From Phycisphaerales bacterium (GTDB lineage: Bacteria > Planctomycetota > Phycisphaerae > Sedimentisphaerales > Anaerobacaceae): DNA of 48,031 bases. Below the pieces are notes generated by a model. The model worked only from the letters and a program-made list of their open reading frames with translations. It was not told the origin of the DNA and did no database searches. Shown here in pieces: positions 1 through 48,031 of the stretch. The stretch lies in the NCBI GenBank assembly GCA_020346325.1, contig CP070782.1, positions 5,605,980-5,654,010 on the forward strand, written 5' to 3'. Each line of letters starts with the position of its first letter. Positions within the stretch are counted from its first letter, which is position 1. Made by a program: the position numbers and the translations under genes.

Positions 1-1
1 G

Positions 2-124
2 GACACGGACTTCGCCGTTGTCCATGACGGAGGCGTCTCCATGACCCCTCTTCATCTCGACCTGACGGACGAAAAGGCTCTCGAATCGCTCCGGTCGTGG
101 GATTTCTCGGGGGTGGGATCTTGA
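2..124 (+). CDS. surE: 5'/3'-nucleotidase SurE, C-terminal end (partial)
   Basis: Only the last 40 codons are in the window; the gene starts upstream. The reading frame gives TDFAVVHDGGVSMTPLHLDL and ends at TGA 122-124. The D-T-D-F-x-A/V-V...G-x-V-S-x-T-P-L-x-x-D-L pattern is the C-terminal signature of SurE, a metal-dependent nucleoside-monophosphate phosphatase of the cytoplasm. The next gene is pcm, and surE-pcm is a known gene pair in E. coli and many other bacteria, which supports the call. The stop overlaps the proposed TTG start of pcm. Assignment rests on a short tail, so it is good but not certain. Confidence 0.75.
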   Translation, partial: DTDFAVVHDGGVSMTPLHLDLTDEKALESLRSWDFSGVGS

Positions 125-786
125 TCACGGGCGAGCGAAACGGAGCGTTCCTCTCCAGCCGGCAAGAGATGGTCAAGTTTCAGCTCGTCGATCGTGGCAT
201 CCGCGATCCCCACGTCCTGGAGGCGATGGCCAAAGTTCCCCGGCACCGATCCGTCGACGCCGCCCTCTGGACTCGAGCGTACGCCGACCGGCCCCTGCCG
301 ATCGGGGCGGGGCAGACGATCTCACAGCCCTATATCGTCGCCCTGATGACCCAATTGCTGCGTCTCGATGCCGGCCGCGACGTGCTTGAGATTGGCACGG
401 GCAGCGGGTATCAGACAGCGATCCTGGCGCGGCTGGCGCGGATGGTGTACACCATGGAGGCCCTTCAAGACCTTGCCGACCGGGCTCAGGAGGTCTTGCA
501 GAACCTGGAAATCGGGAACGTGGAATTTCGCCTGGGCGACGGCAGTTGCGGCTGGCCCGAGCGGCGCACATTCGAACGCATCGTCGTCACCGCGGCGGCA
601 CCGGACTGGCCGGGGCCCCTGCTCGACCAACTGGACGAGGGTGGACGAATCGTCGCACCGCTGGGCCGGGGCCCGATGCAATCGCTGATGGTCGGCGAGA
701 AGCGGCGTGGCAAGCTGATCGAAAGCCACATCTGCGCCTGTCGATTCGTCAAACTCGTGGGCCAGTATGGTTTTCCGGAACACTGA
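121..786 (+). CDS. pcm: Protein-L-isoaspartate O-methyltransferase
   Basis: This cytoplasmic SAM-dependent enzyme methylates L-isoaspartyl residues in aged proteins so that they can be repaired. The N-terminus has the family pattern MVxxQLxxRGIxDxxVLxAMxxVPRH. The substrate loop reads PIGAGQTISQPYIVALM, and the SAM-binding motif I is VLEIGTGSGYQTAILA. The C-terminal half has the expected APLG...Q segment. Starting at TTG 121 gives 221 residues, close to the usual length, and makes a 4-nt TTGA overlap with the surE stop, which suggests translational coupling. GTG 97 and ATG 169 are alternatives; the latter would trim the conserved N-terminal helix. recG follows 22 nt downstream in the same direction, so the three genes probably share a transcript. 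Confidence 0.93.
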   Translation: MITGERNGAFLSSRQEMVKFQLVDRGIRDPHVLEAMAKVPRHRSVDAALWTRAYADRPLPIGAGQTISQPYIVALMTQLLRLDAGRDVLEIGTGSGYQTAILARLARMVYTMEALQDLADRAQEVLQNLEIGNVEFRLGDGSCGWPERRTFERIVVTAAAPDWPGPLLDQLDEGGRIVAPLGRGPMQSLMVGEKRRGKLIESHICACRFVKLVGQYGFPEH

Positions 787-808
787 GGATTTGCGCAGAA
801 CCTGAGAG

Positions 809-2899
809 ATGGATGCCGGAGCGAAGAACAAGCAGGATCTGAACACGCCAGTACAATATGTCAAAGGGGTCGGTCCGTCCCGGGCCCAGACGTTCGCGCA
901 ACTTGGTGTGCAGACCGTTGGTGATCTGCTCGAGTATTACCCAAGGGACTGGGTATTCGCGCCGACGCCGGTCAAGATCGCGCAACTGCAACCCAACGAG
1001 ACCGTGAGCGTCATAGGGCTGGTTGAATCGACCGACTATCAGAGCTATCGCCGTACGCCGTTGTTCGAAGCGATGGTCAGCGACGATACGGGCACGTGCC
1101 GGATCGTGTGGTTCCACGGCGGATACTTACGCAACCAGTTTCAGCCGGGACAAGTGCTCATGGTCTCGGGCAAGGCTACGATCTACAAGCATCAACTCCA
1201 GATGACCAACCCCAAGTTCATGGTGCTCGACGAGTCCCATACCAGGCCTGATCTGTACTTCAGCGGCGGGGTCTATCCCGCCTCAGCCCGCCTGGGCAGT
1301 GGCCAGATTAAACGCATCATCGTACCGTTGCTCGACCGAGTCGACGATTGGGTGGGCGAACTCTACGAAAAGGACATACTCAAGAAGTTACACCTGATCG
1401 GCCGGCAGGACGCGTTCCGCTGGATTCATATGCCCCCCGATGAGGACAAGCTCGCCAAAGCCAAGCGCCGTCTCAAATACGACGAGCTCTTTCTGATGCA
1501 ACTGGGTCTGGCGCTGCGCCGGTATCGCGTGCAACGCTTCTCAGCCGCGATTCCGTGTGCGTGTTCGGATGAGATGGACAGCCGGATTCGCAAGCGCTTC
1601 CCATTCCTGTTGACGGAGGATCAGAACGACTGCATTGCCGAGATCGTGCGCGATATGGGGCGCACCGAACCGATGAACCGGCTCCTCCAGGGCGACGTCG
1701 GATCGGGTAAGACCGTGGTCGCACTCTACGCGGCGCTCTTGGCGGTGGGTAACGGGACGCAGGCCGCCATCATGGCGCCGACGGAGATTCTGGCCTCCCA
1801 ACACTTCATCAGCATGGAACGCTACCTCAAGAACAGTCAGGTCAAGCGCGTGCTGATCACCGGCGGGCTGACGGGCAAGAAGCGCCGGGAGCTGCTCGAG
1901 CAGATCCGACAGGGTGACATTGACATCGTCGTCGGCACGGTGGCGCTGCTGCAAAAGGACATTGAATTTCGCAAGCTCGGACTGGCGGTCATCGACGAGC
2001 AGCACAAGTTCGGGGTCCATCAGCGGGCCGAGTTGCGCAAGGAGAGCACGCCGCACTGCCTGGTCATGACGGCCACCCCCATTCCCCGCACGTTGGCCAT
2101 GACTGCCTTCGGGGATCTCGACGTCTCGATCATCAAGCATGCGCCGCCCGGTCGAGGTGCCATTGTCACGCGCTGGGTGGATCGATGCCATCAGCAGCAG
2201 GCGTACGATTTCATTCGCGAACGACTCAAAGTCAAGAAGCAGGCGTATTTCGTATACCCGCGCATTTCGAGTGTGGAGGAAGGTGACAACGAGATCAAGG
2301 CGGCCACCAATGACTGGAAGAAACTGTCGCAGAAGGTATTTCCGGAATTCAACGTCGCCCTGCTACACGGGCAGATGCCTTCCACCGAGAAGCAGCAAAT
2401 CATGACCGACTTCCGCAAAGGCAGGATCGATGCGCTCGTCTCGACGGTGGTGATCGAAGTGGGTGTCGATGTCCCCAACGCCACCATCATGGTGATCGAG
2501 GGGGCCGACCGCTTCGGGCTGGCGCAGCTCCACCAGCTCCGGGGCCGGATCGGACGCGGGGAATCCAAATCGTATTGCCTGCTGTTTGCCGAGACGGAAA
2601 ACGACGCGGCTCGTGCTCGACTGGACGTGATGACGCGCACCACCGACGGCTTCGAAATCGCCGAGCAGGATTTGCGTATCCGCGGGCCCGGTGAGTTCTT
2701 CAGCGCCCGGCAGCACGGCCTGCCCGATTTGAAGATCGCCAACATCATCGACGATTATCAATTGCTGGTCATGGCGCGCAAACAGGCCTTCGAAATGGCG
2801 TCGGCAGATCCCATGCTGACCCGGGAAGCGCACCGCCCTATCCGGCAGACGCTACTGGCCCGCTTCGGTGACTCACTCGGACTGGCGGATATCGCGTAA
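809..2899 (+). CDS. recG: ATP-dependent DNA helicase RecG
   Basis: RecG is a superfamily 2 helicase that remodels stalled replication forks and branch-migrates recombination intermediates. The 696 residues match the family length. The N-terminal part (about 15-150) is the wedge/OB region: a helix-hairpin-like VKGVGPSRAQTFAQLGV segment, then a beta-rich DTGTCRIVWFHG stretch. The helicase core shows Walker A GDVGSGKT near residue 295, Walker B/DEQH box VIDEQHKFGVHQR near 395, motif III VMTATPIPRT, and motifs V-VI STVVIEVGVDVPNA and QLRGRIGRGE. The C-terminus contains the RecG wedge-contact region with FEIAEQDLRIRGPGEF. ATG 809 follows pcm closely, implying cotranscription. Nothing unusual was seen. 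Confidence 0.97.
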   Translation: MDAGAKNKQDLNTPVQYVKGVGPSRAQTFAQLGVQTVGDLLEYYPRDWVFAPTPVKIAQLQPNETVSVIGLVESTDYQSYRRTPLFEAMVSDDTGTCRIVWFHGGYLRNQFQPGQVLMVSGKATIYKHQLQMTNPKFMVLDESHTRPDLYFSGGVYPASARLGSGQIKRIIVPLLDRVDDWVGELYEKDILKKLHLIGRQDAFRWIHMPPDEDKLAKAKRRLKYDELFLMQLGLALRRYRVQRFSAAIPCACSDEMDSRIRKRFPFLLTEDQNDCIAEIVRDMGRTEPMNRLLQGDVGSGKTVVALYAALLAVGNGTQAAIMAPTEILASQHFISMERYLKNSQVKRVLITGGLTGKKRRELLEQIRQGDIDIVVGTVALLQKDIEFRKLGLAVIDEQHKFGVHQRAELRKESTPHCLVMTATPIPRTLAMTAFGDLDVSIIKHAPPGRGAIVTRWVDRCHQQQAYDFIRERLKVKKQAYFVYPRISSVEEGDNEIKAATNDWKKLSQKVFPEFNVALLHGQMPSTEKQQIMTDFRKGRIDALVSTVVIEVGVDVPNATIMVIEGADRFGLAQLHQLRGRIGRGESKSYCLLFAETENDAARARLDVMTRTTDGFEIAEQDLRIRGPGEFFSARQHGLPDLKIANIIDDYQLLVMARKQAFEMASADPMLTREAHRPIRQTLLARFGDSLGLADIA

Positions 2900-3047
2900 G
2901 CGACACCGTGACTTGATCCGGCCCACACTGGCGCCGACCGGCACAGACCTTCCGACCATGCGATTTTGCTGGAAGTCCCTCGGGAAAACGGGTAAAAGGC
3001 CGCTATGACATGAATGGGGACCATCGGCAAGAGGCCAGGCAATATCG

Positions 3048-4835
3048 ATGCGCATAGCCTATAAAGACAGGAAACTGGAAGCAGCCATCGTTGCCATCAA
3101 AGCCGTCACGTCGGCCTTGGTGGTCGCTTCGTTTGTCGTTCTGTTCGGATTCGACGAGCCCCTGATACCGAAGTCGATCCTCTTCACGATCCAACTTGGC
3201 CTACTGCTCATCTTCCTGGCCGGCAAGGTCGTCCGGTTCTTCAACGCCGTGTTCAAGAAGGATTACATCGTCGCGAACTGGTTCGAGATTCCCTTGCTGT
3301 TGGCGCTGGGCGCGACGGTTCTCGGCTCACGCTGGTGGTTCGGGGGTGCTGAGCCGGAAGACGTACGTCATCTGGGCATCGGCATCTATCTGATCATCGA
3401 AGTCCTCGTCAAAGTGTGCATGGCCTCGGTAGGTCTGGCGGCCTCAGGCAAGAATCCCACCAAGACCCTGATCGCCAGCTTTCTAGTCCTGATCATCGCC
3501 GGAGGCGGATTACTCATGCTCCCCAAGGCATCGACCGGAGAGCCGCTGAGTTTTGTGGACGCTCTGTTCACGGCCACCAGTGCCACCTGTGTCACCGGTC
3601 TGGTGGTCAAAGACACGGGCCAGGACTTCACGTTCATGGGACAGATGATCATCCTGGCCCTGATCCAGCTCGGCGGACTGGGCATCGTGGTCTTCGGGGC
3701 GGTCTTCGCGCTGCTGCTGGGCCAGGCCTTCAGCATCCGTGAATCGGTGGCCATGCAGGACGTGCTTAGCGCTCAAACGCTCAGCCGCATCGGCAACATG
3801 ATCGTCTTCATCTTCGTAGCCACCGTGGCGATCGAGGCGGCCGGCGCCGTGCTGTTATACCCAATGTGGGACAATGTCCCGGGCGTCCCGACCGACGTGC
3901 AATTCCGCTGGTTTTGCAGCATCTTCCACTCGATCAGCGCCTTCTGCAACGCGGGTTTCGGATTGTTCAACGACAGTCTCATCCGCTACAGCAGCCAGTG
4001 GCAGGTCTACACGGTGATCGCCACGCTGATCATCCTGGGCGGCCTGGGCTTCGGCGTCCTCTACAACCTGGCCGATATCGCGGCCAATCGCATCCAACGG
4101 TTCTTCAAGCGCCTGTTCTACAAGCAATATCGCCTCCAGATGGAATTCCCCAGACGGATGCGTCTCCAGACCAAAATCGTTCTGAGCATCAGCGTATTTA
4201 TGATCGTTCTGGGCGCAGTGATGATACTGCTCTTCGAGCAGTACGCAGGAAGTCCCCTGGACGCAAGACCGGATATCCTCGGTGCGTTCTTTCAGTCGGT
4301 CACCTCGCGAACGGCGGGGTTCAACACGGTCGACATTGCCGGGATGACCGCTTCGAGCAAGATCGTGCTGATCATGTGGATGTTCATCGGCGGCTCTCCG
4401 GGCTCCACGGCCGGCGGCATCAAAACCGTCACGCTGGCCGTGATCGTCATGATGGTGATCGCGACCTTGCGCAAGCGGGCCGAGGTCGAGATGTTTCATC
4501 GCTCTGTGCGCCCGGTCGTCGTCGGTCGCGCCATCACGGTGGCCATGCTCTTCGTCGTGGCGTTGTTCGGAACCACGCTGGCGCTCAGTGTCACCGAGAA
4601 CCCCCTGCCCGTACAGTTCGCCATATTGGATGTCATGTTCGAGGCCGTCTCGGCGCTGGGCACGGTCGGTCTGACCACGGGGATGACCCCGACTTTGACA
4701 GGGGCCGGAAAGATCATTATCATAGTCGCGATGCTGGTTGGGCGTTTGGGACCTCTGACCCTACTGGCGGCACTGACGTTCAATCTGAAACCTGTCCGGT
4801 ACAACTATCCGGACGAGGCGATTATTGTCGGCTGA
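3048..4835 (+). CDS. Trk/Ktr-type K+ channel subunit (TrkH/KtrB family) with extended N-terminus
   Basis: This is the membrane pore subunit of a K+ uptake system gated by the following TrkA-like protein. Four pore-loop repeats typical of the family are visible: TSATCVTGL (about residue 180), ISAFCNAGFGLF (about 300), VTSRTAGFNTVD (about 425) and VSALGTVGLTTG (about 540). Each carries the filter glycine. KtrB proteins are about 440-480 residues. This one has 595 because of roughly 140 extra N-terminal residues that look like four more membrane helices. The start ATG 3048 has an AGG-rich region 8-15 nt upstream, and a 148-nt gap separates it from recG. The partner gene starts 12 nt downstream. 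Na+ dependence cannot be read from the sequence. Confidence 0.9.
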   Translation: MRIAYKDRKLEAAIVAIKAVTSALVVASFVVLFGFDEPLIPKSILFTIQLGLLLIFLAGKVVRFFNAVFKKDYIVANWFEIPLLLALGATVLGSRWWFGGAEPEDVRHLGIGIYLIIEVLVKVCMASVGLAASGKNPTKTLIASFLVLIIAGGGLLMLPKASTGEPLSFVDALFTATSATCVTGLVVKDTGQDFTFMGQMIILALIQLGGLGIVVFGAVFALLLGQAFSIRESVAMQDVLSAQTLSRIGNMIVFIFVATVAIEAAGAVLLYPMWDNVPGVPTDVQFRWFCSIFHSISAFCNAGFGLFNDSLIRYSSQWQVYTVIATLIILGGLGFGVLYNLADIAANRIQRFFKRLFYKQYRLQMEFPRRMRLQTKIVLSISVFMIVLGAVMILLFEQYAGSPLDARPDILGAFFQSVTSRTAGFNTVDIAGMTASSKIVLIMWMFIGGSPGSTAGGIKTVTLAVIVMMVIATLRKRAEVEMFHRSVRPVVVGRAITVAMLFVVALFGTTLALSVTENPLPVQFAILDVMFEAVSALGTVGLTTGMTPTLTGAGKIIIIVAMLVGRLGPLTLLAALTFNLKPVRYNYPDEAIIVG

Positions 4836-4847
4836 GGAATTGCTTGC

Positions 4848-5528
4848 ATGAGACGATTTGCCGTGATTGGCTTAGGGCGTTTCGGCCAGAAACTGGCCAT
4901 TGCACTGGCGCTGAGCGGTTCGGAAGTCATCGCGATCGACCGGGATCGAAACGAAGTCGAGTTGATTCGAGACCAGGTCACTCACGCCGTTCGTCTCGAC
5001 AGCACCGACGAGGACGCGATGAAGGCCCAAGGGGTGGACAAGGCCGACGTGGCAATCATCGCCCTGGGCCAGGTGAGCTTTGAAGCTGCCATTCTCACGG
5101 TCGTCAATCTGCGTCAGATGGGGGTCAAGCAGATCTACGCCCGGGCCGAGAGCCTGATCGCCGGCCAGGTTTTCAGCAAGGTCGGCGCGACGGAAGTGAT
5201 CTATCCGGAAATCGAGTCGGCCCAGCGCTGGGCATACAAACTGATCGCCCCGCAGATCGGCGAGAAGATCGACATCGCCCCGGGCTACTGCCTGGCCCGA
5301 GTCAAGGCTCCCGGCAGCTTCGACGGCAAGACAGTCATGGACTTGCAACTGCGTCAGAAGTACAACATCAATCTGGTTCTCATCAAACGCAGCGAGGAAA
5401 CGAAGGCGCGCAAAGATGAGAAGGAATCCATCATCAGCTTCCCCATGCCCGACACCACCGTCTACGTCAACGACATCCTCATGATCGCCGGCTCCGACGC
5501 GGACCTCGCCAAACTCCCCCAGGAATAG
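4848..5528 (+). CDS. Trk/Ktr K+ uptake regulatory subunit (TrkA/KtrA, RCK domains)
   Basis: This is the cytoplasmic gating subunit that assembles on the K+ channel encoded just upstream. The N-terminal RCK_N domain (residues 1-130) begins with the Rossmann nucleotide-binding motif IGLGRFGQKLA and has an acidic residue at the end of the second strand (VIAIDRDRNEVE), as in KtrA proteins that bind ATP/ADP or NAD(H). Residues about 140-226 form a TrkA_C domain ending in a DILMIAGSDADLAKL strand. A length of 226 residues matches single-unit KtrA rather than the tandem 458-residue TrkA of E. coli. GAGGA lies about 10 nt before ATG 4848, and the gene is 12 nt after the channel gene. It converges on the rluD-like gene. 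Confidence 0.93.
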   Translation: MRRFAVIGLGRFGQKLAIALALSGSEVIAIDRDRNEVELIRDQVTHAVRLDSTDEDAMKAQGVDKADVAIIALGQVSFEAAILTVVNLRQMGVKQIYARAESLIAGQVFSKVGATEVIYPEIESAQRWAYKLIAPQIGEKIDIAPGYCLARVKAPGSFDGKTVMDLQLRQKYNINLVLIKRSEETKARKDEKESIISFPMPDTTVYVNDILMIAGSDADLAKLPQE

Positions 5529-5564
5529 ACGTCCAAGAGGAACCTTTCTTGCCTCACACATCAG

Positions 5565-6551
5565 CTACTCCGCGCGGTGCTGGCGGAGCAATTCGAGGAA
5601 GGTTTGCATGTCGGGGGGTAGAGGGGCGTCGAACTTGACGCGCTGCTCGGTGGTGGGGTGCGTGAATTCCAGCGTCCAGGCGTGCAGGGCGCAGCGGGCG
5701 ACGACGGGATTCTCGGGTTGGGGCTCGGCGTCGGCCAGTTGCCAAGGGTAAACGAGTTTGCCACCGTACATATCGTCGGCCACGATAGGGTGTTTCAGAT
5801 ACGACAAGTGCACGCGAATCTGATGCGTGCGACCGGTCTGCGGCTTACAGTGCACTAATGAGAATCCGCGAAATGCCTCGACCACTTCGTAGAACGTCAC
5901 GGCTTCCTTGCCCGTCTCGGGGCGCACGGAATACTTCTCGCGTACCTTGGGATGAACGCCCAGCGGCGCGCTGATGCGGTCGGCCGTCAGTTCGGGTGTG
6001 CCGTGCACGATGGCCAGATAGCTCTTGCTCACCTGGCGCAGCTCGAACTGCTTGGCGATCTTCCACTGGGCGGTATCGCGCTTGGCCACCACCATCACGC
6101 CGGTCGTGTTGCGATCGAGCCGATGTACAATGCCCGGGCGAAACTCGCCCAGGCCGCACGACAATTCGTCGGAATAATGCGCCAGGGCATTGACCAATGT
6201 CCCATGCTTGTTGCCTCGGGCGGGATGGACGATCAAGTCGGCAGGCTTGTTCAGAACGATCAGGTCGTCATCCTCATAGATGATATCCAGAGGAATGTCT
6301 TCGGGCTCGATCGTCTTGCTGGGCGGCTCGGGCATCACGAAGTCGATGACATCCCGATGGGTCAACTTGAAACTGGGTTTGACGGGGTGGCCGTTGACCT
6401 TGACTGTGCCGGACCGAATCGCATCCTGGATGAACCGCCGGCTCAGGTTGCGAAATCGTCCGGCCAGATACTTGTCGATCCTCCGCTCGCGGATGGAGAC
6501 CCCGACGTGCAGGGTCAGCGGCTGACCGTTGGCTTCCGGCAACTCATCCAT
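5565..6551 (-). CDS. RluA/RluD-family pseudouridine synthase
   Basis: This enzyme isomerises specific uridines of RNA to pseudouridine, most likely in 23S rRNA helix 69 if it is a true RluD orthologue. Residues about 17-75 form an S4 RNA-binding domain (RIDKYLAGRFRNLSRRFIQ...VKVNGHPVKPSFKL). The catalytic domain contains the family motif GIVHRLDRNTTGVMVVAK, with the catalytic Asp in HRLDRNTTG, and the C-terminal GRTHQIRVHLSYLKHPIVAD. I start at ATG 6551 (MDELPEANGQP, 328 residues). The longer frame runs into the upstream gene, whose stop is at 6562, leaving a 10-nt spacing typical of an operon. Which member of the RluA/C/D group this is cannot be settled by eye. Confidence 0.92.
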   Translation of the reverse strand: MDELPEANGQPLTLHVGVSIRERRIDKYLAGRFRNLSRRFIQDAIRSGTVKVNGHPVKPSFKLTHRDVIDFVMPEPPSKTIEPEDIPLDIIYEDDDLIVLNKPADLIVHPARGNKHGTLVNALAHYSDELSCGLGEFRPGIVHRLDRNTTGVMVVAKRDTAQWKIAKQFELRQVSKSYLAIVHGTPELTADRISAPLGVHPKVREKYSVRPETGKEAVTFYEVVEAFRGFSLVHCKPQTGRTHQIRVHLSYLKHPIVADDMYGGKLVYPWQLADAEPQPENPVVARCALHAWTLEFTHPTTEQRVKFDAPLPPDMQTFLELLRQHRAE

Positions 6552-6561
6552 GGCACCGCTG

Positions 6562-7452
6562 CTAATTGCTGGTCGGCTCGTTGGCTTCCGTGGTCTCCGT
6601 CGCGCCGGCTCCGCCGGCGTCCACACCAGGCTCTGCAACGTTGTCGCTGTCCGACGTCTCGGCGGGCGTCGGCGGTGCGACATAGATATCGTCGGCCGCG
6701 TCAATTGTAATGGGAGAATTCACGGCGTCCGGGCCCAGTTGGATGGTCGGCACCGAAGCCGCTGCGGGTTGCGGCTGCGGGGCCGGTTTGAAGACGACGG
6801 CCCCCTGGTAATCGTCCATGGTCTTGAGACGATGGGCCGCGGCTGCCTGCGGGGCGGTCCCCTCGTAATCGGGATTATCGGCCACCGCCTGGTAGGCCGC
6901 TTTGGCCTCGTCGAAGTTGCCCAGCTCTTCGTCACAGAGCCCCAATCCAAACTCGGCCATTGCCGCCAAGACGGGATTCGACGAAGCCCGCTCCAGCGCC
7001 TGTTCATAGCTGGTCCTGGCCTGTGCGATCTGCTTGGTCACTTCCTCGCGGCTCGGCTCGGCCAGGCGGTAGTGCAATTCGGCCCGCAAGGCTTCGCCCC
7101 GCTTGATCAGGGCCAGCGCACCCAGCCGGTCGTTCCCAATGCTCTGGGCAAAATCTTCCAGATCCTGCGCCACCGGCAGCAGCTTGATCGACTGGTCGGT
7201 TCCCTGGCTGGCGGCTTGTGCGATCACCCGCTTCTGGGCCGGGACCTGCGTCACCAGATTCGTCAGTCGCACGTGATGGCGCACGTCAACATCCATCCGA
7301 TAAAACCGTACGAAATACACGCCAATCAGCAACACGACGACGACGCCCGCGCCGATCAGGGTCGTCCGGTTTTCCCGCGCCCACTCCGGAAAATGGGTCA
7401 GCCAGTCCGCCAGTTCGTTGGTCTTCAACTCATGCCGGTGATCCGATTTCAT
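6562..7452 (-). CDS. Single-pass membrane protein with tetratricopeptide-like periplasmic region
   Basis: Function is not recognised. A basic N-terminal cytoplasmic segment of about 32 residues is followed by one membrane helix (TTLIGAGVVVVLLIGVYFVRF, residues about 30-50). A helical region follows, in which residues about 95-215 show TPR-like periodicity (SYEQALERASSNPVLAAMAEFGLGLCDEELGNFDEAKAAYQ). The tail (about 220-296) is low-complexity, rich in Ala, Pro, Glu and Thr. The architecture resembles YfgM/BamD-like tetratricopeptide membrane proteins that accompany chaperone or assembly factors, but the resemblance is structural only. It lies 10 nt upstream of the pseudouridine synthase gene in an apparent two-gene operon and is divergent from the S55 protein gene. 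Confidence 0.7.
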   Translation of the reverse strand: MKSDHRHELKTNELADWLTHFPEWARENRTTLIGAGVVVVLLIGVYFVRFYRMDVDVRHHVRLTNLVTQVPAQKRVIAQAASQGTDQSIKLLPVAQDLEDFAQSIGNDRLGALALIKRGEALRAELHYRLAEPSREEVTKQIAQARTSYEQALERASSNPVLAAMAEFGLGLCDEELGNFDEAKAAYQAVADNPDYEGTAPQAAAAHRLKTMDDYQGAVVFKPAPQPQPAAASVPTIQLGPDAVNSPITIDAADDIYVAPPTPAETSDSDNVAEPGVDAGGAGATETTEANEPTSN

Positions 7453-7521
7453 TATCGCTCTCCATGACCATCTCGAGGCACACGGCCCAGGTTATCGGGC
7501 CATCCAAAAGGGCAAACCAGT

Positions 7522-7550
7522 ATGCTAACAAAATGTCTTTTGCCTTGCAA
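7522..7550 (-). promoter_or_regulatory. Sigma-70-like promoter for the TPR/pseudouridine synthase operon
   Basis: Read on the minus strand: -35 TTGCAA (7550-7545), 17-nt spacer, -10 TAGCAT (7527-7522). It lies about 70 nt before the ATG at 7452. The -35 hexamer is a perfect palindrome and is the same DNA as the -35 of the opposite promoter. The -10 matches the consensus at four of six positions, so this is the weaker of the two. Confidence 0.5.
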
Positions 7551-7573
7551 CGCAACTGTGGAAAAGTTAAAAT
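7545..7573 (+). promoter_or_regulatory. Sigma-70-like promoter for the S55 peptidase gene
   Basis: -35 TTGCAA (7545-7550), 17-nt spacer, -10 TAAAAT (7568-7573). Predicted start near 7580, 25 nt before ATG 7605. The region is much more AT-rich than its surroundings. The -35 is shared with the divergent promoter. Confidence 0.65.
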
Positions 7574-7604
7574 TTTACGGCGTTTACTCTTTGAAAGGGC
7601 ACAC

Positions 7605-9482
7605 ATGTTGGGGAAGGCCGCAACCGACGCAATACCCGCAACCCAGACTGGACATTTCTACCCGTGCCAAGGCATGGTCGTCTGCCTCTTAATGCTGCTG
7701 GCCGCCCTCGGTCCGACCGCTCACGGACAAGCCGCGACGGACGCCCCTTCCGACGCGGAACGCTACATTGGCATCGAGGAAATCAAGCCCGGCATGGACG
7801 CCTACTGCCTGACCGATTACGGTGAGGCCGGGATCGAGAAATTCGCCCTGAAAGTGGTGGATGTAGTCCGCAATATGGACCCGGGCCACGATGCCATTCT
7901 CGTCATGGGCATCGATGAGCGCTTCCAGCACACCGGTCCCGTGGGTGGGTGCAGTGGTTCGCCCGTCTATATCGACGACCGCCTGGCCGGCGCGCTGGCC
8001 TTCGGCTGGTCGTTCGCAAAGGACCCTCTGTACGGGGTTACCCCGATCAAGGAAATGCTCGAGGTCGGTCGCGTCAATTCGGCGCTGAGTTCACGGCGCG
8101 CGTCATCCCAGGGGGCCTTCACCTTCGACTTTTCCGAACCGATCGATCTGGCGGCCATCAGTGAACAGGTGACCGCCCGCCGGCTTCTCGGGGCCGGATC
8201 GACGAACGGGGCCACGGCTCTGCCCTGCCCGCTGCTGATTTCGGGTTTGTCGACGGAGGCGTCGCAACGGATCGCTCCGCAGTTCGAAGCCATGGGATTC
8301 ATGGCCGTGCCGGGACTGACCGGCAGCGCCCCCGGTGGCCAAGATGAGACGATGGAGTTCAAGCCCGGGGGCACGATTACTCTGCCGCTGGTGACGGGCG
8401 ACATCCGCATGCACGTGCTGGGCACCGTGACGGAGGTGCGCGACGACCGCGTCTACGCCTTTGGCCACAGCTTTCTGGGCTACGGCCCGGTGGACCTGCC
8501 GATGGCCGGCGGCAAGATCTACACCGTCGTCTCGAGCCTCATGCGCTCGTTCAAGCTGGGCACTTCCGGCGACATCATCGGTGCCTTGACGACCGACGAA
8601 TACTCCGCCGTCTCCGGGAAGATCGGGGCCGCGCCAAAGATGATACCTCTGTCCATCCGCGTCGAGCGCTACAACGACCCGTCGGCGCGTATGTACGATT
8701 GCCAGGTCGCCTACAACGATGCGCTGACCGCCCAGCTCGTCCGATCCGCCATTGCCGGAGCGGCGCTGCAACTCGGCGAGCTGCCCCCCGACCACACCAT
8801 CGAGTACGAAGCCACGGTCGATCTGACGGACGGGCAGGCGATTCAGTTCAGCAATGTCTCGACGAGCGCCGGGTTGCTCGAACCGGTCTCCGAGATTACC
8901 GGGTCCCTGGGGTTGCTCATGAACAATCCGTACAATTGCGCCGATATCCAATCGTTGGATTGTACCATTCGCATGCGTCCGGAGAATACGACCGCTCATC
9001 TCTGGTCGGTCGACGTGACCGATCCGAAGGTCAAACCGGGTGAGGATATCGAGATCAACGTCGTCGTCGAATCCTTCCTCCAGGAGAAGAAGCGCTACCG
9101 GATCAAGCTGAATGTGCCGGAGGACGTGGCCGACGGGAAGTATGCGCTGATGCTTTGCGGGAACCGCGAATACGAGCGTTTCCTGGCCAAGACGGTGCCG
9201 CATCGATTCCTGGCGACCAACTACCAGACCCTGATCGAGGCGCTGAACATGGCGTTGAATGTCGACCGGACCAAGCTCTATTGCGTGCTGGTCCTGCCCC
9301 CGGACGGAATCACCCTGGAAAAGGCGGAACTGCCGAACCTGCCCGGGACCAAGGCCGTTATTCTACAGAGTAGCAAGAGAGCGTTGCGCGTGCAGCCGTA
9401 TCCGCATTGGATCGAGAAGTCCGTGGAAACTGGCACCGTGATTGTGGGTAAGGATGCCGTGGCAATTGAAGTCGAGAGGTAA
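7605..9482 (+). CDS. Secreted SpoIVB-type serine peptidase (S55) domain protein
   Basis: Predicted exported protein of 625 residues. A signal sequence (MVVCLLMLLAALGPTAHGQA) sits at residues 24-43; ATG 7605, with GAAAGG 6-12 nt upstream, and ATG 7674 are both possible starts. Residues about 50-150 match the distal block of the S55 peptidase domain: GMDAYCLTDYG, then GPVGGCSGSPVYIDDRLAGA with the presumed nucleophilic serine in SGSP (117-119). A second block near 270-310 (LGTVTEVRDDRVYAFGHSFL) matches the part of SpoIVB that carries the catalytic histidine. SpoIVB cleaves the SpoIVFA regulator in Bacillus sporulation; here that pathway is absent and the substrate is unknown. The C-terminal third is beta-rich, with no recognised domain. 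The next gene is 168 nt downstream in the same direction. Confidence 0.78.
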   Translation: MLGKAATDAIPATQTGHFYPCQGMVVCLLMLLAALGPTAHGQAATDAPSDAERYIGIEEIKPGMDAYCLTDYGEAGIEKFALKVVDVVRNMDPGHDAILVMGIDERFQHTGPVGGCSGSPVYIDDRLAGALAFGWSFAKDPLYGVTPIKEMLEVGRVNSALSSRRASSQGAFTFDFSEPIDLAAISEQVTARRLLGAGSTNGATALPCPLLISGLSTEASQRIAPQFEAMGFMAVPGLTGSAPGGQDETMEFKPGGTITLPLVTGDIRMHVLGTVTEVRDDRVYAFGHSFLGYGPVDLPMAGGKIYTVVSSLMRSFKLGTSGDIIGALTTDEYSAVSGKIGAAPKMIPLSIRVERYNDPSARMYDCQVAYNDALTAQLVRSAIAGAALQLGELPPDHTIEYEATVDLTDGQAIQFSNVSTSAGLLEPVSEITGSLGLLMNNPYNCADIQSLDCTIRMRPENTTAHLWSVDVTDPKVKPGEDIEINVVVESFLQEKKRYRIKLNVPEDVADGKYALMLCGNREYERFLAKTVPHRFLATNYQTLIEALNMALNVDRTKLYCVLVLPPDGITLEKAELPNLPGTKAVILQSSKRALRVQPYPHWIEKSVETGTVIVGKDAVAIEVER

Positions 9483-9650
9483 TCCGGGCTCGACACCGTA
9501 GTGATCTGAAACCGGGAGATCGAGAAATCAGGCCCGGATCTCTTACGACCGGGCTTGAACGCTGTAAGGTGGCGCAAGACGATCTCCACCCAGCGGTCTG
9601 GTTCAGCCGACCGGACGGTTGGGTTCGCAGGCTTAGCATAGGGAGTCAAA

Positions 9651-11936
9651 ATGGGAATGGAATTTCGCGGTTCGAATCGACTGCGGGGGGCGGTACTGAT
9701 CCTGATGGTCGTCCTGCTCGCCGGCCCGACGGGGGCGGTCACCAGCAAAATCACGCGGCAATCCAGCGGTAAGGATCTGCTCCAGGGCAAGACAGAAGGG
9801 GTCGTGATCAGTTCCCGCGGAACCATCCAGCTCGGCCGCGCGTCGAAAGCGCTGGCCACGGACTTCGATGACGTCTGGTCGGTCAACAGCATCGTCGTCA
9901 GCGGGGGCACGATCTACATCGGGACCAGCCCGAACGGCAGCATCTACAAGTACCGTCTGGGCGCGCTGACGAAGATCTACCCGGTCGAAAACAAAAGCGG
10001 ACCGGACCCGTCGACGACGCTGACCAACCCTCAGAGCGACACGGCCGACAAGGAGGAAGGCGAAGAGGTCGAAAGCGACGAACTGTTCTCCAACGAACAC
10101 ATCTTTGCCATGGGCGTCGACGTGGCCGAACGACTCCTGGTCGGCATCAGTGGTGAGAACTGCCGCTTGAGTCGATACGCCACCGGTAAGATGGAAACCA
10201 TTTTCGAGCCGGACGATGCCACGTACATCTTCGCGATCGAAACCGATAACGTCGGCAACATCTACCTGGGGACCGGTCCGGAAGGAAAAATCTACGTCCT
10301 CGACCCGTCGGGCAAAGTAGCCCAACTCGTCTACGACAGCCCGGACAAGAACATCCTGTCGATCGCGGCCGGCCAGGACGGCTTCGTCTACGCCGGCAGC
10401 GACACGCGCGGGCTCGTGTACAAGATCAACCCACGCAACAAGACGGCCACGGTCCTCTACGACAGCGACGAGCCCGAGATCAGCGCCCTGCTCTTTGCCG
10501 GCGGTGCCCCCTCGGAAACCGGGAACCTGTTCGCCGCAGCGACATCGGCGAAAGTCGTGCAGACCGAGCGCAAGTTTGCGGCCGACCAGGAGCTTGCCGG
10601 ACGGCCCGAACCCAAGGAAGACGGTGACAAGGGTCAGGCCGAGAGTGAAGGCGGCTTGCAGCTCAAGATCGCCAATACCAAGAAGGAGCCCGCCAAGAAA
10701 ACCGCGTCGCGCTCCGGACCCGTGGCTCGGGGTTCCAAACCGGGAAGCGCCAGCTACATCTACCGCATCGCCAAGCAGGGATACGTCACGGAGGTCTTCA
10801 GTGAGCCGGCTGTCCTGCTGTGCCTGGCCGAGCAAGAGGGCAGCATTCTGGTGGGGACCGGCAACGACGCCCGGTTGTTTGCCGTCGATCCGGATGCAGA
10901 GCGTCAGACGATCATCTATGAGGATGAGCAGGCCGCCCAGATTGCCTCGGTGCAGACGAGCGGCCCGGATGTCTACGTCGGCACTGCCAACCCGGCCAAA
11001 CTCGTCCAGCTTTCGGCCGACTACGCGGCCAAAGGAACCTACATCTCCGATCTCATCGACGCCGGCCAGCCCGCCCGCTGGGGCAAGCTCCAAATCGACG
11101 CCGACATCCCGCGCGACTGCAAGGTCATGGTCGCCTCGCGCAGCGGCAATGTCAAAGACGTCAACGATCCCACTTTCTCCGACTGGACCGAGGCCGTTGA
11201 GATCATCGAGCCCATCCAGTTGCGCTGCCCGCTGGGTCGGTTCTGCCAGTACAAGCTCACGCTGGTCACCGAGGACGGGGGCAAGACCCCTCTGATTCGT
11301 GAGATCGCGGTCGCCAGCACGGTGCCCAACCTGGCCCCGAAAGTCGAGTCGATCAACGCCAGCCGCCTGAGCAGTGCGGGCAAAGAGGGCTTCTACAAGA
11401 TCAGCTATAAGGCCAAAGACGAAAACGAGGACACCCTGATCTACCGGGTCGATTTCCGCAAGATCGGCCGGGCCAATTGGATCGAGTTGAAGGACGAACT
11501 CGAAGAAGACAGCTATGAATGGGATGGCAGGACCGTCGAGGATGGTCGGTACGAGATCCGGGTGGTCGCCAGCGACGAGCGCAGCAACAGCACGGCGACC
11601 AAACTGACGGGGAGCCGGATCAGCGATCCCATCGTGGTCGACAACACCGGACCGGTCATTCGCAAATATGCCGTCGAGAAAAACGGCAAGGCTGCGACAC
11701 TTAAGCTCCAGATCACCGACGAACTCAGTGCGATCGGCAAACTGGAGTACACGATCGACAGTAATGCCCAATGGAGGAGCACTCTGCCCGACGACCTCGT
11801 CTTCGATACAACCGAGGAGAGCTTCACCATTCTTACCGAGGAACTGGAACCCGGAGAACACATTCTCACCGTCCGGATCAAGGACGACGTGGGCAACACG
11901 ACCTACAAGACATTTGAACTGAGCGTGTTGGGATAG
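9651..11936 (+). CDS. Exported beta-propeller protein with C-terminal Ig/Fn3-like domain
   Basis: Function is not recognised. The 761-residue product has a signal peptide (GAVLILMVVLLAGPTGAVTS). Repeated blade-like units of the form xIYIGTSPNGSIYKY, IYLGTGPEGKIYVLDPSGK, VYAGSDTRGLVYKINPRNK, ILVGTGNDARLFAVDPDAE and VYVGTANPAKLVQLS span residues about 80-460, indicating a WD40/PQQ-like propeller. A charged insert rich in Lys and Glu (about 310-365) interrupts it. Residues about 570-761 are beta-rich: a YRVDFRKIGRANWIEL-type Fn3-like module, then a segment ending EHILTVRIKDDVGNTTYKTF. GGGAG lies 5 nt before ATG 9651. The gene is probably cotranscribed with the S55 peptidase gene, so the two exported proteins may act together. 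Confidence 0.72.
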   Translation: MGMEFRGSNRLRGAVLILMVVLLAGPTGAVTSKITRQSSGKDLLQGKTEGVVISSRGTIQLGRASKALATDFDDVWSVNSIVVSGGTIYIGTSPNGSIYKYRLGALTKIYPVENKSGPDPSTTLTNPQSDTADKEEGEEVESDELFSNEHIFAMGVDVAERLLVGISGENCRLSRYATGKMETIFEPDDATYIFAIETDNVGNIYLGTGPEGKIYVLDPSGKVAQLVYDSPDKNILSIAAGQDGFVYAGSDTRGLVYKINPRNKTATVLYDSDEPEISALLFAGGAPSETGNLFAAATSAKVVQTERKFAADQELAGRPEPKEDGDKGQAESEGGLQLKIANTKKEPAKKTASRSGPVARGSKPGSASYIYRIAKQGYVTEVFSEPAVLLCLAEQEGSILVGTGNDARLFAVDPDAERQTIIYEDEQAAQIASVQTSGPDVYVGTANPAKLVQLSADYAAKGTYISDLIDAGQPARWGKLQIDADIPRDCKVMVASRSGNVKDVNDPTFSDWTEAVEIIEPIQLRCPLGRFCQYKLTLVTEDGGKTPLIREIAVASTVPNLAPKVESINASRLSSAGKEGFYKISYKAKDENEDTLIYRVDFRKIGRANWIELKDELEEDSYEWDGRTVEDGRYEIRVVASDERSNSTATKLTGSRISDPIVVDNTGPVIRKYAVEKNGKAATLKLQITDELSAIGKLEYTIDSNAQWRSTLPDDLVFDTTEESFTILTEELEPGEHILTVRIKDDVGNTTYKTFELSVLG

Positions 11937-11956
11937 TCCCCGGACCCCGCGGACCT

Positions 11957-12829
11957 TTGGCCACCGTGCGATCGATCGAATTCGAACAGATCAGCAAGAC
12001 CGTTGAGTCGCTGTGCATCGCAGCCTGTTATGAGTTGCCCGAAGATGTGCGGCAGGCGCTCGAACGCGCCGCCGAGAGCGAGTCCCATCCCGGGGCGTCG
12101 CGGATCCTGCGCCAGTTGATCGACAATGCCGATATCGCCGCCCGCGACCGTATTCCGCTCTGCCAGGATACCGGGCTGGCGGTCGTCTTCGTCGAGCAAG
12201 GCGCCGAGGTTACGATCACGGCCGCCAACCACGCTGGTCCTGTCACTCTCGTCGAAGCCATCAACGCCGGTGTCCGCGCCGGCTACGAGCAGGGCTATTT
12301 GCGCAAGAGCGTGGTGGCCGATCCTCTGGACGGCCGGGTCAATACCCAGACCAACACGCCGGCCGTCGTTCATCACACGGTGGTCCCCGGTGACACCTTG
12401 AAGATGACCGTCATGGCCAAGGGGGGCGGTTGCGAGAACAAAAGCCAGTTTCGCATGTTCATCCCGACCGCCGAACCGGCGAAGGTCAAGGCCTGGATCG
12501 TCCAGGTCGTCAAGGAAGCGGGAGCCAATGCCTGCCCGCCCTTCGTCGTCGGTGTGGGAATCGGGGGCAACTTCGAGCTCAGCTGTCTGCTCAGCAAGCG
12601 CGCCCTGCTGCGGCCCCTGACCGAGCCCAACGCAGACGCGTTCTATGCTGAGATGGAGGAGGAATTATGCAGTGAGATAAACGCCCTGGGTATCGGACCC
12701 CAGGGACTTGGTGGCGATACCACCGCACTGGCCGTCCGGATCGAGACCGCTCCCTGCCATATCGCCTCGCTGCCGATAGCGGTCAACATCGAGTGCCACA
12801 GCCATCGGCACAAGACCGCTGTGCTGTAG
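11957..12829 (+). CDS. Class I fumarate hydratase (or tartrate dehydratase) alpha subunit
   Basis: The N-terminal catalytic unit of the two-subunit, [4Fe-4S]-dependent fumarase/L-tartrate dehydratase family; 290 residues as expected for a split alpha subunit. The three cluster cysteines are visible in CQDTGLAVVF, GGGCENKSQF and CPPFVVGVG. GGGxxNKS and GIGPQGLGGDTTAL, which is also conserved, line the active site. The start is taken at TTG 11957; GTG 11966 is an alternative. In most genomes with split subunits the beta gene follows immediately, but here the next gene lies on the opposite strand 18 nt away, so the beta subunit must be elsewhere or absent. Fumarase versus tartrate dehydratase cannot be decided from alpha alone. 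Confidence 0.88.
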   Translation: MATVRSIEFEQISKTVESLCIAACYELPEDVRQALERAAESESHPGASRILRQLIDNADIAARDRIPLCQDTGLAVVFVEQGAEVTITAANHAGPVTLVEAINAGVRAGYEQGYLRKSVVADPLDGRVNTQTNTPAVVHHTVVPGDTLKMTVMAKGGGCENKSQFRMFIPTAEPAKVKAWIVQVVKEAGANACPPFVVGVGIGGNFELSCLLSKRALLRPLTEPNADAFYAEMEEELCSEINALGIGPQGLGGDTTALAVRIETAPCHIASLPIAVNIECHSHRHKTAVL

Positions 12830-12847
12830 GCGCCACGATCGCTTCAA

Positions 12848-13645
12848 TCAGTCGCCCTTGAAATGGGCCATCCAGGGCGCCTCGCTCTCCCAAACAGGCG
12901 GCAACTCATTGATGTTGAATCGCTTGCTCCATTTCTGGCGCCAGAGGGACTTGAGCCAAACCTTCCGGACCGAGAAGTCCAGGTAGACCGCATTGATCGC
13001 CTGGCTGTGCCGATCCATCACGAAACGGTGCATCGAATCGGCATCGCCCGACCAGTGTTCGCCCTCCTGGCTCGGAGGCGTATCGGTGTTGTCGGGCCAA
13101 CCGCACCAGAAGACACAGTCCAGGAACAAGGGGATCTGCGAAGCCCCCTTGATGTTGGGTGATTTCCAGAAGAATTCCTTGGGCTTGCCGTAGAGCACGT
13201 CTTCGCCGCATACGTAGACCCAGCCATTGACGCCGTAGCTGCCCCACGTGCCCGCCGGGCGACCGTTGCTCTCGCTGAGCCGGCCCCACGACGTTTCGAA
13301 ATTGCCGGCAATGGCGTCAAACGCCGAAGCCCCGGGCGGGTATTGCTCGTAAGCAATCTTCTTGGCCACCGGGCAGGTGCGGAACTTGTCGTCCTTGTAG
13401 TAGTAATCGAACAGTACGTCGACCCAGCGTCCGCTGCCGGACATACGTGTGGGAAACATACCGTTGTTGTCGTCGCAGTACATGTGCCAGATCGTACCCC
13501 ACTGCTTGAGGTTCGACTGGCACACCACACCGCGCGCCTGGTGGCGCACGCGTGACAGGGCCGGCATCAGGATTCCCATCAATAGTGCGATGATCGCGAT
13601 GACCACGAGCAGTTCGATAAGGGTAAACGCCTTGCCTCTGTCCAT
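12848..13645 (-). CDS. Prepilin-type N-terminal cleavage/methylation domain protein (pseudopilin-like), copy 1
   Basis: A secreted or surface protein with a class III signal: [20 protein letters not shown], cleaved after Gly/Ala before F-T-L-I-E by prepilin peptidase, then a long hydrophobic helix. The mature part has [20 protein letters not shown], the Cys-Asn-Leu-Lys-Gln motif typical of planctomycete type II secretion G-like proteins. Near the C-terminus [18 protein letters not shown] has a His-X9-Asp-Phe pattern, followed by LKSLWRQKW, a tail shared with copy 3. ATG 13645 is preferred over the longer frame because the leader motif begins there and AGAGGGG lies about 9 nt upstream. It converges on the fumarase gene, 18 nt away. 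Its role (pseudopilin, sheath or substrate) is unknown. Confidence 0.85.
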
Positions 13646-13746
13646 GAAAGTACGCCCCTCTAGAGATCTATCAGCCCAGAACGCCGAACCATCGGCACTC
13701 CGACCTGCCTCCACACATCTCTTATTCACTTCAACTCAATCGCCGT

Positions 13747-14568
13747 CTAGTAGCGCAACGCGGTCTCCTTTGTTCCCCAAACGGCTATCGAGGACCAGAC
13801 CAAATCCTCGTTGTCGTTTTGGGTCTGGGAAAACGCGCCGGGCGGTATCCGTTTACCAAACTCGATCGTGCGCTTATCTTTCCACTTGTGATACTCGGAA
13901 TGACCGTCGGCAAAGGAGAAATTGGTCCCGTCACCATGACGCACCGGTGGGGGGTCCCACCATGTCCACTGATTCGTGTACACGGTCCATCCCCCGAGGG
14001 CCGAAGGACAGGTCCCACCATCGTCGAGGAAGACCGCTCGAAACGCCGGCTCCTTGATCGCCATGCGCCGTTTGATGATGGTCGCCCCCATGTCGGGCCA
14101 GTCCTTGCAGTTCATCGAATCGACAATCGAATACGTGCGGACCGGCGGGCTCGTCTGGTTATAGTGGTCCATTATCTTGCGCTCGACGTTCGGGCACTTG
14201 TAGAGCTTCAGGTCCTTGACGAACGGCCAAAGCGCGCCGTCCTTGATCGCCTGCTCGCGCTGTTCCTTGGTCATACCACTGGTCCAGTCCGTTTGGACCC
14301 AGTACTCCCCGTTGGTGCTGCGCCGTCCATACTCGCCCGAATCGCCGTTGACGAGCTTGTCGTCGTTGTCGTCGGCGTACATGATCCAGGCCAACGTCAA
14401 CTGCTTGAGATTGCTCAGGCAGGTCGCCCGCTTACCTTGCTCGCGCACGCGGTTCAGGGCCGGCATGAGAATCCCCATCAACACCGCGATGATCGCGATC
14501 ACCACCAGCAGTTCTATGAGCGTAAAGCCCTTCGATGCCTGCCCTCTATCGCCCCGTATCTGTCGCAT
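13747..14568 (-). CDS. Prepilin-type N-terminal cleavage/methylation domain protein, copy 2 (H-X9-DG type)
   Basis: 273 residues beginning [20 protein letters not shown]. The class III leader is followed by the hydrophobic [18 protein letters not shown] helix and the [13 protein letters not shown] motif. The C-terminal part contains [18 protein letters not shown], in which His is followed nine residues later by Asp-Gly. This H-X9-DG signature is common in the very numerous prepilin-like proteins of Planctomycetota. The start ATG 14568 has GGGAGG 10 nt upstream; ATG 14586 lies inside that Shine-Dalgarno sequence and is unlikely. It is the middle of three tandem paralogues, about 100 nt from each neighbour. 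It shares the N-terminal half with copies 1 and 3 but not their tail. Confidence 0.85.
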
Positions 14569-14667
14569 GATGTCGTTGCCTCCCATTTGCAAAGAAACAC
14601 CTGACCCGTTCACACGAAAACGGCCACCCCTTTCCGGCCAGCCGCTCTGTGTTCTTCTGATTTCTTC

Positions 14668-15498
14668 CTAGTAGTCCTTGAATCGCCTTATCCAGTCGGG
14701 CCAATCTGAGGCCTGCACGCCTCCGGCCAGGGTATAGATGCCCCCCGTATTGTATCTCTTGTGCCATTTGAGCGTCCAAAGCTCCTTGAGCCCCACTTTG
14801 CGCGCCGAGAAATCGCAGAAGGATACGTTTTCGAACCCGTTATGTCGGTTAATACAGGTGCGGCCCATGTGGTTGGCGCTCCATGCCGCTAACTCGTCGG
14901 TGGCAGGCGCCTCCGTGTCCTGGGGCCACAGGTCGAAACGCAGCGCCTCTGACATCAGCGGAATGTTTCCCGCACCTCTGACCTGAGGGGTTCTAAAGAA
15001 ATTCGCCACTTGGATACCATTTTCAAAAGTCGCGGGAGCGTTGGGTTGCGGGTCCAGCAGATAGGAGTTGAGGCCATAGCTGCCTGCGACACCGTCTGGA
15101 TTCAACTGAGCGATGCCGCCGTTGCTTCTCGTGAAGATGCCCCAGGCCGTGAAGATGCTGAACTTGTTGTTCAGGGTACCGAACTCGTCTCGATAAGTCG
15201 AAGTCGTCTTGGGGCAGAACCAGAGATCATTTTGCTTATAGCTCTCGAGTCTGTCCTCCAACCGTGGAAGCCACCAGTAAAGCCCGCTGTTGGTTAGCCC
15301 GCTGAAGAACTTCCCGTTGTTCTCCTGGAGATACATAGCGTAGATCAGGTTCCACTGCTTCAGATTCGCCAGGCAACCCACCATCTTGGCTTGCTCTTTG
15401 ACCTTTCGCAGGGCAGGCATGAGAATTGCAAGCAGGATGGCGATGATCGCAATCACCACCAGAAGTTCGATCAACGTGAAACCACGTCTCTTGATCAT
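14668..15498 (-). CDS. Prepilin-type N-terminal cleavage/methylation domain protein, copy 3
   Basis: 276 residues starting [20 protein letters not shown], a short leader that fits prepilin peptidase cleavage after RRG. It then has [20 protein letters not shown]. The C-terminal region contains [20 protein letters not shown], again His-X9-Asp-Phe, followed by [14 protein letters not shown], clearly related to the tail of copy 1. GAAGGAG lies about 9 nt before ATG 15498. A near-consensus promoter is 130 nt upstream, so this is probably the first gene of a three-gene leftward unit. Conserved Cys and Trp residues suggest a disulfide-stabilised globular domain. The cargo or pilus role is not known. 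Confidence 0.86.
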
Positions 15499-15805
15499 TG
15501 TCTGTACTCCTTCAACGAGAAATGCGACAAACCGACCATACACCGGACTAGAGATTCCCCGGAGACGCAATCTGTTCCGCGAAATTCCCGACCTTCTATG
15601 GGCACAGAGCGCCGGCACACACGAGAATCATTATAACAGCGCTCTAAGAGGGGTGCAAACCCAAAACGCACAGACCCCCTAAGTTCCCTGGAATGAACAA
15701 GTTGCGCAAAGATTCCGTTTTGAATTTCCCAGCTCGACCGCGTGACATAACCCCGGTTTCGGCGCCGAGAACTCCCGCGGGCCGCTTTGCCGAACGAAGA
15801 CGGCC
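15499..15805. other. Intergenic region between prepilin copy 3 and rsmA
   Basis: No gene is supported here. It holds the leftward promoter at 15630-15658 and the roughly 125-nt untranslated leader of the prepilin operon. Between 15660 and 15805, downstream of the rsmA stop, no hairpin followed by a T-tract was found. Confidence 0.6.
15630..15658 (-). promoter_or_regulatory. Near-consensus sigma-70 promoter for the prepilin operon
   Basis: On the minus strand: -35 TTGCAC (15658-15653), 17-nt spacer, -10 TATAAT (15635-15630). The -10 is a perfect match. Predicted start near 15623, giving a leader of about 125 nt before ATG 15498. This is one of the strongest promoters in the window, suggesting high expression of the prepilin-like proteins. 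Confidence 0.75.
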
Positions 15806-16696
15806 TCAGCGGCCGGCCTCGTCGCGGCCGCAGAGGTTCGCCAACGCCACGTACTGAGCGGGCGAAAGGGCCTCAGGCCGCCGGCATGGGTCAATCCCGC
15901 AACGCTCAAAGCGTCTCATCCATTGATCCCGGTTGCCCAGCGCCTCCGGCGCGTGCTTGACACACGCGCGCAGCATCTTGCGACGATGGCCCATGAACAG
16001 ACCCACCACCTCACTGAACCGCTCCATCTGATCGATCCGCCGGGACTTGGCCTGGTCCCGGACGACACGCACCACTGCCGAGTCGACCGCGGGCGGGGGC
16101 CAGAAGACGCTCGGCTTGAGCACGCGCAATGTCTGGACTTGTCCGGTCGCCCCCAGGAAGACGCTCAGCGTCCCATAATGCTTGCCGTGCGGCCCGGCCT
16201 CCATGCGGTCGGCCACCTCCTTCTGGACTGTGACGACCATCGTCTCGGTCAGCAGCGGCCCCTTCACCAGGTTCACCATCAGCGGGGAGGCGACGTCATA
16301 CGGGAGGTTCGCAACCAGCAAGAGACGTCCGCGCGCTTGCTCGCGCGCCCGGTCAATCGCCTCGATCACGACCGGATTCAGCACGCCTTTGCTCGACAGG
16401 GCATCGGCCTCGACCAATTCGACGTTGTCACAGTCGACCAACTGCGAACGGGCCAGGCCGGCGAGAACTGAATCGATCTCCACGCTCACGACCCGACCGG
16501 CCCGCTGTGCCAACGCCTGCGTCAACGAGCCGGTCCCACAGCCGACTTCCAGTACGACGTCTTGAGGCCCGATGTCCGCCGCCTCGACCACCAGACGCAA
16601 CAGGTTCAGATCGACCAGGAAATGCTGGCCGAACTTTCGCCTGGGGGCGACACCGACCGAGGCGAGGAGTTCACGGATTTGATTCTTTGTCTGCAT
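15806..16696 (-). CDS. rsmA: 16S rRNA A1518/A1519 dimethyltransferase
   Basis: RsmA (KsgA) dimethylates two adjacent adenosines in the 3' terminal loop of 16S rRNA using SAM, late in 30S assembly. The family N-terminus is clear: RKFGQHFLVDLNLLRLVV. Motif I is VLEVGCGTGSLTQALA, motif II VSVEID, and the catalytic motif IV is NLPYDVASPL. The C-terminal helical domain includes FMGHRRKMLRACVK, which contacts rRNA. Length (296 residues) is slightly above average because of an insertion near residue 110 (VLNPVVIEAIDRAREQ). The gene starts at ATG 16696, 34 nt after pdxA, in the order ribE-pdxA-rsmA; the pdxA-ksgA pairing is also seen in E. coli. Confidence 0.95.
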   Translation of the reverse strand: MQTKNQIRELLASVGVAPRRKFGQHFLVDLNLLRLVVEAADIGPQDVVLEVGCGTGSLTQALAQRAGRVVSVEIDSVLAGLARSQLVDCDNVELVEADALSSKGVLNPVVIEAIDRAREQARGRLLLVANLPYDVASPLMVNLVKGPLLTETMVVTVQKEVADRMEAGPHGKHYGTLSVFLGATGQVQTLRVLKPSVFWPPPAVDSAVVRVVRDQAKSRRIDQMERFSEVVGLFMGHRRKMLRACVKHAPEALGNRDQWMRRFERCGIDPCRRPEALSPAQYVALANLCGRDEAGR

Positions 16697-16730
16697 CGTG
16701 TGTGAATAAGTCCTATTGGACCTATAGGAC

Positions 16731-17801
16731 CTACGCGTCCGGCGACTGAGCGCCCGCAGTTCCGGCTAAGTGACAGGTCCGCCGGACCTGGGCCATGTCG
16801 ATGGCCGTCATGAGCGCCGATGTCATGCTCGACGCGCTGGCCTGGTTGCGTCCGGCGATATCGAAAGCCGTCCCATGCGCGGGCGAGGTACGGACGGTAG
16901 GCAGGCCGATCGTCACGTTTACGGCGTGCTCGAAATCCAGCAGCTTGATGGGGATCATGGCCTGATCGTGATACATGGCCACCACCGCGTCGAAGTCCCC
17001 GCGCACGGCCCGCATGAACAGTGCGTCGGCCGAGATGGGACCGGTGCAGTCGATGCCCTGCTCCTGCGCCAGCAGGATCGCCGGCGCGATGATCCGCTGC
17101 TCCTCGTCGCCAAACTGACCATTCTCGCCCGCGTGCGGGTTCAGCGCCGCGACGCCGATGCGCGGATGCTCCAGACCGAAGAACTCCTTCAACGCTTCGT
17201 GCAGCAAATCGATCGGCTCGAACACACACCCGATCGTGAACTTATGACGCACGTCGAAGAGCGATTCGTGAATCGTCGCCAGCGCCACCTTCAGAGGCCC
17301 GCTGACGAACATCATCGCGCGGCGCATGGCTTTGAACTTCTGAGCGAACAACTCCGTGTGTCCGGGCCAGGAGGCATCGGCCAGCTTCCAGCTCGCCTTG
17401 CTGATCGGCGCGGTGACAATGGCATCGATGACCCCGGCTTTGGCTGCCTCGATTGCATCGAGACAGAACTTGATCGAGGCCTCGCCCGCCACTCGGCTCG
17501 GCTCCTTGACCCACGGCGGTACGTTGTACTCGTCGTAGTCGGCAACGACCACCTTGTAAGGATAGTCCCGACTGATCTTCTCGTGTGGGTGGCGCCCCCA
17601 GAACGGCTCGATCTCAGCGCGGTCGGCCGCATAGCAGAGCTGCTCGTTCATGCCGAAAACGATGAATTTGGCCGCCCGACGCACCATCGGATCGGCCAGG
17701 GCTTTGACCACCACCTCGGGCCCGATACCCGCGGCGTCTCCCATGGTCACGCCGATGACCATCTGATCGGAAATCGAATTGTGGTGGTCGTTCTTGTTCA
17801 C
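16731..17801 (-). CDS. pdxA: 4-hydroxythreonine-4-phosphate dehydrogenase
   Basis: PdxA carries out NAD(P)-dependent oxidation of 4-phosphohydroxythreonine in DXP-dependent pyridoxal phosphate synthesis, in the cytoplasm. Diagnostic segments are VTMGDAAGIGPEVVVKAL at the N-terminus, the central TAPISKASWKLA with GHTELFA, and the C-terminal ALNPHAGENGQFGDEE and AMYHDQAMIPIKLLDFEHAVNVT, which carries the metal-binding histidines. TSPAHGTAFDIAGR closes the active site. The start is GTG 17801, giving 356 residues; ATG 17762 would also keep all motifs. The middle gene of ribE-pdxA-rsmA. DXP for this pathway is also the substrate of dxr, which lies at 29.3-30.5 kb. Confidence 0.94.
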   Translation of the reverse strand: MNKNDHHNSISDQMVIGVTMGDAAGIGPEVVVKALADPMVRRAAKFIVFGMNEQLCYAADRAEIEPFWGRHPHEKISRDYPYKVVVADYDEYNVPPWVKEPSRVAGEASIKFCLDAIEAAKAGVIDAIVTAPISKASWKLADASWPGHTELFAQKFKAMRRAMMFVSGPLKVALATIHESLFDVRHKFTIGCVFEPIDLLHEALKEFFGLEHPRIGVAALNPHAGENGQFGDEEQRIIAPAILLAQEQGIDCTGPISADALFMRAVRGDFDAVVAMYHDQAMIPIKLLDFEHAVNVTIGLPTVRTSPAHGTAFDIAGRNQASASSMTSALMTAIDMAQVRRTCHLAGTAGAQSPDA

Positions 17802-17856
17802 GGTTCCGTGCCGAATGCCGCGTTATCAGTATTGATAATCCGCGTGCGCCGGCCTT

Positions 17857-18504
17857 TCAAAAACCCATCTGTTTCAACCGCTCGACCGTCAGGCCCGGCC
17901 CACCGGGCATGATGCGCTCCAACTGCCGACGGACAACTTTGACGATGATGTCGATTTCGATGTTTACCTGCTGCCCTATACGGGCGCCGCCCAGAGTCGT
18001 TCTAGCCAGGGTTTCCGGGATCGCTGCGACCCGAAAGCCCTCCGGATCCAGCTTGGCGATCGTCAGGCTGACGCCATCGATAGCCACCGAACCTTTGGCC
18101 ACCATCTGATCCAATAACGCGCCGTCGACTCCAAACTCTATATCGGCAAACTCGCCCTGCCGGTTGATCGCGCGAATCGCGCCGATGCCATCGACATGGC
18201 CTTGGACGATATGGCCACCGAACCGGTCGGTCGCCTTCATGGCTCGTTCGACGTTGACCTTCACGCGCGGGCGTAACTGCGCGAGAGTGGACGTTGCCAA
18301 GGTCTCGGCGCTGAGGCCGAAGCTCGCCAGCGTGCCATCGAGGCGCATCACAGTCAAACAGGCGCCGTTAATGGCGATGCTGTCACCCAACCGGCAATCG
18401 TCGGCCAGTTCGCCCAGATCCACCACCAGGGCGCCACCGCCCAAACTGCCGCTCGGCGCGACTGACCTGACCTCGCCTACACCTTCGATAAGTCCTGTAA
18501 ACAT
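17857..18504 (-). CDS. ribE: Riboflavin synthase alpha subunit
   Basis: Dismutates two 6,7-dimethyl-8-ribityllumazine molecules to riboflavin and the pyrimidine precursor. It begins MFTGLIEGVGEVRSV, the classic family start. The protein is an internal duplication of two lumazine-binding barrels: residues about 1-95 (DSIAINGACLTVMRLD) and 96-195 (GSVAIDGVSLTIAKLD), with GHIVQGHVDGIGAI between them. ATG 18504 gives the canonical N-terminus; GTG 18510 just upstream is less likely. The C-terminus is slightly longer than average. It is the first gene of the leftward ribE-pdxA-rsmA group, placing two cofactor genes with an rRNA methylase. A promoter is visible at 18556-18585. Confidence 0.95.
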   Translation of the reverse strand: MFTGLIEGVGEVRSVAPSGSLGGGALVVDLGELADDCRLGDSIAINGACLTVMRLDGTLASFGLSAETLATSTLAQLRPRVKVNVERAMKATDRFGGHIVQGHVDGIGAIRAINRQGEFADIEFGVDGALLDQMVAKGSVAIDGVSLTIAKLDPEGFRVAAIPETLARTTLGGARIGQQVNIEIDIIVKVVRRQLERIMPGGPGLTVERLKQMGF

Positions 18505-18555
18505 ATCCACTTATTCCATGGGAACCATCCCCCCTCCTCCGTGAGCACCACTGCT

Positions 18556-18585
18556 ATGCTATGATCGTTCCCCCCTTCGTGTCAA
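18556..18585 (-). promoter_or_regulatory. Promoter for the ribE-pdxA-rsmA operon
   Basis: Minus strand: -35 TTGACA (18585-18580, perfect), 18-nt spacer, -10 TAGCAT (18561-18556, four of six). About 50 nt before the ribE ATG. No FMN-riboswitch-like structure is present in the short leader. Confidence 0.6.
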
Positions 18586-18724
18586 ACAATTGTTGCAGTC
18601 GCCCCGCCGCAGCGCGTCCGGTGAATTCCCTTTCGCGGCCGAATCGGACGTGATAAGATGGCGCCGATGTACCGCGAAAGGCGTCAGGAAGGGAACGATC
18701 CCAACGCGGAAAGGAGCACTGAAG

Positions 18725-19366
18725 ATGAATACGATCTGGTTGAAACTAGCAGCCGTGGCGGTGGTACTCGTCGTGGTTCTGGTAGTGGGCAGCAAATTCA
18801 TGTCGAACGACTCGACGCCGGCGCCAGCCCCATCCGAAACAGAACAGTCCAAGACCTTTTACGACATGGCCGAACGCGACAAGCAACTCATGGAGGAGCC
18901 GAAACCGGTCGAGCCTGAACCGCAGCCCGAGCCACCGGTCGAGCAGGCCGAACAACCGGCGCCCAGCCAACCCAGTCCGCCGACCCCCGTAGTAACGCAG
19001 GCACCCACCCCGCCGACCAGCAACGTGGTGCTGCCGAGCAGTATCACACGGGCGACTACGATGTACTTCAAACCGATGAGCGAGATTGAAGACATCGAGG
19101 CGCAGCGTCTGCTGCCCGTGGTCACGGCCGGGCGCAGCATTGGCAGGCTGCCGGTAACACACTTTAAGCTGATGGTCGATGGGTGCCGGCAAATTCTCCA
19201 GAAGTGGCCCGATAGCTGGTACGCCTTCCGGGCCAAGCAGATGCTGGAGGACATGCCCGAGCGGTATTGGCGCAACTACAAAGTCACCGAAGAAGAACTG
19301 GACATCCGCAAGTTTCTAAAACAAAGGCGCGGCACCCAGCCTCGTATCGTGGAGCCCATCCGATGA
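18725..19366 (+). CDS. Membrane-anchored protein with Pro-rich linker, coupled to a thymidylate-synthase-family gene
   Basis: Function is not recognised. The 213-residue product has a single N-terminal membrane helix (WLKLAAVAVVLVVVLVVGSKF, residues 4-24). A flexible Pro/Glu/Gln linker follows (about 50-105; PEPQPEPPVEQAEQPAPSQP). A conserved-looking C-terminal helical domain of about 105 residues closes the protein (AQRLLPVVTAGRSIGRLPVT...QILQKWPDSWYAFRAKQMLE). AAGGAG lies 8 nt before ATG 18725, and the longer upstream frame lacks a ribosome site. The stop TGA overlaps the next start as ATGA, so the two genes are translationally coupled. Topology predicts that the C-terminal domain faces the periplasm, which makes the coupling to a cytoplasmic nucleotide enzyme puzzling. 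Confidence 0.7.
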   Translation: MNTIWLKLAAVAVVLVVVLVVGSKFMSNDSTPAPAPSETEQSKTFYDMAERDKQLMEEPKPVEPEPQPEPPVEQAEQPAPSQPSPPTPVVTQAPTPPTSNVVLPSSITRATTMYFKPMSEIEDIEAQRLLPVVTAGRSIGRLPVTHFKLMVDGCRQILQKWPDSWYAFRAKQMLEDMPERYWRNYKVTEEELDIRKFLKQRRGTQPRIVEPIR

Positions 19367-20250
19367 CGACAGCAGCAACTGGAACAATTCCCGTACTCGC
19401 AATCACCGCCGACTGCCTCCCGGAGGCCTGGGAGAAAGCGGTCCTGGCCGTGTGGGACCAGGGTTTCGATGTCAAAACGCAGTATGACAAACCCGAGGAT
19501 CCGCCCAGCAAGGACGCTACTGTGATGATCACCGTGACGGACCCGTTCAATGAGCCTCGGATTCACAAGAACTTCCCAGGCGGCCCGGAAGAACTGGAAG
19601 CGTATCGCCAGGAAGTGGTGCACGGTATTCATGATCACTGGGTCGACCCGGCGGCCGGCAAGTGGACCTACACGTATCACGAGAGATTGTTTTCGTACTG
19701 TCCTGTCGAGGACCTGCGCAACCCCCATGCGTCCAAACCCTTCGGCACCGTCGATCAGATTCAGTATGTGATCGACTGCCTGGCCCGGGCTGGTCATAGC
19801 CGGCGGGCCCAAGCGATCACCTGGATGCCCACGGCCGATCCGCAGACCGACGACCCGCCCTGCCTCCAGCGGATCTGGTGCCGCCTCGTGGCCGACGAGG
19901 CGGGCCAACTGACGCTGAACATGAATACCCACTGGCGCAGTCGCGACCTGTACAAGGCCTGGTTCATGAACGTCTATGCCTTGACGGATTTGCAGCGTCT
20001 CATGGCCGAAGAAATTTCGAAGAAGCGCGGCACACCGGTACGCGTCGGGCGCTACGTCGATATCAGCGATTCCCTGCACATCTACGGCAGTTACTTCGAC
20101 GAAGCCGCGATCGAGATCGAAAAGATGCGCGGTACGCCCTACACCGGCCGGGCCTGGGACAGCACCCACCCGGCCTTCGAGATGATGACAAAGGAAGCAC
20201 GAGAGAAACTGGCCCAGGACCCTGACTGGTTCGCCAAGGCCAGAGGATAG
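19363..20250 (+). CDS. Thymidylate synthase / dCMP hydroxymethylase family protein
   Basis: A divergent member of the folate-dependent pyrimidine C5-methylating family, 295 residues. Residues matching the TS active site are visible: DDPPC with the nucleophilic Cys167, WRSRD with the phosphate-binding Arg192/Ser193 and Asp195, Asn203 in MNVYALTDLQ where TS has the uracil-recognising Asn, and SLHIY with His239 and Tyr241. The classical ThyA N-terminal segment and the PCH motif are not present (PCL instead). This resembles the archaeal-type TS branch more than E. coli ThyA. Whether the substrate is dUMP, dCMP or UMP/CMP cannot be told; the retained Asn favours a uracil base. The start ATG 19363 overlaps the previous stop by 4 nt. 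Confidence 0.75.
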   Translation: MTTAATGTIPVLAITADCLPEAWEKAVLAVWDQGFDVKTQYDKPEDPPSKDATVMITVTDPFNEPRIHKNFPGGPEELEAYRQEVVHGIHDHWVDPAAGKWTYTYHERLFSYCPVEDLRNPHASKPFGTVDQIQYVIDCLARAGHSRRAQAITWMPTADPQTDDPPCLQRIWCRLVADEAGQLTLNMNTHWRSRDLYKAWFMNVYALTDLQRLMAEEISKKRGTPVRVGRYVDISDSLHIYGSYFDEAAIEIEKMRGTPYTGRAWDSTHPAFEMMTKEAREKLAQDPDWFAKARG

Positions 20251-20281
20251 GTGGCGGATCGACCGCCCAGAGGAGCCACGC

Positions 20282-21139
20282 ATGACCTTGATCGTCAACG
20301 GCGAAAGAATACAAGAGACAGAAATCCAGCAAGAGATGGAACGGTTGCGCCCGCGTTACGAGGAGGTGTTTGCCGACCAGGCCGCCGAAGAGCGCGAGGC
20401 TCAGTTGGCTGACTGGTCGCGGGAAAACGTTATCGAGCGCGTGCTGCTGCGCCAGGAAGCGAGGCAAAACGGTCCGGACATTCCGGCGGCCGAGATCGAC
20501 GCAGCCCTGGCCAAACTCAAGGAACAGTACGACACACCTAAAGCCCTCCATGAGGCGCTGGGCCTCGACAGTGACGAGAAGATCAAAGAGGCGATCGAGC
20601 TGCAAATGAAGACCGAGCGGACGATCAGCCGGATCCATGCCGCCGCGCCCGAGCCGTCGGAGGAAGAGGCCCGTCAGCACTATGAGGAGAACAAGGAGCA
20701 ATTTAAGTCGGACGAACAGATCCGCGTCGCTCATATCGTCAAATACGTCAACTGGCAAACCGATGAGGCCACAGCGGTCCAGATGATCGGCCAGGCCCAT
20801 GAGGAGATTGCCAACGGCGCGCCCTTCGAAGTCGTTGTCGACAAGTACACCGACTGTGGCGACAGCGGGGGCGACCTCGGTTACGTCATGCGCGGGCAGA
20901 TGGTCGAGGAGTTTGAGGACGTGGTCTTCAATCTCAGTCCGGGCCAGGTCAGCGACGTCTTCCGCACCCGCTTCGGGTTCCACGTGGCCAAGGTGTACGA
21001 TCGCCGGCCGCCGACGATTCCGGAGTTCAAGGACGTCAAGAAACGCATCGTCGAAACGCTCCGAGAGCAGAAGCAGGAAGAAGCGCTGGGCGACCACCTC
21101 GATGCCCTGAAAAGTCAGGCCGTGATCGAAGACGCCTAA
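20282..21139 (+). CDS. Parvulin-type peptidyl-prolyl cis-trans isomerase
   Basis: 285 residues. The N-terminal half is a SurA/trigger-like helical chaperone module with many charged residues. Residues about 145-240 form the PpiC rotamase domain: RVAHIVKYV, then GAPFEVVVDKYTDCGDSGGDLGYVMRGQMVEEFEDVVFNL and GFHVAKVYDRR. The SGGDLGY segment is the classic parvulin signature. There is no signal peptide or membrane helix, so it is predicted to be cytoplasmic, unlike SurA and PpiD. ATG 20282 follows the TS-family gene by 31 nt, suggesting a three-gene transcription unit. The client is unknown. Confidence 0.88.
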   Translation: MTLIVNGERIQETEIQQEMERLRPRYEEVFADQAAEEREAQLADWSRENVIERVLLRQEARQNGPDIPAAEIDAALAKLKEQYDTPKALHEALGLDSDEKIKEAIELQMKTERTISRIHAAAPEPSEEEARQHYEENKEQFKSDEQIRVAHIVKYVNWQTDEATAVQMIGQAHEEIANGAPFEVVVDKYTDCGDSGGDLGYVMRGQMVEEFEDVVFNLSPGQVSDVFRTRFGFHVAKVYDRRPPTIPEFKDVKKRIVETLREQKQEEALGDHLDALKSQAVIEDA

Positions 21140-21199
21140 CGCCAAAACGGCCTCTTATCGGCAGGTGGAACGATTTTTCGAAAAGCACCCGCTCCCGTT

Positions 21200-21227
21200 T
21201 TGTCTGGCGCCGTTTTTGTATTACACT
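21200..21227 (+). promoter_or_regulatory. Candidate promoter of an orphan small RNA
   Basis: -35 TTGTCT (21200-21205), 16-nt spacer, -10 TACACT (21222-21227), each four of six. It is placed so that transcription would begin near 21234 and end at the terminator at 21466. Confidence 0.35.
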
Positions 21228-21233
21228 TTAGGT

Positions 21234-21466
21234 GGCTGAAGGGTAAAACCGGAAACGCCAGGGGCGACGGTGAGGCCGTGGAAGGGCAAGGCAAACGCCT
21301 GGCTGGACCGACGCCGATCGCCCATGAAAAAGACCACGATCCCGGGCTTAGCCTGGAACACGGATGCTCGGAAGACCTGCGACATCACATGCGATAATCT
21401 ACTGGGGGGGCTATGTGAGTTTCTTTCCGAGTTGGCCTCTGTGTGCCCAACGCAGAGGCCTTTTTT
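21234..21466 (+). ncRNA. Candidate structured small RNA of about 230 nt
   Basis: The interval is bounded by a promoter-like element and an intrinsic terminator. It lacks a plausible ORF, and its G-rich/C-rich segments could pair: ACGG-TGAG-CCGT near 21270, and GGCAAACGCC near 21290. It does not show the RNase P GAGGAAAGUC core, the 4.5S GGAAGCAGCC loop or a tmRNA TWC arm. 6S RNA cannot be excluded by eye. It may also be a long leader, but the next gene has its own promoter past the terminator. Confidence 0.35.
21434..21466 (+). terminator. Rho-independent terminator
   Basis: Perfect 8-bp stem GGCCTCTG (21434-21441) / CAGAGGCC (21453-21460), 11-nt loop, followed directly by six T (21461-21466). 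The strongest terminator in the window. It ends either the candidate small RNA or read-through from the parvulin operon. Confidence 0.85.
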
Positions 21467-21599
21467 CTTTGGCGGGCGACCGGATCAGCTTACCCCGGAT
21501 CGTAGCGCGTCTCCTGCCGGCGCCTGCCTCGAGATTCGCGTGACGGACCGACAACGCATCCCGGCGCAAAAAGTTCGTCCATTCTCGATCACATTTCAT

Positions 21600-21627
21600 T
21601 TGACACCCCACATCTTGGTCGTAGAAT
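21600..21627 (+). promoter_or_regulatory. Strong sigma-70 promoter for nrdR
   Basis: -35 TTGACA (21600-21605, perfect), 16-nt spacer, -10 TAGAAT (21622-21627, five of six). Predicted start near 21634, about 98 nt before GTG 21732. Confidence 0.7.
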
Positions 21628-21731
21628 AATACGGGCAACTAAATGTAGGGTCACGATTTCCTCAAGAAGCAACGGTACTCAAGGGAACAGGTCGACGTGG
21701 TGACTATCGGAGAAGGAGGCACGTTCGAGTC

Positions 21732-22223
21732 GTGAGATGTCCTTTCTGCAAGGAAGATAATGACAAGGTAGTCGATTCTCGTTCGAGCGATTCGGGCCGT
21801 GTCATCAGGCGCCGGCGCCAGTGTCTGGCCTGCGAGCGGCGCTTCACCACCTATGAAAAGACGAGCGAAAGTTTCAAGCTGCACGTGGTGAAGAAGGACA
21901 AGTCGCGCGTGCCCTACGATCGGGAAAAGGTCATCATCGGCTTGCAGAAGGCGTGCTACAAGAGGCCCGTCTCAGCCGAGGAAATACAACTGGTGGCCGA
22001 CAAGGCGGAAGAGGATGTCTTCCGGCGATTCGACAAGGAGGTGACGTCCGCCTTCCTGGGGGAGTGCATCATGAAACATCTGCGTGATCTCGACAAGGTC
22101 GCCTACATTCGCTTTGCGAGCGTCTACCGGGAATTCCAGGACGCCGGCGAGCTTCTCGACGAGGTGACCAAGGCGATTCACGACACGGAGTCTGCGGAAC
22201 AACTGAAGCTATTCGATCAATAA
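21732..22223 (+). CDS. nrdR: Transcriptional repressor NrdR
   Basis: NrdR binds NrdR boxes upstream of ribonucleotide reductase genes and represses them depending on whether its ATP-cone holds ATP or dATP. The N-terminal zinc ribbon is complete: CPFC at 3-6 and CLACERRF at 31-34. The ATP-cone occupies residues about 48-138, with VVKKDKSRVPYDREKVIIGLQKAC. Length (163 residues) is typical. The start is GTG 21732 (the sequence gives MRCPFC directly), with GGAGAAGGAGG some 15 nt upstream. The next gene also encodes ATP-cone modules, so this is a nucleotide-sensing locus. No ribonucleotide reductase gene lies in the window. Confidence 0.96.
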   Translation: MRCPFCKEDNDKVVDSRSSDSGRVIRRRRQCLACERRFTTYEKTSESFKLHVVKKDKSRVPYDREKVIIGLQKACYKRPVSAEEIQLVADKAEEDVFRRFDKEVTSAFLGECIMKHLRDLDKVAYIRFASVYREFQDAGELLDEVTKAIHDTESAEQLKLFDQ

Positions 22224-22326
22224 CCGGCGCGGCCGGAAATGAACGCCGGCATCTGCTGGCATTCAATCTCAGCTACGACAACGACGCCCTGACTGTTAGC
22301 GATTGCACGGAGGCAACCCTTAGCAG

Positions 22327-22950
22327 ATGAAGAAGCAGTTGCGAGTGACCAAGGCCGACGGAACCGATGAGGTCTACCTGCATACGAAGGTCATCGGGAC
22401 CATCAACAACGCTCTGGCAGCGGTCGACCAGGCAGACATGATGTTCGCGGAAGATCTGGCGGAGGTGGTGACGTTCTATCTTTATAACAAGTGGGGCCGG
22501 CGCAGCGTCCACTCCAATGAAATCTACGCGATGATCAAGGCCGTCCTGGTGGCCACCGGCCATGAGGAGGCCGCCTCGGCGCTAAGCCAGCATACCATCG
22601 AACGGCGTCTGCGGCGCAGCCGAACCGAAGTGCTCGCTCTGGACATGAACGAGTTCGCCGACGCACAGAAGCTCTGCGAAACGACACGCCCCCCGGCGCG
22701 GCGCCCCTGGGACAAGGCGCAGATCGTCCGCGACCTAGTGAACCGCTTCGGGTTGCCACGTCACACTGCCCGAGCCGTCGCTTCCAGTGTCGAAGAGCGA
22801 ATTCTGCGTCTGGAGATGACGACGATCCCGCTGAGCCTGATCAAGCAGCTCGTCCTGGGTGAGACCGCCACCATGCTGCGTGCCGAAAAGGAACTCCAGT
22901 CCACCTCATCTCCCCAACCCGACCCTGCCGTCGATTGCCTCTCCCGCTGA
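22327..22950 (+). CDS. Stand-alone ATP-cone domain protein (probable tandem ATP-cone)
   Basis: 207 residues without a zinc ribbon or reductase domain. Residues about 3-92 form an ATP-cone: RVTKADGTDEVYLHTKVIGTI, then WGRRSVHSNEIYAMI. A second cone-like unit spans about 128-185: WDKAQIVRDLVNRFGLPRHT, then VASSVEERILRLEMTTIPLS, closely matching the WDKxxIVxxLV...VEExxL pattern of ATP-cones. ATP-cones sense ATP/dATP in NrdR and in ribonucleotide reductases. A GGAGG lies 13 nt before ATG 22327, somewhat far. The position 103 nt after nrdR on the same strand suggests that it modulates or mimics NrdR; that role is inference. Confidence 0.72.
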   Translation: MKKQLRVTKADGTDEVYLHTKVIGTINNALAAVDQADMMFAEDLAEVVTFYLYNKWGRRSVHSNEIYAMIKAVLVATGHEEAASALSQHTIERRLRRSRTEVLALDMNEFADAQKLCETTRPPARRPWDKAQIVRDLVNRFGLPRHTARAVASSVEERILRLEMTTIPLSLIKQLVLGETATMLRAEKELQSTSSPQPDPAVDCLSR

Positions 22951-22979
22951 CAGCGCCCCGTGGCTCAGCCCGACGCTGA

Positions 22980-23906
22980 TCAAGCCCGGACCAGCGCCGC
23001 AGCCCGTTCGCGGATCGCTTGCGGTGACGTTTCCGCCTCCGCATTGATCCACTGGACATCCCGGAACGTCTTGAACCAGGTCCGCTGCCCTTTCGCCAGG
23101 CGACGCGTATTCTTTTTGATCTGTTCGACCGCTTCGCCCAGGGAGATCTTGCCCTCCAGATGGGCGATGATCTCGGCGTATCCGATCGCGCATCGCGCCT
23201 GCTGGCTCAAGGGCTTCTCCTCGGCCAGGAGCGATCGCACCTCGTCCACGAGGCCCATCTCGATCATGCGCTTGACGCGGGCGTTGATCCGGCGGCTCTC
23301 GACGGCCCTTTCCCGCCGCAGGCCGATGATTGTCCAGTCGTGCGCCGGACTGGTGGCCTCGAACTGTCGTTGGAGACTCGAGATGGGCTTGCCCGTGAGC
23401 TGGTACACCTCCAGCGCACGAATAATGCGTTTGGTGTCATTGGGACTGATCCGATCGCCAGCCTGCGGATCAATCCGGCGCAGGCGTTCGTGAAGGCCGG
23501 CCAGGCCCACTTCGTCCACCTCGGCCCGCAACGCCACACTAATCTGCTCGTCGCCACCCGGGCCTTCGAACAGGCCATACAGCAGCGCTTTGAGATACAG
23601 CGCCGTCCCACCGGCGGCAATTACCGCCTTGCCCCGGGCCCGAATCTCCTCGATCGCAGCCGAGGCCTGCTCGTGGAACAGCCCCGCGCTGAACGATTCG
23701 CTGGGCTCGACCACATCGATCATATGGTACGGAATCCGCTCGCGCACGTCGCCAGCCGGCTTGGCCGTGCCAATGTCCATCCGGCGGTAAACCTTCATTG
23801 AATCGACGCTGACAATCTCGGCACTCAGCTCTTGCGCCAGGTCAAACGCCAGCCGCCCCTTGCCCGAAGCGGTGACGCCCAGAATCACGACCATTTTCAC
23901 ATTCAT
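22980..23906 (-). CDS. miaA: tRNA dimethylallyltransferase
   Basis: MiaA transfers a dimethylallyl group from DMAPP to N6 of A37 in tRNAs reading UNN codons. Motifs include VDSMKVYRRMDIGTAKP, HMIDVVEPSESFSAGLF, AAGGTALYLKALLYG and DTKRIIRALEVYQLTGKP, with the C-terminal CAIGYAEIIAHL. The P-loop reads GVTASGKGRL (residues 10-19): the usual Ser/Thr after Lys is Gly17. The start is ATG 23906 (308 residues), with AGGAAATT just upstream; the longer frame to 24077 runs through the opposite gene. The gene is divergent from the polyprenyl synthase, an isoprenoid enzyme that also draws on DMAPP, and shares its promoter region. Confidence 0.94.
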   Translation of the reverse strand: MNVKMVVILGVTASGKGRLAFDLAQELSAEIVSVDSMKVYRRMDIGTAKPAGDVRERIPYHMIDVVEPSESFSAGLFHEQASAAIEEIRARGKAVIAAGGTALYLKALLYGLFEGPGGDEQISVALRAEVDEVGLAGLHERLRRIDPQAGDRISPNDTKRIIRALEVYQLTGKPISSLQRQFEATSPAHDWTIIGLRRERAVESRRINARVKRMIEMGLVDEVRSLLAEEKPLSQQARCAIGYAEIIAHLEGKISLGEAVEQIKKNTRRLAKGQRTWFKTFRDVQWINAEAETSPQAIRERAAALVRA

Positions 23907-23912
23907 AATTTC

Positions 23913-23941
23913 CTGCACAATCCGAAGCGAACCGCTATAAT
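23913..23941 (+). promoter_or_regulatory. Promoter of the polyprenyl synthase gene (half of a bidirectional promoter)
   Basis: -10 TATAAT (23936-23941, perfect), with CTGCAC (23913-23918) as a weak -35 at 17 nt. Predicted start near 23948, about 53 nt before ATG 24001. Its -10 overlaps the -10 of the miaA promoter on the other strand. Confidence 0.5.
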
Positions 23942-23965
23942 ACCCGATCAGGAGAAGATACGCAA
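23937..23965 (-). promoter_or_regulatory. Promoter of miaA (half of a bidirectional promoter)
   Basis: Minus strand: -35 TTGCGT (23965-23960), 17-nt spacer, -10 TATTAT (23942-23937, five of six). About 31-36 nt before the miaA ATG. Confidence 0.6.
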
Positions 23966-24000
23966 AAGAGCCGGGGATTTCATGGATTTGCCCAGCAAGC

Positions 24001-24906
24001 ATGCACATTATAAGTTCAGCTAATCTCGATATAAGCACATTACTAAGAAACAAGGTTCTTGTCGTCAACGAGACCATCGAAGGCCTCCTGTCCGAACGGA
24101 AAGAGATCCATCCGGATCTGCGGACGGCGCTGACCTATACCCTCTCATCGCCGGGTAAGCGCATCCGCTCCGCCATGGTCCTTTGGTGTTGTGAGCTGAT
24201 CAGTGGCCAGGAAACTTCCAGCGCCCGCACGGCGGCGGCCGCTATCGAAATCGTCCACACCTATTCCCTTGTCCACGACGATCTTCCGGCCATGGATGAC
24301 GACGATCTGCGTCGCGGCCGGCCTACCTGCCACAAGGCCTTCGACGAAGCCACGGCTGTCCTGACCGGGGACGCCCTGTTGACCCTGGCATTCGAGCTGC
24401 TCGCGACCGAGGTCAGCAGTGCCGAACTGGCCGTTAAACTGATCACGCAACTGGCGCAGGCGGCCGGCGGGGCCGGCATGATTGCCGGTCAGATCGCGGA
24501 CCTGAAGGCCGAGAACACCGTCGGCACCCTCGAGGATCTCGAATACATCCACATCAACAAGACGGCCAAGATGTTCCGCGGCGCGACTGTGATGGGCGGT
24601 CTTTGCGGCGGAGCGACCCCCGAGCAACTCGAAGCGCTCGCCCAGTACGGCCTGAAGATCGGCCTGGGTTTTCAGATTGCCGACGACATTCTCGACGTCA
24701 GTGCTTCCAGTGAGCAACTGGGCAAGACCGCCGGCAAAGATGTCAAAGCCGCCAAGTGCACCTATCCGGCTGTGATCGGCCTCGAAAAATCCAAGCACCT
24801 CGAACATGCCCTGGCTCATGAAGCCGCAGCGGCCCTCGAACCCTTTGGCCGACGCGCCGATCTCCTGCGACAACTCGCCCTCGCTCTGCTCGACCGCACT
24901 AGGTGA
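24001..24906 (+). CDS. Polyprenyl diphosphate synthase (FPP/GGPP synthase type)
   Basis: Condenses IPP with allylic diphosphates to make farnesyl or geranylgeranyl diphosphate for quinones, carotenoids and lipid carriers. The first aspartate-rich motif is DDLPAMDDDDLRRG (residues about 92-105), the second DDILD (about 226-230), and SPGKRIRS near 50 is the IPP-binding arginine segment. Length 301 fits short-chain synthases such as IspA. ATG 24001 has no clear Shine-Dalgarno sequence. A 13-codon frame (23982-24023) with GGGG upstream overlaps the start and could feed ribosomes into it. Product chain length is not readable by eye. The gene is divergent from miaA. Confidence 0.92.
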   Translation: MHIISSANLDISTLLRNKVLVVNETIEGLLSERKEIHPDLRTALTYTLSSPGKRIRSAMVLWCCELISGQETSSARTAAAAIEIVHTYSLVHDDLPAMDDDDLRRGRPTCHKAFDEATAVLTGDALLTLAFELLATEVSSAELAVKLITQLAQAAGGAGMIAGQIADLKAENTVGTLEDLEYIHINKTAKMFRGATVMGGLCGGATPEQLEALAQYGLKIGLGFQIADDILDVSASSEQLGKTAGKDVKAAKCTYPAVIGLEKSKHLEHALAHEAAAALEPFGRRADLLRQLALALLDRTR

Positions 24907-24969
24907 GCAGGGCGCGCCAAAAGGCAGCGCCGGCAATCCTGTTCCCCTCCCAGTAACAATCTCCGCCTG

Positions 24970-24987
24970 GCGAAAATTTTTTTTCGC
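24970..24987 (+). terminator. Possible terminator of the polyprenyl synthase gene
   Basis: Perfect 7-bp inverted repeat GCGAAAA / TTTTCGC around a TTTT loop, 64 nt after the stop. The stem is AT-rich and no extra T-tract follows, so termination is uncertain. Confidence 0.35.
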
Positions 24988-25215
24988 GGCAACGCACCCC
25001 GCCTGGCGACACTGATAAACGCGACGCATTTTTCCACGCTGAAATGGGGGACAAGCGCCGCCTAGAAAAAGCGGCCTGGGCACACTGATATCTCAACTGT
25101 GGACCTATAAATCGGAGATTAGACGCTGCCTTCCGCAGCGATCGGGCCGGCGAAATGTCTAAGGAAAATTCGCATGTCACGTCGATATTAAGGACAGAAC
25201 TTTGAGGATGACGCA

Positions 25216-25428
25216 ATGAGAACATGGAAGTTTGTCGCCGAAGTTTTTTGGCTGTACATCGGCCTGTGCCTGTGTCCGCAGTCCGCGGAACAATCCCACG
25301 ACTACAGCCAACGCACAAGCCAACCTACAACCAGAACAACCGAAACACCCTTCAACATCTGGTATGCATCCAGTCTGGTCCGACCCCCGCCTCCGGGACA
25401 CCGGAGCACATCAAAAACACACTGGTAA
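25216..25428 (+). CDS. Possible small exported or membrane peptide (70 residues)
   Basis: The frame begins MRTWKFVAEVFWLYIGLCLC, a basic start followed by a hydrophobic stretch like a signal or membrane segment. A polar Thr/Pro/Ser-rich tail without recognised domain follows. AGGA lies 7 nt before the ATG, and a preceding 16-codon frame ends 10 nt upstream. An intrinsic terminator begins 28 nt after the stop, showing that this strand is probably transcribed. Against it, composition is unremarkable and no homologue is known to me. It could equally be an untranslated small RNA. Confidence 0.35.
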   Translation: MRTWKFVAEVFWLYIGLCLCPQSAEQSHDYSQRTSQPTTRTTETPFNIWYASSLVRPPPPGHRSTSKTHW

Positions 25429-25455
25429 CACGCGTATTACGGTTACGAGCCAACA

Positions 25456-25487
25456 GGCCATAAGCTACCAACTTATGGCCTTCTTTC
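25456..25487 (+). terminator. Rho-independent terminator of a short rightward transcript
   Basis: Perfect 9-bp stem GGCCATAAG (25456-25464) / CTTATGGCC (25472-25480), 7-nt loop, followed by TTCTTTC. On the minus strand no T-tract follows, so it serves rightward transcription, not glyA. Confidence 0.75.
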
Positions 25488-25613
25488 TTGCGCCAGTGAC
25501 AAAGGAGGGGAGGGACACTCAAGAACCGCGGGACATTGAGCCGGAGGAAGAACCCTTTATAGCGGAGCACGATGCGTCGCACAATCGGAGCAAGATCGAC
25601 CGGGGGTACGGGG

Positions 25614-27032
25614 CTAGTGGAGCGGGAATCGCGTGCAAAGAGCCCGAACGCATTGTCGCGTTTTGGTCTGGAGGGCCTCGTTGAGGCAGTAGTGTTTCGC
25701 GTCGACGATCTCGACGCCTCGCAGGACGTTGTCGACGAGGCGCGCGATCTGCTCCATCTGGGCCTGGCCCATGCCGTTACGCGTGACGATGGGAGTGCCC
25801 AGGCGCATGCCACTGGTGACACGCGCGTTTTGCGTGTCATAGGGCAGCCGGTTCATATTGATGATGATGCCGCAGTCTTCGAGGCAGTGCTGAGCGATCA
25901 GGCCGGTCAGGCCGTCGCGGAAATGGGCGACGTTGATCAGGAACATGTGGTTGTCGGTTCCGCCCGTGAGAACGTCGTAACCCAGATCGTCAAACGCCTC
26001 GGCCAGCACCTGAGCATTCTCCACGATCTTCGCCTGGCGGACCTGGTATTCGTCCGACAGCATCTCGCGGAAGAAGACAGCCTTGGCGGCGATGTTGTTC
26101 AGGTACGGCGTCCCCTGGAAGCCCGGGAAAGTGGCCTTTTCGATCCGCTCGCAGAGCGAGACCGTCTTGTTGCCGACCGCAAACGGCGCCTGGGCATCGC
26201 GGCCCATCAGAATCAGGCCGCCCCGCGGGCCGCCCGGCTTATACGTGCTGGTCGTGGTGAAATGGGCCGCGTCGATCGGAGACGGATGCACGCCGGCCGC
26301 GATCAGGCTCGAGATGTGCGAGATATCAGCCATCAGATATGCACCGACCTCGTCCGCGATCGCCCGGAACCGCTCGAAATCGATGATCCGCGCATAGGCG
26401 CTGGCCCCACAGATGAGCAGCTTGGGTCGGAAACGGCGCGCCTGTTCGGCGATCGCCTCGTAGTCCAGCAGGAAGCTCTCCCGGTCCACGCGGTATTGCT
26501 CGACCTCGAAGAACTTGCCCGCAAAGGCCACCTGGGCACCGTGCGAGACGTGCCCACCCTGGTCCATGGCCAGGCTGAGAATGCGGTCGCCACTGTCGAG
26601 AAGGGCCGTCAAGACGATCTGGTTGGCACTGGTGCCCGAGTGGGGCTGCACATTGGCGTATTGAGCGCCGAAGACCTCGTTGGCCCGATCAATGGCTAGC
26701 TGCTCCAGCCCGTCGACGACTTCACAACCCCCGTGGAAGCGCCGGCCGACAAAACCTTCCGTCGTCTTGTTCTGGACGATATGGCCCAGCGCCGCCAGGA
26801 CGGCCCGCGAGCACTGGTTTTCGGCCGCGATCAATTGCAGAGTGTTCTGGAGCCGATCGTACTCAGCTTCGACGAGCCGGTAAACCTGCTCATCGCACTG
26901 CTCCAGCACGTCCGGAAGACCGCGGTGATAAGCCGCATGGCTGGGCGCCTTATGGCCGACCGGCTCGATAAACTCATAGACCTGTCCCGCGCTGCGTTTG
27001 ACCGTTCCGCCGGCCTGCTCTTCCACGAACAT
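25614..27032 (-). CDS. Divergent serine hydroxymethyltransferase (GlyA-like)
   Basis: A PLP enzyme of the SHMT fold, which interconverts serine and glycine with tetrahydrofolate. 472 residues, with about 50 extra at the N-terminus. Conserved landmarks are AEN (70-72), GGCEVVD (101-107), ANVQPHSGTSAN, GGHVSHG with the PLP-stacking His, DISH (Asp236, His239), PLP Lys265 in TSTYKPGGPRGG, and SGMRLGTP with the carboxylate-binding Arg. Key differences from E. coli GlyA are Thr90 for Tyr55, Phe99-His100 for Tyr64-Tyr65, and Tyr264 for His228 beside the PLP lysine. It may be a genuine SHMT of a divergent clade or a paralogue with another amino-acid substrate. AAGG lies 7 nt before ATG 27032. It is last in dxr-rseP-glyA but may also have its own promoter. 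Confidence 0.85.
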   Translation of the reverse strand: MFVEEQAGGTVKRSAGQVYEFIEPVGHKAPSHAAYHRGLPDVLEQCDEQVYRLVEAEYDRLQNTLQLIAAENQCSRAVLAALGHIVQNKTTEGFVGRRFHGGCEVVDGLEQLAIDRANEVFGAQYANVQPHSGTSANQIVLTALLDSGDRILSLAMDQGGHVSHGAQVAFAGKFFEVEQYRVDRESFLLDYEAIAEQARRFRPKLLICGASAYARIIDFERFRAIADEVGAYLMADISHISSLIAAGVHPSPIDAAHFTTTSTYKPGGPRGGLILMGRDAQAPFAVGNKTVSLCERIEKATFPGFQGTPYLNNIAAKAVFFREMLSDEYQVRQAKIVENAQVLAEAFDDLGYDVLTGGTDNHMFLINVAHFRDGLTGLIAQHCLEDCGIIINMNRLPYDTQNARVTSGMRLGTPIVTRNGMGQAQMEQIARLVDNVLRGVEIVDAKHYCLNEALQTKTRQCVRALCTRFPLH

Positions 27033-27083
27033 GACTGAACCTTCAAGTCCTTTCTCAGGTTGTGACGATCACACCTTCCGTTC

Positions 27084-27113
27084 TGTATATTATCGGCAGG
27101 TTCGTCCGTTCAA
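27084..27113 (-). promoter_or_regulatory. Possible glyA promoter with adjacent palindrome
   Basis: Minus strand: -35 TTGAAC (27113-27108), 18-nt spacer, -10 TATACA (27089-27084). Just downstream, at 27061-27073, is the inverted repeat TGTGA-CGA-TCACA, which would lie at about +5 to +17 and could be an operator. Both matches are modest. Confidence 0.35.
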
Positions 27114-29230
27114 TTGAGAAAACCGTGAAGAGTTCGGACGATGTCGTTGAATGTGACATAAAGTAGCAGCGTGCCCACGAGGACCCAGCCGGCATAGGCC
27201 ATGACTCCTTGGGCCTTTTCACTGAGGGCCGAGCCTTTGACCTTTTCGACCAGCATGATCGCGATCAATCCCCCGTCGAAGGGGGGCATGGGCATGAGAT
27301 TCAGCACGGCGATGCTGGCGCTGATCAAGCCGAGGAAGTAGGCATAGTAGACCAGTGAACGTCCTTCGACGATCTGATAACTCGAGACCACGATGCCGAC
27401 CGGCCCCATCAGCAGTTTCGGGCTGATCAGACCCGCGATCAATTGCTTGAACGTCACGTAGGTCTGCGCGACGAACATCAACGTCCGCCGGTATCCCATA
27501 CGAATCGCCTCGACAGGGCTGGAGGCCTTGTAAAGCCGTTCCAGAGTGTCAAGAGGCAGTTCTTCTTCCAGCGTCGATGCCACGGCAATGGGGCGCCGGG
27601 TCTGATCGATCTGAAGCGTGACACCGCCCTCGGCCCGACCGTCCAACTGGTACTCCAGCTTGACTGACTGCCCCTCCCAACGACGCACTTCGGCAATGAT
27701 ATCGTAGTAACTGGACACCGCCCTACCATTGACGGCCGTGATACGGGCCCCGCGTGGGATATCCAGTTTCGCCGGCCCACCGTCGGCGTCGATGGTCTTG
27801 GCCACCACCGGATGGCCCGCGTCCAGCGCCGGGAGAAAACCGATGATCACGCGATCGCTCTCCGGGGCGCGCTTCGGGGTAACGATCACGGTCGCCGGCC
27901 GTTCGATGCCGTTCGAATCAACACGTAGGATTTTGATCGACAGTGGTTTACCTTCATATTCGACGGTGATCGCCCGTAACTCCGCATACGTCGGATTCTC
28001 GATGTCGCCAGCAGCAACGATGATGTCACCGCCCCGCAGGCGCGTGTTGTCGTCATCGTCCGTTTGGCCATCGCTCAGCAGATCGTCGGGCAGCACGCGC
28101 AGACGCGGAACCATGGAGTAGACGTGATTCAGGTCGGTCTCATTCACGTCGCCCTCACTGGCGGACCACGTCAGCGGCAGCTCGACCTCGATCGACCGGC
28201 TCGTGCCGTCACTGGCGGCCCGTTCGGCGCTGACGGTGACGGCGGGAGCAAGGGAATCGGCGATAATCTCGGCAAAGTCCCAATGTCGCTCCACGGCCTG
28301 GCCATCGACGGCGGTGATCGTGTCGCCCGACCGCAAGCCCGTGCGTTCCTCGAGAATGTTCGGGTCCGTGATCGTCGCCAACGTCAGACTCTGGGGCGCC
28401 ATGATGCCGAACTCGGCCATCTGGCTGCCCGGCGTGCGCCGGGCCACAATGGACATCTCTTTGGTGCTGCCATCGCGCCGTCGCACGGTCATGGCGATGG
28501 GCTCATCGCGGCCCGACAGCGCGGCCGCCAGGGCGATACTGCTGAAGTCGAGATTGTCACGACTGCCATCGATCTCAATCAGTTCGTCCCCTGCCTGGAG
28601 ACCGGCCTCGGCGGCCGGAGAGCCGGGGACCACCCCGCCCACGACGGCCGGCGGAAACGTGATACCGACCAGGAAGACGGTCATCAGGATGATGGCCGCG
28701 CTGATGAAATTGAACGTGACCCCGGCGGCAATGACGGCGATGCGAATGCCGATAGGCTTGTTGGCGAACGAGCGCGCATCGTCAATCTGCTTGACCGGAC
28801 CGATATCCTCCTGCCCCAGCAGTTTCACGTAGCCGCCAAACGGAATCAGCCCCACCCGATATTCCGTGTCGCTGGCCTTGCCCCCTTTGCCGAACGTAAA
28901 GGTCATCCCACCCTCGTCCGGTTCCTCATCTTCCTTCGAAAAGAACATCGGCAGGATACGCAGACGAAGCCCCGCCCCCGTCCTTTGGAGTCCCAGCAGC
29001 GTCGGAGGCATCCCGATGGAAAACCCCTCGACTTTGATGCCCCCGAGCTTGGCGATGATGAAGTGGCCAAACTCGTGGATGAGGACCACCGAGCCGAAAC
29101 CGATTAGCACGAGCGCCACATTCCCGGCCACCCCCACGTGTTTGACAATCAGAAAGACAACAACGGCCAACACCACAATCCAGAAGATGCCGCCTAAAGT
29201 CCTGTTTGATGAGCTTCCATTCTTCGACAT
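27110..29230 (-). CDS. rseP: RseP-like site-2 membrane protease with multiple PDZ regions
   Basis: An intramembrane zinc metalloprotease; RseP cleaves anti-sigma factors and signal-peptide remnants. The catalytic HEFGH motif lies in the first helices (about residue 50), and the third ligand is in LNLMPMPPFDGG near residue 640, a variant of NxxPxPxLDGG. Between them, residues about 185-560 hold PDZ-like units: one clear at GSPAAEAGLQAGDELIEIDG, others at RTGLRSGDTITAVDGQ, TRLRGGDIIVAAGD and DIPRGARITAVNGR. E. coli RseP has two PDZ domains in 450 residues; this protein has 706 residues. The start is ATG 29230, with GGAG 7 nt upstream; TTG 29233 is less likely. It follows dxr by 90 nt, a common pairing in bacterial envelope gene clusters. 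Confidence 0.92.
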   Translation of the reverse strand: MSKNGSSSNRTLGGIFWIVVLAVVVFLIVKHVGVAGNVALVLIGFGSVVLIHEFGHFIIAKLGGIKVEGFSIGMPPTLLGLQRTGAGLRLRILPMFFSKEDEEPDEGGMTFTFGKGGKASDTEYRVGLIPFGGYVKLLGQEDIGPVKQIDDARSFANKPIGIRIAVIAAGVTFNFISAAIILMTVFLVGITFPPAVVGGVVPGSPAAEAGLQAGDELIEIDGSRDNLDFSSIALAAALSGRDEPIAMTVRRRDGSTKEMSIVARRTPGSQMAEFGIMAPQSLTLATITDPNILEERTGLRSGDTITAVDGQAVERHWDFAEIIADSLAPAVTVSAERAASDGTSRSIEVELPLTWSASEGDVNETDLNHVYSMVPRLRVLPDDLLSDGQTDDDDNTRLRGGDIIVAAGDIENPTYAELRAITVEYEGKPLSIKILRVDSNGIERPATVIVTPKRAPESDRVIIGFLPALDAGHPVVAKTIDADGGPAKLDIPRGARITAVNGRAVSSYYDIIAEVRRWEGQSVKLEYQLDGRAEGGVTLQIDQTRRPIAVASTLEEELPLDTLERLYKASSPVEAIRMGYRRTLMFVAQTYVTFKQLIAGLISPKLLMGPVGIVVSSYQIVEGRSLVYYAYFLGLISASIAVLNLMPMPPFDGGLIAIMLVEKVKGSALSEKAQGVMAYAGWVLVGTLLLYVTFNDIVRTLHGFLN

Positions 29231-29320
29231 CAAGCAACTCCAACCCAGAAGAGTAGACTATGCAAATTGAATCCTCTCTCGCGAACACGTCCGCATCCCA
29301 TCGCCCCGGGATGCAGCGTT

Positions 29321-30481
29321 TCAGACTTCCTGTCCCAACCGGCCTTTCACTTCTTCCCGGGCCCACGCATCTGCTTCGAGCACATCGTCGAGGCAGGCCG
29401 TCGGTCGGACATCGTGCTTGTCCAGGCAATGCTCGACGAGTTCCATGATCTGCACGAACGAGATCTGCCCGGCCAGGAAGTTCTCCACGGCCGTCTCGTT
29501 AGCGGCATTGAAGACCACCGGCGAGGTGCCCCCCATGCGTGCCACATCGTAGGCCAACGTCAGGGCCCGGAACGTTTCGGGCTCGGGCCGCTCGAAATGA
29601 AGTCGACCGATTTCCTCGAGCCGCAGCGGTTTCGAGATTCCCGCGACGCGCCGGGGATACGTTAACGCGTATTGAATGGGCAGACACATATCGGGCTCGC
29701 CCAACTGCGCGATCACCGATCCGTCGACGAATTCGACCAGGGAATGCACGATCGATTCGGGATGAATCAGGACCTCGATCTTGTCCACCGAAACGTCGAA
29801 CAGCCAGCGTGCCTCGATCACTTCCAGGGCCTTGTTCATGAGCGTGGCCGAGTCGATGGTGATCTTCGGCCCCATCTGCCAGGTCGGATGGTCGAGCGCC
29901 TCCTCGACGGTCACATCTTCCAGGTCCCGGCGCGTGGCCCCGCGAAATGGCCCACCCGAGCCAGTCAAGAGGATCTTGCGAACCTCCGAGGCCCGCCCCG
30001 ATTGCATTGCCTGGAACACCGCCGAGTGTTCGCTGTCCACCGGCAGGAGCGTACTGCCATGATCGCGGGCGATGCGCGTGAGCAGTTCGCCCGCAATCGC
30101 CAGGGGCTCTTTGTTGGCAATGGCGAGACGCTTGCCCGACCGAGCCGCTGCCAGTGCCGAAGGCAACCCGGCCGCACCGACGACCGCCGTCAGAACCGTG
30201 TCCACCGCATCCGATTCGACCAGCGCCGTCAGACTCTCGGGCCCGACCAGTATTTCCGTCTCCCAACCATCGAGCAGTTCGCGAAAGCGCTCGGCGTAAT
30301 CGCAATCGGTCACCGCCACGAACTGCGGTCTGTACCGACGCGTCTGCTCAGCCAGCAGTTCCACGCTGCTGTGGGCAGTGAGCCCAACGACGTGATAACC
30401 CGCCCCCAGACCACTGATGACCCGCAAAGCGTTTCGACCAATCGATCCGGTCGATCCCAAGATGGCGATTCCCTGTGACAC
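29321..30481 (-). CDS. dxr: 1-deoxy-D-xylulose 5-phosphate reductoisomerase
   Basis: Second step of the MEP isoprenoid pathway: NADPH-dependent conversion of DXP to methylerythritol phosphate. The N-terminal NADPH-binding segment is IAILGSTGSIGRNALRVI. The metal/substrate sites are NKEPLAIAGELL, LPVDSEHSAVFQ, LTGSGGPFRG, HPTWQMGPKITIDSATLMNKALEVIEA and the C-terminal FNAANETAVENFL. I start at GTG 30481 (MSQGIAILGSTG, 386 residues), with GAGG 6 nt upstream. The longer frame would begin upstream of the predicted promoter. ATG 30511 is the alternative. It heads the leftward dxr-rseP-glyA group and supplies precursors for the polyprenyl synthase and MiaA elsewhere in the window. Confidence 0.95.
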   Translation of the reverse strand: MSQGIAILGSTGSIGRNALRVISGLGAGYHVVGLTAHSSVELLAEQTRRYRPQFVAVTDCDYAERFRELLDGWETEILVGPESLTALVESDAVDTVLTAVVGAAGLPSALAAARSGKRLAIANKEPLAIAGELLTRIARDHGSTLLPVDSEHSAVFQAMQSGRASEVRKILLTGSGGPFRGATRRDLEDVTVEEALDHPTWQMGPKITIDSATLMNKALEVIEARWLFDVSVDKIEVLIHPESIVHSLVEFVDGSVIAQLGEPDMCLPIQYALTYPRRVAGISKPLRLEEIGRLHFERPEPETFRALTLAYDVARMGGTSPVVFNAANETAVENFLAGQISFVQIMELVEHCLDKHDVRPTACLDDVLEADAWAREEVKGRLGQEV

Positions 30482-30591
30482 ACACAACCTCAGTGCAGTC
30501 CTCTCCCGCATTCCCGGTCCAGTTGCGTCCGCACCGCGAGCGCAGTACCGAACCCGCAACGACGTTTGTCCGTTAGCCGGACGATAAAGCT

Positions 30592-30621
30592 GATAGTATG
30601 CCAAGAATAGGTAAACTGTCA
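30592..30621 (-). promoter_or_regulatory. Promoter of dxr
   Basis: Minus strand: -35 TTGACA (30621-30616, perfect), 18-nt spacer, -10 TACTAT (30597-30592, four of six). Predicted start near 30585, leaving a leader of about 100 nt before GTG 30481. Confidence 0.6.
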
Positions 30622-31181
30622 AGGCGAAAGCCCTTACATCTCATCGGTCGCGCCAGACCGCCACATCCCGGTGCATCTGGCCCGCCTGGGCCGCATCAGT
30701 CTGGGACGCCCAACAACCGATAAGCGTAGTGAAACTCGGACCCTCGCAAATCTCACACGCCGAAAGCGGCAGGATTCAGAAGTACATCGCCAAACGGGGA
30801 CTCCGGCATGCTACCTCCACGCGCAATTCTCACCTCTCGTCGAGATCGGAGCGAATCGATGCCGCTGGCCTGCAGAAACCCGACCAATCGGCGCGCCCGT
30901 CCAGACGCGCCGGCAACGGCACATTCAAGAATAACTGCATTATAGGACCCCGCGCCAATGGCGCGCTGGTTGCCGAGACGACGACAAATCGACTCACGTC
31001 ATGCGCCGCACAAAGGCATCCTGGATGTGCCCCCAACGCAGGCAGTCCCTTGATCGCCATATTCTCATGGGTGGGGTTTTGCCGGAGATATCGCTCCACC
31101 GGCCCCCGGAAACGGCCGATATGCAGAAACTAAATGACTTTAGAGAAGAGCATTACGGCAACAACGTGTGAAAGGGGGGCA
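30622..31181. other. Intergenic region upstream of the TonB receptor gene
   Basis: 560 nt without a supportable gene. A perfect hairpin CGCGCC-AAT-GGCGCG lies at 30951-30965, not followed by T. A 6-bp inverted repeat AGCATT (31149-31154) / AATGCT (31181-31186) would enclose the ribosome site and pair with the proposed receptor start codon. No cobalamin riboswitch signature was found, and no convincing -35/-10 pair. Confidence 0.5.
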
Positions 31182-33248
31182 ATGCTGACCCAGCAGGCCA
31201 GCTTTCTGACTGATTCATCGACCGGAGCTCGGGAGGTCTTCATCCACCGCTTGGTGCGCGTGATGGCGCTGGCGGTGGTTTTCCTGGGAGTCCAGAGTGC
31301 GTGCGCGGCCGCTTCCGACGGCCAGGAGGGACTCTTCGATCTGTCTTTAGAAGAGTTGATGGAAGTCGAAATAGATACGGTCACCAGCGCCTCGAAGTAC
31401 AAACAGAAGGTCAGCGAGGCGCCCTCTTCAATCACCGTGATCACGGCTGACGAGATTCGCAAATACGGCTATCGCACTCTGGCCGAAGTCTTGCAGAGCG
31501 TCCCCGGCTTCTACCTCAACTACGACAGGAACTACCACTATCTCGGGACGCGGGGATTCCGCCGACCGGGCGACTACGATACCCGCATCCTTCTGCTCGT
31601 CGACGGCCATCGCACCAATGAGAACATCGGCGACAGCCCGGCCTTTGGCACTCATTTCCTTCTCGACGTCGACCTGATCGAGAGGGTCGAGATCATCCGC
31701 GGGCCAGGGTCCTCTCTCTATGGCAGCAACGCCTTTCTCGGTGTCATCAACGTCATCACCAAGACAGGGGGTCGTATCGGGGGACTCGAGCTTTCGGGAG
31801 CGGTGGCGAGTTTCGACACGACCAAGGGACGGATCACGTACGGAGAGACGTTTGACAACGGCCTGGAGGTACTCGCCTCCGCAACGCGGTACAACAGCGA
31901 CGGGCAACGGCTGTATTTCGCGGAATTCGACAGCCCTGACACGGCCAACGGGCTCGTCCGAAACGACGACGATCGTTTTGACAACCTCGTCGCCAACGTA
32001 CGGTGGGGAGACATGAGTCTCTTGTTTGCCCATACGGCCCGGGAGAAAGGGATTCCCACGGCCCCGTGGGACACCGTCTTCGGCGACCGCAGAACCAGAA
32101 GTTGGGATGATACCACGCTCGCCGGTCTGACCTACACCAAGGACTTATCGAAGGCGTGGACCGTCAAAGGCCGCCTGGCGTACGCGCACTACGACTACGA
32201 TGGCCACTGGGTGTACGACTATGCCGACCCAGGTGATCCCCCTGACATCGTCGTGAACAAGGACTACTGGAAGGGGCGCTGGTGGGAGGGCGAAGTGCAG
32301 ATGATCGGACAGCCGGTGGTCGGCCATACGCTGACGGCCGGCAGCGAGTTCCGTTACAACAGCTGCCAGGACCAGGCCAACTGGGATGAAGAGGTCTATC
32401 TGGACGACTCCCGACACAGCCACAACTGGGGCCTCTACATCCAGGACGAATTCAAGGTCTTTGACGAGACCACCGTCGTGGGCGGACTGCGCTACGACCG
32501 ACATGACACGTTCGGCGCAACGGCCAATCCGCGCGTGGCGGTGATCCAGAACCTCAGCGAGGATACCACGCTTAAGTTGCTCTATGGCAGGGCTTTCCGC
32601 GCGCCCAACGCCTACGAACTGTACTACCACGATGGCGAATATACCACCAAGGCGGCCCAAAACCTCGATCCCGAAACTATCGAGACCTATGAGGTGGTGC
32701 TGGAGCATGCCTTCACGCCGCATCTGAGCACGACGCTCAGCGGCTTCTACTATGTGATGGATGATCTGATCGACCAATACACGGATCCTGCCGACGGCCT
32801 GCTCGTCTTCAAGAATCTCGACGAGGTCAAAGCTCATGGCCTGGAGCTGGCCTTGAACGGGCGGTGGGACAACGGTCTTCGTGCGCGGACAGGCTATTCC
32901 TATGTCAATGCCGAAGATGACACTACTGATAGGACGCTGGTGAATTCGCCCAAGCACTTGGCGAAACTCAACCTGATCGTCCCGATCGTGGACGAGGCTC
33001 TCTTTGCGGGCCTCGACATCCAGTACAACAGCAGATCCAAGACCTTGGCCAGCAACCATGCCAGCGACTTCGTGCTGACGAACCTGACATTGACTTATAC
33101 AAGCCCCTCGAAACAACTGGAGCTCGCGGCGGGTGTGTACAACCTCTTCGATGTCGAGTACGACTACCCCGGCTTCGGCGAGCACGCGCAGGACGTGATC
33201 GAGCAGGATGGGCGAATGTTCCAAATCAAACTGACGTATCGCTTTTAG
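31182..33248 (+). CDS. TonB-dependent outer membrane receptor
   Basis: A gated 22-strand barrel for uptake or sensing of a ligand. A long N-terminus contains a signal helix (VMALAVVFLGVQSACAA). LSLEELMEVEIDTVTSASKY follows, a segment typical of receptors related to colicin I/vitamin B12 transporters. The plug domain has EAPSSITVITADEIRKYGYR, LAEVLQSVPGF, and IERVEIIRGPGSSLYGSNAF. The C-terminus ends in FQIKLTYRF, the terminal aromatic required for barrel insertion. I start at ATG 31182, preceded by AAAGGGGGG (688 residues); ATG 31134 gives 704. The ligand is not deducible. The position before yfiR-like and kinase genes suggests sensing rather than only transport. Confidence 0.92.
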   Translation: MLTQQASFLTDSSTGAREVFIHRLVRVMALAVVFLGVQSACAAASDGQEGLFDLSLEELMEVEIDTVTSASKYKQKVSEAPSSITVITADEIRKYGYRTLAEVLQSVPGFYLNYDRNYHYLGTRGFRRPGDYDTRILLLVDGHRTNENIGDSPAFGTHFLLDVDLIERVEIIRGPGSSLYGSNAFLGVINVITKTGGRIGGLELSGAVASFDTTKGRITYGETFDNGLEVLASATRYNSDGQRLYFAEFDSPDTANGLVRNDDDRFDNLVANVRWGDMSLLFAHTAREKGIPTAPWDTVFGDRRTRSWDDTTLAGLTYTKDLSKAWTVKGRLAYAHYDYDGHWVYDYADPGDPPDIVVNKDYWKGRWWEGEVQMIGQPVVGHTLTAGSEFRYNSCQDQANWDEEVYLDDSRHSHNWGLYIQDEFKVFDETTVVGGLRYDRHDTFGATANPRVAVIQNLSEDTTLKLLYGRAFRAPNAYELYYHDGEYTTKAAQNLDPETIETYEVVLEHAFTPHLSTTLSGFYYVMDDLIDQYTDPADGLLVFKNLDEVKAHGLELALNGRWDNGLRARTGYSYVNAEDDTTDRTLVNSPKHLAKLNLIVPIVDEALFAGLDIQYNSRSKTLASNHASDFVLTNLTLTYTSPSKQLELAAGVYNLFDVEYDYPGFGEHAQDVIEQDGRMFQIKLTYRF

Positions 33249-33333
33249 AGGATCGGGCCGGAAGGTACCACAATGAGTGCTGAACGAAATAGCATGAACT
33301 TCGAATTTGGACGGGACGGCGGGTAGACCGAGC

Positions 33334-33996
33334 ATGCGCCTCAGAACGCTTATTCTTTGCTCTCTGCTAGTGTTCGTATTGGTGGCGAACCTTTCGGCGA
33401 CGGTCTGCGCCGACCCGGCCACCGACCGAGAGTACCGGCTCAAAGCCGCCTTTCTTTGCAACTTCATGATGTTCGTCGAGGGAGAGCGATTCCGATGGGA
33501 AGCCGACAATGGAGAACCTTCCGACCCGAATCAACACCTGCAAATCGGCATTATCGGCAAGGCCCCCTTCGGCCAGGCGTTTGAACCGCTGAAAAACAAG
33601 AAGATCAAGAATCGTGTCGTGATCGTCAAATGGTTCAAAGGCTGGGCGGAACTGACCGACGCGGACGGCCGCCGTCCAGAGCAACACCCCCAAATCGAAG
33701 CGATCCGCCAGTGCCACGTGCTGTTCATCGGCGCTTCCGAGAAATCGCATTTGACGACCATTCTCGACCCAATTCGAACGCTCGGCATGTTGACCGTCGC
33801 AGACGCGCCGGGGTTCTTGGAGGCGGGGGGCATGATCAACTTCGTAATCGAGGACAAGAAGCTCCGTTTTGAGATCAACTTGGCGGCCACCAGGCGCGCC
33901 AAGCTACAGATCCGGTCCAAACTGCTGCGACTGGCCAGGCGCGTCACCACCCACGACGCCTTCAAAAGCGATGATGGTGAGGCCCATGGGACGTAA
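33334..33996 (+). CDS. YfiR-family (DUF4154) periplasmic protein
   Basis: A small exported protein of 220 residues: signal peptide MRLRTLILCSLLVFVLVANL, then the YfiR fold. Family marks are EYRLKAAFLCNFMMFVEGERF at the mature N-terminus, LQIGIIGKAPFGQAF, CHVLFIGASE near residue 138, and GMLTVADAPGFLEAGGMINF with FEINLAATRRAKLQIRSKLL at the end. In Pseudomonas, YfiR binds and restrains the periplasmic sensor of YfiN; reducing conditions or YfiB relieve it. Here the following gene is a histidine kinase with a periplasmic loop, so YfiR probably controls that kinase. It overlaps the next start by 11 nt and lies 85 nt after the receptor gene. Confidence 0.86.
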   Translation: MRLRTLILCSLLVFVLVANLSATVCADPATDREYRLKAAFLCNFMMFVEGERFRWEADNGEPSDPNQHLQIGIIGKAPFGQAFEPLKNKKIKNRVVIVKWFKGWAELTDADGRRPEQHPQIEAIRQCHVLFIGASEKSHLTTILDPIRTLGMLTVADAPGFLEAGGMINFVIEDKKLRFEINLAATRRAKLQIRSKLLRLARRVTTHDAFKSDDGEAHGT

Positions 33997-36193
33997 GCCA
34001 GGCAAAAACCCGATGAGCACGATGGTCGCTCCGTGGCTGCGGAACTGGTCGCTCAAGCACAAGCTGATCGCCGCCATTATGCTGACGTGTGTCGGCGCCC
34101 TCCTGCTGACGGGGGTGATCTTCACCGTCTGGGAATGGACCAGCCTGCGCCGCGCCATGATTCTGGACCTGTCCACCCATGCCGACATTCTGGCCGAAAA
34201 CTGCAAAGCGGCGATCGCATTCGAGGACGCCACCGACGCCAACGACATCCTCCGCACCGTCGACGCCGTCCCGGCTGTCCAGGTGGCTTGCGTCTACACC
34301 AAAGACGGCACCCGCTTCGCCACCTACGTCCGGGCGGAAACCACCGCGTCCATCCCCGATCCGAACGATCTGCCCAGGGGCCATACGTTCACGGGCAACC
34401 TCTTGACGTTGATCCGTCCGATTTCGCTTGATGGAGAGCAGATCGGAACCATCTGTCTCACCTCGAATCTGGACCCGCTGCGCATTCGACTCAAGCACGG
34501 GATCATTGCGATCCTGGGCATCCTCTGCATCTCGTCGCTGGGCGCCTATCTGGCGTCATCCCGGTTGCAGGGCATTATCTCCTCGCCCATTCTGTATCTG
34601 GCCGGCGTGGCGAACTTCGTCTCGGAGAAGCGACAATACGCCATCCGCGCCGAAAAGTATGGCGCCGACGAGGTCGGTCTGCTCATCGAAGCCTTCAACG
34701 AAATGCTCGAACAGATCCAGCAACGGGACTCGGCCTTGGTCAACGCCAACGAACAACTGGAGGAACGGGTCAGAGAACGTACCGCCGCGCTGAGCTCCAC
34801 CAATGAGAAGCTCACCCGCGAGATTGCCATTCGCAAGAAGGCCGAACAGGTTCTCAAGCAGCGGGCTGAACAGATCGTGCACCATCAGAGGACCCTCGTC
34901 AAACTGAGCAAACACGCCAACGACGACCTGATGGCCATCATCCGGAGCATGACGGAGGAAACCGCGGCCACCCTCTCGACGGCGCGCGTGGGCGTCTGGC
35001 TGCTCGCCGACGAAACGCGGGAACTGGTCTGCCGGGATCTCTTCAAACAGAAGGAAAACACCCACGAAGAAGGACCCCGGATGCGAGCGGCCGACTACCC
35101 TCATTACTTCCAGGCCATCGAGAGCAGCCGCATCGTGGCCGCGAACAATGCGGAAGAAGATGCCCGTACATCGGAACTGGCCGCATCGCACCTGAGACCG
35201 CTGGGCATCACGTCCCTGATAAATGTCTCCATTCAGCTCCAGGGTAGAATGCTCGGCGTCGTCTCCTGCGAACACATCGGCCAGCCCAGGGAGTGGACGC
35301 TCGAAGAGCAGGACTTCGCGGCGTCACTGGCGGATATGATCGCCTTACAAATAGAAGCCAACGAGCGCCGCAAAGCCGAACGCGCGCTGGCCCGGGTCAA
35401 CAAACACCTGGCCGATACGGTGCGCGAACTGCGACGGTCCAACAAGGAATTGCAGGACTTCGCCTATGTCACCGCACACGACCTCAAGGCGCCGCTCCGT
35501 GGTATCGGCACGCTGACCGACTGGATCGCCTCCGACTACGCCGACAAGTTTGACGCACAGGGCCAGGAACAACTGGGCTTGCTTAAGGGACGCGTCTCCC
35601 GCATGAGCGAGCTGATCGACGGCATCCTTCACTATTCGGAGATCGGCCGAACCAGCAAGTGCCGTGAATGGGTCGATCTCAACAAGCTGCTGCCGGAAGT
35701 CATCGCCCAACTGGTCCCTCCGGAAGATATGGAGATCACGATCGAAGACCCATTACCCGAGTTGGTCATTGAGAAGGTCCGGCTCATCCAGGTCTTCCAG
35801 AATCTGATCGGCAACGCCATCAAGTACATGGACAAACCGCAGGGACGTATTCGCATCAACTGCACGGGTGACGAGCACTTCTGGACTTTCAGCGTCAGCG
35901 ACAACGGTCCCGGCATCGACGAGAAGTACTTCGACAAGATCTTCCAGATGTTCCAGACCCTGACCCGCCGCGACGAATTGGAGAGCACCGGCATCGGTCT
36001 TTCCATGGTGAAGAAGATCGTCGAACTGCACGGCGGCACCGTCTGGGTCGAATCGCAGGTAGGAGAAGGAACTACGTTCTCCTTCACGCTGCCCAAACAG
36101 GAAGTGGCCCCCTTGGAGGCGGAAACACAGACACACACGACCGATGGAGAGACGCGCGAATCCACTGACGCACCCTGGAGATCGCCCGAGTGA
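33986..36193 (+). CDS. Sensor histidine kinase 1: periplasmic CHASE8-like sensor, HAMP, GAF, HisKA, HATPase
   Basis: 735 residues. TM1 is about residues 24-47. A periplasmic region (about 48-170) has the pattern ILAENCKAAIAFEDATDAND, like the CHASE8 sensor of YfiN-type proteins. TM2 (about 171-192) is followed by HAMP (to about 245), a coiled coil, and a GAF domain (about 305-460). The dimerisation box FAYVTAHDLKAPLRG carries the phospho-acceptor His498. The ATPase domain has NLIGNAIKYMD, DNGPGID and TGIGLSMVKKIVELHGG. No receiver domain is attached. ATG 33986 overlaps the yfiR stop. GTGA couples it to the following transporter gene. Likely output: phosphotransfer to an unlinked regulator. 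Confidence 0.9.
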   Translation: MGRKPGKNPMSTMVAPWLRNWSLKHKLIAAIMLTCVGALLLTGVIFTVWEWTSLRRAMILDLSTHADILAENCKAAIAFEDATDANDILRTVDAVPAVQVACVYTKDGTRFATYVRAETTASIPDPNDLPRGHTFTGNLLTLIRPISLDGEQIGTICLTSNLDPLRIRLKHGIIAILGILCISSLGAYLASSRLQGIISSPILYLAGVANFVSEKRQYAIRAEKYGADEVGLLIEAFNEMLEQIQQRDSALVNANEQLEERVRERTAALSSTNEKLTREIAIRKKAEQVLKQRAEQIVHHQRTLVKLSKHANDDLMAIIRSMTEETAATLSTARVGVWLLADETRELVCRDLFKQKENTHEEGPRMRAADYPHYFQAIESSRIVAANNAEEDARTSELAASHLRPLGITSLINVSIQLQGRMLGVVSCEHIGQPREWTLEEQDFAASLADMIALQIEANERRKAERALARVNKHLADTVRELRRSNKELQDFAYVTAHDLKAPLRGIGTLTDWIASDYADKFDAQGQEQLGLLKGRVSRMSELIDGILHYSEIGRTSKCREWVDLNKLLPEVIAQLVPPEDMEITIEDPLPELVIEKVRLIQVFQNLIGNAIKYMDKPQGRIRINCTGDEHFWTFSVSDNGPGIDEKYFDKIFQMFQTLTRRDELESTGIGLSMVKKIVELHGGTVWVESQVGEGTTFSFTLPKQEVAPLEAETQTHTTDGETRESTDAPWRSPE

Positions 36194-37221
36194 GAAAGTC
36201 CCCAGACGACAAGATTGGGCTACGAGCGAGTGGCCCCGGGCTGCTGCTGGCAGCACTGCTCGGCGCGGCGGCTTACGGCCTGACCCGGATATGGCACACG
36301 CGGGTCCTGAATCCGCTGGTTCTGGCCTTGGCCGTGGGCGTCGCCCTGCGCACCGCTGTCGGACACCACACCACCCTCAACAGCGGGTTCACCGCCGCCC
36401 CGCTGCTCTGCATTCCCATCGGCATCACGTTCTATGCCGTCAAGAACCTCAACTTTGCCGCCTACGCCGAGGTGCATCCGACCTCGATGATGCTGGCCGC
36501 TCTAATCGTGTTCGTCTACTTCGCCACCATTCTCATCCTCGGTCGCCTGCTGGGCCAGCCAGACCGGATCACCTATCTGACCGCCGCCGGTTCCGCGATC
36601 TGCGGGGCCTCCGCCATCGCCATCACCTCGCCGGCCGTGGACGCAGATTCCAACGACATCTCCGTGTCCCTGTTGGCTGTCACGACCGTCGCGATAGTGG
36701 CCTTGTTCATACTGCTGCCCTTTGTCGCCACCACCGTGGGGATGACCGATCAGACCTATGGCGTGCTCTCCGGATCAGTCCTGCAAATGACCGGCTGCGT
36801 CAAGGCGGCAGTGATGAATCTCCCCTTCCTCAGTCGGCAGATCACCGACAAGGACCTGGTGTCGCTGGCCCTGTCGGTCAAGGCCGCCCGTTACCTGGGG
36901 CTCTTGATCGCCATACCGCTTTTCGCCAGCCTCACCCAAAAACGATTCTACCTCCCCTGGACCCTGTGGCTCTTCCTGCGTGCAGGCCTGCTGGGGACCT
37001 GGATTTCCGTGAACCACGGGGATTTCTATAGCGCTACGCTGATTCCAACGGTCAAGCCGCTGTACGGCCTCTCCTGGTCGATCGCCATGACCGCCATCGG
37101 ACTCAACGCGGACGTCCGGCAACTACTCAGCAGCAACGGCGCCAAGGCGCTCATTATGGCTCTCGGCGGATGCAGTACCGCTATCGTGACCTTCTTCATC
37201 GGATCGATGATTCTGGGATGA
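36190..37221 (+). CDS. YeiH-family putative sulfate exporter (UPF0324)
   Basis: A polytopic inner-membrane protein of 343 residues with about ten hydrophobic segments. Family landmarks are NPLVLALAVGVALR, LLCIPIGITFYAVKNLNFA, TAAGSAICGASAIAITSPA with the conserved GSAICGASA motif, the central FVATTVGMTDQTYGVLSGS, and the C-terminal AMTAIGLNADVRQL. YeiH proteins are described as putative sulfate or sulfonate exporters, but transport has been shown for few, so the substrate is uncertain. GTG 36190 overlaps the kinase stop by 4 nt (GTGA), so it is translated together with a sensor kinase and may be part of the same response. The next kinase gene begins 24 nt later. Confidence 0.83.
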   Translation: MRKSPDDKIGLRASGPGLLLAALLGAAAYGLTRIWHTRVLNPLVLALAVGVALRTAVGHHTTLNSGFTAAPLLCIPIGITFYAVKNLNFAAYAEVHPTSMMLAALIVFVYFATILILGRLLGQPDRITYLTAAGSAICGASAIAITSPAVDADSNDISVSLLAVTTVAIVALFILLPFVATTVGMTDQTYGVLSGSVLQMTGCVKAAVMNLPFLSRQITDKDLVSLALSVKAARYLGLLIAIPLFASLTQKRFYLPWTLWLFLRAGLLGTWISVNHGDFYSATLIPTVKPLYGLSWSIAMTAIGLNADVRQLLSSNGAKALIMALGGCSTAIVTFFIGSMILG

Positions 37222-37245
37222 TCTCAAAATGAGGATTCGTGCAAA

Positions 37246-39669
37246 ATGGCTCGAGTGAAAGAACCGCCGAAATCCAGTTTGCGGAACAACGCCATGGTCG
37301 CGTTCTTCCTGACGATTATCCTTTTGGGAATCTCGATCACGGCCATGTCCCATCATATCCTGCGTCGGGCGTTGCACGACGGCAACCTGTCGGCCGAGAG
37401 TGTCCAGCGCATCGGCCAGCAGGTGACACAAATGTTGACGGGAGCGACGATTGCCGGCACGCTGGTGGCCATTGCGATCGCCACGCTGCTCTCGCGGCGG
37501 ATCAGCGAACCGCTGCGTCGCCTCCTGGCGGGGGCGGCGGAGATCGGGGCCGGGCATCTCGACACCCACCTGGATATCTCCGGCGACGACGAACTCGGGC
37601 AGTTAGCCGCCGCCTTCAATGATATGGCCGAGAAACTCAAGCAGTCACACGACCATCTCGAAGCCACGGTCGCAGAGCGCACGGCCGAGTTGACCCAGAG
37701 GAATCAGGAATTGCAGACGGAGATGGCCGAACGCCGGCGCACGGAGGAACAATTGCGGCGCTCCGAAGAGCGGTTCACCATCATGGCCGATTCCGCCCAG
37801 GATGCCATCATGATGATGGACCCGGCCGGGCACGTCACGTTCTACAACAAGACGGCCCAGAGCATGTTCGGGTGGACCGCCGCCGAAGCGATCGGCAAAG
37901 ACCTGCATTCCCTGATCGCCCCACCGACGCTTCGCCCGGCGTCTCGCGAGGGTCTGGCGCGTTTCCGGCACTCCGGAGAAGGAGCCGCCGTCGGCAAGAC
38001 GCTCGAACTGACGGCCTTGCGCAAGAACGGAACAGAATTTCCCATCGAGATTTCACTCGCAGGGGTCAAGCTGAATCAGGAATGGCATGCGATCGGCATT
38101 GTACGCGATATCACCGCACGCAAGCGGAGTGAAGAGGCGCTGCGCGAGAGTGAGCAACGGTCACAGGACATCCTGAACTCTATTCTGGCCGGCGTGCTCA
38201 TCATCGATCCCGAAACTCAGCGCATTCTCGACGTCAATGAATCGGCCGCCAAACTGGTGGGCCGGTCCAAAGCCGAGATGATCGGGCAACTGTGTCACGA
38301 ATTCGTCTGCCCCATCAAGTGCGGCAAGTGCCCCGTCACCGATCTCGGACAGACGCTGGATGAATCCGAGGGGGTCCTGCTGAAAGCAGACGGAGAAAGC
38401 CTTCCCATCATCAAGAGCGTCACCGACGCGACCTTCCAGGGACGCCGATGTCTGCTCGAGAGTTTCGTCCCCATCGTGCAGCAGAAGCAGGCTGAAGAGA
38501 AACTCAAGGAATCACTCTCTCTGCTCCAAGCGACTCTGGAATCCACCGCCGACGGCATTCTCGTCACCGACACGACCGGACAATACAAGAACTTCAACAA
38601 TCAGTTCAAAGAACTCTGGCACCTGCCGGATCGCGCCCTGGAATGCTTGGATAGAGATGAGGCCCTTGCCATCGCCCTCGAGCAGTTAACGGACCCGGAA
38701 TCATTCCGCGCCGAGTTCATGGCGCTACGCGGCCAGCCCGAGCGACAGAGCCAAGGCCTGCTCCATCGGAAAGACGGCAGCGTCGTCGAGTACTGCTCGA
38801 AACCGCAGTACGTGACGGATGAAATCGTCGGACGCGTTCTGAGCTTTCGGGACATCACGGAGAAGTACCATGCCCAGCAGGGTCAGGAAAGACTCTTGCG
38901 CCGGGTGGCGGAGATCAACGAGGAATTGACGCATTTCGCCTATGTCGTCTCTCACGATCTCAAGGCCCCACTGCGTGGCATTAAACTGCTCACTGAGTGG
39001 CTGTGCACCGACTATGGCGACCAGTTGGGGGACGAGGCGCGGGAGAATCTCGACCTGCTCCAGAACCGCGTCGACCGTATGCACAACCTCATCGAAGGTG
39101 TGCTTCAGTACTCGCGGGTCGGGCGCATTGAGGAGGACCGGATCGAAGTGGATTTGAATGCGTTGCTTCCCGAGGTCATTGACGCGATCGCGCCGCCCGA
39201 ACACGTGACCATCACGGTTGAAGGAACGCTGCCTCACATTGAGTGCGAACCGACGCGGATCAGCCAGGTCTTCCAAAACCTGCTGACCAATGCCGTGAAG
39301 TATATGGACAAACCCGTCGGTGAGATTAGCGTGGCCTGCACCGAAGAGGCAGGGGCCTGGAGGTTCAGCATTACCGACAACGGTCCGGGCATCGAAGCGC
39401 GGTACTTCGACCGCATCTTCAAGATCTTCCAGACGCTCAGACCGCGCGACGAATACGAAAGCACAGGAGTAGGGCTGACCTTGGTCAAGAAAATCGTCGA
39501 AACCTACGGCGGAAGGATATGGGTCGAATCCGAGGTGGGGAAGGGAAGCACCTTCTTCTTCACCTTTCCCAAGCGACACGTTGAGTCCCAGAACGACGCG
39601 ACACCAACCGACATCGCGCTTCACAACGAACGCGTCGAGGAGACAGTTGTGACTTCGTACGAACAGTGA
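37246..39669 (+). CDS. Sensor histidine kinase 2: two membrane helices, HAMP, three PAS, HisKA, HATPase
   Basis: 807 residues. TM1 about 16-34 and TM2 about 63-82 enclose only a short periplasmic loop (about 28 residues). HAMP 83-137 and a coiled coil lead into PAS1 (about 170-290), PAS2 (about 305-415) and PAS3 (about 425-550). PAS2 carries the cluster Cys350, Cys355, Cys359, Cys362 in LCHEFVCPIKCGKCPVTD. The kinase core has SHDLKAPLRG with His570, NLLTNAVKYMDKP, DNGPGIE and TGVGLTLVKKIVETYGG. It contains no receiver domain. The core is closely related to the kinases on either side, and PAS1 is almost the same as a PAS of kinase 3. GAGGA lies 10 nt before ATG 37246. Confidence 0.9.
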   Translation: MARVKEPPKSSLRNNAMVAFFLTIILLGISITAMSHHILRRALHDGNLSAESVQRIGQQVTQMLTGATIAGTLVAIAIATLLSRRISEPLRRLLAGAAEIGAGHLDTHLDISGDDELGQLAAAFNDMAEKLKQSHDHLEATVAERTAELTQRNQELQTEMAERRRTEEQLRRSEERFTIMADSAQDAIMMMDPAGHVTFYNKTAQSMFGWTAAEAIGKDLHSLIAPPTLRPASREGLARFRHSGEGAAVGKTLELTALRKNGTEFPIEISLAGVKLNQEWHAIGIVRDITARKRSEEALRESEQRSQDILNSILAGVLIIDPETQRILDVNESAAKLVGRSKAEMIGQLCHEFVCPIKCGKCPVTDLGQTLDESEGVLLKADGESLPIIKSVTDATFQGRRCLLESFVPIVQQKQAEEKLKESLSLLQATLESTADGILVTDTTGQYKNFNNQFKELWHLPDRALECLDRDEALAIALEQLTDPESFRAEFMALRGQPERQSQGLLHRKDGSVVEYCSKPQYVTDEIVGRVLSFRDITEKYHAQQGQERLLRRVAEINEELTHFAYVVSHDLKAPLRGIKLLTEWLCTDYGDQLGDEARENLDLLQNRVDRMHNLIEGVLQYSRVGRIEEDRIEVDLNALLPEVIDAIAPPEHVTITVEGTLPHIECEPTRISQVFQNLLTNAVKYMDKPVGEISVACTEEAGAWRFSITDNGPGIEARYFDRIFKIFQTLRPRDEYESTGVGLTLVKKIVETYGGRIWVESEVGKGSTFFFTFPKRHVESQNDATPTDIALHNERVEETVVTSYEQ

Positions 39670-39694
39670 GACCATCAGCTGAGGTGGATTTCTC

Positions 39695-42055
39695 ATGACA
39701 GGACGAACCCAACCAGCACGGGGCATCGCAGACCGGGCAGGCCAATCGCCAGCTGATCTCCTTTCGGGATTCGCCGATGCCGTGGCGATGCCGGTGGTGC
39801 TGTTGACTGCCAACGCTCGTATTCGGCACGCCAACGCTGCCTTCATACAGACCCTGGATATCGCCGCGGAACATTACCTGCACAAGAAGTTCCCACACCG
39901 CTGGCTGATGCATCCGCAGAAAGCGCTGGCACAACTTCGCGAGATGCTCCACCGCGCCGTCCAAATCGGAGCGAATCCGGAGCCGGCGTACCTGTCCTTG
40001 CGTTCGTCGACCGGCTCGGAGATTCCTACTGAGGCCCACGTCCGTCCCCTGCCAAACCTCGGCCAAGGCAGCGACGGCCTGATCGTCGTAACGTTTAGGA
40101 ACACGGGGCAACTCGAGACCCCGCCATCGGCAGGCCAAGCGGAGGGAGACGGCGGCGGCAATTCCCTCCGCAACAAATTGAAACGTTCCGAAGAACGGTT
40201 TCGACTCCTGTTTGAATACGCCCCGGACGGATACTACCTGTGTGATTTGAACGGCCGGTTTGTCGACGGCAACAGGGCCGCTGAGAACATTGTGGGATAC
40301 CCGCGGGAAGAGCTCATCGGCAAGAGCTTCCTGAAACTGAACCTGCTGCCCAAGAGTCAGCTCACCAGAGCGGCCCGGGCACTGCTCCAGAATGCCGCTG
40401 GCGAACCTACGGGGCCTGATGAATTCACGCTGCATCGCAAGGACGGGTCGCAGGTCACCGTCGAGATTCACACCTATCCCGTCAGAATCCAAGGCCAGCT
40501 CCTCGTGCTCGGGATCGCCCGTGATATCACCGAGCGCAAGCGCGTCGAGGAGCAATTGCGCCGCTCGGAAGAGCGTTTCTCCGTCATGGCCGACTCGGCC
40601 CAGGATGCGATCATGATGATGGATGCACAGGGCCGCGTCACGTTCTACAACAAGACGGCTCAAACCATGTTCGGCTGGACCGCGCCGGAGGTCCTCGGTA
40701 AAGACCTGCACAGCTTGGTCATGCCGGAAAGATATCGCGACACCTACTTGAGAGGTCTGGCGCATTTCCGACACACCGGCCAGGGATCTGCGGTCGGCAA
40801 AATACTCGAACTGACGGCTCTGCGCAAAGACGGTACGGAGTTTCCCATCGAGATCTCGTTGGCGGGCGTTGAACTGAACGATGAATGGCACGCGATCGGT
40901 ATCATCCGAGACATCACCGAGCGTCAGCAGGCCCAAGAGGCTATCCTGAAAGAGAAAGCGTTCTGCGACTCGGTGATCAATAGCATGCCGGGCGTGTTCT
41001 ACATGCTGGACGAAGACGGACAACACGTCCGGTGGAACAAGAATCTTGAGCGCGTCACTGGGTATTCGAGCGACGAGATCGCTCACATCCATCCCGTGGA
41101 TTTGTTCGAAGGTCCGGACCGGCAACACATCACCGAGGCGATGGCGACGGTGTTCGCCAAAGGGCAAGCAACCGCCGAAGCCGATTTGGTGTCGAAGAGC
41201 GGCCGGAAGACCCCGTATTTCCTCACCGGGGTGAGGGTCGAGAGGGACGGCAAGCTCTATCTCATCGGTCTGGGAATCGACATCACCGAACGCCGAAAGG
41301 CCCAAGCCATTCTGGAGAAGTTGAATGCCGACCTGGAAGCGAGCATCCAGGAGTTGGACCGATCCAACCGAGAGCTGCGCGACTTCGCGCACATCACGGC
41401 CCACGACCTCAAGGCCCCGCTGCGCGGCATCGCGACGATGGCCGACTGGCTCGACCAGGACTGCGGCGAACAGATCGGTCCGGAAGGCCGGGAGAATCTG
41501 CATTTGCTCCGCAGCCGCGTGGACCGTATGGGGCACCTGATCAACGGCATCCTGCGCTATTCGGAAATCGGGCACCGTGACCAAGCTGTTGAGATCGTCG
41601 ATGCGCACGCCCTGGTGCAAGAGGTGATCGAGCAGATCGCCCCGCCGAACCATATCGAAATCCAGATCGAAGGGACGCTCCCATCCGTGGAAGCCGAACG
41701 AACGCGCCTCACGCAGGTCTTCCAGAATCTCATTGGCAATGCAGTCATGTACATCGACAAGCCGCAAGGCCAGGTGCGCATCAGCGCCCGCGACGACGGT
41801 GAATTCTGGGAATTCCGCGTCACCGACAATGGCCCCGGCATTGAGCCCCAGCACTTCGGCCGCATCTTCGAAATGTTCCAGACACTCTCGTCCTCCGACC
41901 ACAGTGAGAGCACGGGGCTCGGCCTGGCGACGGTGAAGAAGATCGTTGACCTGTACGGCGGTCGCGTTTGGATCGAGTCGGAAATAGGTCACGGCAGCAC
42001 CTTCATCTTCACGCTGCCCAAGCACCCGAAGCACAAAGCCCGGAAACAGGAGTGA
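39695..42055 (+). CDS. Sensor histidine kinase 3: soluble, four PAS domains, HisKA, HATPase
   Basis: 786 residues without membrane helices, so a cytoplasmic sensor. PAS domains lie at about 22-130, 165-285, 290-410 and 420-540. Each of the last three ends in a DITER-type PAC boundary (IARDITERKR, IIRDITERQQ, LGIDITERRK). The kinase core has ITAHDLKAPLRGIATMADWL with His570, NLIGNAVMYIDKPQG, DNGPGIE and TGLGLATVKKIVDLYGG. GAGGTGG lies 7 nt before ATG 39695. It ends the cluster, 26 nt after kinase 2, and converges on the AraC-type regulator gene. With no receiver protein nearby, the three kinases may form mixed dimers or feed one remote regulator. Confidence 0.9.
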   Translation: MTGRTQPARGIADRAGQSPADLLSGFADAVAMPVVLLTANARIRHANAAFIQTLDIAAEHYLHKKFPHRWLMHPQKALAQLREMLHRAVQIGANPEPAYLSLRSSTGSEIPTEAHVRPLPNLGQGSDGLIVVTFRNTGQLETPPSAGQAEGDGGGNSLRNKLKRSEERFRLLFEYAPDGYYLCDLNGRFVDGNRAAENIVGYPREELIGKSFLKLNLLPKSQLTRAARALLQNAAGEPTGPDEFTLHRKDGSQVTVEIHTYPVRIQGQLLVLGIARDITERKRVEEQLRRSEERFSVMADSAQDAIMMMDAQGRVTFYNKTAQTMFGWTAPEVLGKDLHSLVMPERYRDTYLRGLAHFRHTGQGSAVGKILELTALRKDGTEFPIEISLAGVELNDEWHAIGIIRDITERQQAQEAILKEKAFCDSVINSMPGVFYMLDEDGQHVRWNKNLERVTGYSSDEIAHIHPVDLFEGPDRQHITEAMATVFAKGQATAEADLVSKSGRKTPYFLTGVRVERDGKLYLIGLGIDITERRKAQAILEKLNADLEASIQELDRSNRELRDFAHITAHDLKAPLRGIATMADWLDQDCGEQIGPEGRENLHLLRSRVDRMGHLINGILRYSEIGHRDQAVEIVDAHALVQEVIEQIAPPNHIEIQIEGTLPSVEAERTRLTQVFQNLIGNAVMYIDKPQGQVRISARDDGEFWEFRVTDNGPGIEPQHFGRIFEMFQTLSSSDHSESTGLGLATVKKIVDLYGGRVWIESEIGHGSTFIFTLPKHPKHKARKQE

Positions 42056-42114
42056 ACGGATCTCGCCGGTGGGGCAAGCGGAAGGCCCTGATCGGCTGCC
42101 GTTTGTTTCGCCGC

Positions 42115-43413
42115 TCATGGGCGCTCCCCTGGGAGCCCGCTCCGGCGGTTCTGGACTCTAAACTGCCGTGGCGTCATGCCGACCACCGCCTTGAACGTTC
42201 GTGTGAAGTAACTCTGATTGTTGTACCCCGTCTCGAAACAGATCTCCGTGCAACTCTGATCTGTGCCCAGCAGCAGCGCCTTGGCCCGCTCGATCCGCAC
42301 GCTCGTAACGTACTCGATAATCGTAATCCCCATCTGTTCCTTGAAGAGGTGCGCCAGGCGGGATGCGCTCAGATGGGACGCTCGGGCGATGTCAGCCAGC
42401 GTCATCGGTTTGTCGTAGTTGGCATCGATGTAGTTGATGGCCGGGCGAATCTGACTCATTTTCCGCCCGTCCTGGGAGGCATACACCAGTTCAAGAAAAT
42501 CGTTCAAGGCCATGCTGATCCACGCACACAGATCTTCCTGGTTGTCGATTCCCATGACCTTGTTGACAAACGTGAGATTCTTCTCCAGCATCGTCTCGAC
42601 GTTGACGCCGCCCTCAACTGCCGCGCGACTCAGCACGCTGAGCAGTTCCAGCAGCCGGACCTTGAGGATGCCCAGATCGCCGATATCCTTGAAGAGGATT
42701 GTACCCAGGATGGAATTGAGGATCTCTTTGGCCCCGGTCCGGTCCCTGATCTTGACCTTCTGCAACAGGGCCCGCTCGCTCTTGAGGGGATATTGCCACT
42801 CGGCCCCGAGTTTCTTGTGCTGCTGGATGAATTCGCCGATCTCCGACTGCTGTCGGGAGCGCTGTCGCCGCCAGCGAATCACCCGCGCGTCGAATCCGCC
42901 CACCTCATACAACAAATCGAACAGAAACTCAGCCGCGTTATGAATCTGCCGACCGCGTATCACCGGCAGATTGAGCAAGGCGGCGACGGCCGCCTCCGGG
43001 CCGGCCTCCAGATCGCGCAGCCGCCTTTCAACATCGCGGACCGGGATCGGCGTCACCGGCTCCCACAGACACTTTCCGAAGAACATCCCCCCGTAAACGC
43101 GGTCGGTATCCACTACCGGCACACAGACGAGAACGATGCCCGCATGGCAGATCGTGATGAAGGACTGCCCCGTCTCGGCGGCAATCTCGACCGCCCGCTT
43201 GCGTTCGGCGGCGCACCGGTCGCCGCCGAGAGGGTCGGCTTGCACGCGGACGCAGAATCCCGGTCGGCAGTCCGCACTGCACAGCGGTGGCACGGCCTGC
43301 CCATCCCGGCCCGTGGCCTCCAGGGCCAGTTGGAAGTGCTCGCGAAACGCCCGCTCGATCGCCGCGAACTTCGTCTCCGTCAGGAGCTGCGTCAATCCCA
43401 TATCGTCAGTCAT
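42115..43413 (-). CDS. AraC-family regulator with PocR ligand-sensing domain
   Basis: 432 residues. Residues about 10-180 form a PocR domain: LCSADCRPGFCVRVQADPLGGDRC with its cysteine set, ITICHAGIVLVCVPVV, and YGGMFFGKCLW. PocR domains sense small hydrocarbon derivatives such as 1,2-propanediol in Salmonella, though ligands vary. A helical linker follows. Residues about 325-425 contain two helix-turn-helix motifs of AraC type: MTLADIARASHLSASRLAHL and CFETGYNNQSYFTRTFKAVV, then GMTPRQFR. It probably activates a nearby promoter on ligand binding. The secreted LamG protein gene is divergent, 630 nt away, and is the natural candidate target. A palindrome overlapping a TATAAT box upstream may be an autoregulatory site. 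Confidence 0.9.
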   Translation of the reverse strand: MTDDMGLTQLLTETKFAAIERAFREHFQLALEATGRDGQAVPPLCSADCRPGFCVRVQADPLGGDRCAAERKRAVEIAAETGQSFITICHAGIVLVCVPVVDTDRVYGGMFFGKCLWEPVTPIPVRDVERRLRDLEAGPEAAVAALLNLPVIRGRQIHNAAEFLFDLLYEVGGFDARVIRWRRQRSRQQSEIGEFIQQHKKLGAEWQYPLKSERALLQKVKIRDRTGAKEILNSILGTILFKDIGDLGILKVRLLELLSVLSRAAVEGGVNVETMLEKNLTFVNKVMGIDNQEDLCAWISMALNDFLELVYASQDGRKMSQIRPAINYIDANYDKPMTLADIARASHLSASRLAHLFKEQMGITIIEYVTSVRIERAKALLLGTDQSCTEICFETGYNNQSYFTRTFKAVVGMTPRQFRVQNRRSGLPGERP

Positions 43414-43479
43414 CGCATCACCGAAGAAAATAGCAAGATTGTGTCATTATACCAGATCCCCACTGACGTGGCCGCCTTC

Positions 43480-43610
43480 GGAAAATTGGGTTTGTTTGGC
43501 TTTGCTTCGCCGTCACGCAGACCCGCCATTTTCATTATAACTCTTTGTCACACAAAGTTTTACCAGCTTTCCATGCTCCACCAAATTGGCTTTGTTTTGC
43601 ACGAATGATG
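43480..43610 (-). repeat. Degenerate intergenic repeat, two related units
   Basis: Minus-strand units GCAAAACAAAGCCAATTTGG (near 43600-43580) and AAGCCAAACAAACCCAATTT (near 43505-43483) share the AAACAAA(G/C)CCAATTT core, about 95 nt apart. Translation of such units gives the QNKANL / NKPNF strings I associate with spurious small proteins in Phycisphaerae genomes, which suggests a dispersed element. Identification is from memory, not search. Confidence 0.45.
43534..43557 (-). promoter_or_regulatory. Candidate -10 box and operator upstream of the PocR-AraC gene
   Basis: Minus strand TATAAT (43539-43534) lies directly beside the perfect inverted repeat CTTTGT-CAC-ACAAAG (43543-43557). No good -35 is visible at 16-18 nt, as expected for an activator-dependent promoter. 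The element lies about 120 nt before the regulator ATG. Confidence 0.35.
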
Positions 43611-43853
43611 ACACTGCGACCGCACGAACCGCCCCGAAACCCTCCGGGTCCCGGCGCCGGGCTGTAATGCCGCGTGGGCTATGATCCGTGATCCGCAGCC
43701 TGATGTTCATTATTTCATTCTCACTGCATTATATTCGTTGTTCACCTTACTAACCTCACGGTCGACTGTCAAGTGAAATTCCGCAGACGGCCGCCACGCA
43801 CCGCAGCCAAATCCGGCGGGCACGAGAAATGCAAAAGAAAGCCCAGAAAATCC

Positions 43854-43882
43854 TTGACAGGTACACTACTCCGATGTATGTG
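43854..43882 (+). promoter_or_regulatory. Candidate promoter for the LamG protein gene
   Basis: -35 TTGACA (43854-43859, perfect), 17-nt spacer, -10 TATGTG (43877-43882, weak). The TG at 43875-43876 immediately before the -10 could contribute. It would give a leader of about 155 nt. The weak -10 suggests need for an activator, plausibly the PocR-AraC protein. Confidence 0.45.
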
Positions 43883-44046
43883 ACGTTTTTGGAAGCGCCT
43901 CAACACCGCTCGGCAGCAACTTTGCAGAACATCTACCTTCAACGAGCAGGAAATGCGCACGCCGAAGGCCATGTTAAGACCGTGTATGATGCGCTATGCG
44001 CAGGAGAAGCAAACCGCAACGTCTTTCCCTGACAAGGAGGTGCGTC

Positions 44047-47000
44047 ATGTGTAGAAAATGGATTTATCTGGCATGTGCTTTTGCCCTTCTGGGCCTGCTT
44101 CCAGCGAGTGTGACCCATGCCGCTGATGAAAGTCTTGTCGGCTGGTGGAAGCTGGATGAGACGTCCGGGTTCGTCGCGCACGACTCCAGTGGCTGCGGCA
44201 ACCACGGCATGCTCCACGGCGACCCGCAATGGACAGGCCGTGGCCTGGAATTCGACGGTGACGGTGACTACGTCGACTGTGGAGACGGTCCGAGCTTGAA
44301 CATTAGCGGTTCGGTCACGATCACCGCTTGGATCAGGCTGGACGGTCCGGCCGGTGACCGCAAGATCGCCGGCAACCAGGACGGGATCACCGGCGGGTAC
44401 AAGTTTGGTATCTATGGGGATCGACTCGAATTTGAGATCCGCACGGCCGACAACGTCGCGATCCTGAACCGGAGCGTTGCCGGAGGCATGGTCTTGGAGC
44501 CCGGCATGTATCATCACGTGGCGGGCGTCTATTCCGAGGGTGACTCCATCCGGACGTACGTCGATGGCGTTCTGGACAGGGAACTGTCAACAGCGGAGCT
44601 TCTTGGCACTTCAACAGGGACGTTCAAGCTGGGCCGTGAGCCCTTCAGTGACGCGTATTCCTGGCTCGGTCTCATGGAAGATGTCAGGGTCTACGATACG
44701 GCTCTGGATCAAGATGAGATCCAACAGCTGCTCGAGCCCGGTGATGAGCAGGAATTCTTCGAAGAGTATCCAGCCTGGAACATGCCCGAACTGGCGGTGA
44801 CAGATCTCACCGTGCAGCCGGAGCGAGTTGATCCGGGCGATCGAGTTGTATTGCGCGCCACCGTCTCAGCCATCGGAACCGGAAACACACAATCCGCCAC
44901 GCTTGCGTTCTTGGTCGATGGCGTGGAGATCGACCGCGTTTCGGTTGAACCGCTGGTCGCGGGAGCAGAGCAAGAGCTGCGGACGACCTGGCTGGCAGAG
45001 GAATCTGGCCTCCACCACGTGCTTGCGCAACTCGAACTCAGCGCGGGCACCTTCGACCGGGGGTTCGAGAACAACGCTCGGACGGGCACGGCGCGCGTGT
45101 CCGGCGCCCGAGACCCTGTCCCGGAACTGGAAGTTGGTGATATCGGCTTCGACGCGATGCAACTGATCGCTGGCGAATCGTACGTGGTACCGGTGACCAT
45201 TCGCAATCCCGGCCTTGTTGACATCTGGAACGTCCCGGTGATGATCTACGTCGATGGCGAACTGATGGGCGATGGCGTAGTCGAGTACCTGCCGCCAGGA
45301 GAACAGCAGGAACTGCGGTTCCTGTGGGAGGCGGTCACTCCGGGCGAGCACACCGTCGCCGTTGAAATGATCCTGCCGGATGAATTCCCGGACTATCTCG
45401 CGCAAGCCGTGAAAGGTTGGCACGTCGTGATCGCCGACACGACCGTCACATATGATCTGGCCATGAAGCATAAGTGGGCGTCTTTGGGACCGCGGGAACT
45501 CGATAACGGCGATGTCGGCCGCATCACATGCTTTGCTATTGATCCGACCGCCCCCTCTGTCATGTACGCCGGTGGGTGGGGCCGAGATGGGAGTATACAT
45601 GCGGCACCCGGCGTGTGGAAGACCACCAACGGAGGGCAAAACTGGCTTCCTGTCGGGGACAAGCTTCCCTCCATGATGATCTCCTCAGTGGCCGTTGATC
45701 CGCAGACAACGAACAACATCTACGCCGGTACTCCATTCAACGGGATCTTCAAGTCCACGGACGGCGGCAGCACGTGGGACCTGTTCGCTGGCCCGCAGAT
45801 CACGGGCAACTATGTAACAGAGCTGATTGTTCGTTCTGAAGCGGCGCCATCGGACCCCAGAGTTCTGATCTATGCCGCAACGCAAAAGGGTGTGCTACGC
45901 TACAAAGGCAATGATCCCGCGGCGCTAACGAGTCTGACTTCTGACTGGGACAATATCAAGACCGGGGTCATTACCGATCTCGCGGTGCATCCCATCGCCA
46001 GATCGACTGTCTTTGCGAGCGTGGAAAACGAGGGTCTGTATCGAACCGAAAAGGGCATCACGGCACGGGACGAGCCGACTTCCGGGGTCCACGACTGGAC
46101 GAAGACAGGGGCTGGCCTGCCTACCATCAGTGGTTGGAACGGGTTGACGATGGACATCTTCCGATCTAATCCAGCCTACATGTACGCCGGCGTGAGCCAC
46201 CCCAGATCCGGCATTCACTTCGCCATCTACCGCTCCAAGGATTGGGGCAATACGTTTGAGCTGGTGAAGGAATATGCCAACAAGGAACTCCCCGGGCGCG
46301 GGGACGGTGGCATCTACAACCCCTTCATTCGCGTCCATCCCACACTCGTCAACATGGTGTATTTCGGAGGCATAGACCTGTTCAAGTGGAGCGCCTACAG
46401 CCCCCCGCCGGGCAAGACGTCATGGACGTACAAGGTAAACGCGCGATTCGACCTGAAAGCGCTTGAGTTCCTTCCGCCGGGCTCGCCCGAAGTGTACTAC
46501 CTCGCGTGTGATCAGGGGATGTTCCGCTACACGCCGAGCACGACGCCGACGAAGCACTACCTGGACAGTCAGCAGTGTGGGCTGTCCGGCGATACCTATC
46601 AGACGCGCAATTACAACCTACGTGTCACCGAGTTTTACGACGTCGATGTCGCAACGTCTTCCTTTCCCCTGATCATTGGAGGGACACAGGATACCGGCAC
46701 CGTTCTGTACGACGGTAGTCCGGATTGGCGATACATCCGCGGCGGTGATGGCTATTACTCCCCGATCGCACCTTCCGACAGCAGCGTCATGTACACCCAG
46801 CATCAGGGATTGGTCAGCACCTGCCGATCCGGTGACGGCGGCGGCACCTGGCAATGTGACGTCGCTGCGAACAAAGGCCTGCCGCAGGACGCAGAGGGCA
46901 GGCTGCTTTCCAATGGGTACATTACCGTTGACCCCCATTACCCGAACACCGTCCTGGCCGCTTGTGCGTCAGGTGATACGGCGAAAGGGGGCGAGGTCTA

Positions 47001-47592
47001 CGCAACGACCGACGCTCACCTTGGACAGAATTGCACATGGACGGCAAGAGGCCCATTCGGGACGACCGTCAAAGGCAGCGTCACCCGCGTGGTCATTCAG
47101 CCCGTCACCACACACTGGTTTGCGGGCACGAGCAAGGGGCAGATCTGGTATACCTCCGCCAAGATAAGAGGAACCTGGAATCAGATGGACGCCCACCCGG
47201 ACCAGGCGACCGTGATCAACATGGCGTTTTCGCCCAAGGACCCTCACGTATTGTACGTACTGTATTGGGGGGGAGACCCGTACACACGCGTTCAGCGATT
47301 CGAGTGGACACTTGGCGGAGGATGGAACGGTTCCTGGATGACAGACAACCTGGATGTCGCAACGGACCCGCGCGTGATCTGCGGCGATGCTCACAGATCC
47401 GACGTAGCCTACGTGGGCACTGACCACGGGATCTTTCGCTGGGACGGCACTCAGCCCACCTACGCCAGTTGGAAAGCGTATAACGACGGTTTCCCGCTGA
47501 CGACTGTAGTGGATCTGAAGGTCGGCCCTGACGAGACGCTGTATGCTGCCACGAAGGGTCGCGGTGTCTGGGGGGTCCTAACCGGCCCTTGA
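44047..47592 (+). CDS. Large secreted protein: LamG-like lectin fold, two CARDB domains, Asp-box beta-propeller
   Basis: 1181 residues, starting at ATG 44047 after a perfect AAGGAGGT. A signal peptide (LACAFALLGLLPASVTHAAD) is followed by a concanavalin/LamG domain (about 30-235; LVGWWKLDETSGFVAHDSSG and VTITAWIRLDGPAGDRKIAG). Two CARDB-type domains come next (about 245-350 and 355-465; AVTDLTVQPERVDPGDRVVL). About 700 residues of propeller follow, with sialidase-like Asp-boxes such as IFKSTDGGSTWDLF and VWKTTNGGQNWLPV. The propeller resembles BNR/sortilin-type and GH74-type proteins; catalytic residues cannot be assigned by eye. No dockerin or PEP-CTERM anchor is visible. It is likely a carbohydrate- or cell-surface-binding protein, or an enzyme, secreted to the envelope or medium. 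Confidence 0.85.
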   Translation: MCRKWIYLACAFALLGLLPASVTHAADESLVGWWKLDETSGFVAHDSSGCGNHGMLHGDPQWTGRGLEFDGDGDYVDCGDGPSLNISGSVTITAWIRLDGPAGDRKIAGNQDGITGGYKFGIYGDRLEFEIRTADNVAILNRSVAGGMVLEPGMYHHVAGVYSEGDSIRTYVDGVLDRELSTAELLGTSTGTFKLGREPFSDAYSWLGLMEDVRVYDTALDQDEIQQLLEPGDEQEFFEEYPAWNMPELAVTDLTVQPERVDPGDRVVLRATVSAIGTGNTQSATLAFLVDGVEIDRVSVEPLVAGAEQELRTTWLAEESGLHHVLAQLELSAGTFDRGFENNARTGTARVSGARDPVPELEVGDIGFDAMQLIAGESYVVPVTIRNPGLVDIWNVPVMIYVDGELMGDGVVEYLPPGEQQELRFLWEAVTPGEHTVAVEMILPDEFPDYLAQAVKGWHVVIADTTVTYDLAMKHKWASLGPRELDNGDVGRITCFAIDPTAPSVMYAGGWGRDGSIHAAPGVWKTTNGGQNWLPVGDKLPSMMISSVAVDPQTTNNIYAGTPFNGIFKSTDGGSTWDLFAGPQITGNYVTELIVRSEAAPSDPRVLIYAATQKGVLRYKGNDPAALTSLTSDWDNIKTGVITDLAVHPIARSTVFASVENEGLYRTEKGITARDEPTSGVHDWTKTGAGLPTISGWNGLTMDIFRSNPAYMYAGVSHPRSGIHFAIYRSKDWGNTFELVKEYANKELPGRGDGGIYNPFIRVHPTLVNMVYFGGIDLFKWSAYSPPPGKTSWTYKVNARFDLKALEFLPPGSPEVYYLACDQGMFRYTPSTTPTKHYLDSQQCGLSGDTYQTRNYNLRVTEFYDVDVATSSFPLIIGGTQDTGTVLYDGSPDWRYIRGGDGYYSPIAPSDSSVMYTQHQGLVSTCRSGDGGGTWQCDVAANKGLPQDAEGRLLSNGYITVDPHYPNTVLAACASGDTAKGGEVYATTDAHLGQNCTWTARGPFGTTVKGSVTRVVIQPVTTHWFAGTSKGQIWYTSAKIRGTWNQMDAHPDQATVINMAFSPKDPHVLYVLYWGGDPYTRVQRFEWTLGGGWNGSWMTDNLDVATDPRVICGDAHRSDVAYVGTDHGIFRWDGTQPTYASWKAYNDGFPLTTVVDLKVGPDETLYAATKGRGVWGVLTGP

Positions 47593-48031
47593 CCGGCGAA
47601 TTGGCTGATCAAAGAGGGCCAGTACCCTTTCGGTGATGTCGTAACGTGGGGGGATCAGGGGCCTTGGATTGATGATGGATGATTGATTCCCGAGCGATCG
47701 GGATCTTCGATATTGATAGTTGCTCCGCGTCTTTGCGTCTTCGTGTGAGCCACCCAGAACCAGCGCGCATCTGCGGTTCCCCATGTTTGGTGTTCGGCCG
47801 GTTCATCGTAGGCGCTCGCAGATGCGGCGGGAACCGGGGATAATCCCATGGAATCGGTGGGGTAAGCCGCACCTTAGTTATGAATAGTGGGGCGAGCCCC
47901 ACCCTGATATGGAACGACCTTTGTCAAACGCTTTTTTCTATGATTGTGAGGACATGATTTTGAGGATGCCTGGGTGCAGGCGGCTTCGACGAGGCATCAG
48001 TCTGATATGCGTGGATTAGCCTCCGCCGGGA
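47593..48031. other. Non-coding, repeat-rich right end
   Basis: 439 nt without a credible gene. It contains GCGTCTT-TGCGTCTT-CGTG tandem units at about 47730-47747 and a perfect hairpin GTGGGGC-GA-GCCCCAC near 47888-47903, with a degenerate related copy (GGTGGGGTAAGCCGCACC) near 47857-47874. A small GGG/CCC inverted repeat follows the LamG stop but has no T-tract. The end of the window interrupts the region. Confidence 0.55.
47857..47903. repeat. REP-like short palindromic repeat, two copies
   Basis: GGTGGGGTAAGCCGCACC and, 31 nt on, TAGTGGGGCGAGCCCCACCC. The second forms a perfect 7-bp stem with a 2-nt loop, the first an imperfect one. GTGGGGC-GCCCCAC palindromes of this kind are common dispersed intergenic elements. 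Confidence 0.5.

Follow-up and report, generated by a model that had tools for sequence, protein, structure and literature searches.

YfiR is known as the periplasmic inhibitor of YfiN, and AAVVF on YfiN and V160/F162/L183 on YfiR are the proposed contact between the two proteins (Malone et al. 2012, PMC3375315). In a Phycisphaerales bacterium, a yfiR-like gene lies between the gene of a TonB-dependent receptor and that of a histidine kinase. What do a receptor in the outer membrane and a kinase in the inner membrane have to do with YfiR, and with each other? We addressed this question in the window, that is, the whole stretch of 48,031 nucleotides analyzed here, and in related loci of other genomes.

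All genes of the cluster are located on the + strand. The TonB-dependent receptor is encoded at 31182..33248 (Pfam Plug, E 1e-22; barrel, E 4e-50) and consists of a signal peptide, a pre-TonB-box motif, the TonB box, the plug and the barrel. Its longest open reading frame begins at 31134, and the best start is ATG 31182, which is preceded by the purine-rich AAAGGGGGG. The YfiR-like periplasmic protein (DUF4154; PF13689, E 5e-36), which has an N-terminal signal peptide, is encoded at 33334..33996 (ATG 33334, stop 33994-33996). The sensor histidine kinase follows at 33986..36193 (ATG 33986, stop 36191-36193), so that the two genes overlap by exactly 11 nt. The kinase is composed of TM1, CHASE8, TM2, HAMP (E 5e-6), GAF, HisKA (HDLKAPL) and HATPase_c. 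A sequence-only reading had proposed this order of genes and domains, and the open reading frames and Pfam matches agree with it; the periplasmic loop of the kinase is a true CHASE8 domain (34154..34459; PF17152, E 7e-18). As had also been noted, GGDEF was found by Pfam neither in the kinase, which has HisKA and HATPase_c instead, nor elsewhere in the cluster.

A YeiH-like membrane protein (36190..37221; PF03601, E 2.5e-39) overlaps the kinase by 4 nt. It is followed, according to Pfam, by a second histidine kinase with HAMP, three PAS domains, HisKA and HATPase_c (37246..39669, after a gap of 24 nt) and by a third with PAS repeats, HisKA and HATPase_c (39695..42055, after a gap of 25 nt). Because the gaps are small or the genes overlap throughout, all on the + strand, the genes from the receptor to the third kinase probably form one operon. 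A receiver domain is absent from all three kinases, and the cluster contains no response regulator. The kinases at 37246-42055 share a similar HDLKAPLRGI core and run in the same direction. On the - strand, a PocR-domain AraC-type regulator (42115-43413; PocR, E 3e-16; HTH_18, E 3e-25) faces the kinase cluster. Positions 43996-47592 encode a large protein that has laminin-G, CARDB and sortilin-like repeats and is unrelated to the receptor-YfiR-kinase module. The YeiH-like exporter had been suggested as an effector of the kinase. A homologue was present in none of about 320 related loci, and we rejected this role because the gene is not conserved there; it is a local neighbour outside the conserved module.

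The neighbourhood of receptor and yfiR is not a matter of chance, because the 6.5-Mb host genome has one DUF4154 gene and only two Plug-containing receptors, one of which is encoded immediately before the single yfiR. The arrangement is also found far beyond this genome. DUF4154 is carried by 46 of 392 Planctomycetota genomes, and a CHASE8-HAMP gene lies directly downstream on the same strand for 50 of 59 planctomycete DUF4154 genes, confirming that the yfiR-kinase adjacency is kept in relatives. A scan of named genomes revealed a like arrangement in Acidobacteriota, Verrucomicrobiota, Nitrospirota, Myxococcota, Thermodesulfobacteriota, Omnitrophota, Poribacteria, Armatimonadota, Lentisphaerota, Bacteroidota, Ignavibacteriota and others. 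At least a dozen bacterial phyla have the trio of receptor, yfiR and kinase.

We classified 195 yfiR loci from Planctomycetota, the named set and Pseudomonadota; the output was a kinase at 154, an MCP at 5, GGDEF at 8 and other or none at 28, and a TonB receptor was nearby at 146, although these counts are not unbiased frequencies because the loci were partly drawn by score. Among the 154 yfiR-kinase loci, 35 had no receptor nearby. A YfiB-like OmpA gene occurred at 4 of the 195 loci, all of which had GGDEF and no TonB receptor. YfiB and the TonB receptor thus behave as if they were alternatives. Some genomes contain more than one receptor per kinase. At one locus (L110, G352:C1:3941500-3957500), three receptor-yfiR pairs stand in tandem before one CHASE8 kinase. 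Three genomes of the window's order (G157, G209 and G261) have several receptors with the motif described below (3 to 6 listed per genome) and one yfiR-kinase pair without an adjacent receptor. In one pseudomonadotal genome (G503), seven DUF4154 genes and eight receptors of the family were observed, and several receptor-yfiR pairs there have no adjacent CHASE8 gene. An apparent receptor-YfiR fusion at another locus (L074) reflects a stretch of X with a frameshift and was discarded as an artefact.

Residues of the proposed YfiR-YfiN contact are conserved on both sides. The Phe of the AAVVF-type site in CHASE8 was kept in 118 of 122 domains whose gene adjoins yfiR, compared with 6 of 16 elsewhere (p 1e-8). 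The window kinase reads AAIAF at this site (34208..34222, + strand), the counterpart of A66-F70 of YfiN. The other CHASE8-HAMP kinase of the host genome (L118, G000:C1:4475963-4476637) has no yfiR nearby, has lost the contact Phe (GCREGLISQD) and has receiver domains. On the YfiR side, the equivalents of F162, N165 and L183 are conserved. Equivalents of C145 and C152 were found in 4/4 canonical YfiRs, as against 5/188 and 0/188, respectively, of the others, and the window YfiR has neither Cys. Redox sensing through a YfiR disulfide was considered and rejected, as these Cys residues are absent. We also modelled YfiR and CHASE8 as one chain with AlphaFold, using an in-frame relative (L140) that was read through the yfiR stop as a modelling device. 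The domains folded well (pLDDT 93), and the pTM of 0.62 came with no confident interface in this chain. The modelled YfiR matched P. aeruginosa YfiR (TM 0.81), and the modelled CHASE8 resembled PAS-like sensors such as CitA.

How does this locus relate to known systems? YfiBNR (the TpbB system of Pseudomonas aeruginosa) and HmsCDE of Yersinia have the same YfiR/DUF4154 protein, a CHASE8-HAMP partner bearing AAxxF and a third partner in the outer membrane. Unlike them, the window has a histidine kinase rather than GGDEF and a TonB receptor rather than the OmpA-like lipoprotein YfiB, and the C145-C152 disulfide is absent; no OmpA-like (YfiB-type) gene was found in the cluster or among the scanned neighbours. 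Kinase, HPT, MCP and GGDEF-EAL outputs have been described beside yfiR in distant bacteria, and an ancient modular core was proposed (PMC3375315). These YfiR-YfiN[PAS/HAMP] modules share the core and the kinase output with the window, with the contact residues conserved. NCBIfam 20.0 models the same three kinds of gene: NF053590 (TOL_0244 receptor), NF053591 (TOL_0243 YfiR-like) and NF053592 (HK_near_YfiR_like). The window kinase passes the cut-off of NF053592 (206 bits, cut-off 194), whereas the window YfiR falls under that of NF053591 (YfiR_like_TOL0243; 111.6 bits, cut-off 125) and the receptor under that of NF053590 (164 bits, cut-off 645). The exchange of kinase for cyclase is not new, because it was published in 2012 (PMC3375315) and is modelled in NCBIfam; the locus belongs to a kind that is known but has been little studied. 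In contrast, TonB has 0 occurrences in that paper, which has no receptor partner or receptor motif, and we found no paper in the open-licence literature that links YfiR to a TonB receptor. What we did not find described in this literature is the receptor side, with its motif and its coupling to yfiR at the level of genomes.

The sequence-only reading regarded the system as rewired from YfiN. Kinase- and receptor-type YfiRs predominate across phyla, and the YfiB-type GGDEF YfiRs, which have the C145-C152 cysteine pair in common, form one clade (support 98) on a long branch among the kinase-type YfiRs of Pseudomonadota. As GGDEF/YfiB-type YfiRs make up one small clade, the direction implied by "rewired" is probably backwards. 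The kinase/receptor form would be the widespread one and YfiBNR derived, although this order is suggestive only because the YfiR tree was midpoint-rooted.

We then turn to the receptor. Between the signal peptide and the TonB box, yfiR-adjacent receptors of two plug subfamilies carry a motif with the consensus DLSLEELMNVEVTSVSK. It was called with a leave-one-out PSSM, with the 99.9 percentile of shuffles as the threshold. In the window receptor, the motif is DLSLEELMEVEI (31338..31373, + strand), a proposed YfiR contact that scores 36.7 against a threshold of 9.7. Of 89 yfiR-linked receptors, 86 had the motif (DLSLEELMxVEV), as against 4 of 47 receptors that lack this linkage and come from genomes of the same set (p 5e-27). 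The four unlinked receptors with the motif all belong to two genomes (G359 and G057) in which no receptor adjoins the yfiR-kinase locus.

The coupling holds at the level of genomes. A receptor match including the motif was found in 39 of 46 Planctomycetota genomes with yfiR and in 5 of 346 without it; stratified by family, the numbers were 32/39 and 1/113 (16 informative families, p 3e-14). Of the yfiR-less exceptions that were re-read at the sequence level, three (G345, G088 and G195) had no good motif and a fourth (G239) had a weak one only. This fourth genome, which has no DUF4154, carries the weak variant EMTAEELFFMEV in a receptor whose neighbours are a kinase and a weak CHASE8-HAMP match (L341). 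Among 249 Pseudomonadota genomes, receptors with the motif were found in 49 of 60 with yfiR and in 3 of 189 without. The motif is looser in this phylum, with variants such as EMDFKELAQIRL, and 12 of 31 linked receptors were below the threshold. The receptor tree shows only about 4 changes of the motif, with 3 independent pairs in agreement (p 0.25). It therefore appears to be largely a marker of a receptor family. What is observed is a joint presence and absence of this receptor family and yfiR across genomes; because the motif partly marks a family, it is no more than a candidate docking site for YfiR. As had been suggested, the receptor is very likely the outer-membrane input of the system, judging from the linkage of the motif and its co-occurrence with yfiR across genomes. 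FecA/FpvA-type TonB receptors signal across the envelope, as the window receptor would. Unlike that type, the window receptor has no STN domain (Pfam, up to E 0.1), and no gene for a FecR-like anti-sigma or an ECF sigma factor was found among the scanned neighbours.

We consider it likely that the three genes form a transenvelope module, in which the TonB receptor gives the input, YfiR acts as a periplasmic adaptor and the CHASE8-HAMP kinase is the output in the inner membrane. The gene order, the domains, the conservation across phyla, the joint occurrence of yfiR and motif receptors in genomes and the conservation of the proposed contact residues on both YfiR and CHASE8 are observed. The binding and the sign of regulation are inferred, and YfiR-YfiN genetics and the YfiB-YfiR structure offer a precedent (PMC3375315, PMC4655355, PMC4887326). 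YfiR would bind the PAS-like CHASE8 domain through the patch used on YfiN and keep the kinase in a single signalling state. Once the receptor is occupied by its presumed ligand or engaged by TonB, its N-terminal DLSLEELM segment beside the TonB box would capture YfiR in the manner of YfiB of P. aeruginosa. CHASE8 would then relax, HAMP would transmit the change, and the kinase would phosphorylate a response regulator encoded elsewhere, the putative output of the module.

A broader form of this reading is more tentative, and we regard it as somewhat less probable than its negation. In this form, the short DLSLEELMxVEVTSVSK motif, at the N-terminus and facing the periplasm in dedicated receptors, would dock YfiR and thereby signal to CHASE8 kinases, less often to MCPs or cyclases, as a widespread and unreported type of TonB-receptor signalling. 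A single YfiR-kinase pair would, in some genomes, serve several unlinked motif receptors. YfiBNR would have arisen late, as a special case, when YfiB took the place of the receptor.

Could YfiR respond to the imported solute itself? In this unlikely alternative, the receptor imports a ligand into the periplasm that binds in a pocket of YfiR like that of substrate-binding proteins, and YfiR then switches CHASE8 with no contact between receptor and YfiR. Such a solute-binding co-sensor would explain the linkage to the receptor without docking, and the modelled YfiR of the relative does resemble substrate-binding proteins of R. marinus (TM 0.53-0.55). For P. aeruginosa YfiR, weak binding of vitamin B6 and L-Trp is reported in the YfiR pocket that accommodates F57 of YfiB, but the affinities given are only millimolar (PMC4887326). 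A co-sensor also leaves unexplained why a periplasmic-side motif is conserved in two receptor subfamilies. Genes for receptors often stand beside those of the regulators that control them, and a receptor is missing near some yfiR-kinase pairs, so the kinase might simply control the receptor gene, with YfiR as its independent envelope or redox sensor and no signal from the receptor; we consider this quite improbable in view of the motif receptors located elsewhere in genomes with unlinked pairs (G057, G359, G157, G209 and G261), the tandem receptor-yfiR pairs before one kinase and the lack of the YfiBNR redox disulfide (C152 equivalent in none of 188).

A transenvelope module of this kind would matter for how YfiR and TonB receptors are viewed. 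YfiBNR is a model biofilm switch, yet most of the sampled YfiRs adjoin a TonB receptor and a kinase, not YfiB and a cyclase. The module can be tested directly through the motif and the residues of the two contact points, and the motif would offer a sequence rule to predict which TonB receptors signal. Should the receptor feed YfiR, TonB receptors would have another means of signalling beside the STN/anti-sigma route. The trio of receptor, YfiR and kinase looks like a widespread way to report receptor activity inward, of which YfiBNR seems to be one special version.
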